Below, one piece after another: positions 1-48,861 of a DNA stretch of 48,861 nt; within the stretch, counting starts at the first letter, position 1, and each line of letters starts with the position of its first letter. The stretch covers positions 1 to 48,861 of the forward strand of contig NZ_CAJOKH010000006.1 of assembly GCF_905235195.1 (NCBI RefSeq), given 5' to 3'. A program made the position numbers and the translations under genes. Source of the DNA: an uncultured Methanobrevibacter sp. GTDB taxonomy: Archaea; Methanobacteriota; Methanobacteria; Methanobacteriales; Methanobacteriaceae. The notes beneath the pieces were generated by a model. It was given only the letters and a program-made list of their open reading frames with translations. It did no database searches and was not told the DNA's origin.

Positions 1-1
1 C

Positions 2-202
2 CCTTCCAAAATCAGAATGCAAAGAAAAATGGAAACAGAAGAAGCAGAAAAAATCTACAAATTAAGGTCAAAAACTGCCGAATTACCCTTTGCAAACATA
101 AAAAAAATGAAACTTACATAATTCCGAACAACAGGACTAAAAGAAGTAAACACAGAATTCAAATTATATACAATCGGACACAATCTGAAGAATATACAAT
201 GA
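2..202 (+). pseudogene. IS1182-like transposase, C-terminal remnant
   Basis: Reading the frame that begins at base 2 gives a peptide containing AELPFANIKK, then a stop codon at 119-121, then FRTTGLKEVNTEFKLYTIGH and a final stop at 200-202. An arrangement of this kind (basic stretch, E-x-PF-x-x-IK, then GL-x-x-V-x-TEF-x-L and a terminal HNLK) resembles the C-terminal end of IS1182-family DDE transposases as I remember them. The in-frame stop marks it as dead unless the base is an error. The 5' part lies outside the window, so whether a full element exists there is unknown. No terminal inverted repeat could be identified in the next 150 bases. Confidence 0.6.
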
Positions 203-318
203 AATAAATAGAAAAAATACTTAAAATAAGAAAAATATATAAAAAATTAAAAATTTTAATTATTTTTTTTAATGTTGATAAAAATTTATAAAAAATTTTG
301 CGTCCCACTCTCAATTAT

Positions 319-356
319 AAAAAAAAAAGTTAATAGATTAAAAAAATTAATCTATT
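319..356 (-). terminator. Terminator of the rubrerythrin gene
   Basis: On the minus strand a perfect 10-bp stem (AATAGATTAA at 332-341 against TTAATCTATT at 347-356, five-base A/T loop) overlaps the rubrerythrin stop codon. It is followed by a run of ten T residues (A-run at 319-328 on the plus strand). Archaeal RNA polymerase terminates on T-runs, so this is a convincing end of transcription. Confidence 0.7.
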
Positions 357-897
357 GGAAATTGTTAGCTTTTTCATGGAAGAAAGCTTGTGGATGAGCA
401 CATACTGGACATTTTTCAGGTGCTTCTTCACCAACATATACATGTCCACAGTTAGAACAAACCCATACAATTTCTTTATCTTTCTTAAATATTTTACCTT
501 CTTTTAAGTTTTTAAGTAATGTATTGTATCTTTCTTCATGTTCTTTTTCAATTTCTGCAACTTTTCTAAATAAGAATGCAATTTCATCAAAACCTTCTTC
601 TTCTGCTTCTTCAGCAAAATTTTTATACATCTCAGTCCATTCTTCATGTTCACCAGCAGCAGCTGCAACGAGGTTTTCTTCGGTAGATTTAATATCTCCA
701 CCTTCTAAAATTTTAAACCAAATTTTAGCATGTTCTTTTTCATTAAATGCAGTTTCTTCAAAAATCTTAGATATTTGAACATAACCATCTTTTTTAGCTT
801 TACTTGCGAAATATGTGTATTTATTTCTAGCTTGAGATTCACCAGCGAATGCATAAGCTAAATTTTTTTCAGTTTTACTACCTTTTAAATCAGCCAT
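352..897 (-). CDS. rbr: Rubrerythrin
   Basis: Rubrerythrin is a cytoplasmic peroxide reductase of anaerobes: a diiron ferritin-like four-helix domain passes electrons from a C-terminal rubredoxin-type iron site. The 181-residue protein shows both parts. Residues about 1-135 carry the Glu/His ligands (E-S-Q-A-R-N near 20, E-K-E-H near 53, E-K-E-H-E-E-R near 118). Residues about 147-170 carry two CxxC pairs (CSNCGHVY and CPVCAHP) for the Fe(SCys)4 centre. Length is normal for the short form. The start is set by AGGAG nine bases before the ATG. It stands alone, with its own TATA-like box upstream and a strong terminator, so it is probably monocistronic. It likely protects against oxygen or peroxide exposure, as does the ferritin-like protein further along the window. 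Confidence 0.95.
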
Positions 898-948
898 AAT
901 TACATCTCCTAAAAAATTATATAAAGTTAGTTTATAATTTCAACTATA

Positions 949-964
949 AATATTTATATAAAAA
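949..964 (-). promoter_or_regulatory. TATA-like promoter box of rubrerythrin
   Basis: On the minus strand TTTTTATATAAATA lies about 55-65 bases upstream of the rubrerythrin ATG. It matches the archaeal TATA consensus and would give a short leader of roughly 30 bases. In so AT-rich a background this call is only moderately specific. Confidence 0.4.
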
Positions 965-1287
965 ATTTAAAAAGATTGAAAAAATAATAAAATCGTGGAA
1001 AATAAATATAAAGAAAACCTATGTATTTTAAATAATAAAGAAATATTCAAACCTCTTTAAAATAAAAATAAATATTAAAATTCATTAATCCAAAAATTAT
1101 AATAAAAAATGAATTAATAAAAGAACAAGTATAAATAAAATTAGATATTTAAATCTATTTAAGTTTTATAAACTTTTAAATTAGTTTATAGAATTTAACT
1201 TTAATTATTAAATTAATAGACAACAATTATTGATTTACTAATTATGTCTATAAATTAATGAATTTTTTATCTAAATTAAAACTTTTA

Positions 1288-1617
1288 TTAATCATTAATT
1301 TTATTAAAAATTTCATCTATATGTGAATGTGCTTGAAATGTTGCATCAGCAAATTGAATAATATAAACCGTTAAAACAAAAAAATTACCATAGTTTATTT
1401 CAAAATAAAAAGCAGTTAATGCTATAATAAATAGGATTAAATAAATTATGCCTTTATATTTTTTCCCCATATAAATTAAACCAGATCCTGGAATAATTAA
1501 ACTAATTAATTCTACATTTCTTGTATAAAAGTTTGGATTACTTATAATTTTCTTTTCCTTTTCACTGAGAACATTATCCCTGCTTTTATGATTACCTTTC
1601 TTATCCTTTTTTGAAAT
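1288..1617 (-). CDS. Small TM2-like membrane protein, no standard start codon
   Basis: The obvious ATG would give a 60-residue protein from 1470, but the open frame continues upstream to 1617 and the extension looks coding. It contains a charged N-terminal segment (ISKKDKKGNHKSRDN), then NPNFYTRN and VELISLIIPGSGLIYMGKKY. The phrase L-I-I-P-G-S-G-x-I-Y-x-G-x-x-x-x-G is typical of TM2/DUF5683-type small membrane proteins. Two hydrophobic segments follow (about residues 55-70 and 75-90), for 109 residues in all. At the upstream edge AGGTGTTAAT is followed by ATT where an ATG is expected, and no ATG, GTG or TTG lies in frame before the preceding stop. Either ATT is used as start, or the start codon is mutated or misread. 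Function is unknown; small proteins of this kind are usually membrane anchored with cytosolic tails. Confidence 0.5.
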   Translation of the reverse strand: MSKKDKKGNHKSRDNVLSEKEKKIISNPNFYTRNVELISLIIPGSGLIYMGKKYKGIIYLILFIIALTAFYFEINYGNFFVLTVYIIQFADATFQAHSHIDEIFNKIND

Positions 1618-2160
1618 ATTAACACCTACTTAAATAGAATAATATTGGTTAATTTAATTTTTATATTTTTTCATTAGAATTTTTGCAGATTGTAAATTTA
1701 AGATTGAAATTGTTTTAAGGAAAATTTATCTTAAATTAGTTATATAATTAATGATTTATTTAAATAATATTTAATGAAAAAAATGATTTAACATTAAAAA
1801 AAAAATTATCTAAAAATTCTGACATTCCAACTGTTTATTAATACTCTTTAATATAGTTTTAAAAAAAGAAATAGACTTTTTATAAAGTATAATAAATATT
1901 AAAATACATTCTACAATTTTTAAAAAATAAAATTTTTAAACACAAAAATGAAAGCATAGTTTGAAAAAAAATTATTTACTGAAAATAATAACATGTAAAA
2001 CTATCCCAAAGATAATCAGTAGAGTGTAAATATTTAGAAAGATAAAAAAAATAACAATAAATTAATAAGAATTATTAAGTTAAACTAAAATTAGATTAAT
2101 TATAAACATTAATTTACTTAAAAAAAAATAAAATTTATAAACTAAAACAACATAATAAAT
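1618..2160. other. AT-rich gene-free stretch
   Basis: About 540 bases of nearly pure A/T sequence between the TM2-like gene and the foldable element at 2172. I see no open frame with a ribosome binding site, no G/C-rich island of the kind a tRNA would give and no repeat. Confidence 0.5.
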
Positions 2161-2171
2161 TATTAGGGAAA

Positions 2172-2325
2172 GATGTTTTTTTCTATTAATGAAAAACACG
2201 GTTCTTAATCTACAATTTTAAGAAAATGTTTCATTAATTTTAAGGGCATGACAGAAGAACATAGCTATTACTTAATGTTATTAGCTTAAAATTAGAAACT
2301 AACGGTGTTATGTCCTTCACCCTAA
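2172..2325. ncRNA. Candidate structured RNA element, unassigned
   Basis: In a long non-coding gap this segment stands out by its G/C clusters and pairing. On the plus strand three successive stems can be drawn. TGTTTTT (2174-2180) pairs with AAAAACA (2192-2198). TTCTTAA (2202-2208) pairs with TTAAGAA (2218-2224). GAAGAACATAGC (2254-2265) pairs with GTTATGTCCTTC (2307-2318), 11 of 12 positions including one G-T pair, and this stem is further closed by AGGG (2243-2246) against CCCT (2320-2323). The strand is undecided because both strands fold. It matches no RNA family that I recognise. The first two stems are A/T only and could be chance; the third is the strong one. Confidence 0.3.
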
Positions 2326-2546
2326 AAAATACTATTTTTAAAGATTTTTATTCAATACTTATAAATTATTAAAAAATACAATTAAAAATTTAATTAAATA
2401 TAAAGTCAAAATAGACTAGAAAATAAAAATTTTAATAAAAAACTTAGTTTATTTTAAAAAAAGTGTCTAAACCTTAAATAATAGAATTTTTTATTTTTCT
2501 AAAAGTATAAATAAAAATTAAAGGAACTGTGAGTATATACAATCAT

Positions 2547-3341
2547 TTAACACTCATCTAAAATACTTTTATCTGCACCTGCAACATATACAAGATATTC
2601 AGCTTCAACTATATGTAATTTAGATGGAATGACAATTGAATGAAGAGGACTTCCAAAGTCATAGTCTATTAAATCACTGATTTTACCTGCCTTAACTATA
2701 TTATCATTAGATCCTACACGTGCTATACCAATAGCCAAGGTATCTTCTGTAATTAATTGATATTCTTTATCCATACTGTTTTTAACATTAATTAAATATT
2801 CAAGTCCCTGATTTACTGTCATATATCTGTCATTATGTGCTTGTATGTCAAGAAGGACTAAAGTATGCATATCTTTAGTTAAGTTTTCTACAATAGCTTC
2901 ATATGGGGATTTTGGAAAGAAATTATGATCTGGAAATGGAATAGTTGTAACTTTTCCAAACTTATATCCTTGAAGACCACTAATTGCCGGTGCTGAAGAT
3001 AGAATTGAAGAACCATGTATAATTTTATATTCTATACATTTCTTCTTACATTGAACTATAAATTCTGAATGAGTTGTTGCAATTAAAGGATCACCACCTG
3101 TAATTAATGCAACATCTTTATCTTTAGCCTCCTCTATAAATGATGAATCTTCTTCAACTTCACTTCTATTTAAAATATTAATTTTAGAATTGATCCTATT
3201 TTCAATTGCCTCCAATGTAGAACCAATTAATTTTGAAGTGAAAAATTCTGCATAAATTACATCAACTTCCCTTAAAGCATTTAATGCTTTAATTGACATA
3301 TCATCAATATCAAATAATCCAAGCCCAATTAAATAAAACAT
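2547..3341 (-). CDS. dph5: Diphthine synthase
   Basis: Dph5 adds methyl groups from S-adenosylmethionine to the histidine side chain of translation elongation factor 2 during diphthamide synthesis. The 264-residue protein belongs to the tetrapyrrole-methylase-like fold. It begins FYLIGLGLFDIDDMS, has the SAM-binding ITGGDPLIATTH at about 80-91, the conserved HGSSI-x-SS segment near 109-116 and the C-terminal GSPLHSIVIP. Length is that of archaeal Dph5. The ATG start follows AAGGTTAAATT. It is transcribed divergently from the trm5-like gene across a roughly 400-base AT-rich spacer, so both genes of this translation-related pair probably have their own promoters there. Confidence 0.93.
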   Translation of the reverse strand: MFYLIGLGLFDIDDMSIKALNALREVDVIYAEFFTSKLIGSTLEAIENRINSKINILNRSEVEEDSSFIEEAKDKDVALITGGDPLIATTHSEFIVQCKKKCIEYKIIHGSSILSSAPAISGLQGYKFGKVTTIPFPDHNFFPKSPYEAIVENLTKDMHTLVLLDIQAHNDRYMTVNQGLEYLINVKNSMDKEYQLITEDTLAIGIARVGSNDNIVKAGKISDLIDYDFGSPLHSIVIPSKLHIVEAEYLVYVAGADKSILDEC

Positions 3342-3737
3342 AATTTAACCTTTTTAACATGTAAAAATTAAAATTTGAAAAAATAATATTTATTAATCAA
3401 TATTAATATTATATTTGAATAAATATATATTTTAAGAATTAGAATTAAATCTATTGAATAAGAGTTATTTTAAAAAAAATTAATATTATTATTTTATAAC
3501 AATGGAAATTATAATTTGGATAAATATATTTTTAAAGAAAGAATTTTGTTAAGCTTGTAAAATATAAAGATATAATTTTTAAACTTATAAAATAAGATAT
3601 ATAATAAATTTATATAAAAAAATTAAAAAAGTATGGAAAAATACATGTAATTTAATTAATTATAGATATAATTATTTTAAATCCAAAAACTAAAAATCAA
3701 TAATTTTAACTATAAAATCAATTCAATAAATGATACT
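3342..3737. other. Divergent intergenic region dph5/trm5
   Basis: Roughly 400 bases of A/T-rich sequence separating divergent genes. Several TATA-like stretches are present (for example around 3425 and 3600), but none stands out enough to assign. No open frame or repeat was found. Confidence 0.4.
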
Positions 3738-4826
3738 ATGGAATGTCTTAAAATTAGTTTGCCTGCTGTAGATGAAGTGCGAAAAATTATAATGGATATG
3801 GAAGTAATGGATATGGACCATAGAATAAAACCTGAAAAGGCCTATGGATATATTGGAATTTGCTCCCCTATCTCTGATGAGACTATTGAAGATATGAAAA
3901 AAGAAGTTCTAAAAGTAGAAAAAGTAGTTAAATTACTAGATGGAAAAGAACTTGAAATTGAAGTAGTGGAAAAAGACTTGGAATTAATACCAAGATATCC
4001 TCATAGTGTCCGTGAAATGTTAGAAGGTAAATTAACAGAAGAAGAATTTACAACTCTAAGAAACGCATTTGATATAATTGGCAGAGTTGTAATTGTTGAA
4101 ATACCTGAAAAACTCTTAAAACATAAACAATTAATAGGCGAAACTACACTCGAATTTACTAAACGTGACTCTGTTTATATGAAAAAAAGTGCCATTAAAG
4201 GAGTAACCAGAGTTCGAGAAATAGAATTTTTATGTGGAAAAGACAATCCTATAACTATTCATAAAGAGCAGAAAATACGTCTTAAATTAGATGTTAGTAA
4301 AGTATACTTCTCACCAAGACTTACAAGTGAGCGAAAAAGAATAAGAGAAATATGTAATGATGGTGAAAATATATTAGATATGTTTTGTGGAGTAGGACCA
4401 TTTCCAATAGTTATTGGAAGTAAAAATAAAGTAGACATTACAGCTGTAGACATTAATGAAATTGCAATAAAATACCTTAAAGAAAACATTAAACTAAATA
4501 AATTAGAATCAAAGATTAATCCCATATGTGGTGACATAAATAAAGTTGCAGATAATCAGTTAGCTGGAGAAAAATTTGATAGAATCATTATGAACCTTCC
4601 AGGAACCTCATATAATTTTTTAGATACTGCATTTAATCTTATTAAAGATAAAGGCATAATTCATTATTATGAATTTGCACATAGTTGTGATGAAGGTAAG
4701 GAAAAACTAGAGAAAAAAGCAGCATTTCACAATATGCATGTAAAAATAGAAGACTGTCGTAAAGTTCGTTCCACCAGCCCCGGAATGTGGCAAATAGCTT
4801 TTGATTGTAGAGTTTTCTATGATTAA
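3738..4826 (+). CDS. trm5: tRNA (guanine-37-N1) methyltransferase, Trm5 type
   Basis: Trm5 methylates N1 of guanosine 37, next to the anticodon, which prevents frameshifting during translation. The 362-residue protein has an N-terminal D1-like region (about 1-60), a D2 region, and a Rossmann SAM-binding domain. Visible in the last are DMFCGVGPFPIVIG (motif I, about 216-229), AVDINEIAIKYLKENI (about 236-251) and the catalytic NLPGTSYNFL (about 283-292). The last is the N-L-P-G motif of the archaeal/eukaryotic enzyme. Length fits the archaeal Trm5b class. It could instead be a related wybutosine-pathway enzyme, but the N-L-P-G-T-S motif favours Trm5. It is a single gene, convergent with mtnA. 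Confidence 0.88.
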   Translation: MECLKISLPAVDEVRKIIMDMEVMDMDHRIKPEKAYGYIGICSPISDETIEDMKKEVLKVEKVVKLLDGKELEIEVVEKDLELIPRYPHSVREMLEGKLTEEEFTTLRNAFDIIGRVVIVEIPEKLLKHKQLIGETTLEFTKRDSVYMKKSAIKGVTRVREIEFLCGKDNPITIHKEQKIRLKLDVSKVYFSPRLTSERKRIREICNDGENILDMFCGVGPFPIVIGSKNKVDITAVDINEIAIKYLKENIKLNKLESKINPICGDINKVADNQLAGEKFDRIIMNLPGTSYNFLDTAFNLIKDKGIIHYYEFAHSCDEGKEKLEKKAAFHNMHVKIEDCRKVRSTSPGMWQIAFDCRVFYD

Positions 4827-4949
4827 TACCCTACTTAATCGCATAATTAATATCCAATACTTAATCAATAAGTAATCTTATTAAAATATAATTTAATTAA
4901 AAAAAAATTAGATACAAATAAAAAAAAAGTTTGAAGAGATAACTATTAA

Positions 4950-5877
4950 CTATAAAGGATCAATTACTCCTTTTTCTGTAATAATTGCTGTTATTAAATC
5001 ATTTGGAACTATATCAAATGCTGGATTAATAACTTCAGTGCCTTCTGGACAAATCCTACAATTTCCATAATGAGTTACTTCTTCAGGGTCACGCTCTTCA
5101 ATAAGAGTATCATTAATATCTATTTCCATATCAAAGGTAGAATAGGGAGCTGCTACATAAAATGGAAGATTAAATCTTTTAGCAGCAAGTGCAACCATAA
5201 ATGAACCTATTTTATTAACAACACCCCCTTTAGCAACCCTATCTGCACCGATAACTACTTTATCCACCATACCCTGACTCATTAAATAACCGCTTGCAAC
5301 ATCACAAATAAGTTTTACAGGAATATTCTCTTGCTGCATCTCCCATACACTTAAACTTGCACCTTGCCCCCGTGGACGAGTCTCATCACAAATAACTTTA
5401 ATATTTTTATTTTGTTCATTTGCCGCTCTTATTACACCAAGAGCAGTACCATAATCAACAGCACAAAGTGCACCTGCATTACAATGAGTTAAAATAGTAT
5501 CTCCATCACTGATTAACTCTGCACCATATTTGCCTATGAGTCTGTTAATTTCCATATCCTCAGCATAGATTTTAAGAGCTTCATCAACAGGATTTTCACA
5601 TTCAAATACTCTATCTACTGCCCAAAAAAGATTTTTAGCTGTTGGTCTTGATTTTTTAATTTCATCTGCTGCTTTTTTTAAATCAACACCTTCAAGATAT
5701 GCAAGTGCCATTGCAAATCCTGCAGATACCAATAGCTGGTGCTCCCCTTACTGTCATATTTTTTATAGCAACAATTACATCCTTAAAATTATCACAATAA
5801 ACATATTCCAGTTTATCCGGTAATTTTCTTTGATCAACTAATTTAAGTTTATTATTTTCCCATTCTAAAGTTTTCAT
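4950..5877 (-). pseudogene. mtnA: S-methyl-5-thioribose-1-phosphate isomerase, frameshifted
   Basis: MtnA isomerises 5-methylthioribose 1-phosphate to the ribulose form in methylthioadenosine salvage. Two frames together cover the family. The first (5877-5692) runs MKTLEWENNKLKLVDQRKLP to TVRGAPAIG. The second (to 4950) resumes at SAGFAMALAYLEG and contains the catalytic cysteine in THCNAGALC, ETRPRGQGA and the catalytic aspartate in IGADRV. The join lies near 5724-5732; the frame change corresponds to one extra or two missing bases. Because the family normally reads GAPAIG-V/I-SAGF, loss of one AT from ATAT is the simplest explanation. Everything else is intact and full length (about 308 residues), so this is either a very recent mutation or an assembly error. 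Alternatively the protein could be a ribose-1,5-bisphosphate isomerase relative, but the N-terminal sequence favours MtnA. Confidence 0.85.
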
Positions 5878-6063
5878 AATATTAGTTAATAGTTAGAAAT
5901 TTAAATAATTTTTGTTAAAATCCAAATAATTACACTTTAAGGAGAAATATTTTTTTACTGTTGTAAAAAATAAAAAAAAGTAAAGTAAAAAAATAATAAT
6001 AAAATACTTATTAATTACTTTAAAGCCAAAATTTTTAATAAAACATAAAACAAAATATCAAAT

Positions 6064-6987
6064 TTAGTAATGGCTTTGTGGTGTCATACCCATATTGTGG
6101 TCATGACTTTTTTTACCTGGAATTCCATATGCATCTGCTCTACATTGAGTACATGCCCTAAATACAGGAATATATTCTTCAACTTCTTCTCTAACCTTTT
6201 CAATTAACATACAATCTGGACGAGGATAATCTTTCATTTTATTTAAAGGTATAAGAGGAAGTACATTCATTAATGATGCTCCACGATTAGAAACTTCTTT
6301 TGCAATTTCAACAATGTGTTCATCATTTAATCCAGGGATTAAAACACTGTTAACTTTTACAACAATACCTAACTCATCTAATGCTTCAATACCTTCTAAT
6401 TGATTTTTAATAAGTATTTTAGCTCCTTCTACACCCTTATAAACTTTATCATGATAATGAATAAAACCTACAATATCTTTTAATATTTCAGGATCAACTG
6501 CATTAACAGTTACAGTAACTGAATTAAGTTTACATTTTGCAATATTCTCTATTTTATCAGGTAGTAAAAGTCCATTAGTACTCATACATTTTATTATTTC
6601 CGGATGAGCTTCATCAATTTTTTTGAAAAATTCAAAAGTATTATCATTATCTAATGAATCACCAGGACCTGCTACTCCAACAACAGATATTGGTTCTTCC
6701 TCCATAATTTTATCTACATGTGCAATTGCTTCATCAGGACTTAAAATACATCCTGCAACACCTGGCCTCATATCCTCTTTATTATGTAGAGACCTATCAC
6801 AGAAATTACAACCTATATTACAACTAGGTGCTATAGGTACATGTGCCCTTCCTACTTTATCGTGTAATTGTTCATTATAACAAGGATGAACTTTAGTAAT
6901 GTGAGCAAATTTCTCTGCTCTTTTATTACACTTACATAATTTAGCATTAGGTCCAGTTTGATCATGTTTTCCTTCAAATCCACTCAT
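6064..6987 (-). CDS. nifB: NifB, radical SAM iron-sulfur-carbide cluster synthase
   Basis: NifB fuses two [4Fe-4S] clusters and inserts a SAM-derived carbide to make the 8Fe NifB-co (L-cluster), the precursor of the nitrogenase cofactor. The 307-residue protein is the short archaeal form without a NifX-like domain. Visible are the HPC motif (His35, Cys36), the radical-SAM triad CNIGCNFC (Cys56, 60, 63), RPGVAGC near 74-80, VVGVAGPGDSLDN near 102-114, NSVLIPGLND, and the C-terminal ACTQCRADAYG (Cys279, 282) that binds the precursor clusters. The start follows GAGGCAGATAAT-ATG. It lies on the same strand as, and directly downstream of, the mmp operon, but a 390-base gap and a TATA-like box suggest its own promoter. 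No nitrogenase subunit, nifE or nifN is in the window, so a role outside nitrogen fixation is plausible. Confidence 0.93.
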   Translation of the reverse strand: MSGFEGKHDQTGPNAKLCKCNKRAEKFAHITKVHPCYNEQLHDKVGRAHVPIAPSCNIGCNFCDRSLHNKEDMRPGVAGCILSPDEAIAHVDKIMEEEPISVVGVAGPGDSLDNDNTFEFFKKIDEAHPEIIKCMSTNGLLLPDKIENIAKCKLNSVTVTVNAVDPEILKDIVGFIHYHDKVYKGVEGAKILIKNQLEGIEALDELGIVVKVNSVLIPGLNDEHIVEIAKEVSNRGASLMNVLPLIPLNKMKDYPRPDCMLIEKVREEVEEYIPVFRACTQCRADAYGIPGKKSHDHNMGMTPQSHY

Positions 6988-7048
6988 ATTATCTGCCTCA
7001 AAAAAAGTTTAAAAAAAACTTTAATTAATTTATAACTATTGTTATTGA

Positions 7049-7064
7049 TAATATATAAAGTTTT
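7049..7064 (-). promoter_or_regulatory. TATA-like box upstream of nifB
   Basis: On the minus strand AAACTTTATATATTA lies 62-77 bases before the nifB ATG. A purine-rich BRE-like AAAC in front of TTTATATAT is a good archaeal promoter match and implies that nifB can be transcribed apart from the mmp genes. The rest of the 7000-7380 spacer is A/T-rich with no open frame. Confidence 0.45.
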
Positions 7065-7379
7065 TGACTTTTAAATAAAGAAATAGTAAAAAGGATAAAT
7101 TTCTTTAAGAAAATACTGATTAAATTTAATATAAATAAAAAATTAAAAAAATAATTGGAAAATAAAAAAATATTTAATTAATTTTAAAAATTAATAAATA
7201 AAAGCTAAATAAATACTCATAAAAAAAATCATTTAATGGATATATAGAAAAAGAAAATTTAAACACAAATAAATAAAAATGAGGAAACTTAAAAATAATT
7301 AATTTTGAATAATAAAAAAATTAAAATAAAAATTAAAAAATGAGAAAAATTATAATCTTTAAAAATCAAAGAATAATAA

Positions 7380-7937
7380 TTAAACTCCATTTAATTCATC
7401 AATATAATTCTCACACTTTTCAACCCAATCATCTTTAATCAATTCATCAGTTGCAACCACTGCTACAACACCATCACGGGATAAATCCTTAATGACTTTA
7501 AACCCTTCAGGAATGATTCTATAAATACCATCATATATTCTTTTTTGAAGATTGATTTGAGGATTATCAACAATGAAATCTGCAATATGCATTTGATTTC
7601 CTTCTAATACTATAGCATATCTATTAGGCTGATGAACATTTTCTCTGCCAAATTCTCTCCATAAAACCCTTAATATATTAGGAAGATAATTTTCATTACC
7701 TACAGCTACAATAGTTTGCTCATCATTTTTAGAATATTTGGTTTCTGAAACTTCGTGCATAAAAATATTAGAAGTAGTATCTTTCATTTTAACTGCAAAT
7801 ATAAACATTGCATTTTTAGGATCAACAAATGCTCTTAAATCAACAATAGAAGGGCCTAATTGCAAATCTTGAAAAATTTGCTTAATAATCATATCATATA
7901 CTGCTGCCCCTTCTTCATCATAAGATTCAACATACAT
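7380..7937 (-). CDS. mmp17: Methanogenesis marker protein 17
   Basis: A methanogen-specific protein (DUF2113 family). Biochemical work on methanogens associates Mmp17 with the ATP-dependent complex that reductively activates methyl-coenzyme M reductase. The 185-residue protein begins MYVESYDEEGAAVYDM and has IVDLRAFVDPKNAMFIFAV, WREFGRENVHQPNRY and a C-terminal DGVVAVVATDELIKDDW. It carries no CxxC pair and only one cysteine near the C-terminus, so it is not itself an obvious cluster binder. I prefer the ATG at 7937 over the GTG at 7946 because the AGTGGT stretch that includes that GTG makes a better ribosome binding site. It is the last gene of the mmp array, 14 bases downstream of mmp15. 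Confidence 0.85.
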   Translation of the reverse strand: MYVESYDEEGAAVYDMIIKQIFQDLQLGPSIVDLRAFVDPKNAMFIFAVKMKDTTSNIFMHEVSETKYSKNDEQTIVAVGNENYLPNILRVLWREFGRENVHQPNRYAIVLEGNQMHIADFIVDNPQINLQKRIYDGIYRIIPEGFKVIKDLSRDGVVAVVATDELIKDDWVEKCENYIDELNGV

Positions 7938-7951
7938 AAAAACCACTTAAC

Positions 7952-9199
7952 TTAAGCTTTTTTATCTTCCTGTCTAGTACCAAGACCTGATACAAGTAAT
8001 GCTGCACCAACTGCCCCAATATGTTGGGAATAATCAGGTACAATAACATCAATTCCTCCCAAAGTAGTACTTACTGCTTCAACAAGACCGGTAATAAGTG
8101 AAGTACCACCTACTTGGATTAATGGTTCTCTAATATCTATTTCTTGAAGTTGTTGTTCATAAACCTGTTGAGCTACAGAGTGACATGCCGCATCAGCAAC
8201 ATCCGCTTTAGACCCACCAGCTGCAAGAGTAGTAACTAAATCTTGAATACCGAATACAATACAATAACTGTTCAAAACAGCATTTCTATAATCTCCTGAA
8301 ACTGCTAAAGGACCAAGTTCTGTAATATCAACATCTAAACGACGGGAAGTCATATCTAAAAATCTTCCTGATGCACCTGCACAAATACCTCCCATAGTAA
8401 AGTTATCTGGAATACCATTATTAACAGTAATAACCTTATTATCCATACCACCAATATCTAAAACAGTTGCCTCACCTCTTTGTTTATCTGCAAGATAAAC
8501 AGCACCTTTTGCATTTACAGATAATTCCTCCTGAATAAGTTCTGCATTTAATTCTTTACCTATAGTTATACGACCATATCCAGTTGTACCAATTCCATCT
8601 AAATCATCCCAACCATAATCAGTTTCAGCAAAAGCCTGTTCTGTTCCTTTATAAACTGATTCCATAATATCTTTAGTAGGATTCCAACCAGTACCTATAA
8701 CCTTATTGTTCTCCATTAAAATGACTTTTGTAGTTGTAGAACCAGAATCAATACCTAAAGTCAAACCTTCTTGTTTTTCACGTGCCAAAATACTTCTTCT
8801 TGCAACTGTAGTAACCAATGCTTCCATACGAATAAATAATTCATCTGCCTTTGTTTTTTCTGTAAATGAATATGTAACAACAGGAATACGTGAATTTTCC
8901 TGTAAGAATCTTCTAACCTCATTTCTTACAAGGGCTGCTTCAGCACATCTAAAACAACTAGCTACAAATACCGCATCTGCTTTACAACGACCTTCAACAA
9001 TACTCATTGCACGAGCAATCATCAATTTTAAACTTGAACTTTGAGCTGAAAAACCAAATTTAGTATATGATTCTTCAATATAATCTAAATCAATTTCCGG
9101 AAGTATAATTTCTGCACCGAATGTTAAAGCTGCTTTTTCAATCTCTTTTTGAATACCACTATATTCTGTACCACAGGAAACTAAAGCTATCTTTACCAT
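7952..9199 (-). CDS. mmp15: Methanogenesis marker protein 15, HgdC/BadF-type ATPase
   Basis: A 415-residue two-domain protein. Residues about 1-140 resemble the cluster-binding subunit of 2-hydroxyacyl-CoA dehydratases and hold several cysteines (SCGTEYSG, Cys9; [15 protein letters not shown], Cys72, 82, 85). Residues about 146-415 form an ASKHA-fold ATPase like the dehydratase activator HgdC. Visible are [12 protein letters not shown] (phosphate loop), [11 protein letters not shown], the cluster ligands [10 protein letters not shown] (Cys273) and [10 protein letters not shown] (Cys313), and a terminal VGGTSLITG. HgdC relatives use ATP hydrolysis to fire a low-potential electron, the type of chemistry needed to reduce F430. 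The start is the ATG at 9199, with GGGAGGT seven bases before it; upstream ATGs lie inside mmp5. The gap to mmp5 is one base, indicating translational coupling. Direct evidence for its role in MCR activation is outside this sequence. Confidence 0.88.
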
Positions 9200-9200
9200 T

Positions 9201-9653
9201 TTAATTACCTCCCTCTCCATCAAGAGTATCTAAAAATTTATTAATTTTACCTACAAAATCAAATGTTTCATCCCTATTTGTAGGATATTCTAGTTCTAAT
9301 TTAGGAATATCTTTTTTACGTAAACAGAACATAGTTAATTCATTTGTTCTTGCACAACCAATACATCCAAATCCAATTGGTGCATCATCAACAATAATTG
9401 CAGCTTCAGCTTCATCTATAAGAGGACCGATAACAGCCATCCTACCCCTTACACCTGAAGGAACTTCAATTGCCGCATATTTTAATCCTTTTAAAGGATC
9501 TTCTTCTGTGATATTCATAGGAGGAGAATCTATTTCAGGATCTCTAACTTTTTTAGACATTGCTTTTTGTAAAGCTAAAACTGTATGACCTTTTCTTTCA
9601 ATCAAATCCCCTAATACTAATGAATTCGGAGGATAAATAGCTACCTTAACCAT
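9201..9653 (-). CDS. mmp5: Methanogenesis marker protein 5
   Basis: A 150-residue methanogen-specific protein of unknown biochemical function. It begins [20 protein letters not shown] and contains a cysteine pair in [11 protein letters not shown] (CxxC, near residues 108-111) and a third cysteine in TMFCLRKK, a pattern that could bind a metal or cluster (inference). The chosen ATG at 9653 has AGGTGA four bases upstream and is preferred over the longer frame starting MKGEN. It sits between mmp6 (81-base gap) and mmp15 (one-base gap), and its stop codon is next to the mmp15 ribosome binding site. Placement points to a shared role in MCR activation or maturation. Confidence 0.85.
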
Positions 9654-9734
9654 ATTTTCACCTTTCAATTACCATATTATTTATATTTTCCCAATAACCA
9701 ATAATCATAAAATTTTAAATTAGTTTAAATTAAT

Positions 9735-10217
9735 CTATTTTTCAGCAGAATCCTCTTTTTCAATAGATTCATTAACAATCTCAACTAATTCATCAACATC
9801 AACAGGTTTAGGTTTTTCAATTAAAACATCTTTAGGATTTTTTAAAGCATCCCCAACATCAGCCAAAATCCTATATTCTGATTCCATTTGATGGAAACCT
9901 TCTCTTGGACCATACCTGTGACCTCTACAACGTCTTGGATCTCCTGGAGGAAATCCTCTAGATTTAGTGAAAATATTATAAGGGTCTAATTTTCTAATTT
10001 CTTTTATTGCCATCATAACATCTTCTTCATTACCACTAACCATTGCACCATAACAAGTCCATTTAACAGTAATAGGCAAATCCAAAAGATGCATTTGACT
10101 TACAATTTCATTTTCACTAACATTAGCCTTTGGACCTAATATAATCATTCTAGTTGTAAAATCAGGATCTAATTCTTCTTTTGATAATTCCGGACTAATC
10201 GCTAAGTTCGCGGACAT
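9735..10217 (-). CDS. mmp6: Methanogenesis marker protein 6
   Basis: A 160-residue methanogen-specific protein. The core [20 protein letters not shown] is followed by [16 protein letters not shown] and an arginine-rich basic motif, [17 protein letters not shown] (about residues 91-107), which may contact an acidic or nucleotide partner. The C-terminal third is a charged tail. The ATG follows GGAGAGA and lies inside the last codons of mmp3, giving a 23-base overlap; this strongly suggests co-translation of Mmp3 and Mmp6. Function is unknown beyond its co-occurrence with methanogenesis and its operon partners. Confidence 0.87.
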
Positions 10218-11739
10218 ATAAAATCTCTCCTTCTTTTAATTTACTAATTAATTCTAAATCAGTTATAACTTTTCCCACAATATTTGTAGCTTCAAATGGT
10301 TCTGCAGTAGGACCAAAATCATTATTTGCTTCAAATCTTACACCAATCAAACCAGTATTTTTCTTAGACATATTAGTTACACCAATAATTCCAGGATCAA
10401 TTGTATCTACATTAGGAATATTTTCAGGAATAAGACCTTTAGCATCATTAGAATTACCCTCAAAAATAGACATATTCATTCCAGGGAATGCAAAATGAAC
10501 TTTTAACTCCCCAATTGGTTTTTCAATTAAACCTGTAACCTTTTTAAAGTACCAAACAGTCCTTGGTGCTTTGTCTGTAATATCAATAACAGTAATATCT
10601 TTTGCAGGATATGCAGTTGTTGTAACTTTTCCTGCTTCAATAATCTCCACAGTAGTAGGAGGTTCTTGATGAACTATAATTGCATCATCATCACAAATAC
10701 CTTCCCTTATATGTTCAATACCTTGAGAAGATAATAAATCTGCAGCTTCTTTTTGTGAGATAGCAAGAGTCATAATTCTTGGAGGATTAGACCTAACAGT
10801 AATTACATCTCCTTTAGATGCTGAATCAATTAATTCCATACCTTTTACAACGTTAGCTACAATAGTATGAGAATTAACTTCAACTCTATCTTCACGATAA
10901 ATGAAAATATTACCTAAACCAGAACCATCATTTCTCATAGTAACAGTTCCTCTTTTTCTAGGACCAACTTCTTCTTTTTGTCTGGATATACCTTGAAGTT
11001 GATAGAAACCTAAAAGTGAATTTGCATCATAACTAACTTCAAATGTTCCATTTTCTATTAAAGAAAATAAATGTTCAACAGAATCTGGAGAATTAAAATT
11101 AGGTTCTAATTCTACATAAGTAAATAAATCATTACCTTCTTCTAAAACAGTATCCAAATTAGATACAGATGCACTGTCAACAGTAGTTGTTCTTTCAATA
11201 ATTGGTTCAATATCTAAAATATTATCTTCTTCAGTTAAAAGAGATAAAGTTTTTTTACCACCAATTACATTAGCAAACACTCCCCTATTGTGTTCAGGGC
11301 AGCCATATATACTAAAATGTTTATCAATAGAAAATATTAAGTGTGTTGATTCATTACTAAAACCAGATAAACTTAAAACTACTTCCAAATCATTGTATTT
11401 ATATTCATTACGAGAAGGTTCCAAATCAGTGACAATAGGACCTGCTGCAATTTCAGTAGATGAAGTCCATCTAATAGAACAACCTATAAATTCTTTATAT
11501 TTTTCTTTCCAAACCTCGATTATAGGTTTAGCAGCCAACTCCTCAACCATCTCAAGAATAATACTGCCTTTAGGAGTTTTAATTTTAAATTTGTTAATAT
11601 TCTTTTCAATTTCCTTTTCTCCTTTAATTAAGCACAAAATACTTCCAGGAGTATAAGGAGCATTTGAAATCTGGATAGCATCTTCGATAGTAGAACCATC
11701 AGCAATTTCTATTTCTTCTCCATTAATTGTTATTAACAT
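10195..11739 (-). CDS. mmp3: Methanogenesis marker protein 3 (UPF0288)
   Basis: A 514-residue methanogen-specific protein. The first 40 residues ([20 protein letters not shown]) look like a small beta-grasp, ThiS/TGS-like domain. The rest appears to contain three repeats resembling cyclophilin cores. Each ends in a similar segment: [20 protein letters not shown] near 155-174, [20 protein letters not shown] near 293-312 and [20 protein letters not shown] near 485-504. The middle repeat also has the cyclophilin-like entry [18 protein letters not shown] (about 263-280). Published work on methanogens places Mmp3 in the MCR activation complex, from memory. AGGGAGA precedes the ATG. It is 113 bases downstream of mmp2 and overlaps mmp6. 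The cyclophilin comparison is mine and is unproved. Confidence 0.87.
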
Positions 11740-11852
11740 AAAATCTCCCTAAATCATTATATTAATTAATTTTAATAATTAAATTTGAAAATTATTAAAA
11801 AACTATGACTATGAATTGTTTTTTTACAAAAATAATTACAATAAAAATATAA

Positions 11853-12833
11853 TTAATTTTCAAATATTAAAACAGGATTTTCATCTTGCCTAAATACTTC
11901 TACTTTTTCATTTTCATTTTCTAAATAAAGTACTTTTTCATTTATTATTTCCCCAACAACTTTTGTTGTTAGAGAATATTTTTCAAGATTTTCAATTATT
12001 CTATTACAATTTTCTTCAGGAGCAGTTAAAACAAATCCTGCACCAGGATAAACTTTAAGCCATACATCCCAAGGAACATTTTCATTTTTAGGTATTTTAT
12101 CTAAATTTACACAAGCACCTACACCAGATGCTTCAAGTAACATTTCAAGTGTTCCTAAAATTCCAGGATTACTAATATCTTTCCCAGCAGTTGGTAATCC
12201 TTCCATTGCAATTTGATTTATAGCATTAATTTGGTCTTGAACAAGTTTATCATCTTTAAAATAAGTAGTATCCCAATTTAATTTAGTTTCTTTATCATAG
12301 AATCTTCCATCTAAATCAATTGAAACAATTACTTTATCACCAATATTTGCACCTGATGATGGAATCATTTTATCTTTATCTGCAATACCTATGATTGCAA
12401 CTCCAATAGAATTAAACTCTGCATCAGGATGAAAGTGTCCCCCCACCATAGGAACTTTGAACTTTTCACAAGCAAATTTAATACCATCCATAATCTCTTT
12501 ACATGCATCATCATTATTAACAGATAAAATATTTACCATAGCAATAGGTTTTCCACCCATTGCTGCAATATCGTTAACATTCACCAAAACAGCACAATAT
12601 CCTGCCCAATAAGCATCCAAGTCTATTAATTGGCCCCATATACCATCTGCTGCAAATAATACCACTTGATTATTACCAATATCTATTGCAGATGCATCAT
12701 CACCAAAATCAAGAAGAACATCACCAGAAATATTATAAACTGATTTTAAAATATTTGTAACTTCAGATATAGAATTTTTACGAGTAACTCCTTTAAATTC
12801 CTGTATTGAATTTACTAAACTAGTTAAATCCAA
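11853..12833 (-). CDS. mmp2: Methanogenesis marker protein 2, AIR-synthase-like
   Basis: A 326-residue member of the PurM/SelD/HypE/ThiL ATP-dependent superfamily, specific to methanogens. Key features are DFGDDASAIDIG near 42-53 (metal and ATP binding), a VNVNDIAAMGGKP segment typical of the superfamily near 87-99, KFKVPMVGGHFHPDAEF near 123-139, and GKDISNPGILGTLEMLLEAS near 216-235. Superfamily members phosphorylate or dehydrate small substrates using ATP; the substrate here is unknown. The start is the TTG at 12833, with GGTG positioned upstream, since no ATG fits. It follows the DUF2117 gene by 38 bases and precedes mmp3, so it may act in the same MCR-related process. Confidence 0.8.
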   Translation of the reverse strand: MDLTSLVNSIQEFKGVTRKNSISEVTNILKSVYNISGDVLLDFGDDASAIDIGNNQVVLFAADGIWGQLIDLDAYWAGYCAVLVNVNDIAAMGGKPIAMVNILSVNNDDACKEIMDGIKFACEKFKVPMVGGHFHPDAEFNSIGVAIIGIADKDKMIPSSGANIGDKVIVSIDLDGRFYDKETKLNWDTTYFKDDKLVQDQINAINQIAMEGLPTAGKDISNPGILGTLEMLLEASGVGACVNLDKIPKNENVPWDVWLKVYPGAGFVLTAPEENCNRIIENLEKYSLTTKVVGEIINEKVLYLENENEKVEVFRQDENPVLIFEN

Positions 12834-12871
12834 AAATACACCATCCCAATAATTAATTTAAAAATTTAGTT

Positions 12872-14065
12872 TTATTTAATAATATATTTAATATTCATAT
12901 CTTTTATAATTTCTATTATCTCCTCTTTCAACTCATCAATTATTTGATTTAAATCATTAGAATCTGAATTTAAAGTGAAATAATTTTTTTCATTAAAAAT
13001 TTCCTTATAAATTTTAGAACCTAAAATATCATCATTACCTTCCTCAAGACAGAATATAATAGAATCATTAGATTGATATCCCTTCTCTACTAATTTATCC
13101 AAGTCTCCATCGGTAATTCCAATAATAGGTATTTCAAATCTAAATAAAATATCTGATGCAAGTAGAGTTGTATCATCACCAACAGTTACAATTAAATCCA
13201 TATTCTTAAGTGCATATACATCTTCTGCTGCATGATTAAGAAAAGCAATATTCAATTGATTATCTTTATATTTATGTTTAATAACTCTTGGTTCTATTTC
13301 ACTACGCCTAAGTAATCCTGTTTTAACTATTGCTTTATTTAAATCTACTTTCCCTAATTTATCAACACCATGTTTTTTAATATCTCCACCCATAATTTCC
13401 ACTATAGTGCCATCAACAGAAACTAAAGAAAGTTGTGAAGACTTTGATTTACCTATAACCGTACCGTTTACAAGTATATTTTCACCAGGACTTACGCCAT
13501 GAATTTTCCTTATAATCTTTTGATTATTATTATGAAGCTTATCTGATTTTAAATCAGTACTTTCTTCAGTATCATTTATATTGAAGTGTTTTTCTTTAAT
13601 TAGAGTAGTACTTACCTCCATTATATCAAATTCTTCTTTAATTTTATTAATAATTACATCAATATCTTTTGATTTAAAAGGTAAATTCCAAATAACAATA
13701 CTTCCATCTACTTCCCCCGGTCTTTCAATTTGTATTAATGGAATATCCTCATGAAAATTTTTATCCATATAATGATGAAAAACCTTATATCCAAATACAT
13801 GACCTGTAGTAGAAGACTTTCCATAGTTAAGCAAAACTATTGCATCTACCCCCTCATCTGCAAAAATTGAAAGGGAATCACTAGGAACCAGTTTTTTAGA
13901 AATATCAATTGTATCTTCTAAAGCTGCATCAATAACTGCAGTCCTACCCATAGTTCCTCCTAATCTACATGAAACATTAGCAAATTCTGAGAAAAAATTT
14001 ATTATTTTAAGTGCATAACCAGAATCAATAATATTCGGCCCATGCACAACAATTCCTATATTCAT
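12872..14065 (-). CDS. DUF2117 family protein
   Basis: An uncharacterised archaeal protein of 397 residues, common in methanogens. The N-terminal domain (MNIGIVVHGPNIIDSGYALK, SCRLGGTMGRTAVIDAALE) resembles a nucleotide- or cofactor-binding fold with glycine-rich loops. A poorly conserved linker follows at about 160-180. The middle part (IHGVSPGENILVNGTVIGKS, then VDGTIVEIMGGDIKKHG) looks like a small beta-barrel. The C-terminal part has VTVGDDTTLLASDILFRF, reminiscent of a NAD-kinase-like GDDTT loop. I prefer the ATG at 14065 to the TTG at 14083 because homologous proteins begin MNIGIVVHGP. It sits between nob1 and mmp2 on the same strand with small gaps, so a role linked to MCR maturation is possible but unproved. 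Confidence 0.75.
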   Translation of the reverse strand: MNIGIVVHGPNIIDSGYALKIINFFSEFANVSCRLGGTMGRTAVIDAALEDTIDISKKLVPSDSLSIFADEGVDAIVLLNYGKSSTTGHVFGYKVFHHYMDKNFHEDIPLIQIERPGEVDGSIVIWNLPFKSKDIDVIINKIKEEFDIMEVSTTLIKEKHFNINDTEESTDLKSDKLHNNNQKIIRKIHGVSPGENILVNGTVIGKSKSSQLSLVSVDGTIVEIMGGDIKKHGVDKLGKVDLNKAIVKTGLLRRSEIEPRVIKHKYKDNQLNIAFLNHAAEDVYALKNMDLIVTVGDDTTLLASDILFRFEIPIIGITDGDLDKLVEKGYQSNDSIIFCLEEGNDDILGSKIYKEIFNEKNYFTLNSDSNDLNQIIDELKEEIIEIIKDMNIKYIIK

Positions 14066-14101
14066 CCTATCAACATATATCAATTAAATAAATAAAAAAA
14101 A

Positions 14102-14605
14102 TTAATTTTTAATTCTTCTTTTAAAAATTTTAGACCCGCATATTTCACAAAGCTCATCTTCATAATCAGATGGATACTCTTTCTTACACCCATTACAAGT
14201 TTTAACCCAATTATAAACCCCCTTTATTCCATCAGTAAGGATAGATTTGTATGGAATATTTAACAATTTTAAGACATTTTGAATAGAATAATCATCTGTT
14301 AAAAAAAGAATATTCTTATATTCTTCATTTATCTCTAAGGCTAAAGCAAGTAATTGTCTATCCGGATATGACAATCGCAAATCATCACCTGAATTTTTAA
14401 TCACAGTATTTAATTTATTTATATAATAGTCATCTGGTGATTTAATAATTAAATTACCCTCACTTATAATTTCATCTAAAAGGATTTTACTTTTTAAATC
14501 CTTAACTTCATAAGTTATTTCTGGAACAGTGAAATTTAAATTATCTTTTGGCCGGTACCCTCCAATAAATGCAGAAGCATCTAAAATTTTGTATACATTA
14601 TCCAT
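14102..14605 (-). CDS. nob1: NOB1 family endoribonuclease
   Basis: Archaeal NOB1 cleaves the 3' end of precursor 16S rRNA at the late stage of small-subunit maturation. The 167-residue protein has an N-terminal PIN nuclease domain (about 1-125) with acidic catalytic residues visible in YKILDASAFIGG and LSYPDRQLLALALE, and LFLTDDYSIQNV. A C-terminal zinc ribbon follows with CNGCKKEY and CEICGSK (about 138-160). This two-domain plan and length are typical. It is the first gene of the minus-strand array running into the mmp genes, and is divergent from moaB. The ATG follows GTATAATT without a clear Shine-Dalgarno, as expected for a leaderless or near-leaderless first gene. Confidence 0.85.
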   Translation of the reverse strand: MDNVYKILDASAFIGGYRPKDNLNFTVPEITYEVKDLKSKILLDEIISEGNLIIKSPDDYYINKLNTVIKNSGDDLRLSYPDRQLLALALEINEEYKNILFLTDDYSIQNVLKLLNIPYKSILTDGIKGVYNWVKTCNGCKKEYPSDYEDELCEICGSKIFKRRIKN

Positions 14606-14767
14606 AATTATACTTTAGTTTTAAAATTAATAAATATTATTAAATAAATATTATATTAATAAAATTATCTATAGAAAAATTAATTAGATTAAATTAATTT
14701 AGAAAAAATCAGAATAAATAAATTAAAAAAATGATAAAAAATTATTTTGAAATAGTAGGTTGATAAT

Positions 14768-15289
14768 ATGAAAAGCGAAACAATGGATTTACATAAAAAA
14801 CATACACCCCCAGATATTAAATGCGGAATCATTACATTAAGTGATAGTAGATCTAATAGTAAAGAAGGTGAAAACTTAGACACATCTGGAAAATATATTA
14901 TCAATCTTTTAAAAGAAAAAAACTGCAAAATAGTTCAATACAATATTATACCTGATAAAAAGGAAGAATTAATAAGTACGATTAAAGAAATGAATGAAAA
15001 AACTTGTGATGTAATATTTACAAATGGAGGTACCGGACTAGAATCTAAAGACATTACTATTGAAACTGTAAAAACATTATATGAAAAAGAAATAAACGGT
15101 TTTGGAGAAATATTTAGAGCAAAATCTTATGAAGAATTAGGTAGTGGAGCGCTTCTTTCAAGAGCATCTGCAGGAGTTTATAATAAAACAATTATCTTTT
15201 CAATGCCTGGATCACCTAATGCTGTTAAAACTGCTATGAGCATAATTATAGATGAAATAGGTCATTTAGTAAAACATACACAAAAATAA
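14768..15289 (+). CDS. moaB: MoaB/MogA family molybdopterin biosynthesis protein
   Basis: MoaB/MogA-type proteins adenylylate molybdopterin before metal insertion; methanogens need the cofactor for formylmethanofuran dehydrogenase. The 173-residue protein has the single MoCF-binding domain: CGIITLSDSRS near 19-29, FTNGGTGLESKDITIETV near 84-101 (the T-N-G-G-T-G motif) and IFSMPGSPNAVKTAM near 142-156. The start is an ATG behind GTAGGTTGATAAT. It is divergent from nob1 and apparently monocistronic. Confidence 0.92.
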   Translation: MKSETMDLHKKHTPPDIKCGIITLSDSRSNSKEGENLDTSGKYIINLLKEKNCKIVQYNIIPDKKEELISTIKEMNEKTCDVIFTNGGTGLESKDITIETVKTLYEKEINGFGEIFRAKSYEELGSGALLSRASAGVYNKTIIFSMPGSPNAVKTAMSIIIDEIGHLVKHTQK

Positions 15290-15729
15290 ATATGTTTTAA
15301 AGAAAGATAAGAATATTTACTAAAATTATACCCCTTAAATTTTTATGTTTAATTTAGATATTTTTTTAAGTTTACAAGAATTTTTTAAATGAAATTTATA
15401 TAAACAATTGATTTAATTAAAATATATCATTGTTTTTTCCACAATGAATATTAATTATCTACTCAGATTAAAAATAAACTAGTATAACCTTTCATTCTAT
15501 CCTAATTTTTAATATTGCCCTTCTACTTAGTGAAAGAATATAATTTTTATAAGAAAAAATATGGTTGATTTTAAAAAAATTTATAAAGAAAAAAATTCTT
15601 AATTAAAATTTAATTTTTGATAATTAAAGAATAAAATAAAAATTGGTTAAATTAATTAATACTATTTAAAATTAAATTATACTCTTTAGAGATAAATAAT
15701 TTTAATATAGATAATTATTTAGTGATAAT
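15290..15729. other. Gene-free stretch between moaB and a CPBP gene
   Basis: About 440 bases, A/T-rich, without a supported open frame. I see no tRNA-like or repeated sequence. The last 20 bases hold the AGTGATAAT ribosome binding site of the next gene. Confidence 0.4.
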
Positions 15730-16422
15730 ATGAAATTTTTAGAATTCGACAAAACAAGAGATTTTCCTTTCTATAGACATAATCCTCATTTATCAAATGA
15801 AAGTTGGTTAATTTTACTTCTTTCCGTTCCACTTGCATTTTTAGTTTATGTTTTTTTATCATCATTTACATCTGAATTGGTCGGTAGTGTCTATTTCATG
15901 CTAATAATGTTAATTCCATTATTATACTTTTCAAATTGGAATTATAAGTTGTTTATTCAAAAACCAACTAAAAATGAGATTATTTTAGGAGTATTAATGT
16001 TTATTGGTTATATGATATACTCAATAATTATAGAAAATCTTTTAGTAAATTTAGGAATAGTTTACCCTGCTGGTGCAAATCCATTAAATATTGATTATAT
16101 TAGTTTAATCTCATTGATTTTTTCAATGATGGGTGAGGAATTAATAAAATTCATACCTTTAATGTTCTTTTTAAGATTATTTTATAAAGTTACTGAAAAT
16201 CGTAACCTATCCTTTGCATTATCATCAATTATTATAATGATAGGATTTGGATTACTCCACTACGATTTTACCAGTTCAGTTATTTCAGTTTTGCTTTTAC
16301 AAGGATTAGGAACTTCTTTTGAGTTATATGGTTACTTTAAAACTAAAAATATCTTTGTATCATATTTATCCCATATATTGACTGATGCAACAGTATTTAT
16401 ATTAATACTTTCAGGACTTTAA
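15730..16422 (+). CDS. CPBP family intramembrane protein (putative protease)
   Basis: A 230-residue membrane protein with about six to seven hydrophobic segments. The second half has the arrangement of CPBP/Abi intramembrane metalloproteases: MMGEELIKFIPLMFF at about 133-147 (paired glutamates), MIGFGLLHYDF at about 170-180 (histidine after hydrophobics) and SYLSHILTDATVF at about 210-222 (final histidine). The first motif lacks the arginine of the canonical EExxxR, having a lysine nearby instead, so protease activity is uncertain. Such proteins act in maturation of peptides, membrane protein anchoring or immunity. It has its own ribosome binding site and no operon partner. Confidence 0.72.
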   Translation: MKFLEFDKTRDFPFYRHNPHLSNESWLILLLSVPLAFLVYVFLSSFTSELVGSVYFMLIMLIPLLYFSNWNYKLFIQKPTKNEIILGVLMFIGYMIYSIIIENLLVNLGIVYPAGANPLNIDYISLISLIFSMMGEELIKFIPLMFFLRLFYKVTENRNLSFALSSIIIMIGFGLLHYDFTSSVISVLLLQGLGTSFELYGYFKTKNIFVSYLSHILTDATVFILILSGL

Positions 16423-16457
16423 TCTAATAATTTGATTTAAAAATACCTTAAATCATC

Positions 16458-16697
16458 TTATTTTTTATGTGCAGTTATAATTGTAAAACTACTTGAATTA
16501 ATAGTGATTAATACACCATCAACATCAACATAATAGTTTTTACCTTTTTTTCTAACAATTGAATTTTTATCTTTAAGTTTTAAAATACAATAGTTAACTG
16601 GATTATCTTTTATTTGCAAATTTTTTTGTATTCTTCCAATACCCATTTCAGTAGTATGAATCTTATCGATATTTTCTAACAGTACCTTTTTATACAT
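16458..16697 (-). CDS. DUF3781 family protein
   Basis: A 79-residue protein matching the DUF3781 family from memory: LENIDKIHTTEMGIGRIQKN at the N-terminus, then a lysine-rich middle (IVRKKGKNYYVDVDG) and the ending SSFTIITAHKK. The family is small, widespread in Firmicutes and some archaea, and has no assigned function. The start is ATG, preceded by GAGGGTTAAT. It is convergent with the CPBP gene and divergent from the ABC permease gene. Transfer from bacteria is possible. Confidence 0.75.
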   Translation of the reverse strand: MYKKVLLENIDKIHTTEMGIGRIQKNLQIKDNPVNYCILKLKDKNSIVRKKGKNYYVDVDGVLITINSSSFTIITAHKK

Positions 16698-16769
16698 ATT
16701 AACCCTCTTATTTTCATCTTACATAATTATAATACTAATTTATTTATATTAAATAAACCTATTAATATT

Positions 16770-17879
16770 ATGTCATTTTTAAAATTTATTATAAAAAATC
16801 CATTTAGGCGAAAAACCAGTGCAACGTTAGCCATAGTAGGTATTGCAATAGGCATTATTGTAATTGTAGCCCTTGGCGGAATTACAGATGGTTTAATAAA
16901 CACTTTCGAAGATACCATTCATGCAGGAGGTGCTGATTTTTCAATTTCAGGTAAAGAAACTGGGGATTCAGCTTATGGAACCAATACCATAGATGCTTCT
17001 TGGACTGATAAAATTGCAAATGTAACTGGTGTAGACGAAGCTTACCCAATATATGTTGTCCTAACATCAGTTGGCGATAAGTATATGAAAAGTTTAATTG
17101 GTGTAGAACCAAAAGGAATAACATTAGCAGATATTTCTATAAAAGAAGGTAGAATATTTAAAGATAATGCTAATGAATTAGTTATAGGAGATATTTATGC
17201 TGAAGATAATGATTATAAAATAGGAGATACAATTGAAGTTGATGGAGAAGACTTTGAAGTTGTAGGAATAATTGAAACTGGAGATCAAAGTATGGCCAGC
17301 GGAGTATTTACCTCAATTTCTAAAGTTGGAGAGTTAATGGATGATGAAGATTCTATTTCTAACATATACGTTAAAGTAGACAAAGGTGCTGATGCACAAG
17401 AAGTAGCAGATAGAATTGATGAGAAATATGGAGATGACCTTAAAACAATCACTTCTATTATGGAAATGGAACAAATGGCAAAAATGTTAAATATGCTTCA
17501 AGGGTCAACTTGGGCAATATCTCTTCTAGCTATATTCGTTGGAGGATTAGGTATTATTAACACTATGTTAATGTCAGTATTTGAAAGAACTAGAGAAATA
17601 GGAGTTTTAAAAGCTGTAGGTTGGTCAAATACGAAAATACTTACGATGATTGTTGGAGAATCATTGGTTATTACAATTATTTCTGCTATCATTGGTTCAA
17701 TAATAGGATATTTGGCTTGTATATTATTAGGTCCTCAAATAGGAATAAGTCCTTTGTTTACCCCTAAAATATTTATACAAGCATTTATAATTGCAATTAT
17801 TGTTGGTGTAATTGGAGGATTATATCCTGCAATTAAAGCTATTAAATTACCTCCAACAGAGGCATTGAGATATGAGTGA
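16770..17879 (+). CDS. ABC transporter permease, MacB/FtsX type
   Basis: A 369-residue permease with the MacB plan. An N-terminal membrane helix (about residues 18-40) follows the basic NPFRRKTSATLAI. A large extracytoplasmic domain spans about 45-240. Three C-terminal helices (about 248-270, 292-322, 336-356) form the FtsX domain, with ERTREIGVLKAVGWS at the coupling segment and a terminal PTEALRYE. Such systems export peptides or lipoproteins or act as mechanotransmitters; the substrate is unknown. The ATPase follows nine bases later. Confidence 0.9.
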   Translation: MSFLKFIIKNPFRRKTSATLAIVGIAIGIIVIVALGGITDGLINTFEDTIHAGGADFSISGKETGDSAYGTNTIDASWTDKIANVTGVDEAYPIYVVLTSVGDKYMKSLIGVEPKGITLADISIKEGRIFKDNANELVIGDIYAEDNDYKIGDTIEVDGEDFEVVGIIETGDQSMASGVFTSISKVGELMDDEDSISNIYVKVDKGADAQEVADRIDEKYGDDLKTITSIMEMEQMAKMLNMLQGSTWAISLLAIFVGGLGIINTMLMSVFERTREIGVLKAVGWSNTKILTMIVGESLVITIISAIIGSIIGYLACILLGPQIGISPLFTPKIFIQAFIIAIIVGVIGGLYPAIKAIKLPPTEALRYE

Positions 17880-17888
17880 GGTGATAAT

Positions 17889-18590
17889 ATGAATGCCGTA
17901 GAAATTAAAGATTTATATAAATCATATGAAAATGGAAAAATAAAAGCATTAAATGGTATTGACCTCACAATTAAAGAGGGAGAATTTGTCTCCATTATTG
18001 GTCCCTCAGGTTCTGGTAAATCAACATTACTAAATATGCTCGGAGCTTTAGATAGCCCAGATTCTGGAGTTATTAAAGTTGCGGGTAAAGATTTAACATC
18101 TGATAAAAAATTAAACCAATTCAGAGCAGAAAAAATAGGATTTATCTTCCAATTACATAATTTAATTCCAAATGTTTCTGCTCGTGAAAATATTGAAATT
18201 CCCATGTATACTCAAAAAATTTCATCAAGTGATATGAAAGAACGTGCATTAAAATTATTAGAAGATGTTGGCCTTCCAGATAAAGCTGATATTTTACCCA
18301 ATAAATTATCCGGTGGTGAACGTCAAAGAGTTGCAATTGCTCGTGCACTTGCTAACAGCCCCTCAATTATATTAGCAGATGAACCAACAGGATCACTAGA
18401 TTCTAAAACAAGTAGTAAAATTCTTAAGCAATTAATTGATTTGCATGAAGATAAGAACGTAACACTTATAATTGTAACTCATGATATGAATGTAGCTAAA
18501 CTATCAGATAAAGTTATTGAAGTTTTAGATGGAGAAATCATTAGCCCATATGAGAATAATTCTCTAATAAACAATAAAATAAATGTATAA
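17889..18590 (+). CDS. ABC transporter ATP-binding protein, MacB/LolD type
   Basis: The 233-residue ATPase partner of the preceding permease. Walker A GPSGSGKST is at 38-46, the Q-loop FIFQLHNLIPN is near 87-97, the signature LSGGERQRVAIARAL is near 139-153, Walker B IILADEPTGSLD is near 159-170, and the switch histidine is in VTHDM. The short LolD/MacB subclass is indicated by length and by the paired FtsX permease. GAGGTGATAAT precedes the ATG, overlapping the end of the permease gene region; the two genes are clearly one operon, ended by the terminator at 18675. Confidence 0.93.
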   Translation: MNAVEIKDLYKSYENGKIKALNGIDLTIKEGEFVSIIGPSGSGKSTLLNMLGALDSPDSGVIKVAGKDLTSDKKLNQFRAEKIGFIFQLHNLIPNVSARENIEIPMYTQKISSSDMKERALKLLEDVGLPDKADILPNKLSGGERQRVAIARALANSPSIILADEPTGSLDSKTSSKILKQLIDLHEDKNVTLIIVTHDMNVAKLSDKVIEVLDGEIISPYENNSLINNKINV

Positions 18591-18674
18591 TTTTTTAAAA
18601 TTTAATTCCAAAAACAAATATTACAACAATAAAGCAAAAATGTGAAAATAAATGTAAACCCCTAAACTAATTTC

Positions 18675-18718
18675 ATTAAGAGATACAATAACTCTTAATA
18701 CTTTTTTTCTTTTTTTAA
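18675..18718 (+). terminator. Terminator of the ABC exporter operon
   Basis: ATTAAGAG (18675-18682) pairs perfectly with CTCTTAAT (18692-18699), and a T-rich tract with runs of seven T residues follows at 18702-18716. The position, 85 bases after the ATPase stop codon, fits a transcription end. Confidence 0.6.
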
Positions 18719-18845
18719 AATATAATATATAAAAAATAATCTTATTTTACTTAAATATTGGTAAATCATTAAAGTAAATTTAAAACCAGATACAGATCAT
18801 ATGAAAAATAAAATAATATAAAATAAAAAAATAAAAATATTGAAA

Positions 18846-19376
18846 TTAATCATCAAAGAACTCGCTAACAGAAATCAAAGGTTCTAATTTAATTTGTTCT
18901 TTTTCAAATTTATCAATTGCACCTTCTTCTCTATCAACACACACAAAAGCCCTTTTAACAATTCCCCCATTTTCTTCAATGACTTTAATAGCTTTTAAAA
19001 GAGAGCCTCCAGTAGTTGTAACATCTTCAACAACAATTACATTATCTCCACTATTAAGTTCACCTTCAATTTGTTTACTAGTTCCATAACCCTTTTTTTC
19101 TTTTCTAATCATTAAAAGAGGAATATCACTTAAAATTGAAGATGCAGTTGCAATAGGGACTGCACCTAATGCAGGACCAGCAATCTTATCAATATCATCA
19201 TCTTTAATACCATCAGTTATCATTTCACCAATGGTTTTTAGAATTAATGGATTAGTGATTGCTTTTTTCATATTAACATAATAATCACTTTCTTTTCCTG
19301 AAGCTAATACAAAATGACCTTTTTCAAAAACCTTATTTTCTTTTAAAATTTCAATTAAATATTCTTTTGAAGCCAT
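18846..19376 (-). CDS. pyrE: Orotate phosphoribosyltransferase
   Basis: PyrE joins orotate to PRPP in pyrimidine synthesis. The 176-residue protein has the archaeal form: [20 protein letters not shown] (about 20-39), [11 protein letters not shown] (about 65-75), and the PRPP-binding [18 protein letters not shown] (about 112-129). The ATG start is supported by family length. It lies 37 bases downstream of the PRC-barrel gene and probably shares its transcript. Confidence 0.93.
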
Positions 19377-19413
19377 ATTATAACCCTAATAAAAAAATAA
19401 TAGTGAACTCTAC

Positions 19414-19647
19414 TTAAATATCAAATTCACCTTTAAGGATAATTTTCTCCCCAATAGTTTTAATTAAATCAAATGGTACAACTTCTTCACTATTAGAAGA
19501 GTTAAAAGCTGAAAATCCTTTTTGCTTTAGGATTATAGATAATAATTCTTTTGTATCTTCATCGAATTCTAAATCACTTACAACACCCATATGAATTGCA
19601 TTAACATCTAATACTTCTTTACCGATAATATCTGCAACGATTTTCAT
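19414..19647 (-). CDS. PRC-barrel domain protein
   Basis: A 77-residue protein that is one PRC-barrel domain: MKIVADIIGKEVLDVNAIHM at the N-terminus, then GVVSDLEFDEDTKELLSIIL, a short acidic loop, EVVPFDLIKTIGEKIILKG. The domain occurs in photosynthetic reaction centres and in the ribosome factor RimM. In archaea, small stand-alone PRC-barrel proteins have been tied to cell division and, in haloarchaea, to SepF. Whether this one does so is unknown. The ATG follows GGAGGAAATATT, a strong ribosome binding site. It precedes pyrE in the same direction. Confidence 0.82.
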   Translation of the reverse strand: MKIVADIIGKEVLDVNAIHMGVVSDLEFDEDTKELLSIILKQKGFSAFNSSNSEEVVPFDLIKTIGEKIILKGEFDI

Positions 19648-20050
19648 AATATTTCCTCCATCATAATTTTAAATAAAAATATTACTTAAACTATATTTAA
19701 TTTTTAATTATTTATAAATTTAGTATAATAATATATTAAATATTTGATTATATATTTATAAAATTTTTTTAAAGTATAGAAAATTTAAAACCCTATAAAT
19801 TTTATATTTAATAATTATTTTAAATTATAAGTATTTTAAAACTTCTAAGAAATTATAAAAATAAAAAAAGTCTATAAAAATGATATAATAAATAAGTCAA
19901 GTTTAAGTGAAATCACAAAAAACTAAACAATACCTTAAAAATAAGATTACAAATAGTTTTCAAGTGGAAAATAACACTTGAAACTCTTTAGAATATTTAA
20001 TAATATAAACATTTAAAAAAAAAATCGAAATTGAATAAATGGAGAAATAT
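19648..20050. other. Intergenic region with an inverted repeat
   Basis: About 400 bases of A/T-rich DNA without a supported gene. It contains the perfect 9-bp inverted repeat TTTCAAGTG (19958-19966) / CACTTGAAA (19975-19983) with an 8-base spacer, about 70 bases after the symporter accessory gene. The repeat lacks a T-run on the transcribed strand, so it could be an operator or an RNA hairpin rather than a simple terminator. Confidence 0.45.
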
Positions 20051-20170
20051 TTAACTATTCTCCACTTTATTCCAATTTATAATACCATAAACAACACATA
20101 TTATTGTAAAAAGTATTATAAGTATATAACATCCCCATATCATTGGATCTTCAATTCCTAAAACAGTCAT
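20051..20170 (-). CDS. Symporter small accessory protein
   Basis: A 39-residue reading frame (MTVLGIEDPMIWGCYILIIL, then a hydrophobic stretch to CVVYGIINWNKVENS) with one membrane helix at about 11-31 and a proper GGTGATATT ribosome binding site. Tiny single-helix proteins of this type, with the D-P-x-x-W-G-C-Y motif, are encoded next to sodium:solute symporters and are named for that association. It follows the symporter on the same strand after 32 bases. It is below usual gene-finding cutoffs. Confidence 0.75.
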   Translation of the reverse strand: MTVLGIEDPMIWGCYILIILFTIICVVYGIINWNKVENS

Positions 20171-20202
20171 AATATCACCATTAATGTTTAATTTAAATTA
20201 AT

Positions 20203-21784
20203 CTATTTTTTAAAAGATTTTTCAAGTAAATCTGCATCTAATGGTTTTGTAAGTAAACTTACAACTATTACGAATATTGCAGATATTGGAACACCGAAAA
20301 TTAAAGGGTCAATTGATGGCCATGGCATTGTTTGTATTAAAACAGGTGTACCAAAGATAAAATTACAAATACCTAATGTGTCTGCAGTTTTTTCATATAG
20401 AAATAATAAACAGAACAAACTAGTTAATAAACCAGATATTACTCCTGCAATTGCACCTTCTCTTGTTGTCCTTTCCAGTAAATAGATGCAATGAATAATG
20501 GCAAAAAGGCAGCTGCACAAATACCCATAAATAAGGAAGTTCCAAGAGCAATTACACTTGCAGGTAATATATAACCTAATACAAGTGAAATTACAACAGC
20601 AATTAAAATACCTATTTTAGTTGGAGTTACTAAGTTTTCAGCTATTTGATTTTTTATAGTACCTACAATATCACTACCAAATGAAGTTCCCTGAATGTGA
20701 TAAAGAGAAGATAAAGTACTCATTGCTGCTGCAAGTAAGGTTAATAAAAATACATAAACAAACCATTCTGGAAGTGCCATATTAATAAATATTGAAATAA
20801 TCTTATCAACATTTCCACCTACAACCTCAACAGCAGTTTTTCCAAGTTTTTGATAAAAATATACATTAGAAAGTGAACCGGCAATATATGCAGTTACAGG
20901 CATAACTGCAATGAATATTCCTCCAATTAAAACAGCTCTGTTCAATTCTCTATCAGATTTAACAGTCATAAAACGTACAATTAATTGTGGCTGAGCAATA
21001 GTACCAATACCTACACCCATAATCAATGTTGATACTAAGTACCACCAAAAGGGACTACCTATTTTTGGAAAGCTTGTAAATCCTGTTCCTCCCTGAGATA
21101 ATGCTTCATGAGGATATAATGATACCATATTAGTTAATACAGTATTTGCCTGAATAACTCCTCCAAGTTTCCAATAAATAAATATTAATAAAAATATCAT
21201 TCCACAGAACATAATTGTTCCTTGTAAAGCATCAGTATACATAACTCCTTTAATTCCACCGTAAAATACATATACTGCAATAATTATTGAAAATAAAAGT
21301 AATACCACCTGGAAATTAATAGAAAGTGATGTTTCGATAAATCTTGCAGCACCTATTAAAACTACAGAAGAATACAAAGGCATACCTAAAAATATAATAA
21401 GGCCAGAAAATATTTTTAAAAACTTACTATCAAATCTACGTGCTAAAAAATCAGGAAATGTGACAGACTTTAAATTTACACCAATCCTACGGGTTCTTTT
21501 ACCTAAAAATACAAATGCAATAAAAATTCCAACTGATAAATTTAAAAATGCCAGCATAAAATACTCATACCATACTTACCAACAATGCCTCCAAAACCAA
21601 CAATAGCTGCCGTAGAAATAAAAGTTGCACCATAACTTAAGGCCATAATATATGGATGACTATCTCTTCCCGCAACTAAATAATCTTCAGAGAAATCAGT
21701 TCTTTTATAAGCAATATAACCTACATATACAACTAAAAAAAAAAGATAGATTATAAAAACTACACTTAAAATTAAAAGATTCAT
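20203..21784 (-). pseudogene. Sodium:solute symporter, two frameshifts
   Basis: Three overlapping frames together form a complete sodium:solute symporter of about 520 residues and 12-13 membrane helices. The first runs from the ATG at 21784 (RBS AGAGG at 21791-21795) through AGRDSHPYIMALSYGATFIS to GKYGMSIL. The second resumes at WLAFLNLSVGIFIAFVFLGK and covers the core including TFPDFLARRF and YGGIKGVMYTDALQG. The third begins near TTREGAIAGVISG and ends at LLEKSFKK. Both junctions (near 21554 and near 20472) fit loss of a single base, and all three frames are otherwise free of stops. The substrate is unknown; relatives carry pantothenate, proline or organic acids. Because the accessory gene downstream is intact, either the inactivation is recent or the deletions are sequence errors. 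Confidence 0.88.
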
Positions 21785-22292
21785 ATTTAACCTCTCAAAA
21801 AAAAAATACAAATTTATAGCAAACTTATAAAAACTTAAAAAATATTTATTAAATAGTATAAATTCAAAAAAAATGAACATAATAATAAAATTTAATCAAA
21901 ATCAGAACAAGAATAAAAGAGATTTTAAAATTAAAAAAATATAAAATCTATTCAAAAATTCTATAATTAAAATAAAGTTTTAAAATATATAAATATTTAC
22001 ATTTGTTTAAAAAAAAAAATAAAATATAAAATTAAAATCATTAAAAAAAGTAAAAAATAGTTCTTTTAAGATTAAACTGAACCATATCATACTAAATTTT
22101 CTTAAAAAACTTAGAGTCTATAATGAAAATAAACAAAATAATTAAAAATAATAAAAAAAATGTGTAATTCTATAAAAATTATGTGAATTTAGAAAAAATA
22201 ATATTAAAACCTCTAATTAAAGATATAAATAATATTTATAATAAAGATATATTGTAAAATTTTATTTTAAAATTAATAACTTAAGTGATATA
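21785..22292. other. Divergent intergenic region symporter/paaK
   Basis: About 500 bases, extremely A/T-rich, separating divergent genes. It must contain both promoters; TATA-like sequences are too frequent to single one out. No open frame or repeat was found. Confidence 0.4.
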
Positions 22293-23594
22293 ATGATATG
22301 GAATGAAGAAATGGAATGTATGGATCCTGAAAAAAGGAAAGAATTGCAACTTGAAAGACTGAAAAAGGTAGTAAAATTAGCATACGATAAAGTACCATTC
22401 TATCACAGAAAATTTGATGAAATAGGTCTTAAAGTTGAAGATATACAAAGTTTAGAAGATATTCAAAAAATTCCATTTACAACTAAAGATGATTTAAGGG
22501 CAGCATATCCATTTGAAATGGTGGCAGTGCCACCTGAGGAGATTGAAGAAATTCACGCATCATCAGGTACAACTGGAACTGCAACTGTTACCTGTTATAC
22601 AAAAGAGGATATTGACATTTGGGCAGAAATATCTGCAAGAGCAATAGGAATGGCAGAAGGTGAAAAAAGAGATAAAATCCAAAACTGTTATGGATATGGT
22701 TTATTCACTGGAGGTTTTGGTATAGACCATGGTGCTAGAAAATTTGGAGCTGCAGTTATTCCCATGTCATCAGGTAATACTAAAAGACAACTTGAAATTA
22801 TGAGAGATTTCAAACCTGCAATCTTAACATGTACTCCATCATATGCTATGTATCTTGGAGAAGCACTTGAAGAAGAAGGATATGGGCCAGGAGACATTCA
22901 TCTTAAAACTGGTATCTTCGGTGCTGAAATGTGGACTGAAGAGATGAGAAAAAGAATAGAAAATAAATTAGGGATTAAAGCATTAAATATCTACGGTCTT
23001 ACTGAAATCATCGGCCCTGGAGTCTCTAATGAATGTTTAGAGAGAAATGGAATGCATATTCAAGAAGATCACTTTTATCCTGAAATTATTAATCCTAATA
23101 CATTAGAAGTTTTAGAAGATGGTCAAGATGGTGAACTTGTTTTAACATGTCTTACAAAAACAGGAATGCCAATTTTAAGATTTAGAACTAGGGACATAAC
23201 TTCTCTTGTCCATGGAAAATGTAAATGTGGAAGAACTACTGTAAGAATGACTAGAATTACAGGAAGAACAGATGATATGATGAAAATCAGAGGAGTTATG
23301 GTTTTCCCATCACAAATTGAAAGAGGATTACTTAAAGTCAGTAAAGCAAGTCCGAACTACCAAATACATGTTACAAGGCCTGACACATTAGATGAAGTTG
23401 AAATAAAAGTAGAAATAACTCCCGAAATGTTTTCAGATGAAATGAAAGCTTTAGATGAAATAAGATATAAAATAGCTAAAAGTATATCAAAAGAAATAGC
23501 TCTTAGAGTAAATGTAACTCTTGTTGAACCAGGGTCCTTACCAAGAAGCGAAGGTAAAGCAGTAAGAGTAATTGATGAGAGGAACTTCAAATAG
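22293..23594 (+). CDS. paaK: Phenylacetate-CoA ligase family protein
   Basis: PaaK-type enzymes activate arylacetates (phenylacetate, indoleacetate) to CoA thioesters with ATP. The 433-residue protein shows the N-terminal [17 protein letters not shown], the P-loop [15 protein letters not shown] (about 90-104), [16 protein letters not shown] (about 232-247), the A8 region [10 protein letters not shown] and the C-terminal [20 protein letters not shown]. In Methanobacteriales such ligases work with indolepyruvate oxidoreductase to make aromatic amino acids from exogenous arylacetates. The iorAB genes are about 2 kb away in this window, which supports that role. The start is the ATG after AAGTGATATA. 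It is followed by the ACT gene after eight bases. Confidence 0.92.
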
Positions 23595-23602
23595 GTGATA
23601 AT

Positions 23603-24034
23603 ATGGTAGTAAAACAAATATCAGTGTTTATTGAAAATACTGAAGGAAGCTTAAAAAAGGCAATAAATGCAATATCTAATGAAAAAATAAACATACGTGC
23701 ATTATCCATTGCAGATGGTGCAGAATTTGGGATTTTAAGATTAATTGTAACAGATAATGAAAAAACTAAAAAAATCCTTAAAAACAATGGATTTATTTTA
23801 AGAGAAAACGAAGTTATTGTTATTGGAATTCCCGATGAACCAAATGGATTAAACACACTTTTAGATATTTTAGAAGGGGAAAAAATTAACCTTGAATATG
23901 TTTATGCATTTGCTAATAACAAAACTGATGAAGCAGTAGTTGTAATTAAAGTAGAAGATTACAAAAAAGCTAAAAAACTCTTAAAATCACATAATGCTAA
24001 TTTATTTGATGAAAATGATATTGCTAATTTGTAA
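23603..24034 (+). CDS. Tandem ACT domain regulatory protein
   Basis: A 143-residue protein made of two ACT domains. The first begins VKQISVFIENTEGSLKKAIN and the second INLEYVYAFANNKTDEAVVV near 92-111. ACT domains bind amino acids and control enzymes allosterically. Genes of this kind commonly follow paaK in archaea and bacteria and are thought to sense aromatic amino acids (family knowledge; ligand not shown here). The ATG follows AGGTGATAAT, eight bases after the paaK stop; the operon ends in the hairpin at 24042. Confidence 0.9.
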   Translation: MVVKQISVFIENTEGSLKKAINAISNEKINIRALSIADGAEFGILRLIVTDNEKTKKILKNNGFILRENEVIVIGIPDEPNGLNTLLDILEGEKINLEYVYAFANNKTDEAVVVIKVEDYKKAKKLLKSHNANLFDENDIANL

Positions 24035-24041
24035 ATCGACT

Positions 24042-24079
24042 AAATTAAAGAATATTTCTTTAATTTACTTCTTTTTTTT
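24042..24079 (+). terminator. Terminator of the paaK operon
   Basis: A perfect 11-bp stem, AAATTAAAGAA (24042-24052) against TTCTTTAATTT (24056-24066), with a three-base loop, then CTTTTTTTTG within a few bases. It lies immediately after the ACT gene stop codon. Confidence 0.65.
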
Positions 24080-24477
24080 GATTAATTATTTATTTAATAT
24101 TTATTTTTAATTAAATCTATTTATAACCCACCAATAATATTTTATTCTAATTAAATCTATTTTTATTTAAGCATAATATTTTATTTTGAATTTAAACTAT
24201 TTTATTTAAATTAAAAACTATTTTACATATTTAAATCATTAAATACATTTTTTATAAGAATAATAATATAATAGTAACAGTAAAACTGTGAAACTTCTAA
24301 AATAATTAAAAAAAGCTAAAATACTAAATTTTAAAAAAATAAAATAAAAAAAAGTAATAATTAAAAAGTAAAAATTAAAATGAAAAAATTAAAAGTAAAT
24401 AATAAACTAAAAAAAAGTAAAAAAATATAGAAAATACTTAATCTAATATAAAAAAGAATAAAAAAATTATTAATAAA
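24080..24477. other. Gene-free stretch after the paaK operon
   Basis: About 400 bases of A/T-rich sequence with a loosely repeated motif of the form TTAATTAAATCTATTTATA around 24108-24165. No supported gene or structured RNA. Confidence 0.35.
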
Positions 24478-24804
24478 TTAATCTTCTTCAGTTAAAACTA
24501 TTTTTATTCCTTCATCATCAAAAGTATAAGAATCATCTCTTTCTTTAAGGTCTTTTAATTCCTCAATTAATTCCCCATTTTCAAGCAAATACATAAAACC
24601 ATTAAAGAAATTATTCCAATCTTCCTGTTCGTCTTCATCACAAATAAAGGTCGTGTTTTCTCTTAAATCTGCAGGATTATCAGACCAATCAGATCCTGTA
24701 TAAAATTCCTGGTTTTCCACCTGATTATCATCATCAAAATCAACAGCCATAATGATTTCACAATCAGTGAAACTATCAATATTAGTCAATTTAAATTCAG
24801 GCAT
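24478..24804 (-). CDS. Hypothetical acidic protein
   Basis: A 108-residue protein with a strong negative charge (many Asp and Glu; NVEN, DDDNQVENQEF, DEDEQEDWNNFF). It has no signal peptide, membrane helix or cysteine pair. Predicted secondary structure by eye is mixed: N-terminal strands (FKLTNIDSF, CEIIMAVDF), a helix near 66-85 (NNFFNGFMYLLENGELIEEL) and a C-terminal strand. I do not recognise the family. The ATG follows GGTGGTAAT, a good ribosome binding site, so expression is likely. It is one of two small unknown genes on the minus strand between the paaK operon and iorB. Confidence 0.6.
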   Translation of the reverse strand: MPEFKLTNIDSFTDCEIIMAVDFDDDNQVENQEFYTGSDWSDNPADLRENTTFICDEDEQEDWNNFFNGFMYLLENGELIEELKDLKERDDSYTFDDEGIKIVLTEED

Positions 24805-24923
24805 ATTACCACCAAAATTCTAAAATTTTTTAAATAATACTAAGTCAAACAGTATTATCATATAAATTATTAATACATAATTATTACATATAAAATTATC
24901 TATAAATTTTTTAATATGGAACT

Positions 24924-25208
24924 TTATAAACTTTTTAATAATTTAATTAAATCTTCTTTTGAATAACCTAATTTAATAAATAAATTTTTAATACTTTCAT
25001 TTTCACCAAATTGATTTATTTCATTCCAATTTTTAAAATCATTTTCAATAATTCCATTAATCAATAATTGTATAGTGATTAAATCATCACTATCAATAGC
25101 AACTAAAACTTCTTTATTATCAAAAATTCCATCTGGATCAACTAAATCAAATTGATTGGAACCATCATTTTTTCTTTTGATTATAGCGTTATTAATTTTA
25201 TATGACAT
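24924..25208 (-). CDS. Hypothetical small protein
   Basis: A 94-residue soluble protein: MSYKINNAIIKRKNDGSNQF, then VDPDGIFDNKEVLVAIDSDD, a helical centre and a lysine-rich C-terminal helix (YSKEDLIKLLKSL). Not recognised. The ATG follows AAGGTGAAGCAAT, a clear ribosome binding site. A distant likeness to its downstream neighbour (both begin with short strands followed by an acidic D-D loop) is suggestive only. Confidence 0.55.
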   Translation of the reverse strand: MSYKINNAIIKRKNDGSNQFDLVDPDGIFDNKEVLVAIDSDDLITIQLLINGIIENDFKNWNEINQFGENESIKNLFIKLGYSKEDLIKLLKSL

Positions 25209-25316
25209 TGCTTCACCTTAATATAAAATTGAAAAATATAATTAACTAATAATAATTTTAAATACAATTATTTAAATGTTTTATCTTTTAGTTTAAAATT
25301 AAGATAAATGGATAAA

Positions 25317-25907
25317 TTATTTAATAGCATTGTACCCATATTCAAATGCTTTAAGATTCATTTTATGGAATTTTTCATTTAAATTATTCTTCATAGCTTT
25401 AATAATATTTTCTTTATCTAATGGAAAATTAAAAACAGCTACTGCAGAGCCAAGAAGAACCATATTTAATGATAAAATACTGCCTGATTCTTCAGCATAA
25501 TGATTACCAGAAACGGGATATACATTATTATAATTTTCCTTTAGAGAACTAATAATTGAATCAACACTAGGATAAGAATTAGTTCCTGCAATTTGTGCCG
25601 GGACAATGGGATGTGTATTGAAAACCAAGTAAGTGTCTTTATTTGCTTTAGATAATCCTCTTACTACTTCCGAAGGTTCAAAAGCAAGAATCATACTTGC
25701 AGTATTTTTTTCAATAATTGAACTTTTATATTCACCTATTTTAATTTCAGTTGATACAGAACCTCCTCTTTGACTCATTCCATGAATTTCACTCATAACA
25801 ACATTTAAACCCTCGTTCATTGCTGCTTCACCAATTATTGTAGAAGTTTTAATAATACCTTGACCACCTACCCCACATATATAAATTGAATAATTATCTT
25901 TAACCAT
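25317..25907 (-). CDS. iorB: Indolepyruvate:ferredoxin oxidoreductase, beta subunit
   Basis: IorB is the gamma-type domain subunit of the enzyme that interconverts aryl pyruvates and arylacetyl-CoA using ferredoxin. The 196-residue protein has SIYICGVGGQGIIKTSTIIGE written here as ICGVGGQGIIKTS (about 10-22), SEIHGMSQRGGSVSTEIKIG (about 39-58) and LAFEPSEVVRGLSKA. These are the usual motifs of the 2-oxoacid oxidoreductase gamma domain. It is 30 bases downstream of iorA in the same operon. The ATG is preceded by GAGGTTATAATT. Confidence 0.92.
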   Translation of the reverse strand: MVKDNYSIYICGVGGQGIIKTSTIIGEAAMNEGLNVVMSEIHGMSQRGGSVSTEIKIGEYKSSIIEKNTASMILAFEPSEVVRGLSKANKDTYLVFNTHPIVPAQIAGTNSYPSVDSIISSLKENYNNVYPVSGNHYAEESGSILSLNMVLLGSAVAVFNFPLDKENIIKAMKNNLNEKFHKMNLKAFEYGYNAIK

Positions 25908-25937
25908 AATTATAACCTCTTAATTCAATAATATTTA

Positions 25938-27836
25938 TTAAATAGTTTCAAATGCATTATAATCACATATTTGACTACATATAGAACAACCATTACACAT
26001 TGATGTGTCAACCACGACTTTACCTTTAATTTTACTTATAGCAGGACATGCTAAATTATTAATACATGAATCACAATTTTTACATTTATCATAGTTTACT
26101 TTAATAGGAGGTTTCTTATTAAATCCTTTAATTAAAGTACATGGAGATTTTGCGATGATTACTGAAACTCCCTCATTTTCTAAAGCTTTTTTATATGTGT
26201 CAACGGTTTGTTTTAAGTTTAATGGATTAATTACACGTACAAAACTAGCACCAGATGCTAGGGCAAGTTCCCTTATTGAAATTTCAGGTGATTCATCCCC
26301 CATACCATCTACAGGCATACCTGGATTAGGTTGACCGCCAGTCATTGCAGTTATACGATTATCCAAAATAGTGACAATAAAATTCTGTTTATTATGCACT
26401 CCATTAATTAATGGTGAAATTCCACTATGGAAAAATGTTGAATCTCCAATAAAACTTATAACTTTTTGATCTGTTGCCACTGCAAATCCACAACCATCAC
26501 CTATACTTGAACCCATACTTAAAAGATAATCAGCCGCATTATAAGGAGGATTGATTCCAAGAGTATAACATCCAATATCAGATGCAAAAATCACTTCATC
26601 TTCACTTATGTTAGATTCTTTTAATGCTTGTTTAACGCCATAATAGGTTGCTCTATGAGAACATCCTGCACATAATGTTGCTGCTCTTGTTGGTAAGTCC
26701 CCAATAACTTTTTCTAATGATTGAGTATGTGAAAGTGAAAAATTTTCATCTGTATAATTTAATATTTTGATAAAACCCTCTCTTACAATATCACAGTTAA
26801 ATTCCTCAACCATTGGGAATGTTTTATCTAATTTACCATGAACTGGGATATTTAATCCATTCATTCCAACTGTAAGAAGAACATCCCTTTCACAAATAGG
26901 GTCAACTTCTTCAATAACAAATACCCTATCTAAATCTTTAATAAACTCATAAATTAAATCATAAGGTGTCGGATAGGAAAGCGTTAATTTTAAAATTTTC
27001 ATATCTAAATTATCCAAAGATGCAACATCATAAGCATAATTATAAGCACTACTTGAAGAAATTACCCCGATTTTAGCATTGTCTTTAATTTCAACGACTT
27101 CATTAATATTAAGTGAAGATATATTATTTTGAAATTTTTCAATTTTTTCACTTAATATTTTATGCATTACTATCACATTTACAGGAACCGGAATATAAGA
27201 TTTAGGGTCCTTATTAAAATAACCCCTATTATAATGTTTTCCTTCAACAGTTTTACCCTTTTGAGATTTAATATCTCCAAATTCAACAATTCCCCTCATA
27301 TGAGATACACGAGTAGTGGTTCTAATTATGACCGGAATTTCCAATTCTTCAGATAATTCAAATCCATAAACCATCATGTCTTTTACCTCTTGAGGATTAG
27401 AAGGTTCAAGTATTGGCATATTTGCAAGGCGAGCATAATTTCTTGTATCTTGTTCATTTTGAGATGAAAAAACAGACGGATCATCAGCAACAAGAATAAC
27501 CATACCTCCCTTAACACCAGAATATGCAGTAGTAACAAATGAATCAGATGCAACATTCAAACCTACATGCTTCATAAATGTAAATGATCTAAGACCACTT
27601 ACAGCTGATGTAGCTGCAATCTCCATAGCAACTTTTTCATTAGTTGAAAATTCAAAATATACACCTGCATCCTTTGCAATAAATGATAATGTATTTCCAA
27701 TTTCAGATGAAGGAGTTCCAGGATAAGTAGCTGCAACAGATATTCCAGCTTCAATTGCACCTCTTACAGCAGCTTCATTACCTAGTAGAAAATGTTTTTC
27801 TCCTTTTTTACCATTAACTAATTGATTATAAGCCAT
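25938..27836 (-). CDS. iorA: Indolepyruvate:ferredoxin oxidoreductase, alpha subunit
   Basis: The large thiamine-diphosphate subunit (632 residues). Order of parts: alpha domain with LLGNEAAVRGAIEAGISVAA (about 17-36) and TYPGTPSSEIGN; a domain with RTTTRVSHMRGIVEFG; the TPP-binding domain with LCAGCSHRATYYGVKQAL (about 390-407), SDIGCYTLGINPPYNAADY, and GDGCGFAVATDQKVISFIGD, where GDG and the later GDST bracket the cofactor; and a C-terminal two-cluster ferredoxin domain with CKNCDSCINNLACP and CNGCSICSQICDYNAF (about 580-627). The enzyme makes aromatic amino acids by reductive carboxylation in methanogens, or degrades them. It pairs with iorB and with paaK nearby. The start follows AGAGGTATATT. 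Confidence 0.94.
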   Translation of the reverse strand: MAYNQLVNGKKGEKHFLLGNEAAVRGAIEAGISVAATYPGTPSSEIGNTLSFIAKDAGVYFEFSTNEKVAMEIAATSAVSGLRSFTFMKHVGLNVASDSFVTTAYSGVKGGMVILVADDPSVFSSQNEQDTRNYARLANMPILEPSNPQEVKDMMVYGFELSEELEIPVIIRTTTRVSHMRGIVEFGDIKSQKGKTVEGKHYNRGYFNKDPKSYIPVPVNVIVMHKILSEKIEKFQNNISSLNINEVVEIKDNAKIGVISSSSAYNYAYDVASLDNLDMKILKLTLSYPTPYDLIYEFIKDLDRVFVIEEVDPICERDVLLTVGMNGLNIPVHGKLDKTFPMVEEFNCDIVREGFIKILNYTDENFSLSHTQSLEKVIGDLPTRAATLCAGCSHRATYYGVKQALKESNISEDEVIFASDIGCYTLGINPPYNAADYLLSMGSSIGDGCGFAVATDQKVISFIGDSTFFHSGISPLINGVHNKQNFIVTILDNRITAMTGGQPNPGMPVDGMGDESPEISIRELALASGASFVRVINPLNLKQTVDTYKKALENEGVSVIIAKSPCTLIKGFNKKPPIKVNYDKCKNCDSCINNLACPAISKIKGKVVVDTSMCNGCSICSQICDYNAFETI

Positions 27837-28496
27837 AATATACCTCTAAATTTCTAAATAAAAGTAATAATTAAATTTTAAATATTAGACTGATAATAAA
27901 ATTTTTAAAAAATCATAATCTATTTATTAAACTATATTATTTATCTTCCTTTGAATATATAAAGTAATATATTCTATTAAAGAGTGTTGGCCAAAAATAT
28001 ATTTTTTAAATAAATTCTTTCTTTATTTCTAAAATAAAGCCATTAAGATGTTTTAAAAAAAAGTTTTAGACTTTATGCAGACACCATAAAAAATAAATAA
28101 TATTATTACTGAGAAAAACAATTTTAAACTCATTTTTAAATATTTCTTAAGTTTTAAAATTTAAAAAAAACTAATCCTCAATAAAAACATAGATATAAAA
28201 AAGATATTCAAGTAATTTTAAATTTAAAATAAATAAATAGCCTTAAAACATGAGATAAAAATAGTTAAAAATTGTTTATATTTTTGAACCTTTATAATTC
28301 TATAAAATTACGTAATGCATTTTCAAAAAATAAAAAAATTTAAAAAAATTTAAAAAATACTAATAAAAATTATATTATTTAAAATATAAAATAATAATAA
28401 CTGATTTAATTTAAATTACAAACAATCTTATTTAAAAAAAAAATATTTAAAAATTATCTCTTTTTATTCATTCATAAATTAGAAGGTAGGTTTATT
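27837..28496. other. Divergent intergenic region iorA/tfrB
   Basis: About 660 bases without a supported gene. It is A/T-rich with only short G/C islands (around 27988 AGAGTGTTGGCC and 28078 CAGACACC). I found no tRNA-like fold, no long repeat and no open frame with a ribosome binding site. The last 15 bases hold AGAAGGTAGG, the tfrB ribosome binding site. Confidence 0.4.
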
Positions 28497-29984
28497 ATGA
28501 TAACTGTAAAAGTATTAAGGTTTAATCCAACTAAAGATGAGAAACCTCATTTTGAAAGTTATGAAATTGAAAAAACGGAACAAATGAAAATTTTAGATGG
28601 ATTAACTGTAATTAATAAAAAATATAATGAAGACATTAGTTTTAGAAGTTCCTGTAGAGCAGGCCAATGTGGTTCATGTAGTCTAAAAGTTAATGGGTGT
28701 GGTGCTCTTGCATGTAAAGAAGAAATTAATGATAATGACATTATCGAACCTTTAGACTTACCTGTAATTAAAGATTTAATTGTTGATAGAAGCCAGTGGG
28801 AGAAAAAAACTAAAGATTTAAATCTTCAATTAAATAACGATGAACCCCATGAGTTAAATCTTGATTTAAGTCCTGAAGATACTGAAGATACACGAAAACT
28901 TAGAACATGTATTGAATGTTATTCATGTCTTTCAACATGTCCTGTTGTAAAGGATTTTAAAGATGACTATGCAGGACCTTATTTTATGAGATATTTGTCT
29001 AAATTTGAATATGACCCTCGTAATGAGTCTGACCGTTTAGTTCAACTACTTGATGAAGGAGTATATGATTGTACTAGTTGTAGAAAATGTGAAGAAGTAT
29101 GTCCTAAAAACATTTGCATTTATGGAAAAGCTATTGAAAAATTAAGATCAAAACTTGTTAAAGGAGATTTAGGGCCTTTAGATGCACATAAAGCCATAAA
29201 GAAAAGTATTAGTGAAACTAATCGTTCTGTTAATTATGATGAAAAAATTGGTAGTTTTGTTAAAGATATTAATAAAGAAAAAAATGATAAAAAGTCTAAA
29301 GTTGCATTATTTACCGGCTGTATGGTTGATTATAGACTTCCTCATGTTGGATATGCATTAATTGATGTTTGTAAAGCTAATAACATTGATATTGATGTTC
29401 CAAAAGGTCAGGTTTGTTGTGGTTCACCACTTCTAAGAACTGGACAAACTGACATAATAAAGAAATTAGTAGATATAAACAAGGAAGTCTTTAAGGATTA
29501 TGATACAATTATTACAATCTGTGCAGGATGTGGAGCTACACTTAAAAATGATTATCCTAATTATGGATTTAATAGTAATATAATGGATGTAAGTGAATTC
29601 TTAGTCGATAAACTTGATACAAGCAAAATGAAAAAACTTAATAAAACAGTTACTTGGCATGACCCATGTCACTTAATTAGAGGACAAGGAGTGGTCAATC
29701 AACCTCGAAAAATCATAGAAATGATTCCAGGTGTTGAATTTAACGAACTTGAACATCCAGCACAATGCTGTGGAGCTGGAGGTGGAGTAAAATCTGGAAA
29801 ACCTGAAATCGCTATGGCACTCTCAAAAGATAGAGTAAATGAAATAAAGAAAACCAGTGCAGAAACTGTTTTAAGTATTTGTCCATTTTGTCAACGTAAT
29901 ATCCAAGATGGCCTAGATGCAGAAGGGCTTACGAATATTAATGTTATAAACTTAATTGAACTACTCAAAGAAGCATACAGTTAA
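28497..29984 (+). CDS. tfrB: Thiol:fumarate reductase subunit B
   Basis: TfrB is the electron-transfer subunit of the cytoplasmic enzyme that reduces fumarate with coenzyme M and coenzyme B, yielding succinate and the heterodisulfide. The 495-residue protein is a fusion. Residues 1-100 are SdhB-like with a [2Fe-2S] site (Cys53, 58, 61, 73 in SSCRAGQCGSC and ALACK). Next comes a two-cluster ferredoxin domain (CIECYSCLSTCP at 138-149 and CTSCRKCEEVCPKNIC at 192-207). Last is an HdrB-like part with two CCG domains (FTGCMVDY ... VCCGSPLLRTG and HDPCHLIRGQG ... QCCGAGGGVKSGK). The flavin subunit TfrA is not in this window, as in other Methanobacteriales where the two genes are separate. The ATG follows GAAGGTAGGTTT. 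The product is part of the incomplete reductive citric acid cycle. Confidence 0.93.
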   Translation: MITVKVLRFNPTKDEKPHFESYEIEKTEQMKILDGLTVINKKYNEDISFRSSCRAGQCGSCSLKVNGCGALACKEEINDNDIIEPLDLPVIKDLIVDRSQWEKKTKDLNLQLNNDEPHELNLDLSPEDTEDTRKLRTCIECYSCLSTCPVVKDFKDDYAGPYFMRYLSKFEYDPRNESDRLVQLLDEGVYDCTSCRKCEEVCPKNICIYGKAIEKLRSKLVKGDLGPLDAHKAIKKSISETNRSVNYDEKIGSFVKDINKEKNDKKSKVALFTGCMVDYRLPHVGYALIDVCKANNIDIDVPKGQVCCGSPLLRTGQTDIIKKLVDINKEVFKDYDTIITICAGCGATLKNDYPNYGFNSNIMDVSEFLVDKLDTSKMKKLNKTVTWHDPCHLIRGQGVVNQPRKIIEMIPGVEFNELEHPAQCCGAGGGVKSGKPEIAMALSKDRVNEIKKTSAETVLSICPFCQRNIQDGLDAEGLTNINVINLIELLKEAYS

Positions 29985-30024
29985 TTAATTAAATGATTTA
30001 TTTTCTTTAAAATAGGTGGTAAAT

Positions 30025-30924
30025 ATGACAGACACAGCAACTGAAGAAGAAGTAATAATTGAAACCAACCCTATTGTTGAAAGTGACGAAGAGAATAAAG
30101 ATAAAGAAAAGAAAACTGATGAAACATGCCCTAAAACTAAAACAAAATCCATTTCAACAAAGAGAGGAATAGTTAAAAATGATAATAACTATTCAGAAGC
30201 TGCAAAAGAACTTAGAGAAAACCTTTATGTTGTTTTTGTAGAATGTGAAACCTCAGGAAATGTAGGATTTCTAGCTAGAACCATGGCTAATTTTGGACTT
30301 AAAAATCTTATTTTAATTAATCCTTGTAAACTTAAAGAAGATGCATATTACCAGTCAATGCATGCAAAAGAGATTGTTGAAACAGCCGAAATATATGACA
30401 CCCTAGAACATTTCCTTGAAAGTAAAGGAATAGATTTTATTATAGGAAGTACAGGTACTCCTGGAGGAAGTTATAATCTTTCAAGAATACCAATTAAACC
30501 TGAAGAATTATCTGTTAAAATGAACCCTAACAATAAAATTGCAATATTATTTGGAAGAGAAGGAGATGGACTTAATAACGATGAAATAGACAAATGCGAC
30601 ATTATTGTCTCTATTCCAACAGACCCTACTTATCCGGTTATGAACATTACCCATGCAGCTGCAATTATTTTTTATGAAATATTTAAAAATAGAAATAGCT
30701 TTCCAAAAGAAGGTTTAGATGAAAGTACACATATTGAAAAAGAATACCTTCTTAAAAGTATGAATGATTTAATTGATAATTTAGATATTCCAGAACACAA
30801 AAAAAGAAATGGAAATAAAACTTTTAAAAATATTATTAACCGCGCATTTATAACAGGACGTGAAGCTCATACATTTATGGGGATTTTAAGACATATTAAA
30901 GAAGATTTAATTAATAAAAAATAA
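30025..30924 (+). CDS. SpoU/TrmJ-type RNA methyltransferase
   Basis: A SPOUT-fold RNA 2'-O-methyltransferase; archaeal TrmJ methylates position 32 of tRNAs. From the ATG at 30025 (AGGTGG upstream) it has 299 residues. The first 60 are a charged, poorly structured extension (TEEEVIIETNPIVESDEENK). The catalytic domain follows with LYVVFVECETSGNVGFLART (about 69-88), FIIGSTGTPGGSYNLSR, and the knot motif AILFGREGDGLNNDEIDKCD (about 172-191) plus PTYPVMNITHAAAIIFYEI. The C-terminal helical region is typical of TrmJ. An upstream GTG at 30016 is rejected because it overlaps the ribosome binding site. It follows tfrB by about 40 bases. Confidence 0.88.
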   Translation: MTDTATEEEVIIETNPIVESDEENKDKEKKTDETCPKTKTKSISTKRGIVKNDNNYSEAAKELRENLYVVFVECETSGNVGFLARTMANFGLKNLILINPCKLKEDAYYQSMHAKEIVETAEIYDTLEHFLESKGIDFIIGSTGTPGGSYNLSRIPIKPEELSVKMNPNNKIAILFGREGDGLNNDEIDKCDIIVSIPTDPTYPVMNITHAAAIIFYEIFKNRNSFPKEGLDESTHIEKEYLLKSMNDLIDNLDIPEHKKRNGNKTFKNIINRAFITGREAHTFMGILRHIKEDLINKK

Positions 30925-31084
30925 TATTCTATTTATACAAAACTGTATTAGAGCTAAAATAATTATTTAAAAAATATAATCATATTAATTAAATTTTTAA
31001 ATTATGAAATTGATAAATTAATATTAATATAAAATTTTATAATAATTCAAAATTTTTTAAAAAAAGTGAATTAGAGGAATGTGC

Positions 31085-31666
31085 ATGGGCATATTAAGTG
31101 ATAAAGACCTTAAAAAATATTTAAACGAAGGAAAAATTGTTATAGACCCAATAATTGATGAAGAACAAATACAACCCTCTTCCATCGATATGAGACTTGG
31201 AGATGAATTTAAAGTATTTAAAGTTATTAGTAAACCATATATTGATCCTAAAGACCCTGAAGAAATTGCATCATATATGGAATCTATGGTTGTAGAAGAG
31301 AATGATGCATTTATTATACATCCAAACGAATTTGCACTTGCAACAACATACGAATATGTTAAAGTTCCAGAGGATTTAGTTGCTCGTGTTGAAGGTCGTT
31401 CCTCAATGGGTAGACTTGGAGTTACTATGCATGTAACTGCAGGATTTATTGATCCTGGTTTTGAAGGTAAAATCACATTAGAAATATCCAATATTGGTGC
31501 AATGTCAGTAGCATTATATCCTGGTCAAAGAGTATGTCAAATTGTTTTTGAAACAATGACTAGTCCTTCTAAAAGACCATATGGCCATCCAGATAGAAAA
31601 AGTAAATATATGGGCCAAAAAAGTCCTGAAAGTAGTCGTATAAAACAGGACTATGAATTAAAATAA
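31085..31666 (+). CDS. dcd: dCTP deaminase
   Basis: Deaminates dCTP; archaeal forms often also hydrolyse dUTP to dUMP (bifunctional Dcd-Dut). From the ATG at 31085 the protein has 193 residues. It shows IQPSSIDMRLGDEFKVF (about 30-46), the nucleotide-binding ARVEGRSSMGRLGVTMH (about 101-117) and TAGFIDPGFEGKITLEISN (about 119-137), with the catalytic glutamate in the ITLEI strand. I prefer this ATG to the one six bases earlier because GAGGA is then suitably spaced; the two differ by two residues. Bifunctionality cannot be decided by eye. Confidence 0.92.
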   Translation: MGILSDKDLKKYLNEGKIVIDPIIDEEQIQPSSIDMRLGDEFKVFKVISKPYIDPKDPEEIASYMESMVVEENDAFIIHPNEFALATTYEYVKVPEDLVARVEGRSSMGRLGVTMHVTAGFIDPGFEGKITLEISNIGAMSVALYPGQRVCQIVFETMTSPSKRPYGHPDRKSKYMGQKSPESSRIKQDYELK

Positions 31667-31905
31667 ATAAATAATTTATTTATAGTTTAAGATTAAAAAT
31701 TTTTTATTTAAAATCAAATTAAATTTGAATTTAATTAATTTAATTAATTATAAATTTATTAACTAATTAATCAAAAATTTCTAATTCTTTAAATTATTTC
31801 TGAGATAAAATGAAAATTTTATCTAAAAATAAATAAACATAACCTAATTATAATTAATGAAAATTTTTTATATAAAAATTAAAACTATTATTTTGGAGCT
31901 ATTAT

Positions 31906-33618
31906 ATGAATCATGAAAAAATGACAAATGTAAGTAGAAAAAGAGGATTCCTTTGGCCTTCATATGAGATATATTCTGGGGTTTCTGGATTTACCGATTA
32001 TGGACCTCTAGGTGCAAGTTTAAAAAATAATATTATGCAAAAATGGAGAAAACAATATATTGTAGGCGAAGGATTTAGAGAAATAGAAGGGCCTACAGTT
32101 ATGCCTAAAGAAGTGTTAAAAGCGTCAGGACATGTTGATAATTTTACAGACCCCATGTGTAAATGTGAAGACTGTGGAGAAGTCTTTAGAGCAGATCATA
32201 TTATTGAAGAAGCAATCGGTAAAGATGTTGAAAGTTTTCCAAATGAAAAATTAGATGAAATTGTCTTAGAAAATAATATTAGCTGTAGTGAATGTGGAGG
32301 GAAACTTTCTAAAATATGGGATTACAACTTAATGTTTAAAACCCAAATTGGTGCAAAAGGAAATAAAATTGGATATATGAGACCTGAAACTGCACAAGGA
32401 ATATTCATTTTATTTAAAAGATTATCCAGATATTTTGGTGGAAGATTACCTTTTGGAGTAGTACAACTTGGAAAAGCATACCGAAATGAAATTTCTCCAA
32501 GACAAGGAGTCATAAGACTAAGAGAATTTACACAGGCGGAAGCAGAAATATTCTTAAACCCTCAAGATAAAACTCATCCCAAATTTGAGAATATAAAAGA
32601 TGAAAAATTCAGATTATCCTCCCAAGATGTTCAAAAAAATGAAAAAGAAGAGATTGTTGTTACAGGACAAGTCGCATTAGATGAAGGCATTATATCAAGC
32701 GAGATGCTTATTTACCAATTATATCTTGCAAGAAAATTCTTATATGATATAGGAATTCCAGATGAAGCTTTAAGATTTAGACAACATCTTCCAGGAGAAA
32801 TGGCACATTATGCACTTGACTGTTGGGATGTTGAATGTAAAACCGACCAATATGGATGGGTTGAGATTATTGGTATAGCAGATAGAGGAGATTATGATTT
32901 AAGCTCCCATACAAAAGAAAGTAATGAAGATTTAAATGTTTACATTCCTTACGATGAACCTAAACTAGTTAAAAAAACAGTTATAAAACCAAATATGGCT
33001 AAATTTGGGCCGTCATTTAAACAGGACAGTCCTAAAGTGAAAACCTTCCTTGAAAATTTAAATGATGAGGAAATTAAAGACCTTAAAGCTGCAATTGACA
33101 AGGAAGGTAAATATATTATAAAATTAGATAAAGATTTAGAACTATTAGCTGAACATTTAAGTTTTGAGGAAATAGAAGAAGAAGTTAAAGGAGAAAAAAT
33201 CACACCGCATGTTATTGAACCATCTTTTGGCATAGACCGTATATTATACTGTACCCTTCTCCATTCATTTACTGAAACTGATGAAAAAGATTATTTCAAA
33301 TTTGAAAAAACCATTGCACCTATTGAAATAAGTGTATTTCCTCTTTTAAATAAAACACCACTTACAAAAATAGGATTTGAAATAACTGAAAATTTAAGAA
33401 AAGAAGGTTTCAATGTAGATTACAGTACAGCAGGTTCTATTGGTAAAAGATATGCTAAATCTGATGAAATTGGTGTGCCTCTTGCCATTACAGTAGATTT
33501 TGACTCTAATGAAACTGATGATGTAACTGTTAGATATAGAGATAGTGAAAAACAAAAGAGAATAAAAATAGATGAGTTAAATAATTTTGTTGAAAACTAT
33601 TTTAACAAAAAAGACTAA
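31906..33618 (+). CDS. glyS: Glycyl-tRNA synthetase
   Basis: The 570-residue archaeal/eukaryotic-type homodimeric class II enzyme charges tRNA-Gly. Motif 1 lies around GFREIEGPTVMP (about 62-73). A zinc-ribbon insertion carries CKCEDCGE and CSECGG (about 84-130). The glycine-binding region MRPETAQGIFILFKR is near 162-176. Motif 2 is QLGKAYRNEISPRQGVIRLR and EFTQAEAEIF. Motif 3 is around EPSFGIDRILY near 435-445. The anticodon-binding domain occupies the last 110 residues. A TATA-like TTTTTTATATAAAAAT is about 35 bases upstream and GGAGCTATT precedes the ATG. It appears monocistronic. Confidence 0.95.
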   Translation: MNHEKMTNVSRKRGFLWPSYEIYSGVSGFTDYGPLGASLKNNIMQKWRKQYIVGEGFREIEGPTVMPKEVLKASGHVDNFTDPMCKCEDCGEVFRADHIIEEAIGKDVESFPNEKLDEIVLENNISCSECGGKLSKIWDYNLMFKTQIGAKGNKIGYMRPETAQGIFILFKRLSRYFGGRLPFGVVQLGKAYRNEISPRQGVIRLREFTQAEAEIFLNPQDKTHPKFENIKDEKFRLSSQDVQKNEKEEIVVTGQVALDEGIISSEMLIYQLYLARKFLYDIGIPDEALRFRQHLPGEMAHYALDCWDVECKTDQYGWVEIIGIADRGDYDLSSHTKESNEDLNVYIPYDEPKLVKKTVIKPNMAKFGPSFKQDSPKVKTFLENLNDEEIKDLKAAIDKEGKYIIKLDKDLELLAEHLSFEEIEEEVKGEKITPHVIEPSFGIDRILYCTLLHSFTETDEKDYFKFEKTIAPIEISVFPLLNKTPLTKIGFEITENLRKEGFNVDYSTAGSIGKRYAKSDEIGVPLAITVDFDSNETDDVTVRYRDSEKQKRIKIDELNNFVENYFNKKD

Positions 33619-34192
33619 AATTTATTTAATTCATTTTTTTATCTTTTTATCCATTGACCGTGTAAAATAAATATTAGTGCATATATTCAATTAAAGTTAA
33701 GAATTCTAACGTTTCATATTTTTATTCAATAATCCCCTATAAATATGAACATAAGCCCATCTGACAATAACTCTTTTAACAATCCACATATGAATATTAA
33801 GTCTTACTCCATTGACTTTAAGTTCACATTCCTTAACTTTCAGATTTTGCCTATCCATCCACACATCAAAAAGACGTTCAGTTAAAAACCCATAAATTCT
33901 TTTTTTGATAATCATTATAACCAGTCATATCTACTCTTTTTTCTACTTCAGCAAGTATTGGAAATACCCTTAAGTTTAGTTAATCTTGTAAATAAGTTTA
34001 GCTACCCATAATTAATGAGAAATCATAATTATTCTTTATATTATGAGTCTAATGTTAAAGTTAAGTCTTTATAATATAACTTTCAAAGTCATAATCTTAA
34101 TACTGCAATAATTTTTAATTTAAGTTAAAATATTACAAAAATAAGAAAATATAATAAAAAAATAATAAAATAAAGAAAATTACTTATATTCA
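33619..34192. other. Degraded coding remnant, possibly mobile-element derived
   Basis: On the minus strand between about 34000 and 33700, broken frames read AEVEKRVDMTGYNDYQKKNL, then after a frameshift ERLFDVWMDRQNLKVKECEL and RLNIHMWIVKRVIVRWAYVH. The pieces are coding-like, joined only by frame changes, and end in a basic segment. They could be the tail of a transposase, but I cannot name a family. The 69-residue open frame within it (33706-33915) is therefore not called as a gene. The rest of the stretch (34010-34190) shows nothing. Confidence 0.35.
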
Positions 34193-35023
34193 TTATTCTT
34201 CAATATCTAAAAAATCATTATTTTCTAAAAATTGAGATTGGTCTAAACAATATTCGAATAATTTTAAACCCCATTTTATACCTCCCCTAGATTTATCATA
34301 AAATATTACATCATTATCATAATTTCCATCAATGTATGAAAGATTTAAACTCATAAAATTATCACCAACATTTAAGAAAATATCAAAATTTACATCAGCA
34401 ATATAAATAGCTGTTTTACTTGAGGATCTGATTGTTTCAAATTCATTTTTATAATTTTGACAAAGTTCTAAATATATATCCTGATTTAAAATTAAATTCA
34501 GATTATAAAAAGGATTTCTATTTATAAACTCATTTAAAATTTCTACATGTTTTGAAGAACAAACAGATAAAACTATATTAAGGATTTTACTATCTTTAAC
34601 CAATCCTTCATATATTTCAAATGATTTTTCAGGATAAGTATTATCATATTCATTTAAAGTACCATTTTCAAGAAGATTTAAATCATAAAATAAGAAATTT
34701 GGAATATCTTTTATAGAATGATTAGACCAAAAAGTAACCATATCTCCAACAGGTAGAGAATCTAAAAAATTTAGATAATTTACTGAAATAATTTTACCTT
34801 CAGAACTTAGACAGTATTTATCATCATCATTTAATTCAAATATATTATTATATTCAAAAAAATTAATCACATTAGAAACTGTTGATTGGCAACTCCACCT
34901 TTTCAAGTCTTTAAAAGTTTTAGGACTTTCAATAACATCCAAAAATATTAAAGATTTAATTTTAGAATTTAATATTGCTTTCATTTTCTTATTTAAACCA
35001 GTACTATCCATCGTATCACCCAA
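34193..35023 (-). CDS. FilR1/DUF1724-type transcriptional regulator
   Basis: A 276-residue archaeal regulator with an N-terminal winged helix (about 10-75, helix-turn-helix around FKDLKRWSCQSTVSNVINFF). The C-terminal FilR1/DUF1724 domain follows, with a visible segment SLPVGDMVTFWSNHSIKDIP near 90-109 and LCQNYKNEFETI near 185. FilR1, the family founder, controls methanogen filament formation and metabolism. The ligand here is unknown. It is a paralogue of the gene at 35286, both on the minus strand; they are separated by a tandem-repeat spacer. The start is the ATG at 35023, or the second ATG four codons later. Confidence 0.8.
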   Translation of the reverse strand: MGDTMDSTGLNKKMKAILNSKIKSLIFLDVIESPKTFKDLKRWSCQSTVSNVINFFEYNNIFELNDDDKYCLSSEGKIISVNYLNFLDSLPVGDMVTFWSNHSIKDIPNFLFYDLNLLENGTLNEYDNTYPEKSFEIYEGLVKDSKILNIVLSVCSSKHVEILNEFINRNPFYNLNLILNQDIYLELCQNYKNEFETIRSSSKTAIYIADVNFDIFLNVGDNFMSLNLSYIDGNYDNDVIFYDKSRGGIKWGLKLFEYCLDQSQFLENNDFLDIEE

Positions 35024-35141
35024 TTAATAAATCAAAGAATTTTAAAATAAAAACATAATATTAGAAGCAGTTATAAAACTTATAAACATCATAATGAAAA
35101 TTAAAATCTATTCTATTTAATTTAAAAATACATGCTGAAAC

Positions 35142-35243
35142 AAATTAAAATTTAAAATAATAACTTAAATTAAAATAAATTAAAATTTAAAATAATAACT
35201 TAAATTAAAATAAATTAAAATTTAAAATAATAACTTAAATTAA
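35142..35243. repeat. 35-bp tandem repeat, three copies
   Basis: The unit begins AAATTAAAATTTAAAATAAT and is 35 bases long. Copies start at 35142, 35177 and 35212; the first two are identical and the third diverges in its last bases. It fills the spacer between the two FilR1-type regulator genes, upstream of the first. It may be neutral slippage or a bound array. Confidence 0.8.
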
Positions 35244-35285
35244 ATTCAATTTAAATTAAATAAATAAAAAAATATTAAAGTATAA

Positions 35286-36152
35286 TTAAAAAATAACTGT
35301 ATTAGCACCAAATTTAGAATCTGCACTATCAAAACACTCTTCAAAAATAGATTTAGCCCACAATCTAGAATTTTCATCCTTTGAAATTAAAACATTATTT
35401 TTATCTAGATTACCATTTTCAAAAAACAAATTTAATCCCATTACAAAATCTGTTAAAAAAAGATTGAATTCGATTTTATCAGATGTTGTAATCAATCTAA
35501 AGATCTTTTCATTAAATGCATTTTGCAAGATTTCTCCATCCATAGAATTCATAAATTTATATCTTAACTCTTCAGGAATTATAAGAGTAACAGGAATATG
35601 TCTTTGAAGCATTGAAGAAATAGAATTAATGTAAATTTTATTAATCTCTGAAATAATAAAATGTAGGTATGAACTTTTATCCATAATATCTGATACCATT
35701 TTCTCTAAAGCGAAAATATCAGTTCTTGGAAGTTCATATATAGATGCCTCTTTTAAACTTGAAATATGTACTAAACTTTCTTTAGGAATATGGTTAATAT
35801 TATGATTGATTAAGAAATATTCATAATTTTCTGTAACATCAATTGCTTCTTTTAATTGAAGAAGATTTAAAAAAAGTATTTTACCTAAATTTGAAATTGC
35901 ATAATCTGAACCAATTTTATAAATTAATCCATTATTTCTCAAATACTTAATATTATAATTCAAACTAGGATAATTTAAACCAGTATCTATATGCAGAACT
36001 TTTAATGAAGCATTATGTTCATTTAATGATTTTAAAATTAGAAATTTATAATCTGCACTTGCTTTAGATATAACATTAAAAACTTTTTCTGATTTTCTAA
36101 CATATTTACTTGTAAAATTATTTTTATAATCCTTATTTCGATTATTTTTCAT
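35286..36152 (-). CDS. FilR1/DUF1724-type transcriptional regulator
   Basis: A 288-residue paralogue of the preceding regulator. The basic N-terminus (KNNRNKDYKNNFTSKYVRKS) is followed by a winged helix (about 30-90: SLKVLHIDTGLNYPSLNYNI, KYLRNNGLIYKIGS) and the FilR1 ligand-binding domain (NHIPKESLVHISSLKEASIY near 112-131). The low similarity between the two suggests an old duplication. It is divergent from the TatD gene across a 480-base spacer holding a palindrome and a repeated CGAACA motif. The ATG follows AAAAGGGATTTTA. Confidence 0.8.
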   Translation of the reverse strand: MKNNRNKDYKNNFTSKYVRKSEKVFNVISKASADYKFLILKSLNEHNASLKVLHIDTGLNYPSLNYNIKYLRNNGLIYKIGSDYAISNLGKILFLNLLQLKEAIDVTENYEYFLINHNINHIPKESLVHISSLKEASIYELPRTDIFALEKMVSDIMDKSSYLHFIISEINKIYINSISSMLQRHIPVTLIIPEELRYKFMNSMDGEILQNAFNEKIFRLITTSDKIEFNLFLTDFVMGLNLFFENGNLDKNNVLISKDENSRLWAKSIFEECFDSADSKFGANTVIF

Positions 36153-36457
36153 TAAAATCCCTTTTATATTAAATTTGAATAAAAACCAATAATTAAAAGG
36201 AAATAAAAACTTATAAAACAGAATGTCTTAAAAATAAATATAAATAAATATTATATCTTATTTTAAGTGTGAAAAAGATTTTTAATATTTAAAAAATTAC
36301 AAAATTAAAGTAATTTAATTATTTAAAAAAAATTATTAAATAATTAAAGAAAGTATTTTTTAAAAAAATAAAAATAATTTTCAATATATAATACTTGTTA
36401 GAATAAGTATATAAAGATTATGGAGCTTTAATTATAATTTAATTGTTTGTTATATTT

Positions 36458-36540
36458 CGAACAGTTTGTATATATACAATCAAATAATAGATTTTTATTA
36501 AAATTAAAAATTAATAAATATTTGTAGATATACGAACATA
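36458..36540. promoter_or_regulatory. Palindrome and repeated motif, candidate operator
   Basis: Within the divergent spacer between the FilR1-type regulator and the TatD gene. TTGTATATATACAA is a perfect 14-base palindrome at 36466-36479. The hexamer CGAACA occurs at 36458-36463 and again at 36533-36538, both times in an AT-rich context (TTTCGAACAG and TACGAACATA). The stretch could be an operator for the adjacent winged-helix regulator. The palindrome is A/T-rich and its significance is uncertain. Confidence 0.35.
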
Positions 36541-36634
36541 TAATTAAATTTAAAAAATATTTAAATAAAATTTATTAAACTTTAATTATAAATGAAAATA
36601 TGAATATTAATAAAATTAAACTCGTGATGAAAAG

Positions 36635-37390
36635 ATGATTGATTGCCATACACATTGTGATTCAAGAAGTAGTGAGGATTTTGAACTGATGTATACCTCA
36701 GGAATAGATACAGTAATTAGCTGTGCATATTACCCATATCACTTAATGAATGAAATAGTTTATTTAAATCATTTAGAGAGAATATTAAACTATGATACAA
36801 AAAGAGCTAAAAAATATGGTCTTGATTTGAAAGTAGCCTTAGGAATACATCCTACAAATACTGAAATTAATCCTGAATTAATCTATGAAAATCTATATAA
36901 ATATATTGAAAATGATGAGATTATTGCTATTGGAGAGATAGGCCTAGAAAATTTAACAGATACAGAATATGAAATATTCAAACAACAGTTAATAATTGCA
37001 GATGAGACTAATACAAAAGTTATTATACATACACCACGTAAAAACAAAAGAGCAGTATTATCTGAAATTAAAAAAGTGGTTAATAATAATATTGACCCTA
37101 AACTAGTTGTAATAGACCATATTAACAAAAATGTGATTGGAGATGTGATTGATGATGGATATACTTTAGGCCTTACAGTTCAACCACAAAAAATGAATGT
37201 AGATGAAGCAATAGATATTCTAGATAATTATGGCTTTGATAAATTTTTATTAAATAGTGATATGAGCAATAAACCCTCAGACCCTTTATCAGTTGTTAAA
37301 ACAATTAGAGAACTTGATAAATTAAATTATAAAAAAAGTGAAATAAATAAAATATCCCATGAAAATGCTATTAAATTCTTTAATCTTTAA
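36635..37390 (+). CDS. TatD family metal-dependent hydrolase
   Basis: A 251-residue TIM-barrel amidohydrolase-like protein. It opens with the metal-binding MIDCHTHCDSR, has VALGIHPTNTEIN near 69-81, the metal ligand EIGLENL near 98-104, IIHTPRKNK near 130-138, VIDHINKNV near 158-166 and a late LLNSDMSNKP in which Asp stands near 209. TatD relatives are DNases or tRNA-editing deacylases; this archaeal branch is uncharacterised. The start follows CGTGATGAAAAG. It is apparently monocistronic. Confidence 0.85.
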   Translation: MIDCHTHCDSRSSEDFELMYTSGIDTVISCAYYPYHLMNEIVYLNHLERILNYDTKRAKKYGLDLKVALGIHPTNTEINPELIYENLYKYIENDEIIAIGEIGLENLTDTEYEIFKQQLIIADETNTKVIIHTPRKNKRAVLSEIKKVVNNNIDPKLVVIDHINKNVIGDVIDDGYTLGLTVQPQKMNVDEAIDILDNYGFDKFLLNSDMSNKPSDPLSVVKTIRELDKLNYKKSEINKISHENAIKFFNL

Positions 37391-37527
37391 TCTAAGTCAT
37401 AATATGAAATATATAGTAAAATAAAGATTAATAGTATATATAAATAAAAACTAATTAAAACAAAATAAAACAAAGAAAAATAAATTATTAATTAAAAAAG
37501 TATAAAAAAATTGAAAAGTTAAAAAAA

Positions 37528-37968
37528 TTATTTTCTAACTATATTAACTGACTCAGGAGCAATGAGAATTAAAGATTTATCATTACTATTATTAAGTAAA
37601 ATTGCATGAGCCTTATGTTCTGTTCTAAGCGCAGTTAACATTTCCCCAGCTATCCTATAGTCACCACTTTGAGTTCTTTTTAACTCAGATAAATCAATAA
37701 TTACAGGATTACCTGCTTGAACCACTTGATCAAATACATAATCCATATCATCAGTATCTCTTGGCCTAATTAAAATTATACCATATAAATTTTCTTGTGG
37801 AGTAATAGGGTCTAAATCATATGCATTCATAGAATAAGCATAAGCACTATTTAAATCCGGAGATGGAGTATGGGAAAGATCGCTATAATTAATAGGTTCC
37901 TCATTTCCCGGATTATTCATATCTCCTTCAAATCCTAAACTCCTTTTTACATTTCCCAAAAAACTCAT
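37528..37968 (-). CDS. sepF: Cell division protein SepF
   Basis: SepF anchors FtsZ to the membrane; in archaea lacking FtsA it is the main anchor and has been studied in Methanobrevibacter. The 146-residue protein has the amphipathic N-terminal helix ([13 protein letters not shown]) that binds lipid, a disordered linker of about 50 residues rich in Asn, Ser and Pro, and the SepF core (about 60-146) with [38 protein letters not shown] and [16 protein letters not shown]. The ATG overlaps the stop of the upstream DUF1611 gene by four bases (ATGA), indicating translational coupling. Confidence 0.92.
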
Positions 37969-39023
37969 TTTTTATTCTCCCCAAAATAATCCAAAATAAC
38001 ATCTAATAATCTAGAAGCTCCTCCATTACGCATATCAACTGCAGGTAACTCATATTTATTTTCAAAATCATCCAATTTTAAGTCACCAGCATTGAAAAGG
38101 TTTATGGAAAGAGCTATAACCTTAGTAGGTTCAATAGCTTCAATAGCTCTAATTTCAGTCTCAATATCTCTTGGTTCACGGTATGGATGATTTGGCCTAT
38201 GACCAACAATTACTGCATCAGGATGAGCACCAACTAAAATTGAAGCAGATAAACCTCTAGGGTGAGGATTTCCATCTTCAGTTAAACTTGATTGTCCTTC
38301 AACAAAAATAAATTCAGGTTCTTCAGTTTCATCACAGTACTTAATAGAACCTAAAACTGCAGAAGGAACATCCATAACAGATAAACTTCCAGCTCTAAAA
38401 TTAAAATCAGTAGGTGGTTCTAAACCCATTTCATCAGTAGAAATAATGCTTATCTTCATTCCTCTTTTTCTTGCTTCTTCACCTAAAAGCCTAGTAGTAG
38501 TTCTTTTACCACATTCTTGTGATGTTCCACCGATAAAAATAACTTTTGCCTTAGGAGTGTATGAAATTTTTGGTAAAACTTCAGTACATTTTTCTGGAGC
38601 TACACCCATAATTTTTTTGACAACATCTAACCTTGAATTAATCTCTTTAATTAGAACATTTTTTTTACTAGCAAATTTAGATAAAGCAAGGTTATCTTCG
38701 ATGGATAATGATCTGAATGAACATATAACATTTTTTCCATGATCTATAGCTTGAACTGCATATTTAAGTGCTGAACCTTCAGCCCCAATTGGCAACATAA
38801 TAGCTACACTATTTGCAGAGCTGTCTTGTTTAAGTGCAGTTTCCAAAGAGTCAGCAACAGTAAAACCCATAAATGGCTTGCCCTGTTTATTAACATCATC
38901 ATCAATGAAACCTACAGTTTCAACACCTTCAAGATTGGAGAATTTTTCTCCTCCTCCTCCACATCCAACTACTATAAATGGATTTAAATCTTGAATTTCT
39001 TTAACAGAAGTAATTGAATACAA
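37965..39023 (-). CDS. DUF1611 family protein
   Basis: A P-loop family related to DgcN, an N-acyl-transferase-like protein of D-glutamate catabolism. From the TTG at 39023 the protein has 352 residues. An NAD-binding-like N-terminal domain starts near [15 protein letters not shown] (about 15-29) with [14 protein letters not shown]. The C-terminal DUF1611 domain begins around [20 protein letters not shown] (about 161-180), a variant phosphate loop. Later come [18 protein letters not shown] and [17 protein letters not shown] use the TTG because AGGAG lies seven bases before it; the longer frame from the ATG at 39092 would add an improbable hydrophobic stretch. It is translationally coupled to sepF, so a link to envelope or cell division is possible (inference). 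Confidence 0.8.
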
Positions 39024-39382
39024 TATACCACTCCTATAAAAATAATTAAAAATTTTGATAATAATTATATAATGAAAAATAAAATTATACACTTATTTAT
39101 AAAAAATTAGCTTATAATTTTTTCTAAATAAATTTATTATTTTTATTATTATTAAATATTGTTAATTATTAATATATATATTAAATATATTAATAAAATA
39201 AATATTTTAATAAAATTTAATAAAAATTATTTTAATAGATTTTAAAAAAAATGTTAAAAAAATCTATAATTAATTTGACTAAAATAATATATAAAAATTA
39301 TTAAAAAAAAAATCAAAAAAAAGATTTTGATATAAGTATAATTAATACATTATTTAAATAATTTTAAAAAAAAAGTGATAAA

Positions 39383-39967
39383 ATGGCAGAGATGAGAGTG
39401 GATTGTCCAGTATGTGGTGCAAAAGCAGGTGCAATATCAAAAATTGATACATCCAATATTCCCTATTTTGGAGAGGTAGTTGAAAATTCAATTATATGCG
39501 AACATTGCGGATTTAAACATAGTGATGTAATGAGTGTTGAGAAAAATGATCCTGCAAAACATACATTAAAAATTACAGAAGAAAATCTTGATTCAAGAGT
39601 GGTCCGCTCACAAACATCCACTGTCTCAATTCCAGAAGCTGGTATTAAAGTAGAACCTGGTCCAAAATCACAGGGATATGTATCCAATGTAGAAGGAGTT
39701 ATAACAAGATTCATTAGTGCAACTAATAGAGCTAAAGTCTTATACACAGATGAAGAATCTCAAAAAAATATTGAAGAAACCTTAAACTTTTTAGAAGATA
39801 TTTTAGAAGGTAGGGCTGAAGCTACATTAATTATAGAAGATCCTTATGGGCAAAGTAAAATAGCAGATTTAAAAGCTAGCAGTGTCCCTCTTACAGAAGA
39901 AGAACTGTCACAACTTCAAACAGGTTTTACCATAATTGAAAAAGATGAACTTGAAAAAAGAGAATAG
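39383..39967 (+). CDS. ZPR1 zinc finger protein
   Basis: Archaeal ZPR1 relatives hold one zinc finger and one A/B-type domain; the eukaryotic protein binds translation factor eEF1A. The 194-residue protein shows the C4 zinc finger CPVCGAKAGAISK ... CEHCGFKHSDV (Cys9, 12, 39, 42 approximately). It then has the ZPR1 domain with SRVVRSQTSTVSIPEAGIKV near 71-90, EPGPKSQGYVSNVEGVITRF and a terminal helix-rich part. Function in archaea is unknown. The ATG follows AAGTGATAAA. Confidence 0.88.
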   Translation: MAEMRVDCPVCGAKAGAISKIDTSNIPYFGEVVENSIICEHCGFKHSDVMSVEKNDPAKHTLKITEENLDSRVVRSQTSTVSIPEAGIKVEPGPKSQGYVSNVEGVITRFISATNRAKVLYTDEESQKNIEETLNFLEDILEGRAEATLIIEDPYGQSKIADLKASSVPLTEEELSQLQTGFTIIEKDELEKRE

Positions 39968-40158
39968 TCTTTTAAGCTTAATTTGATAAACTAAATTTTT
40001 AATAAATTAAATAAAACTTATTTAAAACTTATATTGCAACCAAGGATGTTGATATTTATTTAATTCGTCCTTATATTAGAAAAATAGTTTTAAATAGCAT
40101 TTATGAAAATATTTTTATAAAATTCAAACAAGACATTATTGATTTTTAGGAGAGTTTT

Positions 40159-40605
40159 ATGGTTAATTTAAATTTTGATGAAGATAGATTAAAAAGTACC
40201 CCGTTTTTTTATTTTATTAATTATATCAATGTACTTCATGATAATTTTTTAAAGGAAAATTTCAAAAATATCACTCCAAGGGATTTTACATATCTGTCCA
40301 ATATATTCTATCATGAAAACATTTCACAAAAAGAATTAGCAAATTTACTATATGTTTCAGAAGCAAATGTAGCTCAAATTATTAAAAGACTGGAAAAAAA
40401 CGGTTATATAAAACGTGAATTTTTAAAAAATGATAAAGGCAAAAAATCTCTTCGCTTAACAGATGAAGGTGAACAGATTTTTAAGAAACTGCTAAATATT
40501 ATTTATGATGGAGAATCTGAAATTTTTAAAGATTATTCTAATGAAGATAAAATAAAATTTAAAGAAATGTTATATGTCTTTTGTGAAGGTGCAGCTGAAT
40601 ATTAG
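40159..40605 (+). CDS. MarR family transcriptional regulator
   Basis: A 148-residue winged-helix regulator of the MarR type. The DNA-binding core is ISQKELANLLYVSEANVAQI (about 55-74) with recognition helix VAQIIKRLEKNGYIKREF and the wing KGKKSLRLTDEGEQIFKKLL. Dimerising helices lie at both ends. The ATG follows AGGAGAGTTTT. The ferritin-like gene starts 82 bases downstream in the same direction, so it may be its target. The effector is unknown; many MarR proteins respond to oxidants or aromatic compounds. Confidence 0.85.
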   Translation: MVNLNFDEDRLKSTPFFYFINYINVLHDNFLKENFKNITPRDFTYLSNIFYHENISQKELANLLYVSEANVAQIIKRLEKNGYIKREFLKNDKGKKSLRLTDEGEQIFKKLLNIIYDGESEIFKDYSNEDKIKFKEMLYVFCEGAAEY

Positions 40606-40687
40606 TAAAACTTAAATATGAATGAAAAATAAAAAAGACAATTGTACTTAAGATTATTAATTAAAATTCAATATAAAGGTGAAAATT

Positions 40688-41167
40688 ATGACTGATAAAG
40701 AAAAAACTATAGAAGCATTACAAATGATTGTAACCGGTTTATCTGCAAATTCCTTTGGACACCGAATCCAATCTAAAATATTTGCGGGATTAGGATTTGA
40801 AGCACTAGGGGAAAAGTATGCAGCTCATGCAACTGAAGAAATGGATTTCGTAGAACAGTTTATGGATAGAATTCTTGATTTAGGTGGAGAAATTAAACAA
40901 GAAGCACAGGAAGCACAACCAATTTTCACAGACATTATTGAATTTATTGAGCATGATTACAATGTATCCGTTGAAGGTATTGCATATTTAAACCAGATAA
41001 TGGATTCTGGAATTTTTGATGCAACAACCTATGACTTGATGAAAGTATATCTCAAAGATGAAGAAGAAGATATGTACTGGAGTGAACAGCAACTTGACCT
41101 ATGTAAAATGATTGGAAAAGAAAACTACCTAACCCAATTATTAATCAATGACCCAGCTGCTGAATAA
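40688..41167 (+). CDS. Ferritin-like domain protein (bacterioferritin type)
   Basis: A 159-residue four-helix ferritin-like protein; such proteins store iron or remove peroxide. From the ATG (AGGTGA upstream; the earlier GTG is rejected since it lies in this site) helices cover about 4-31, 33-65, 79-103 and 109-140. Ligand-like residues are in AAHATEEMDFVEQF (helix B), EFIEHDYNVSVEGIAYL (helix C) and KDEEEDMYWSEQQL (helix D). The first helix (MIVTGLSANSFGHRI) lacks the usual glutamate, so the diiron site may be altered or this may be another branch of the family. It sits after a MarR regulator, which may control it. Confidence 0.72.
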   Translation: MTDKEKTIEALQMIVTGLSANSFGHRIQSKIFAGLGFEALGEKYAAHATEEMDFVEQFMDRILDLGGEIKQEAQEAQPIFTDIIEFIEHDYNVSVEGIAYLNQIMDSGIFDATTYDLMKVYLKDEEEDMYWSEQQLDLCKMIGKENYLTQLLINDPAAE

Positions 41168-41469
41168 AATAATTTTTTTAAATATTTCAAATTTATTTTT
41201 ATTTAATTTTTATTTTATTTAATTTCACTTATTCTCATTAATTCTCATTTATTTTACTTATTCTTATCATAATTTTAGATTATTATCTATTTTGCCCATA
41301 TTTACAATATCAAAAGTTTAAACAAATAAATTAAATAGAATTACATTATCATTATAGTTAAAAAAGAACTTGATTTATAAAAAATAATATAAAAATTAAT
41401 AATAATGATAATTAAAATTTGATAGATAAAAAAATAGTATTGGAAATTAAAAAGTATAGAAGGGAAAAT

Positions 41470-41931
41470 TTATAAATCTTCCTCTTCTTCTTCCTCACCA
41501 AAGAGAGTGAAATCTTCTTCCTCAGCAGTATCTTTTAATTTAAGAGTCTTTTTGACATCCATGGATAATGCATCACAGTCAGCTTTAATCGCTTCAAGAT
41601 GTAATAAAATTCTTTCTTTTTCTTGATTGATTCTTTCAATATTAGTATAAGGATAAGTTGACTCTTTTAACATTTCATATTCAATGGTTGTGTATGGATA
41701 TTCATTTAATTGTTTACATACATTTTTAAGGATGTCGCCTAAGAATTTATTCATTTCTACTTTTACTCTTTCCCTAATCATTTTGTCGTCATCAAGATTA
41801 TCTTTCATTAAACGAACAACTTCTGCTTTAGCGAAAGGTAATGATTCCTCATCTTCATCTAAGACTTCTTCATCCTCCATTTCTATTTCTTCCCCTTGGA
41901 CTAATTCTTCATTTTCAAATTCATCAGCCAT
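41470..41931 (-). CDS. Acidic protein with a probable histone fold
   Basis: A 153-residue protein with acidic tails at both ends: about 30 residues at the N-terminus and EEEEEEDL at the C-terminus. Between them, residues about 30-92 resemble an archaeal histone fold: [15 protein letters not shown] matches helix 1 (P-x-x-x-V-x-R-hydrophobic), a long helix covers [20 protein letters not shown], then [13 protein letters not shown] looks like loop 2 and helix 3. Residues about 95-135 form a heptad-like helix ([20 protein letters not shown]) likely to coil. Canonical archaeal histones are basic and about 68 residues, so this would be an unusual, acidic, longer variant or chaperone-like factor. The fold is inferred by eye. 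The ATG follows AAGGAGTCTATATT. Confidence 0.6.
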
Positions 41932-42651
41932 AATATAGACTCCTTTATATTTTTTAAATAAAAAATACTGTATTGAATTTAAGAAAACTTATTAGAATAA
42001 TTACAATAAAAAGTTAACATCATCAATACCTACTAATAAATTTGAATTAAATAATATATAAATATATCGTTAATTTCAAATAATAATCAATTATTTTTAT
42101 AGAAATATACGCAACTATTAAAATAATTACATCTGGAATCCATATAATGAAAAGTTAATAAAAATTGAAAAAGAGTTTTTATAAAAAAAATTGAAAGAAT
42201 TTAAAAATGTTTAAAATTTAAAAAAACTATGAAGATAATGTTCATTTGCTAAAGAAAGTCATTATTTATTAACTAAGGCTTAATTATAATAATACTCTTA
42301 AAATTAAAAATAAATAGTTTAAACAGCGGTATAAATCCATATTATATCTCTAAAAATCTAAAACAAAATTTTAGATTAAAAAAGAAATAAAAAAAAACTT
42401 TTTTAGAAATATTGAAAAAAAAATTAAAAAAAATGAAAGATAAAATTTAAAAAAAAAATGAACAAAACACCAAATATATATTATATATACCCCTTCTTGA
42501 AAAAAGACACTTATTTTTTAAGATAATTAATATAATTCCATCATTATAAATTAATATAAATTAAATAAATTAATATTAGGGGTCTGAATTTTTCAGTTCT
42601 CAGATAATTGTTGTATGGCTGTTTTTGAGTTAAATTCTAGTGATATGAATA
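41932..42651. other. Intergenic region before the nucleosidase remnant
   Basis: About 700 bases of A/T-rich sequence. One short hairpin, CTGAATTTTTCAG, occurs near 42585. An open frame at about 42614 (MAVFELNSSDMNNAPKNTFR) is not in frame with the nucleosidase fragment and has no recognisable family. No RNA gene or repeat was found. Confidence 0.35.
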
Positions 42652-42897
42652 ATGCTCCTAAAAATACATTTAGATATGGGGGAAAAAATCAATACAAAAT
42701 TTGATGCATTATGTGTAGAAATAGAGGGTGCAGCTATTTCACAAGTATGTCATTTATGTAATGTGCCATTTTTAGTAATTAGAGCAATATCCGATTCATC
42801 ATATGAAAAAGATAATCAACTTAGTTTTGAAGAATTTTTAGAAATTAGTTCACAAATGGCTGCAAAATTTATTGATGAATTTTTAAATAAACTATGA
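42652..42897 (+). pseudogene. mtnN: MTA/SAH nucleosidase, 5'-truncated
   Basis: The 81 residues correspond only to the C-terminal third of methylthioadenosine/S-adenosylhomocysteine nucleosidase. Visible are FDALCVEIEGAAISQVCHLC, which has the substrate-binding glutamates of the V-x-M/I-E-G-A-A-I-x-Q motif, then VPFLVIRAISDSSYEKDN, with the catalytic aspartate in AISD. The family is about 230 residues, so 150 residues including the N-terminal nucleoside-binding loops are missing, and no homologous frame precedes the fragment. It is therefore a remnant. It belongs to the same salvage area of metabolism as mtnA, which is also broken in this window. Confidence 0.75.
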
Positions 42898-43029
42898 ATT
42901 AATCAATTAAAAATTTGTAGAAATTTTCTATATATAAAAATTTTTAAGCCCTGAAATATGAGTCTTAGAAATTTAGTTAAATGTTTTATACTGAATAAAA
43001 TTATAGCATAATAAAAATTGATAAAATAG

Positions 43030-43872
43030 TTAAAATTTAACCTTATCAATTCTTAAGCTAAAATCTAAACTTCTTGATGAATGAGTTAAAGCTCCAAGAG
43101 AAATTATATCAATATTTAACCCTGCATAATCTAAAATATTATTTTCATTAATGCCACCTGAAACTTCAATTAAGACTTTATCCCTAAGATTAAGTTCTGT
43201 TAATTTATCAATACTATTAGATACCTTTTCAGGAGTGAAATTATCAAGCATTACAATATCAGCACCCATTTGAGCCACTAATACTGCATCATCAATATTT
43301 TCAACTTCAATTTCTATTTTTTTCGTGAAACTAGTATTTTTAATGGCTCTTTTAAGAGCTTGCTCAAGAGACCCAACAGCAGCAATATGATTATCTTTAA
43401 TTAAAACCATATCATCAAGTGCAAATCTATGAGTATCTCCACCACCAATTAAAATAGCTTCCTTATCAAATTTTGCAAAAGCAGGAGAAGTTTTACGTGT
43501 GCCTGCAATACTAATATTTGGATTGATATTATGTACTTTTTTAGTAATATTATAGGTACTTGTTGCAACACCAGACATTCTCATAGATATGTTTAGTGCA
43601 GTTCTCTCTAAAAGTAAAATATCACGAGCATTGCCTAATAGTTCTAATAATACATCGCCTTTATTTATCAATGAACCATCTTCAACTAATTTAGTAACCT
43701 CAACACCTTTTTTATCAAATAAATCATAAACAATATCCATTCCTGCTACAATACCCTGATCTTTTGAGATAATCTTTCCACTGACAATAAGGTCTTTATC
43801 AATTAAAGCGTTTGAAGTAATATCCGAAAATCCTTCATCTTCTTCTAATATATAATTTATTATATTCTTCAT
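43030..43872 (-). CDS. nadC: Nicotinate-nucleotide diphosphorylase (quinolinate phosphoribosyltransferase)
   Basis: NadC makes nicotinate mononucleotide from quinolinate and PRPP. The 280-residue protein has the expected parts: DEGFSDITSNALIDKDLIVS at the N-terminus, RTALNISMRMSGVATSTYNI near 91-110, AGTRKTSPAFAKFDKEAILI (about 122-141) with the GTRKT motif, GGGDTHRFALDDMVLIKDNH, and the C-terminal IEVSGGINENNILDYAGLNI. It is on the opposite strand from nadA, which lies 2.5 kb away. Confidence 0.94.
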   Translation of the reverse strand: MKNIINYILEEDEGFSDITSNALIDKDLIVSGKIISKDQGIVAGMDIVYDLFDKKGVEVTKLVEDGSLINKGDVLLELLGNARDILLLERTALNISMRMSGVATSTYNITKKVHNINPNISIAGTRKTSPAFAKFDKEAILIGGGDTHRFALDDMVLIKDNHIAAVGSLEQALKRAIKNTSFTKKIEIEVENIDDAVLVAQMGADIVMLDNFTPEKVSNSIDKLTELNLRDKVLIEVSGGINENNILDYAGLNIDIISLGALTHSSRSLDFSLRIDKVKF

Positions 43873-44093
43873 GAAACCACACGATTAATTAATTTTAATA
43901 AAATCCTTAAATAAAAATTATAATAATTTAATAACACTTATAATACATTAGATAATGATTATTTATATAATTAAAAAAATTATTGTAGTAAAATTATAAT
44001 AGTTATAATAGTATATTAATTATAATTACTAATAAATTAATATAATTTATTTATTTTAATAATTTAATACTTTTTAGATAATTTATTTATTAT

Positions 44094-44222
44094 AGATGAT
44101 TTATTATTTTAGATAAAATATTAATAAAGAATAAATTTATTAGATAATATAGGTGATTTATTTTAGATAAAATATTAATAAAGAATAAATTTATTAGATA
44201 ATATAGATGATTTATTATTTTT
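44094..44222. repeat. Tandem repeat of 54-57 bases upstream of rnz
   Basis: AGATGATTTATTATTTTAGA starts the first unit (44094-44150, 57 bases). The second (44151-44204, 54 bases) differs mainly by loss of three bases near its start; the rest, from TTTTAGATAAAATATTAATA through AATAAATTTATTAGATAATA, is identical. A partial third copy runs to about 44222. It lies in the nadC/rnz spacer. Confidence 0.8.
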
Positions 44223-44280
44223 ACTTCAATATAATAATTAAATATAATTTAAAAATATAATAAATTCAAAAAGGGATATA

Positions 44281-45237
44281 ATGGAAATAACATTTCTTGG
44301 AACTGCATCTGCAATACCATCTAAAAATAGAAATCACACATCAATTGCTGTTAAGGCATTTGGAGAAATATTTTTATTTGACTGTGGTGAATCAACCCAA
44401 AGACAATTAAATTTCACAAATATATCCCCCATGAAAATCAGCAAAATATTTATAAGTCATTTGCATGGTGATCATATTTTAGGTCTTCCAGGTCTTATAC
44501 AGTCTATGGGTTTTAGAGGAAGAGAAAAACCACTTACAATATATGGGCCAAAGGGACTTTTAAAAATTAAAGACTGTATATTTAATAATGGGTTTAATCC
44601 TGTAAATTTTGAAGTTAATATAATAGAAATCCAAGAAGGAACTGTGATTGAAAATGAAGATTATATTGTTAAAACAGCTAAAACCGAGCATAATCTTTTA
44701 AACTATTCATATACCATTGAAGAAAAGAAAATGCCTAGATTTATAAGGGAAAAAGCTATCGCTTTAGGTGTAAAAGTCGGTCCCGATTTTGGAAAACTTC
44801 ACAGTGGCCAGTCAGTAGAAGTTGATGGTAAAACCATTAATCCGGAAGTTTTAGGCCCTGCAAGAGAGGGTATGAAACTTTGTTACTCTGGAGATAGTAA
44901 ACCATGTGAGGCTATGATTCAACTTGCAAAAAACAGTACGCTACTTATTCATGAGGCAACATTTCTTGAAGAGGATATGGACAAGGCATATGAAAATGGC
45001 CACTCAACGGCAATTCAAGCCGCATCAATTGGACGAGACGCATCTGTGGAAAATCTAATATTAACCCATTTTAGTAATAGATATACTGATTTAAATCCTT
45101 TTAAAAAAGAAGCATCTGAAGTTTTTGATAATGTAGAAATAGCTTATGATTTTATGAATGTTGAAATAGTTAAAGATGAAAAAGCTAAAGGTGACGATAA
45201 ATATAAACTTATTATTAGTAAAAACTTTATTGGATAA
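44281..45237 (+). CDS. rnz: Ribonuclease Z
   Basis: RNase Z cuts precursor tRNAs at their 3' end. The 318-residue protein is the short form of the metallo-beta-lactamase fold: MEITFLGTASAIPSKNRNHT at the N-terminus, the zinc motif ISHLHGDHILGLPGL (about 59-73), TEHNLLNYSY near 138-147, CYSGDSKPCEAMI near 201-213 and the later HEATF and GHSTAIQAA motifs. The start is the ATG after AAAGGGATATA. It is apparently independent of the MscS gene 60 bases downstream. Confidence 0.93.
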   Translation: MEITFLGTASAIPSKNRNHTSIAVKAFGEIFLFDCGESTQRQLNFTNISPMKISKIFISHLHGDHILGLPGLIQSMGFRGREKPLTIYGPKGLLKIKDCIFNNGFNPVNFEVNIIEIQEGTVIENEDYIVKTAKTEHNLLNYSYTIEEKKMPRFIREKAIALGVKVGPDFGKLHSGQSVEVDGKTINPEVLGPAREGMKLCYSGDSKPCEAMIQLAKNSTLLIHEATFLEEDMDKAYENGHSTAIQAASIGRDASVENLILTHFSNRYTDLNPFKKEASEVFDNVEIAYDFMNVEIVKDEKAKGDDKYKLIISKNFIG

Positions 45238-45299
45238 ATATAAATATAGAATTCTTTTAAATAAAAAAATTAATATGAAAAAATAAAAAGCATGAAATT

Positions 45300-46061
45300 A
45301 TGGACATTATAAATTTTATTACAAAACCACATAATACTTTTGAAATGGTTGTATATATTTTAGTGATTATTATATTAACTACAATTCTTCTAAGGTTAAT
45401 TACTTTTATAATGAAACATCTGAATAAGAAAGAAGATTTAGATATGACAACACCCTACATTATAAGAGATTTATTACAATATACAATTTATTTCATTGCG
45501 CTACTGCTTATTTTAGACATTGTTGGAATAGACATTAGAGGAATTCTTCTAAGTGTTGGAATCATAAGTATTATTATAGGTTTTGCAGCAAAAGACATAA
45601 TTTCCAACTTTATGAGTGGACTATTTGTAGTGACCGATAAGAGTATTAAAGTTGGAGATGAGATTGTAGTGGATAATATACAGGGAACAGTGACAAATAT
45701 TACATTTCGAAAAATTACCCTTCAAAGCTCAGATAATGTTATTGTAACAATACCAAATTCTATTTTAAGTACAAAAGTTTATAAAAACAATACTAATGAA
45801 CTACCAGTTGTTCTTACATTAATAATATATTTAAAACTTAATATTGATATTGAAAAATATGAAAAACGAATTATAGAAGAATGTGAAAAACTAGATTTTG
45901 TAAATACTAAACATAAAAATAAAATGAATATTATTGAAATTAATGATTTAGGTATAAAATCCAAACTATATATTGGAGTAAAAAATCAGAAAAATATTGA
46001 AAGAAATAGAGTAATTATTGGAAATATTTCTCGTAAAATTTTAAATGAGATGGATACATAG
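45300..46061 (+). CDS. Small-conductance mechanosensitive channel, MscS family
   Basis: A 253-residue membrane channel that opens under tension to release osmolytes. Three N-terminal membrane helices lie at about 12-35, 56-77 and 79-110, the third containing IIIGFAAKDIISNFMSG. A cytoplasmic beta domain follows (IKVGDEIVVDNIQGTVTNIT, then KITLQSSDNVIVTIPNSIL) and a C-terminal alpha-beta part. Homology is to the short MscS core. It is followed by a hairpin and T-run at 46084-46120. Confidence 0.88.
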   Translation: MDIINFITKPHNTFEMVVYILVIIILTTILLRLITFIMKHLNKKEDLDMTTPYIIRDLLQYTIYFIALLLILDIVGIDIRGILLSVGIISIIIGFAAKDIISNFMSGLFVVTDKSIKVGDEIVVDNIQGTVTNITFRKITLQSSDNVIVTIPNSILSTKVYKNNTNELPVVLTLIIYLKLNIDIEKYEKRIIEECEKLDFVNTKHKNKMNIIEINDLGIKSKLYIGVKNQKNIERNRVIIGNISRKILNEMDT

Positions 46062-46083
46062 TTTATTTATTTAAAAAAAAATT

Positions 46084-46120
46084 TAATTAAGTTTATTAAT
46101 TAAAATAGTTTATTTTTTTT
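46084..46120 (+). terminator. Candidate terminator after the MscS gene
   Basis: TAATTAA (46084-46090) pairs with TTAATTA (46096-46102) around a five-base loop, then an eight-T run at 46113-46120. The stem is A/T only, so support is moderate. The 46121-46400 spacer after it shows no gene. Confidence 0.4.
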
Positions 46121-46417
46121 AAAAAAAGCCCTCTTAAGTTTTTTATTAATAATTTTTTAAAAAATATTTGAAAATTTTTCCTAAAATATTTGTAAAATAT
46201 AATATTGGTTTTTTAAAATAAAATTTTCAAAAAATCAAAATATTTAAAAAAATGCTCTAAATTAAAAATAAAGAAAATCAACTAATTTTTAAAAATTTTC
46301 AAAATGGCAGATATGATTATTTTAAAAATATAAGTCAATTAATTTATAAATAATGATTAATATAATAAAATTAAATTTATTTACCCAAATTATTTACAAA
46401 ATTATTTGAGTGAGAAA

Positions 46418-47335
46418 ATGTTAAGCAAATTGCAAAAAGAAATTATTGAACTTAAAGATAAAAAAAATGCAATAATACTTGCACATAATTATCAAAGAAA
46501 AGAGATAATGGAAATAGCTGATTTTATTGGAGATTCTCTAGAATTATGTATTAAAGCTAGCGAAATTAAAGATAAAGACATTTTAGTATTTTGTGGTGTA
46601 GATTTCATGGCTGAAACTGCATATATTTTAAATCCTGATAAAAAAATATTAATGCCTGATCGTGATGCAGATTGTCCAATGGCAAATATGTTATCTAAAA
46701 GTGAAATAGAAGAGGCGAAAGAAAAATATCCTAATGCTGCAGTAGTATTATATGTTAATAGTACTGCTGATGCAAAAGCTGAAAGTGACTTATTAGTTAC
46801 AAGTGGAAATGTGAAAAGGATTATTAATGTACTTGATGAAGATACTGTTCTTTTTGGACCTGATGCTAATCTTGCAAAATATACAGAAGAATTTACAGAT
46901 AAAAAACTTATTCCAATACCTATAGACGGACACTGTTGTGTGCATAAAATGTTGACAATTGAAGATATTGTATCTGCAAGAAAAAAATATCCTAATGCTC
47001 AAATACTAGTTCATCCAGAAACAGACAAAGAAGTACAACTTACTGCTGATTTCGTTTTAAGTACTGGGGGAATAATGACACATATTAAAGAATCTTCTCA
47101 CGATGAATTTGTCCTTGGAACAGAAATAGATATTATCTCAAGACTTGAGCTTGAAGTTCCAGATAAAACCTATTATCCTTTAAGAGAAGATGCTATCTGT
47201 GAAACTATGAAATATCATACACTTGAAAAACTTAAAGCATGCCTTGAAGAGGAGTCTCCAGAGATTGTATTAAGTGAAGAATTAGTTGAAAAATGTAAAA
47301 AACCAGTTAATAGAATGTTAGAAGCTTCTAAATAG
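46418..47335 (+). CDS. nadA: Quinolinate synthase
   Basis: NadA condenses iminoaspartate with dihydroxyacetone phosphate to quinolinate using a [4Fe-4S] cluster. From the ATG at 46418 (GAGTGAG upstream) the protein has 305 residues. The TTG-initiated frame four codons longer is less likely. Cysteines in VFCGVDFMAETAY, DGHCCVHK and ICETMKYHT supply the three cluster ligands. LAHNYQRKEIMEIADFIGDS and VYVNSTADAKA-type substrate motifs are present (here LYVNSTADAKAESD). The aspartate oxidase or dehydrogenase (nadB/nadX) is not in the window. Confidence 0.93.
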   Translation: MLSKLQKEIIELKDKKNAIILAHNYQRKEIMEIADFIGDSLELCIKASEIKDKDILVFCGVDFMAETAYILNPDKKILMPDRDADCPMANMLSKSEIEEAKEKYPNAAVVLYVNSTADAKAESDLLVTSGNVKRIINVLDEDTVLFGPDANLAKYTEEFTDKKLIPIPIDGHCCVHKMLTIEDIVSARKKYPNAQILVHPETDKEVQLTADFVLSTGGIMTHIKESSHDEFVLGTEIDIISRLELEVPDKTYYPLREDAICETMKYHTLEKLKACLEEESPEIVLSEELVEKCKKPVNRMLEASK

Positions 47336-47358
47336 CTTCTACTTTTACTTTTTATTTA
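47320..47358 (+). terminator. Candidate terminator of nadA
   Basis: AGAAGC (47320-47325) pairs with GCTTCT (47335-47340), overlapping the stop codon, and a T-rich tract ACTTTTACTTTTTATTTATT follows. It is weaker than the terminators above but correctly placed. Confidence 0.4.
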
Positions 47359-47412
47359 TTTATTTTAATTTTATATATTTCTATAATATCTTTTTTTAAT
47401 CTGGTGATTTTT

Positions 47413-47784
47413 TTGGTTTTATTAAAATGGAATGAAATTCCTGTTTCTGTTCGTAGAAGCAGAAAGCGTCTTTATAATTATATCAAAAGTGAAATTGAAT
47501 GTGATACTGCAGAAAAAATAAGGATATTGTTTTAAGGGATTTAAGTTTCAGTGTTGAAACTGGTGATCCTTGTTAACCTGTAGAAGGTGATGTTGTATCT
47601 TTACAGATAAAACTGCTACTACAGATGATAGTAGTGTTACTACTATAACTGATGTTTTGGATATACTTATGAAGTTGTTGTAAATATGAAGGGTTGAGAC
47701 ATCTACTTCACGTATAACTGTTGATAAACACATACTAGTTTCACAATTTTATTAGAAGAAACATCTGAACAGGAAGAAACTTAA
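47413..47784 (+). pseudogene. Decayed phage- or adhesin-like gene with an Ig-type domain
   Basis: Starting at a TTG with GGTG six bases upstream, the sequence reads WNEIPVSVRRSRKRLYNYIK, then after frame changes DIVLRDLSFSVETGD, PVEGDVVSL, DKTATTDDSSVTTITDV, VVVNMKG and FTILLEETSEQEET. The order G-x-P-V-x-G-x-V-V-S-L ... T-D-D-S ... Y-E-V-V-V is that of a carboxypeptidase-regulatory or CnaB-like beta-sandwich, which is frequent in Methanobrevibacter phage and surface proteins. At least four frame breaks and one internal stop show that it is dead. The phage origin is inferred from the neighbouring remnant. Confidence 0.5.
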
Positions 47785-47853
47785 AATATATAGATTTAAT
47801 TTTATTTTATTATTTTTATAATATTTTTTTAAAAAAGTGTATTTTTTTGATGG

Positions 47854-48237
47854 TTGATAGATGAGGTAAAACAATTTCAAGGTTTGGAGCCTAAACATCT
47901 AAAATTTAATAATAATGAAGTAAGTAAATTAAATGATTTGATTATTAATTGTATTTCCCAGACGGAAAATCTCATTATTAATTATACAAATGATACTACT
48001 TTATCTACCAATACTCCACCAGAGTGAAAAATCTATGTCTTCGGCTTGTAAGTAATATGATCACATTAAAGATAGCAAGAAGAGACACTCTATCATAAAA
48101 GTGAATAACTGGAAAATATCAACGGTTAGTAGTGATATTTTTACAGAAGATTTAAAAGGAGATTTAAAACCTTATAAAAAAGATATTTCTAATAAAGGTG
48201 ATAAAATTGATTTTTTTTTGCGATAACTGGAGATTAG
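47854..48237 (+). pseudogene. Decayed phage head-tail connector-like gene
   Basis: Broken frames read LIDEVKQFQGLEPKHLKFNN, then LIINCISQTENLIINYTNDT, a stop, KNLCLRLVSNMITLKIARRD, a frameshift, IKVNNWKISTVSSDIFTEDL and ISNKGDKIDFF. The layout (short N-terminal helix, Q-x-L-I-N-Y segment, a central R-L-V-S-N-M helix, W-x-x-x-x-V-S-S-D-I-F) suggests a gp6-type connector of a tailed phage. The stop at the first junction and one or two frameshifts show that it is inactive. Family assignment is from memory and is tentative. Confidence 0.4.
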
Positions 48238-48350
48238 AATTTTATAGTGAAAGTAACAATAAAAGTAACCTTGGAAGTTTACAAATTTTAGTGGGAAAAT
48301 TGAACAAAACAAAAACAAAGAAAAAGGATTAAATTATGCTACTAAAAGTT

Positions 48351-48712
48351 GTTTCGTAAAATAAGAGTTTAAAGAATCAAATTTATATTGTATTAAAGTT
48401 CTATATTCTATTATAACTTAGTATATTGGTAAGTCATAATAGGCTGTTCTTGTTTTTTAGGTCATTATTATGGTAGGGATTAATATAATAATGATATAAT
48501 ATTAACAATTTTGGTATTTTTTGAAATTTAATTTTAACTTGATATATGTTTTCTAACTTCTCACTTTTATTTAATGGTGATAATTATGAAGTTTCAGAAA
48601 CTAAAATTTTTATTCAAACAATTATTTCCTTTAAAATATCAAACAAAATATAAAAATTATAATTATGAGGAAATGTATTGTGTTTCGTAAAATGGGTTTA
48701 AAGAATTAAATT
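48351..48712. repeat. Short direct repeat around a small open frame
   Basis: GTTTCGTAAAAT followed by a TTTAAAGAAT stretch occurs at about 48351-48382 and again at about 48681-48710 in the same orientation, roughly 330 bases apart. Between them a 34-residue frame (48586-48690, MKFQKLKFLFKQLFPLKYQT) has a good GGTGATAATT ribosome binding site. Its stop codon falls inside the second repeat. Whether the repeats are transposition footprints or divergent duplications cannot be decided. Confidence 0.35.
48586..48690 (+). CDS. Short lysine-rich reading frame, possibly a truncated gene
   Basis: Thirty-four residues, MKFQKLKFLFKQLFPLKYQT and then TKYKNYNYEEMYCVS approximately, with a strong ribosome binding site eight bases upstream. 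It is basic and amphipathic. It may be the beginning of a longer phage-region protein cut off by the repeated sequence. No function can be assigned. Confidence 0.3.
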   Translation: MKFQKLKFLFKQLFPLKYQTKYKNYNYEEMYCVS

Positions 48713-48775
48713 AAACATAAAAATTTAAATTTAAATTTTAATTAAATTAAAAAAATAAAAAGAAATAGAGTTAAA

Positions 48776-48861
48776 TTAAATATTATCTAATTGATGTGAT
48801 TGTTCATCTAATTTTTTAAGCTCCTGCATGTGATGATTAAGTGTAAATTGATTTGCAGGTT
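48776..48861 (-). CDS. 3' end of an unknown gene running off the window
   Basis: On the minus strand from the window edge a frame reads PANQFTLNHHMQELKKLDEQ and ends SHQLDNI at a stop at 48776-48778. Hydrophilic and helical, perhaps coiled coil. The start lies outside the window, so neither length nor family can be judged. Confidence 0.35.
   Translation of the reverse strand, partial: PANQFTLNHHMQELKKLDEQSHQLDNI

Follow-up and report, generated by a model that had tools for sequence, protein, structure and literature searches.

The complex that reductively activates methyl-coenzyme M reductase (MCR) has been solved from Methanococcus maripaludis as an assembly of McrC, Mmp7, Mmp17, Mmp3 and A2 (PDB 8S7V, 8S7X and 9H1L; PMC12176620). 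Outside the Nif family, L-like clusters have been described in McrC and Mmp7; Mmp17 adjoins the cluster FeSIII and Mmp3 is a further subunit; Mmp5, Mmp6 and Mmp15 are unmentioned in the structure paper, and the carbide of the clusters is still unproven (PMC12176620). The preliminary description of the locus studied here had named L-like clusters as part of this complex, and they have indeed been shown by others (PMC12176620). NifB was listed in 2011 among the genes that are found in all methanogens and are absent from non-methanogens (PMC3087415), and the 2025 structure paper, which cites the essentiality of NifB in methanogens that lack nitrogenase, proposed it as the maker of the activation clusters (PMC12176620). 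Because of this proposal and the earlier listing, the central idea pursued below is not new: the interpretation is supported but already published, and what is new is a gene-order survey and a correction concerning one loop cysteine of NifB. No earlier report of mmp–nifB synteny was found in the open-access literature, which misses most subscription papers and preprints, and no earlier report of a loop-cysteine variant of NifB was found in the papers searchable here.

The window, the whole stretch of 48,861 nucleotides that was analyzed, carries on its minus strand the order mmp2–mmp3–mmp6–mmp5–mmp15–mmp17, followed by a 392-bp AT-rich spacer and nifB. Gene identities were taken from NCBIfam models. 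The upstream part of the conserved block, as defined by synteny among relatives, is mmp2 (11853–12833; TIGR03267, 437.6 bits), an AIR-synthase/SelD-like methanogenesis marker. The genes from mmp3, encoding the MCR-associated protein Mmp3 (10195–11739; TIGR03268, 616.8 bits), through mmp6 (9735–10217; TIGR03272, 147.6 bits), mmp5 (9201–9668; TIGR03271, 234.6 bits) and mmp15 (7952–9223; TIGR03286, 696 bits) to mmp17 (7380–7946; TIGR03291, 175.5 bits) are closely packed or overlapping, and nifB (6064–6987) encodes a stand-alone radical-SAM NifB of 307 residues with no NifX domain. The models confirm the mmp3-6-5-15-17 and nifB genes, their order and their coordinates as first described, with mmp2 as the one member that had been left unnamed. 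The description of nifB as directly downstream of the mmp genes passes over the spacer (6988–7379, 11% GC). Because this long, AT-rich spacer holds a TATA-like box, TTTATATA, near 7059–7052 and 72 bp ahead of the nifB ATG, nifB may have its own promoter in this genome. The mmp17–nifB pairing is constant across lineages, as the gap is short elsewhere, and the two genes may share a transcript here. An Rfam scan of positions 5500–12000 gave no matches, and mcrC, mmp7 and atwA, which encode the cluster-bearing proteins and the ATPase, are absent from the window. Beyond nifB, the mtnA frame (4950–5880, minus strand) looks broken near 5713; the open reading frame that starts at 5880 enters another frame, indicating a frameshift or an error in the draft assembly.

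The source genome, that of a gut-type methanogen, is a 1.89-Mb draft of 107 contigs with a completeness of 96.3%. CfbC (NF033200, 421.8 bits) and CfbD (TIGR03282, 508 bits), both of F430 synthesis, are the only strong matches to PF00142 and PF00148 in it and its sole nitrogenase-superfamily genes. The absence of nifH, nifD, nifK, nifE and nifN that had been noted for the window is borne out and extends to the 96%-complete draft, in which none was found, the missing ~4% being a caveat for this genome only. All five activation proteins are encoded in the same genome, with the McrC and Mmp7 genes together on contig 2 and A2 on contig 47 (869.7 bits). In alignments with the solved complex 8S7V, with the McrC numbering checked by hand, McrC retains C12, H49, C55 and H118 and Mmp7 retains H84, C90 and C143; all seven reported ligands of the [8Fe–9S–C] clusters are conserved. 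These residues ligate the three L-like clusters of the complex, C90 of Mmp7 being only a possible ligand (PMC12176620). A McrC search of plasmids, for other archaea, gave no match. Within the block itself, Mmp15 is an ASKHA ATPase that matches activators of 2-hydroxyacyl-CoA dehydratases (4EHT/1HUX), and both [4Fe–4S] cysteine positions of HgdC/HadI-type activators are retained in 69 of 69 Mmp15 sequences. On this basis Mmp15 is a candidate for donating electrons at the expense of ATP, or for a helper role, and since it retains both activator cysteines, the block may bring an ATP-driven donor of its own.

Residues 22–307 of the window NifB align with the solved NifB 7JMB/7BI7 (E 5e-129); its TIGR01290 score of 280.7 bits lies below the cut-off of 343.65, which no NifB among the 150 class genomes attains. 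The radical-SAM motif CxxxCxxC is present as C56/C60/C63 and is invariant in 30 aligned sequences, and comparison with the K-cluster ligands of MthNifB (Cys18, His31, Cys115, Cys260 and Cys263) shows that the K1/K2 ligands are kept as C36, H49, C134, C279 and C282. The claim that all cluster-binding cysteines are in place thus holds for the radical-SAM and K-cluster ligands but not for the loop cysteine (MaNifB Cys63/MtNifB Cys62), which is missing from the window loop, CDRSLHNKEDMRPGVAGC. A new cysteine, C80, stands three residues past RPGV. In MtNifB, C62 has been described as strictly conserved and as a ligand of the unique iron of the radical-SAM cluster, where, together with a loop glutamate, it denies SAM access before the clusters have been loaded (PMC9692996); the equivalent Cys63 of MaNifB has been assigned to K1 (PMC6053413). 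Because the role seen in the crystal structures is that of a gate at the radical-SAM cluster and not that of a ligand to a K cluster, the missing loop cysteine does not exclude membership of the NifB family. By its other ligands and overall homology the window protein keeps the name NifB, with a predicted activity as [8Fe–9S–C] synthase acting on two [4Fe–4S] clusters and SAM.

Of 101 class sequences, 22 carry the loop cysteine, 63 carry only the post-RPGV cysteine and 16 carry neither, a state seen in genus g4 and in the second nifB copies linked to nfl genes (see below). The loss was noted from the window NifB (6064–6987, residues C63–C80) and from loci L035–L119 and L127–L194; an acidic residue persists in the loop. 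The cysteine state tracks lineage, with five changes on an 81-row tree: the Methanobacterium- and Methanothermobacter-like lineages have retained the loop cysteine, and Methanobrevibacter, Methanosphaera and Methanovirga have lost it. Its loss was considered as a marker of nitrogenase loss and rejected, since the new-cysteine form also occurs in 11 genomes that carry full nif genes; the loss thus follows lineage and is no simple sign that nitrogenase has gone. In an AlphaFold model of the window NifB, residues 73–79 have pLDDT values under 50, too uncertain to show where C80 lies with respect to the radical-SAM cluster; C80 may act as a substitute gate.

Gene order was surveyed in 150 genomes of the class Methanobacteria. 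A clear nifB is present in 142 (in one as a fragment at a contig end), mmp17 in 144 and both in 141. In nine genomes the two genes are on separate contigs; in the 132 that carry them on one contig, mmp17 always precedes nifB on the same strand, at a distance of no more than about 0.6 kb in 131. The association reported for the window is therefore near-universal in the class. The exception is Candidatus Methanovirga (G098; loci L049, L053, L055, L059 and L127), which keeps both genes but has them separated, with nifB near pheS and metG; in G098 itself, nifB sits between pheS and a primase-like gene. An apparent loss of both nifB and mmp17 from the single-contig genome G020 was rejected, as a run of 12,001 masked bases (N) adjoins its mmp3. 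A contig scan for distant relatives matched only Methanobacteriales, and the survey genomes are not independent, since all come from one class. Two further arrangements were seen in passing: a diverged second mmp5-like stretch (33% identity) between mmp6 and mmp5 in Methanosphaera-type loci (L037, 8277–8768; L133, 5028–5525), and a tandem nifB pair in a Methanobrevibacter-type draft genome (L050, 394–2193; also G149:C75).

One explanation for these data would be that nifB is retained for a nitrogenase or nitrogenase-like enzyme and stands beside the mmp genes by accident. Judged by PF00148 content, 23 of the 142 nifB genomes have full nif genes, 14 have a nitrogenase-like pair or fusion and seven have no more than an NflD-like gene (about 400 residues), and a nitrogenase-like pair occurs in G009 and G018, both from the genus of the window. 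However, in 98 of the 142 CfbD is the sole PF00148 protein of nitrogenase type, and the window genome likewise has no other; six of the 98 (G013, G014, G023, G025, G027 and G034) are single-contig assemblies. Moreover, where a nitrogenase-like operon does occur, it can bring its own nifB. In the Methanosphaera-type genome G021, a 106-kb contig (L038, 5169–10177) carries nflD (561 residues), nflK (461 residues), a nifH-like gene and, immediately after them, a second nifB, and the first nifB is still beside mmp17. In the tree, the second copies from G021, G069 and G103 group in a clade of their own (support 100/98), apart from the mmp-linked copies, and copies similar to that of G021 are found in G069, G080 and G103. 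A division of labor, with one nifB serving the nitrogenase-like enzyme and the other MCR activation, would fit this arrangement. Retention for nitrogenase is already contradicted by the present data, and we regard it as extremely improbable. Open frames of about 1,000 residues with PF00148 matches of about 235 bits were also noted in several relatives (G009:C269:7498–8580, G018:C20:97732–98814 and others), two of them in the window's own genus and none in the window genome; they are possibly D–K fusions, the counterpart in G021 being two separate genes in one long frame.

The adjacency might alternatively be an ancestral order frozen by slow rearrangement and functionally silent, which would be compatible with NifB serving MCR activation all the same. 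The longer conserved run around the block includes the unrelated genes mtnA, trm5b and dph5, and these, together with mmp2 and PIN and NAD-kinase-like genes, are also nearby in many genomes. Yet the junctions have not been held equally. Among the named genomes, the mmp17–nifB gap has a median of 89 bp and exceeds 1 kb in one of 71, whereas the nifB–mtnA gap has a median of 1.4 kb and exceeds 1 kb in 34 of 60; the former is the shorter in 51 of 56 loci, and most Methanobrevibacter-type genomes have opened the nifB–mtnA junction but not the mmp17–nifB one. In G010 the pair also persists away from the other mmp genes: mmp17 and nifB are 17 bp apart (about 20 bp in G001), and mmp3, mmp6, mmp5 and mmp15 are not within 8.7 kb upstream. 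We consider a frozen, silent order rather unlikely. That NifB feeds some other 8Fe-cluster or Fe–S protein, for example a different Mmp, besides or instead of the activation complex, draws on the products of mmp2, mmp5, mmp6 and mmp15 having no known cofactor, and on the essentiality of NifB not by itself identifying its client (PMC12176620). Against this, the L-like clusters described in non-Nif proteins are those of McrC and Mmp7, whose ligands are kept here, and a different client is improbable.

The preferred explanation is that the locus encodes part of the MCR reductive-activation machinery along with the enzyme responsible for its metal clusters, and we hold this to be very probable in view of the gene identities, nitrogenase absence, conserved McrC and Mmp7 ligands and conserved linkage observed here. 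NifB would fuse two [4Fe–4S] clusters and insert a SAM-derived carbide to give the [8Fe–9S–C] L-type cluster, which would then be installed in McrC and Mmp7, whose genes lie elsewhere in the genome, beside Mmp17 and Mmp3; the resulting three-cluster wire would carry electrons to Ni-F430 upon ATP hydrolysis by A2. The supply role assigned to NifB in the preliminary description is supported by gene order and by the absence of nitrogenase, and the window NifB probably makes the clusters of the activation complex and hands them over to McrC and Mmp7, a biochemical transfer of which no report was found in the literature searched. The support from gene order is indirect, with linkage data drawn entirely from the class Methanobacteria, and the split of nifB and mmp17 in Ca. 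Methanovirga speaks against the explanation, as do the position of mcrC, mmp7 and atwA outside the window, the unrelated genes in the longer conserved run and the still unproven carbide of the complex. More tentatively, and with considerable doubt, the Methanobrevibacter- and Methanosphaera-type NifB could have turned mostly to MCR activation, its gate having been rebuilt (loss of the loop cysteine that holds SAM back until both precursor clusters are in place, with a post-RPGV cysteine instead in most lineages and none in others), accompanied by Mmp15, an activator-type ATPase with its [4Fe–4S] cysteines in place, which could feed electrons to the wire of clusters at Mmp17.

If NifB is the source of the clusters behind MCR activation, then the carbide-cluster pathway of nitrogenase lies at the core of biological methane production, the retention of nifB in nitrogenase-free methanogens is explained, and NifB becomes a possible target against ruminant methane. 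The conserved neighborhood also yields a short list of partner genes, mmp2, mmp5, mmp6 and mmp15. The missing gate cysteine indicates that even a residue called strictly conserved can disappear or give way to another, and the loop-cysteine variants provide a natural set for studying the timing of carbide insertion.

Compared with the known systems, the window NifB matches the stand-alone archaeal enzymes (Methanothermobacter, 7BI7/7JMA/7JMB; Methanotrix, 6Y1X; and MaNifB) in its radical-SAM motif, its K-cluster ligands and its near-full-length alignment. It differs from them in lacking the loop cysteine (MaNifB C63/MtNifB C62) that caps their radical-SAM cluster, and in having cysteine, where they have arginine, three residues past RPGV. 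The nfl-linked NifB of G021 (L038, 9311–10177) belongs to the same family and is about 62% identical to the window protein, but it stands beside an nflDK–nifH operon, falls in its own clade and has neither the loop cysteine nor the new one, whereas the window NifB has C80. The source genome holds orthologues of all five subunits of the M. maripaludis activation complex; the paper describing that complex names no gene cluster (PMC12176620), whereas the window unites mmp3 and mmp17 in one block with mmp2, mmp6, mmp5, mmp15 and nifB.
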